DNA of 6,807 nt from Candidatus Fermentibacterales bacterium (lineage in GTDB: Bacteria > Fermentibacterota > Fermentibacteria > Fermentibacterales > JAFGKQ01), in the NCBI GenBank assembly GCA_016928495.1, contig JAFGKQ010000228.1, forward strand, positions 1 to 6,807, in the 5' to 3' direction. The position numbers and the translations under genes are program-made. The notes under the pieces were generated by a model, which was not told the DNA's origin, ran no database searches, and worked only from the letters and a program-made list of their open reading frames with translations. Below, piece after piece: positions 1 to 6,807 of this stretch. How positions within the stretch are numbered: the stretch's first letter is position 1; each line of letters opens with the position of its first letter.

Positions 1-666
1 CACGAATAGGGTCGGGACTCGCGCGTTGAGAGCCAACAGGTTGAGCGCGAGCAGGGCTATGGTGATGTAGGCGGCGCCCATTCCCGGACGGAAGTCGGGA
101 AGCGCTCTGATAGCCCGTCCTGCTTTCCTGGCCGCGGCTATCTCCATCACGATGCAGGCCGCGATTGCGCCCAGAACGGTCTGTAGCGCCCCCATGCCCG
201 GGGAGAGATAGACCATCAGGTCGAGCGCAGCCCGCGCTTCCCGCAGCGGTATGCCCGCAGAGGAATAGAAGGGCAGGAGGAACTCCAGGTCGGTGATCCT
301 CAGGGCCATCAGGCCCTCTCCCCAGAGGGACGCCAGGCAGGCAGCCAGCACTCCGGCTGCCGCCCCGATGGCGCAGCCCTCGATCGTGAAGCCCCTGCGG
401 CGGTAATGCACTCCCGAGGTCGCTCCGACTGCAGACGCGACGAATACCGCTCCCGGCCCCGACAGCAGGTAGACTGCCGCCACGACCAGAAGCACACCGG
501 CCATCGCGGTACCGGTTCTCTGGGCAAAGCTGGCCCCCAGCAGGGCCGCGCCCAGGAACTGGGGTCCCAACAGCAGCAGGAAGAGACCCCACATGAGCAG
601 AACCGGCAGGCCGGGCCGGTGTCTGCTCGATGCAGAGGGCTCGCCGCGCGCGGGGAGGGCGCTCAC
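1..666 (-). CDS. DUF2232/YybS-like multi-span membrane protein (3' end cut by window edge)
   Basis: A minus-strand frame stays open for 222 codons from a GTG at 666 to the window edge, so the C-terminus is missing. The GTG shares its first G with the TAG stop of rpsR (TAGTG), and GAGGGAG lies about 11 nt upstream inside rpsR, which indicates translational coupling. An internal ATG (residue 25) is less likely because it lies inside the first hydrophobic segment. The protein begins MSALPARGEP and has about five hydrophobic segments, near residues 20-45, 52-80, 90-112, 153-176 and 196-217, separated by short polar loops such as HYRRRGF. No catalytic motif is visible. A polytopic DUF2232 (YybS-like) protein between rpsR and rplI is a known arrangement in several bacterial groups, and position plus topology are the basis of this call. 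Its function is unknown; a substrate-binding S component of an ECF-type transporter would look similar. Confidence 0.72.
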   Translation of the reverse strand, partial: MSALPARGEPSASSRHRPGLPVLLMWGLFLLLLGPQFLGAALLGASFAQRTGTAMAGVLLVVAAVYLLSGPGAVFVASAVGATSGVHYRRRGFTIEGCAIGAAAGVLAACLASLWGEGLMALRITDLEFLLPFYSSAGIPLREARAALDLMVYLSPGMGALQTVLGAIAACIVMEIAAARKAGRAIRALPDFRPGMGAAYITIALLALNLLALNARVPTLFV

Positions 667-917
667 TATCTGTAATGCTCCCTCACGTAGGGCAGTATGG
701 CCAGGAACCTGGCAACCTTGATGGCAGCGGCTACGCGCCTCTGGTGCCTGGCGCAGTTCCCGGAGACCCTGCGCGGGACGATCTTGCCCCTGTCCGAGAC
801 GAACCTGGAGAGCAGCCTGTCGTTCTTGTAGTCTATCCTGAGATCAGTGGTAGCGCAGAACCGGCACTTCTTCTTCTTGGGCACCTTGGCGCCACCGCGC
901 TTCTTCTTCCTTGCCAA
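666..917 (-). CDS. rpsR: 30S ribosomal protein S18, zinc-binding (C+) type
   Basis: Encodes S18, which pairs with S6 and binds the 16S rRNA central domain in the small-subunit platform. The 83-residue product starts [13 protein letters not shown] and carries typical S18 blocks: the DYKN/LL segment (residues 29-36), [10 protein letters not shown] (41-50), [15 protein letters not shown] (56-70) and LAILPYV (72-78). Four possible zinc ligands are present as Cys18-x2-Cys21 and Cys55-x2-His58, the Cys-containing form of S18 known from family comparisons. The start is a TTG at 917, chosen because GGAGGT lies 6 nt upstream and because the protein then begins exactly where the S18 family does. The same frame is open further upstream to 1151, but that part overlaps the preceding gene and has no S18 similarity. 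It follows ssb2 by 56 bp and overlaps the next gene by 1 nt. Confidence 0.96.
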
Positions 918-923
918 AGCTCG

Positions 924-929
924 ACCTCC
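924..929 (-). promoter_or_regulatory. Shine-Dalgarno of rpsR
   Basis: A perfect GGAGGT on the minus strand ends 6 nt before the TTG at 917. It is the main reason for setting the S18 start at a TTG codon rather than at upstream in-frame codons. Confidence 0.85.
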
Positions 930-936
930 ACGTGAT

Positions 937-959
937 GAGGGGCCGTCCGCGCGCCCCTC
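937..959 (-). other. GC-rich hairpin just upstream of the rpsR ribosome binding site
   Basis: In the 56-bp ssb2-rpsR gap, the arms GAGGGGC and GCCCCTC are perfectly complementary (7 bp, nearly all G:C) around a 9-nt loop. The stem ends 7 nt before the Shine-Dalgarno of rpsR. No T-run follows it in the transcription direction, so it does not look like an intrinsic terminator. It could influence rpsR translation or act as an mRNA processing site; that role is inference from position only. Confidence 0.45.
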
Positions 960-973
960 CTGCCGCCGATCCG

Positions 974-1351
974 CTACGGCCTCGAGGTGTCGGGGTCCTG
1001 AAGGACCTGGACCGACCTGGCCGTCACTTCCATTCTGTGATGCGTTGCCTTGCTCCTGTCCTCGTAATCCAGCGACGACAGGTAACCCTCCACGAGCACC
1101 TCGCTCCCGACCCGGACCTTGTCGTCCAGGGCCTGGGCAGATCTGCCCCATGAGATCACACGAAGGGTGTTGGATGCGACGCGGGTCTCTCTGTCGTCCG
1201 CTTCCCGGCCCCGGTCCATGGTGTTCTCCACGAAGAAGACGAGCGTGAAGTACCCGCCCGACGTCATGCGGAGCCCCTCCCGTCTGATCACCCTGCCGGT
1301 GAAGACGCAGTAGTTGACCTCCGGGCGGTCCAGGCTGCCAGTATCAGTCAT
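974..1351 (-). CDS. Second, short SSB-like OB-fold protein (PriB-position paralogue)
   Basis: A 125-residue single-OB-fold protein of the SSB/PriB type, expected to bind single-stranded DNA or RNA. It aligns by eye along its length with the SSB encoded directly upstream: VFTGRV (16-21) with [20 protein letters not shown] (65-75) with [21 protein letters not shown] (82-91) with GSPVLVEGEL, and [13 protein letters not shown] (106-118) with RIEILARRVQFLQ. It ends shortly after the OB domain (DPDTSRP) and lacks the disordered linker and acidic DDIPF-type tip through which SSB recruits partners. It starts at ATG 1351, 11 bp after the ssb stop, with AGGGAG only 3 nt upstream. In enterobacteria priB, itself an SSB relative, sits between rpsF and rpsR. 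A role in replication restart is possible, but true orthology is unproven; it could also dimerise with SSB. Confidence 0.88.
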
Positions 1352-1362
1352 CGTCTCCCTGC

Positions 1363-1827
1363 TCAGAACGGTATGTCATCGTAGTCGTCCTCCGGAGCCT
1401 CGGAAGGCACGGACCGCTCTTCCTGCTCGCGTCTGACGGCCCTGGCGGGAGCGGGGCCCTGGTCGGGAGACTCAGAAGCCGCTCTCTCCTTCTGAAGAAA
1501 CTGGACCCGCCTCGCGAGTATCTCGATCCGGCTGCGCTGGCTGCCGTCCTGAGCCTGCCAGGAGTTGGTCTGCAGCTCTCCCTCGACCAGCACCGGGCTT
1601 CCCTTCCGGAGAAACTCACCGATCAGCTCCGCCGTGCGCCTCCAGGCCACCACATCGATGAAGCAGGTCTTCTCCTTCCATTCCCCGTCACGCCCCCTGT
1701 AGGACTGCGTGCTGGCTATCCTGAAGTTGGCTACGTTGATCCCGCTCTCCAGGAGGCGCGCCTCGGGATCATCGACGAGGTTCCCCGTGATCAGCACCTT
1801 GTTGAGGCTCGGCATCCTCATGGACAT
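1363..1827 (-). CDS. ssb: Single-stranded DNA-binding protein SSB
   Basis: Canonical bacterial SSB, which coats single-stranded DNA in replication, repair and recombination and recruits partners through its C-terminal tip. The OB domain covers about residues 9-112 and includes LNKVLITGNL, the DPEAR turn, VANFRIAS, and CFIDVVAW followed by GEFLRKGSPVLVEGEL. A Gln/Pro/Glu-rich linker follows, and the protein ends in EDDYDDIPF, the classic acidic tip with terminal Pro-Phe. The start is ambiguous: ATG codons lie at 1830, 1827, 1821 and 1815, giving MMSMRMPSLNK. GGGAG is 2 nt before the first and 5 nt before the second, so 1827 (154 residues) is used here. It lies 36-39 bp downstream of rpsF and 11 bp upstream of ssb2, consistent with one operon. 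Confidence 0.96.
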   Translation of the reverse strand: MSMRMPSLNKVLITGNLVDDPEARLLESGINVANFRIASTQSYRGRDGEWKEKTCFIDVVAWRRTAELIGEFLRKGSPVLVEGELQTNSWQAQDGSQRSRIEILARRVQFLQKERAASESPDQGPAPARAVRREQEERSVPSEAPEDDYDDIPF

Positions 1828-1866
1828 CATGTCTCCCGCCCTTCCATGCCCGACCGGGCGGGGTCA

Positions 1867-2349
1867 TCAGGCATCTTCGGAGTCATTCCCGGCATCCTCT
1901 TCCCCGCTGTCGTCCCCGGAGTCCTCGGATTCGGCAGGCTCTTCCTCGTCCTCATCTTCGGGCTCGCCCTCAGCCGCCCGGACCCTCGAGGCCGGAGCTT
2001 CCTCGTCCAGATCGGCGGCCACGGCCTCCTCTCTGGGCTGAAGCTCGTACTCGACGGGCGACTTGCCGCCGACCCGCAGTGACAGGAAGCGGATGCAGGA
2101 CTCATCCAGCCTGAGGAAGCGGTCTATGGCCTGAGAGACCTGCTCGCCGCCCTGCCACCTGAGAAAGACGTAGAGACCTTCCTGGTGGCCCGAGATGGGG
2201 TACGCGAGCTGCCTCCTTCCCCACTTCCTCGTGCTCGAGATGGTGCCGCCGTTCGCGGTGACCACCTCCGAGAGCTTCTCCACTCCTGTGTCCAGCTCCG
2301 GGTCGGAGAGGCTGGGTGCGTAGATCAATGCTGTTTCATAGGTTCTCAA
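1867..2349 (-). CDS. rpsF: 30S ribosomal protein S6 with long acidic C-terminal tail
   Basis: Encodes S6, partner of S18 in the small-subunit platform. Residues 1-100 are the ferredoxin-like S6 domain: RTYETALIYAPSL (2-14), GRRQLAYPISG (44-54), EGLYVFLRW (57-65), IDRFLRLDESCIRFLSLRV (75-93). The protein has 160 residues. The extra part, about residues 104-160, is low-complexity with 26 Asp/Glu in 57 positions and no basic residue after Arg124, ending GNDSEDA. The start is a TTG at 2349, supported by AAGGAGG 7 nt upstream and by the family N-terminus (M-R-x-Y-E). The frame is open further upstream to 2487, but that part is not S6-like. It is the first gene of the ribosomal operon and is followed by ssb after a 36-39-bp gap. 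Confidence 0.95.
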   Translation of the reverse strand: MRTYETALIYAPSLSDPELDTGVEKLSEVVTANGGTISSTRKWGRRQLAYPISGHQEGLYVFLRWQGGEQVSQAIDRFLRLDESCIRFLSLRVGGKSPVEYELQPREEAVAADLDEEAPASRVRAAEGEPEDEDEEEPAESEDSGDDSGEEDAGNDSEDA

Positions 2350-2356
2350 GCTGCAT

Positions 2357-2363
2357 CCTCCTT
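2357..2363 (-). promoter_or_regulatory. Shine-Dalgarno of rpsF
   Basis: AAGGAGG on the minus strand ends 7 nt before the TTG at 2349 and decides that start. An ATG directly abuts this motif (2356-2354) in another frame and opens only a six-codon frame (MQLENL), so it is unlikely to be the functional start. Confidence 0.85.
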
Positions 2364-2394
2364 GCTGGCTCTCTGGAGCACAAGGCATCGCCGG

Positions 2395-2435
2395 CCGGAA
2401 GAGGCAGCACAGCAGTGGCAGGTAGTCGCTTCCGG
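2395..2435 (-). other. Leader stem-loop upstream of rpsF, possible autoregulatory element
   Basis: On the rpsF transcript strand, CCGGAAG and CTTCCGG form a perfect 7-bp stem enclosing 27 nt. A smaller CAC-TGCT-GTG hairpin may form inside, leaving asymmetric internal loops. The element ends 31 nt before the rpsF Shine-Dalgarno. In several bacteria the S6:S18 complex binds a structured motif in the rpsF leader, and an element at this position is compatible with that. I cannot confirm the specific motif by eye. A T-run does not follow, so it is not a standard terminator. Confidence 0.4.
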
Positions 2436-2438
2436 ACA

Positions 2439-2459
2439 GGTGACGCCTGGTCACCAGGC
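2439..2459 (-). repeat. Two overlapping inverted repeats in the rpsF leader
   Basis: Two perfect dyads share bases. GGTGAC-N5-GTCACC covers 2439-2455, with 6-bp arms. GCCTGGT-N1-ACCAGGC covers 2445-2459, with 7-bp arms, forming six pairs with a 3-nt loop if folded. As RNA they exclude each other, so they could act as an alternative-structure switch. As DNA, either could be an operator for a dimeric regulator. They lie about 35-55 nt downstream of the start predicted from the promoter candidate at 2499-2528. The repeats are seen directly; function is inference. Confidence 0.5.
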
Positions 2460-2498
2460 TGCAACGCGAAATCTCGTGCCGCAGCAAACGACGCGCGT

Positions 2499-2528
2499 AT
2501 TAATCCTTACAACGGCGGCTGGGGTCAA
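2499..2528 (-). promoter_or_regulatory. Candidate sigma70-type promoter of the rpsF operon
   Basis: On the minus strand TTGACC (2528-2523; five of six matches to TTGACA) is followed after 18 bp by ATTAAT (2504-2499; four of six matches to TATAAT). It overlaps the last codons of the phosphatase gene and would give a leader of about 140 nt carrying the inverted repeats described here. This AT-rich patch stands out in a GC-rich region, but the match is only moderate and the lineage's promoter consensus is unknown. Confidence 0.35.
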
Positions 2529-3330
2529 GCCCCGATGACTCAGTTGCCTTCGATGTTCCCTCGAGCATCGCCCCGGCTATTCCGGGGCAGGAAGCGACGA
2601 CGCTGCCGCAGTCGACGGACCACGGTCCTGCGGGGAAGCTCGACACTACGCCCCCTGCCTCGGTGACCGCCAGCACACCGGCGGCCATGTCCCAGGGGCG
2701 CAGATGCTGCTCGAAGAAGCCATCGAGCCTTCCACTTGCAACGTACGCCAGGTCCAGCGCCGCCGAGCCACCCCTTCTGATCCCCTGGGCCCTGTGAAGA
2801 AAGAAGACGAGCGGCTCGAGGGAGAACCCCAGACTCTCGACGGTCCGGTGGTAGGGGAACCCCGTGGCGATGAGGGAATCGCTCAGGACGGAAGCCCCGG
2901 AGGCCTTCACCGGATGCCCGTTCAGCATGGTGCCCGACCCTCTGCCCGCCAGGAAGGTCTCCCGCCTGGTCGGATCGTGGATGCAGCCGAGCTCGACGAC
3001 ACCGTTTCGTATCAGGGCGATCGAGATCGAGAAGACCGGGTAGCCGTGGGCGTAGTTGTTGGTCCCGTCCAGGGGATCCACCAGCCAGTAGGTACCGGAG
3101 GGAAGAGATCCCCCGAAATCCTCTTCCCCGGCGAAGCCGGCTCCCGGCAAGGCCTCCTGCAACCGGCTGCGAAGCAGCTCCTCTGAGCGCAGGTCGGCGT
3201 CCGTGACCAGCTCCCTGTAGGCCTTCGGCAGGGGCCGGCTCTTGCCCAGGGACCTGATCAGGACCGCTGCCGCTTCCGCTGCCGCCGACTGCATCAGCTC
3301 CAGCAGATCGCGAGATGATGACCGGCTCAC
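2500..3330 (-). CDS. Inositol monophosphatase family phosphatase
   Basis: A 276-residue Mg2+-dependent phosphatase of the inositol monophosphatase (SuhB/IMPase) superfamily, normal in length. All main family signatures are present: VTDAD (42-46), GEED with the metal-binding Glu (68-71), the WLVDPLDGT motif (82-90) with metal-ligand Asp85 and Asp88, and RPWDMAAG (211-218) with the last metal-ligand Asp214. GYPVFSISIAL (97-107), GGSAALDLAYVASGRLDGFFE (188-208) and EAGG (224-227) also fit the family. The start is placed at GTG 3330 (MSRSSSRDLLELMQ) because GGAG is 4 nt upstream and the family begins near here; ATG 3294 (MQSAAAE) is an alternative. The substrate cannot be read from sequence: inositol-1-phosphate, histidinol phosphate, PAP or fructose-1,6-bisphosphate are all used by family members. 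It is transcribed divergently from the channel gene and ends 150 bp before rpsF. Confidence 0.94.
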   Translation of the reverse strand: MSRSSSRDLLELMQSAAAEAAAVLIRSLGKSRPLPKAYRELVTDADLRSEELLRSRLQEALPGAGFAGEEDFGGSLPSGTYWLVDPLDGTNNYAHGYPVFSISIALIRNGVVELGCIHDPTRRETFLAGRGSGTMLNGHPVKASGASVLSDSLIATGFPYHRTVESLGFSLEPLVFFLHRAQGIRRGGSAALDLAYVASGRLDGFFEQHLRPWDMAAGVLAVTEAGGVVSSFPAGPWSVDCGSVVASCPGIAGAMLEGTSKATESSGLDPSRRCKD

Positions 3331-3373
3331 CCTTCTCCATCCTGTTGCAGGCAGGGGGCGCCCAGGATCAAGG

Positions 3374-3401
3374 AAGATGAACACACGGGCCTCCTTGTCA
3401 A
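3374..3401 (-). promoter_or_regulatory. Candidate promoter for the phosphatase gene
   Basis: A perfect TTGACA (3401-3396 on the minus strand) is followed after 16 bp by CATCTT (3379-3374), which keeps A2, T3 and T6 of TATAAT. It would give a leader of roughly 37 nt before GTG 3330. The -10 match is weak, so only the -35 element is persuasive. Confidence 0.35.
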
Positions 3402-3431
3402 CCGGTCGCCGGACGGCAATCGTCCTTCGAG

Positions 3432-3460
3432 TTGACACAGTCTCGCGGTGAGGCGCAAAC
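3432..3460 (+). promoter_or_regulatory. Candidate promoter for the channel operon
   Basis: A perfect TTGACA at 3432-3437 is followed 17 bp later by GCAAAC (3455-3460), a poor -10. It would initiate about 16 nt before the ATG at 3483. With the TTGACA on the opposite strand 30 bp away, it makes a divergent promoter region, but the weak -10 leaves this uncertain. Confidence 0.3.
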
Positions 3461-3482
3461 CCAGGAACGGGGAGAAGAGGAG

Positions 3483-5399
3483 ATGACCAACCGCTATCCC
3501 CTCAGGCAGAGAGCTCAGTACAGGCTGGACAATCTGATCACCAGGAGCCCCTTCTCGCAGATACTCGCTCTTGCGATGCTGTCGGCTCTGATCGTGATCG
3601 TGGGCACCCTTGTCATCGCGCTCGCCCCCGGCGAGCGAATGGGGCTCGAACCCGGGCAGGACAACCTGTTCTACCGCTTGTGGTGGTGCTTCACGAGGCT
3701 CATGGACCCCGGCACCTTCGTCGAGGACACAGGGTCGGCCCTCATAGGGCTGACCGGCATCCTGGTGACCATGGGCGGCATCCTCGTCTTCTCGCTGCTC
3801 ATAGGAATTCTGTCCTCGAAGATCGGAGAGAAGCTGGACGAGCTGAAGCAGGGGAAATCTCCCGTCATCGAGGAGGGACATACCATCATCCTGGGCTCGG
3901 GAGAGAAGCTCCCTTCCGTCGTCAGGGAGCTGGTGGAGGCGAACGCCAACCAGCCCCGGGCCGTAGTGGCGATACTCTCCGACGTCGAGAAGGACAGCAT
4001 GGAAACGGGACTGCAGGACAGGATCGCCGACTTCGGCACGACCTTCGTGGTGTGCCGGACGGGCGTCGCGACGGACATCGACGAGCTGCGCAAGGTGAAC
4101 ATCGCAGACGCCAGCAGCCTGATCATCCTCGCCTCCGACGACCAGGACTCGGACGTGAACACCATCAAGACCCTGCTTGCCGTGGGCAATCTCGGAGCCG
4201 GCAGGAAGGCACCTCTGCGGGTGGTCTGCGAGATCAACGATACGAGGTTCGGCCCGATCGCCGAGGCTGCTTATCCCGGCTTGAAGTGGATACCGGCCCG
4301 GGAGATAGTGGTAAGGCTGATGGTCCAGATCGCAAGGCAGAACGGCCTTTCCGCCGTCTATTCCGAGATGCTGAGCTTCTCGGGCAACGAGATCTACATC
4401 ATCGAGTCGAGCGAAGCGACGGGGATGAGCTTCGGTGAGATCGTCCACCGGGTCGTAGGCGGAATCGCCATCGGGATCGCCGGAGCCTCGGGAATCGAGC
4501 TCAACCCTGCTGCCGGCCGCCTCCTGCAGGCGGGCGACAGACTGGTGGTTCTTACGGAGGACGACGACACCTGTCGCGTCGACCCGGGCCTGGAGGTCCG
4601 GTTGCCGGAAGGCCTGCGGCAGAGGAAGGAGGAGAGAAGGGAGCCCGAGAGGACGCTGGTTCTCGGCATCAACAGGGATGTGCCCTTCATGCTGCGCCAG
4701 CTCGACTGCTACGTCAGCCCGGGCAGTACTGCCACTGTCGCCGCGCATCTGCCAGCCGGGGAGGCGGCAGCCCTTCTGCCGGAACCCAGGGAGCTGGAGA
4801 ACCTCGCGCTGGAGTACAGGCAGGCCAACAGGACGTCGGTGACGGAGTTGGAGGCCCTGGAGCCTCTCGGTTACGACAACATCGTGGTTCTCTCGAGGCA
4901 GGGATCGGACCTGTCCAGTGAGGCGGCGGACGCTGAATGCATCGTCTGCCTTCTGATCCTGCGGCAGCTTCGGGAGAAAGAGCCCGGACGGGCCAACTGG
5001 TCGTCCATAGTGAGCGAGATCAGGGATCCGCGCAACAAGAAGCTCGCGACCGTTGCCAGGGCCAACGACTTCATAGTCTCCAACGAGATAGTGAGCATGA
5101 TCCTGGCCCAGATATCCGAGGAGCCGTCGCTGGCGGAAGTGTACGCGGAGCTATTCGATCCGGAGGGATGCGAGATATACCTCAGGAGCGCAACGGTCTA
5201 CGTGGAGCCGGGGAGCGCCACGAGCTTCGCGCGAATCATGCAGATCGCTCTGTCGAGGGGTGAGGTGGCCATAGGCTACAGGCGGGCAGCCTATCAGATG
5301 GACCTCGAGCGCAGCTTCGGGGTAGCGCTGAACCCATCGAGGGACGAGCCGCTGGAGCTCGCGGAGAACGACAGCATCATCGTGATCGCCAGAGAGTAG
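3483..5399 (+). CDS. CASTOR/POLLUX-type ion channel with two RCK-like units
   Basis: A 638-residue membrane channel resembling the bacterial relatives of plant CASTOR/POLLUX cation channels. A first membrane helix spans about 24-48. It is followed by a pore-helix segment (FYRLWWCFTRLM, 63-74), the filter motif DPGTF (75-79) typical of this family in place of the TVGYG of potassium channels, and a second helix at 86-110. The rest is cytoplasmic: a first Rossmann-like RCK unit starts at GHTIILGSGEKL (132-143), with a C-lobe at about 290-360. An Arg/Glu-rich linker (376-390) precedes a second unit from TLVLGINRD (391-399), with a C-lobe at about 550-636. The start is ATG 3483, 8 nt after GGGGAG; an in-frame TTG at 3432 is less likely because it falls inside the candidate -35 box. 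Permeant ion and ligand are unknown; K+ or Ca2+ is possible. It is the first gene of a three-gene plus-strand cluster. Confidence 0.9.
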   Translation: MTNRYPLRQRAQYRLDNLITRSPFSQILALAMLSALIVIVGTLVIALAPGERMGLEPGQDNLFYRLWWCFTRLMDPGTFVEDTGSALIGLTGILVTMGGILVFSLLIGILSSKIGEKLDELKQGKSPVIEEGHTIILGSGEKLPSVVRELVEANANQPRAVVAILSDVEKDSMETGLQDRIADFGTTFVVCRTGVATDIDELRKVNIADASSLIILASDDQDSDVNTIKTLLAVGNLGAGRKAPLRVVCEINDTRFGPIAEAAYPGLKWIPAREIVVRLMVQIARQNGLSAVYSEMLSFSGNEIYIIESSEATGMSFGEIVHRVVGGIAIGIAGASGIELNPAAGRLLQAGDRLVVLTEDDDTCRVDPGLEVRLPEGLRQRKEERREPERTLVLGINRDVPFMLRQLDCYVSPGSTATVAAHLPAGEAAALLPEPRELENLALEYRQANRTSVTELEALEPLGYDNIVVLSRQGSDLSSEAADAECIVCLLILRQLREKEPGRANWSSIVSEIRDPRNKKLATVARANDFIVSNEIVSMILAQISEEPSLAEVYAELFDPEGCEIYLRSATVYVEPGSATSFARIMQIALSRGEVAIGYRRAAYQMDLERSFGVALNPSRDEPLELAENDSIIVIARE

Positions 5400-5404
5400 G
5401 AGGT
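5398..5404 (+). promoter_or_regulatory. Shine-Dalgarno of the two-helix membrane protein gene
   Basis: AGGAGGT overlaps the TAG stop of the channel gene and ends 7 nt before the TTG at 5412. It is the strongest ribosome-binding signal on the plus strand and supports both the TTG start and translational coupling to the channel. Confidence 0.8.
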
Positions 5405-5411
5405 CGGAGGC

Positions 5412-6137
5412 TTGAGCGGGCTCAGAGGAATCGGAATGGCGCTCGCAGTCCTGCTGGGGCTGGTCTCGGCGCTGTTGGGTGGAGGTATCATCGTCGTTAC
5501 CGCCATGTACGGCGGAGAGATCGGCGAGGGGCTCTCAGCCGGGCTGGGAGTGGTCGAAGAGGCGGAGAGCGCCGTCAGGATCGTCGGAGAGGAGATTTCC
5601 TCCACCAGCGGGCTACTCGGTGAGGTCTCCGCCACCGTTGCCACTACCGGTGAGGCCATCCGCCAGCTAGGAGCCACGCTGGAAGCGGTGCGCCACGCCC
5701 TCGAGGAGGTGGCCGGAGCCTCCAGGCAGGCCTCGAGCTCCATAGACCAGCTCTCCGGTCCTCTCTCTGCGCTCGCACCGGCCTCCGGGCTTCGTACCCT
5801 ATCGGACAGGCTGGAGAGCAGTGCGGACGCCACTGACGAGGTCAGGCAGGAGCTGGACAGCCTCGAGCTGATAATGCAGAACGCATCCCTGGTCATCGAC
5901 GGCGTGGAGGCCTCGGTGGACTCCTTCGCTCTCTCGGTGGAAGGGACCTCGGAGACGTTCCACAGAGCTGCAGACAGGCTGGCCGAGGGACGCAACCTCG
6001 CATCCGGAGCGGTAGCCTCCGGTCTTCTGCAGTGGCTCAGCTTCGGAATCGGGGGATTCCTGCTGCTCCAGGGGCTCGTGATGCTCTTCCTGGGAACCGG
6101 GGGTCCTCGCCAGCCGAAGGGAGAGGCGCGCTCATAG
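5412..6137 (+). CDS. Uncharacterised protein with N- and C-terminal membrane helices and a helical middle
   Basis: A 241-residue protein I do not recognise. It starts with MSGLRGIG and a hydrophobic segment at 7-32, and ends with a second one at about 204-228 followed by GGPRQPKGEARS. Between them, about residues 40-195 are Ala/Ser/Glu/Leu-rich with heptad-like spacing (for example AIRQLGATLEAVRHALEEV, 82-100), suggesting long helices or coiled coils. Only one Pro-containing break (SGPLSALAPAS, 115-125) lies near the centre. Lys occurs only once, at 236. Positive charges at both ends suggest both termini are cytoplasmic and the helical domain lies outside. No enzyme motif is present. The architecture recalls the sensor part of chemoreceptors, without HAMP or signalling domains. 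The TTG start is set by AGGAGGT 7 nt upstream. It begins 12 bp after the channel gene and ends 11 bp before the transporter, so a role with the channel is plausible but unproven. Confidence 0.85.
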   Translation: MSGLRGIGMALAVLLGLVSALLGGGIIVVTAMYGGEIGEGLSAGLGVVEEAESAVRIVGEEISSTSGLLGEVSATVATTGEAIRQLGATLEAVRHALEEVAGASRQASSSIDQLSGPLSALAPASGLRTLSDRLESSADATDEVRQELDSLELIMQNASLVIDGVEASVDSFALSVEGTSETFHRAADRLAEGRNLASGAVASGLLQWLSFGIGGFLLLQGLVMLFLGTGGPRQPKGEARS

Positions 6138-6148
6138 CCTCCGGCTCC

Positions 6149-6807
6149 ATGCCCACTCAATCGCACACGCGACGTCTGGGCACCGACCCGATGGGAAGGC
6201 TGCTGGTCAGCCTCTCCGCGCCGGCCATGGCCGGGATGGCCGCGCTGGCCGTCTACCAGATAACGGACACGGTCTTCGTCGGCCAGGGCGTGGGGACTCC
6301 AGGTCTGGCAGCCATGACCGTCTGCATTCCCATACAGATGTTCCTGCTCGCCTTCGCTCAGGTAGTGGGCATCGGGGCGTCGTCGATCATCTCCCGAAGC
6401 CTGGGCTCCGGGCATCCGGAGCGGGCGGAGAGGGCCGTCGGGACCGCGCTGGTTCTCGCAGGCTTGCTTGGCGGCGGCTTCTCGGCTGCGGCGCTGCTGG
6501 CGGAGGGACCCCTGATCCGGGCCTTCGGGGCAACTCCGTCCGTTGCCCCATTCTGCAGGGATTACCTGACGATCCTCCTCGTCTTCGGGCCTTTGTTCTC
6601 CGTGGGTGTCAGCAACCACAACCTGATACGCGCGGAGGGCAACACCAGGGCGGCGATGCTGAGTGTGACGATCGGGGCGGTCATCAACATGGCCCTCGAC
6701 CCGCTGTTCATCTTCGGCTTCGGGATGGGCATGAGGGGCGCCGCCCTCGCAACCGCCGCGGGCTGGCTCTTCTCTTTCGGGTTCACCCTGCGCTACTTCC
6801 AGTCCGG
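6149..6807 (+). CDS. MATE-family multidrug/metabolite transporter (3' end cut by window edge)
   Basis: The first 219 residues of a MATE (multidrug and toxic compound extrusion) transporter, a Na+- or H+-driven exporter in the cytoplasmic membrane; full members have about 440-460 residues and 12 helices, so roughly the first half is seen. Family hallmarks are LGTDPMGRLL (10-19), LSAPAMAGMAALAVYQITDTVFVGQGVG (22-49) with the conserved Asp40 in helix 1, GIGASSIISRSLG (74-86), NLIRAEGNTRAAM (158-170), and INMALDPLFIFGFGMGMRGAALAT (179-202). The ATG at 6149 is the natural start for this family, but no good Shine-Dalgarno precedes it. Translation probably depends on coupling to the gene ending 11 bp upstream. 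The substrate cannot be predicted. Confidence 0.94.
   Translation, partial: MPTQSHTRRLGTDPMGRLLVSLSAPAMAGMAALAVYQITDTVFVGQGVGTPGLAAMTVCIPIQMFLLAFAQVVGIGASSIISRSLGSGHPERAERAVGTALVLAGLLGGGFSAAALLAEGPLIRAFGATPSVAPFCRDYLTILLVFGPLFSVGVSNHNLIRAEGNTRAAMLSVTIGAVINMALDPLFIFGFGMGMRGAALATAAGWLFSFGFTLRYFQS

Follow-up and report, generated by a model that had tools for sequence, protein, structure and literature searches.

A phylum-wide, tip-less SSB paralogue adjoining the main ssb gene in the rpsF-rpsR operon of Candidatus Fermentibacterota

Results and Discussion

The interval between rpsF and rpsR in Candidatus Fermentibacterota contains two adjacent genes of the SSB family, and the product of the second (ssb2) is, with a probability of about 0.9, an SSB-derived, tip-less accessory protein. 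The ssb1-ssb2 pair is old and functional, and ssb2 is a fast-evolving gene of the same age as the phylum. The whole phylum keeps both copies adjacent, the second stripped of the acidic tip and of the aromatic residues for ssDNA and yet not turned into PriB. A literature search in a limited library found no description of the pair.

Genes of the rpsF-rpsR interval

The window, the entire stretch of 6,807 nucleotides analyzed, is from a Candidatus Fermentibacterota MAG that is 81% complete. The genes on the minus strand are ordered rpsF, ssb1, ssb2 and rpsR (Table 1), in agreement with the original prediction of two SSB-family genes between rpsF and rpsR, and both score above the Pfam SSB cut-off of 26 bits. 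The genome contains exactly two SSB matches, ssb1 and ssb2, which are 31% identical over 114 aligned residues (E = 2e-15). Two of the sequence blocks said to be shared by the proteins, GSxVLVEG and R(M/I)E(V/I), are present, while the third, given as WxRxAxxL, is limited to WxRxA. It is also correct, as had been noted, that priB occupies the same operon position in E. coli.

Table 1. Features of the rpsF-rpsR region in the window.
Feature	Coordinates	Strand	Evidence
rpsF (ribosomal protein S6)	1867..2349	minus	PF01250 Ribosomal_S6, 84.7 bits
GGGAGAC, Shine-Dalgarno-like, abutting the ssb1 start	1831..1837	minus	sequence
ssb1, main SSB, 155 aa, C-terminal DDYDDIPF	1363..1830	minus	PF00436, 110.9 bits; TIGR00621, 133.4 bits
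Gap from ssb1 stop to ssb2 start, 11 nt, containing Shine-Dalgarno-like GGGAGAC	1352..1362	minus	sequence
ssb2, 125-aa tip-less SSB-family paralogue	974..1351	minus	PF00436, 47.3 bits; single phylum clade; AlphaFold2 OB fold
rpsR (ribosomal protein S18)	666..917	minus	PF01084 Ribosomal_S18, 84.9 bits

The S6 protein encoded by rpsF has a long, strongly acidic C-terminal tail (window 1867-2020, EDEDEEEPAESEDSGDDSGEEDAGNDSEDA). An Rfam scan of the window gave no match at E≤0.1, thus no known S6 leader was seen there. Elsewhere in the window, positions 3432-5399 encode a 655-aa protein with Castor/Pollux and RCK-type domains that resembles potassium channels of the CASTOR/POLLUX kind.

The GGGAGAC stretch had been reported before both start codons and taken as the trace of a tandem duplication. 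The stretch is indeed found before both ATGs of the window (1831-1837 and 1353-1359), but not in the relatives, where ssb1 is usually preceded by a GGAG-type Shine-Dalgarno sequence and ssb2 by no shared motif. Because it is not conserved among relatives, GGGAGAC provides no evidence of tandem duplication and this part of the prediction was abandoned. At 36 of 38 loci, ssb2 begins 5-15 nt after the ssb1 stop codon, the two longer gaps possibly stemming from the chosen start codon; from this spacing we infer that the two genes are translationally coupled.

Sequence and predicted fold of ssb2

The linker and DDIPF tip were predicted to be lost from the second protein, which proved correct for ssb2 of the window, where the C-terminus comes directly after the OB fold, and for every relative. 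The acidic tip is present in none of 37 ssb2 members and the linker is likewise missing; DIPF is invariant across 39 ssb1 sequences. All 37 ssb2 members match PF00436 at E≤0.01. In common with bacterial SSBs of this family, ssb2 has the OB fold, N6, E80 and a Trp at the position of F60, and a P-x-LN N-terminus is common to ssb1 and ssb2. Unlike bacterial SSBs, ssb2 has no linker, acidic tip or aromatics at W40 and W54, and in the window scores below the NCBIfam TIGR00621 ssb cut-off (31.2 vs 53.95 bits).

Residues were mapped by aligning the proteins with SSB and PriB of E. coli. At the positions of SSB W40, W54, F60 and W88, ssb1 carries Y/F, F/Y (M once), W and W, respectively. The corresponding positions of ssb2 show mixed residues with the aromatic mostly gone (W40), an aromatic in none of the members (W54), an invariant Trp (F60), and Tyr or Phe in most members with loss in part of the phylum (W88). 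The Glu at the position of SSB E80, which we take to lie at the dimer-dimer interface, is invariant in both ssb1 and ssb2 and is Gln in two PriBs. The K7 position is Lys in most ssb1 and Tyr in most ssb2 proteins. The ssb2 alignment has eight invariant columns, the invariant or near-invariant residues being P10, L12 (V in the window), N13, G19, W68, G69, A72, G82, E88, G89, L91, D98 and A111. The E42-N43 pair is kept in nearly 90%. E42 aligns to E32 of E. coli PriB, a position at which SSBs carry Ala; it is the one likeness to PriB that stands out in the alignment and may be convergent.

The AlphaFold2 model of ssb2 is an OB fold with a pLDDT of 83.4. The closest solved structures are SSBs (Z 15.4) and PriB (Z 13.8), a fold comparison that barely separates the two. 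The best profile match in the PDB was Deinococcus SSB; a special affinity to it was rejected, the score being merely the sum of two domains.

Distribution and selection

The ssb1 alignment was used as the query for genome contigs, and the nearest relatives retrieved were MAGs of Candidatus Fermentibacteria, Aegiribacteria and Sabulitectum. The sample comprised the window genome and 41 others of the same order, altogether 42 Fermentibacterota genomes. The order rpsF-ssb1-ssb2-rpsR was found in 40 of the 40 order members in which the contig reaches past ssb1, in one case spread over two contigs. Outside the 40 are locus L044, where the contig stops 20 nt past ssb1, and the incomplete genome G037, which gave no match. 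This conservation excludes the concern that the pair might be unique to a single assembly. Scores of the ssb2 profile were 112 bits or higher in all Fermentibacterota, whereas none of 343 other genomes gave more than 80 bits; the matches inspected among the latter were ordinary SSBs, and no ssb2 ortholog was found outside the phylum in the 385 genomes sampled. Based on these profile scores, ssb2 is a phylum-specific family on present sampling.

Comparison of close ssb2 pairs by NG86 gave dN well below dS (for example 0.024/0.52 and 0.033/0.33), indicating that ssb2 is under purifying selection. The mean positional difference is 57% for ssb2 and 38% for ssb1. The suggestion that the locus represents an intermediate state is thus not upheld, since the age of ssb2 matches that of the phylum and its divergence exceeds that of ssb1. 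Fast divergence and the loss of key residues would also be expected of a functionless, degenerate duplicate retained only through linkage; this explanation is very improbable, being contradicted by the selection data, by the high-confidence OB fold and by an ssb2 gene that is intact in all members with its invariant columns. The divergence of ssb1 and ssb2 runs in parallel (r = 0.92), a correlation that shared phylogeny alone predicts.

In genus g8 (Sabulitectum type; loci L018, L022-L024, L026, L028-L030, L032, L033, L037 and L041) ssb2 carries a conserved basic tail at its C-terminus, ...ERKA, that is not present in the other genera.

Phylogeny and origin of ssb2

In a tree without PriB, the ssb2 and ssb1 sequences fall into one clade each with support of 100/100, and with PriB included the support for the ssb2 clade is 95/86. 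Clustering of the second protein with unrelated OB-fold families, one of two outcomes that the original prediction had named as fatal to it, is excluded because ssb2 belongs to the SSB family. The unconstrained tree groups ssb2 with PriB (92/88, unstarred) through long branches, but a constrained clade of ssb1 and ssb2 is not rejected (AU p 0.55 and 0.36). The tree is therefore compatible with, but does not single out, a tandem duplication of ssb1 along the stem branch of the phylum, which is a plausible origin for ssb2. An ssb duplication in the rpsF-rpsR operon has likewise been proposed as the origin of PriB, a proposal cited in PMC8509808. A viral origin of ssb2 was considered and rejected; the best phage match is not close (27.5%, 45 bits) and none was found in viral contigs.

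Comparison with PriB and SsbB

PriB of E. coli, Klebsiella and Neisseria resembles ssb2 in being an SSB-derived OB protein of ~100 residues, encoded in the rpsF-rpsR interval, without linker or tip and with fewer ssDNA-binding residues. The original prediction was of a PriB-like accessory factor. On a restart reading of this kind, a dimer of ssb2 would assist PriA in reopening forks that have stalled and in helicase reloading, a role that would have been reached independently of PriB and with different contacts. Such a function is the leading alternative to the role proposed below and is possible, if doubtful. It agrees with the location in the E. coli priB slot, the similar size, the loss of the tip and the weakened ssDNA face (W40/W54), and with the grouping of the two proteins in the unconstrained tree, although that link joins long branches and the alternative clade with ssb1 stands. 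Profile alignment with hhalign also places ssb2 closer to PriB than ssb1 is (56 vs 37, with a PriB alignment of three rows).

The family scores favor SSB. The score of ssb2 against TIGR04418 (PriB_gamma) is 22.3 bits with a cut-off of 72, several ordinary SSBs of other phyla equal or surpass the ssb2 score, and no Fermentibacterota genome exceeds the cut-off. PF22657 is the best Pfam family for E. coli PriB (81.8 bits) and for a second PriB (G186), whereas the window ssb2 scores 24.8 bits with a cut-off of 27, and each individually tested ssb2 has a higher score against PF00436 than against PF22657. Profile-profile scores of ssb2 with hhalign were 133 for SSB, 110 for ssb1 and 56 for PriB, the PriB alignment being thin. 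By these sequence comparisons ssb2 is not a member of the PriB family. It further differs from PriB in that the main, tipped ssb adjoins it in the same operon at all loci, and in that the position of F60 is Trp in ssb2 and Ser or Gly in PriB according to the alignment.

In the fork-bound PriA-PriB complex solved by cryo-EM, D438, S481, T482 and H483 of PriA contact H26, E39, R44 and H81 of PriB (PMC10175261). D438, S481 and H483 are kept in none of 15 Fermentibacterota PriAs, D438 being replaced by A, N, H, S, Y or G, and T482 is kept in one. PriAs from three PriB-bearing genomes retain D438 and S481. The test is of moderate strength because D438 occurs also without PriB, in some gammaproteobacteria and in other phyla. 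On the side of PriB, positions E39 and R44 map into a variable loop of ssb2, and the set H26, E39, R44 and H81 was not recovered in ssb2. The docking residues are therefore missing on both sides of the E. coli contact.

A search for PriA and DnaT, expected to accompany a PriB-like factor, gave a divided answer. PriA is above the cut-off in 33 of the 42 order genomes, and full length in the window genome, but DnaT was found in 0 of 42, as were PriC and the DnaB_2 (DnaD/DnaB) family. The phylum thus has PriA without any known partner for reloading the helicase, as far as DnaT, PriC and DnaB_2 are concerned. The gonococcal primosome differs from that of E. coli in the number of proteins, and PriB of N. 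gonorrhoeae binds ssDNA weakly and yet stimulates its PriA (PMC3179954); the absence of DnaT alone therefore does not exclude a PriB role, and the weak binding proposed for ssb2 is compatible with one.

Another short SSB paralogue is SsbB of B. subtilis and S. aureus, which is among the nearest solved folds to ssb2 (Z about 14-15). SsbB is encoded outside the rpsF-rpsR operon and retains the ssDNA residues. A competence-type role, in which ssb2 would shield incoming ssDNA during natural transformation, is improbable. The absence of a tip is consistent with it, and ComEC was found in 40 of 42 genomes and DprA in 31 of 42 (23 of 24 near-complete genomes); the presence of these proteins says little, since E. 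coli and most other controls also carry them. The neighbors of ssb2 are ribosomal-protein genes and not competence genes, and the ssDNA-stacking residues are gone.

Proposed role as partner of the main SSB

In comparisons of family, profile and fold, ssb2 lies nearer to SSB than to PriB, which is consistent with an ancient, phylum-wide SSB paralogue that would have become specialized as a partner of the main SSB. On its own, ssb2 is expected to bind ssDNA weakly. Together with ssb1 it would most likely form mixed dimers or tetramers, or else dock on SSB-coated ssDNA, so that at sites where repair or restart factors have to load the SSB-DNA complex would carry fewer tips and hold the ssDNA less tightly. 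That ssb2 acts through mixed oligomers with ssb1 is a tentative reading that could well prove wrong. The change of K7 from Lys to Tyr suggests that the tetramer contacts have not been kept unaltered, and the faster divergence of ssb2 would equally fit a separate binding partner. We rank a role in setting the tip count or in mixed oligomers above a PriB role because the tip of the second copy was lost in more than one lineage. A stricter form, with an obligate two-component SSB in which tipped and tip-less OB proteins are made in step and assemble into mixed oligomers with half the tips, is rather unlikely. If true, this would amount to the two-OB SSB of Deinococcus and Thermus in unfused form, and comparable pairs would have arisen separately in other phyla.

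Tandem ssb pairs in other lineages

Tandem pairs in which only the first copy has a tip were found at loci L108 (Edwardsbacteria), L126, L144 and L152. The arrangement resembles that of Fermentibacterota, with rpsF followed by the tipped and then the tip-less ssb, and by rpsR where the contig extends. Both copies are near canonical. Unlike ssb2, the second copies have kept every aromatic, stay close to canonical SSB and form a separate clade; that they do not join ssb2 in the tree suggests that these pairs arose in separate events. At L137 and L138 the tandem copies both carry tips. L166 encodes one chain with two OB folds and one tip, the Deinococcus/Thermus type, which resembles the Fermentibacterota pair in having two non-identical OB folds and a single tip between rpsF and rpsR. 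It is fused with the tip at the chain end, unlike the pair, in which the genes are separate and the tip is on the first. With separate pairs elsewhere, the fate of a duplicated SSB becomes testable, whether as restart factor, regulator of tip count or other.

Locus L161 (1471-1812, genome G079) encodes a lone tip-less OB protein of about 104-114 aa between rpsF and rpsR. The genome contains a second SSB-type match, and the OB gene of L161 may be another PriB-like case, beyond the groups already known.
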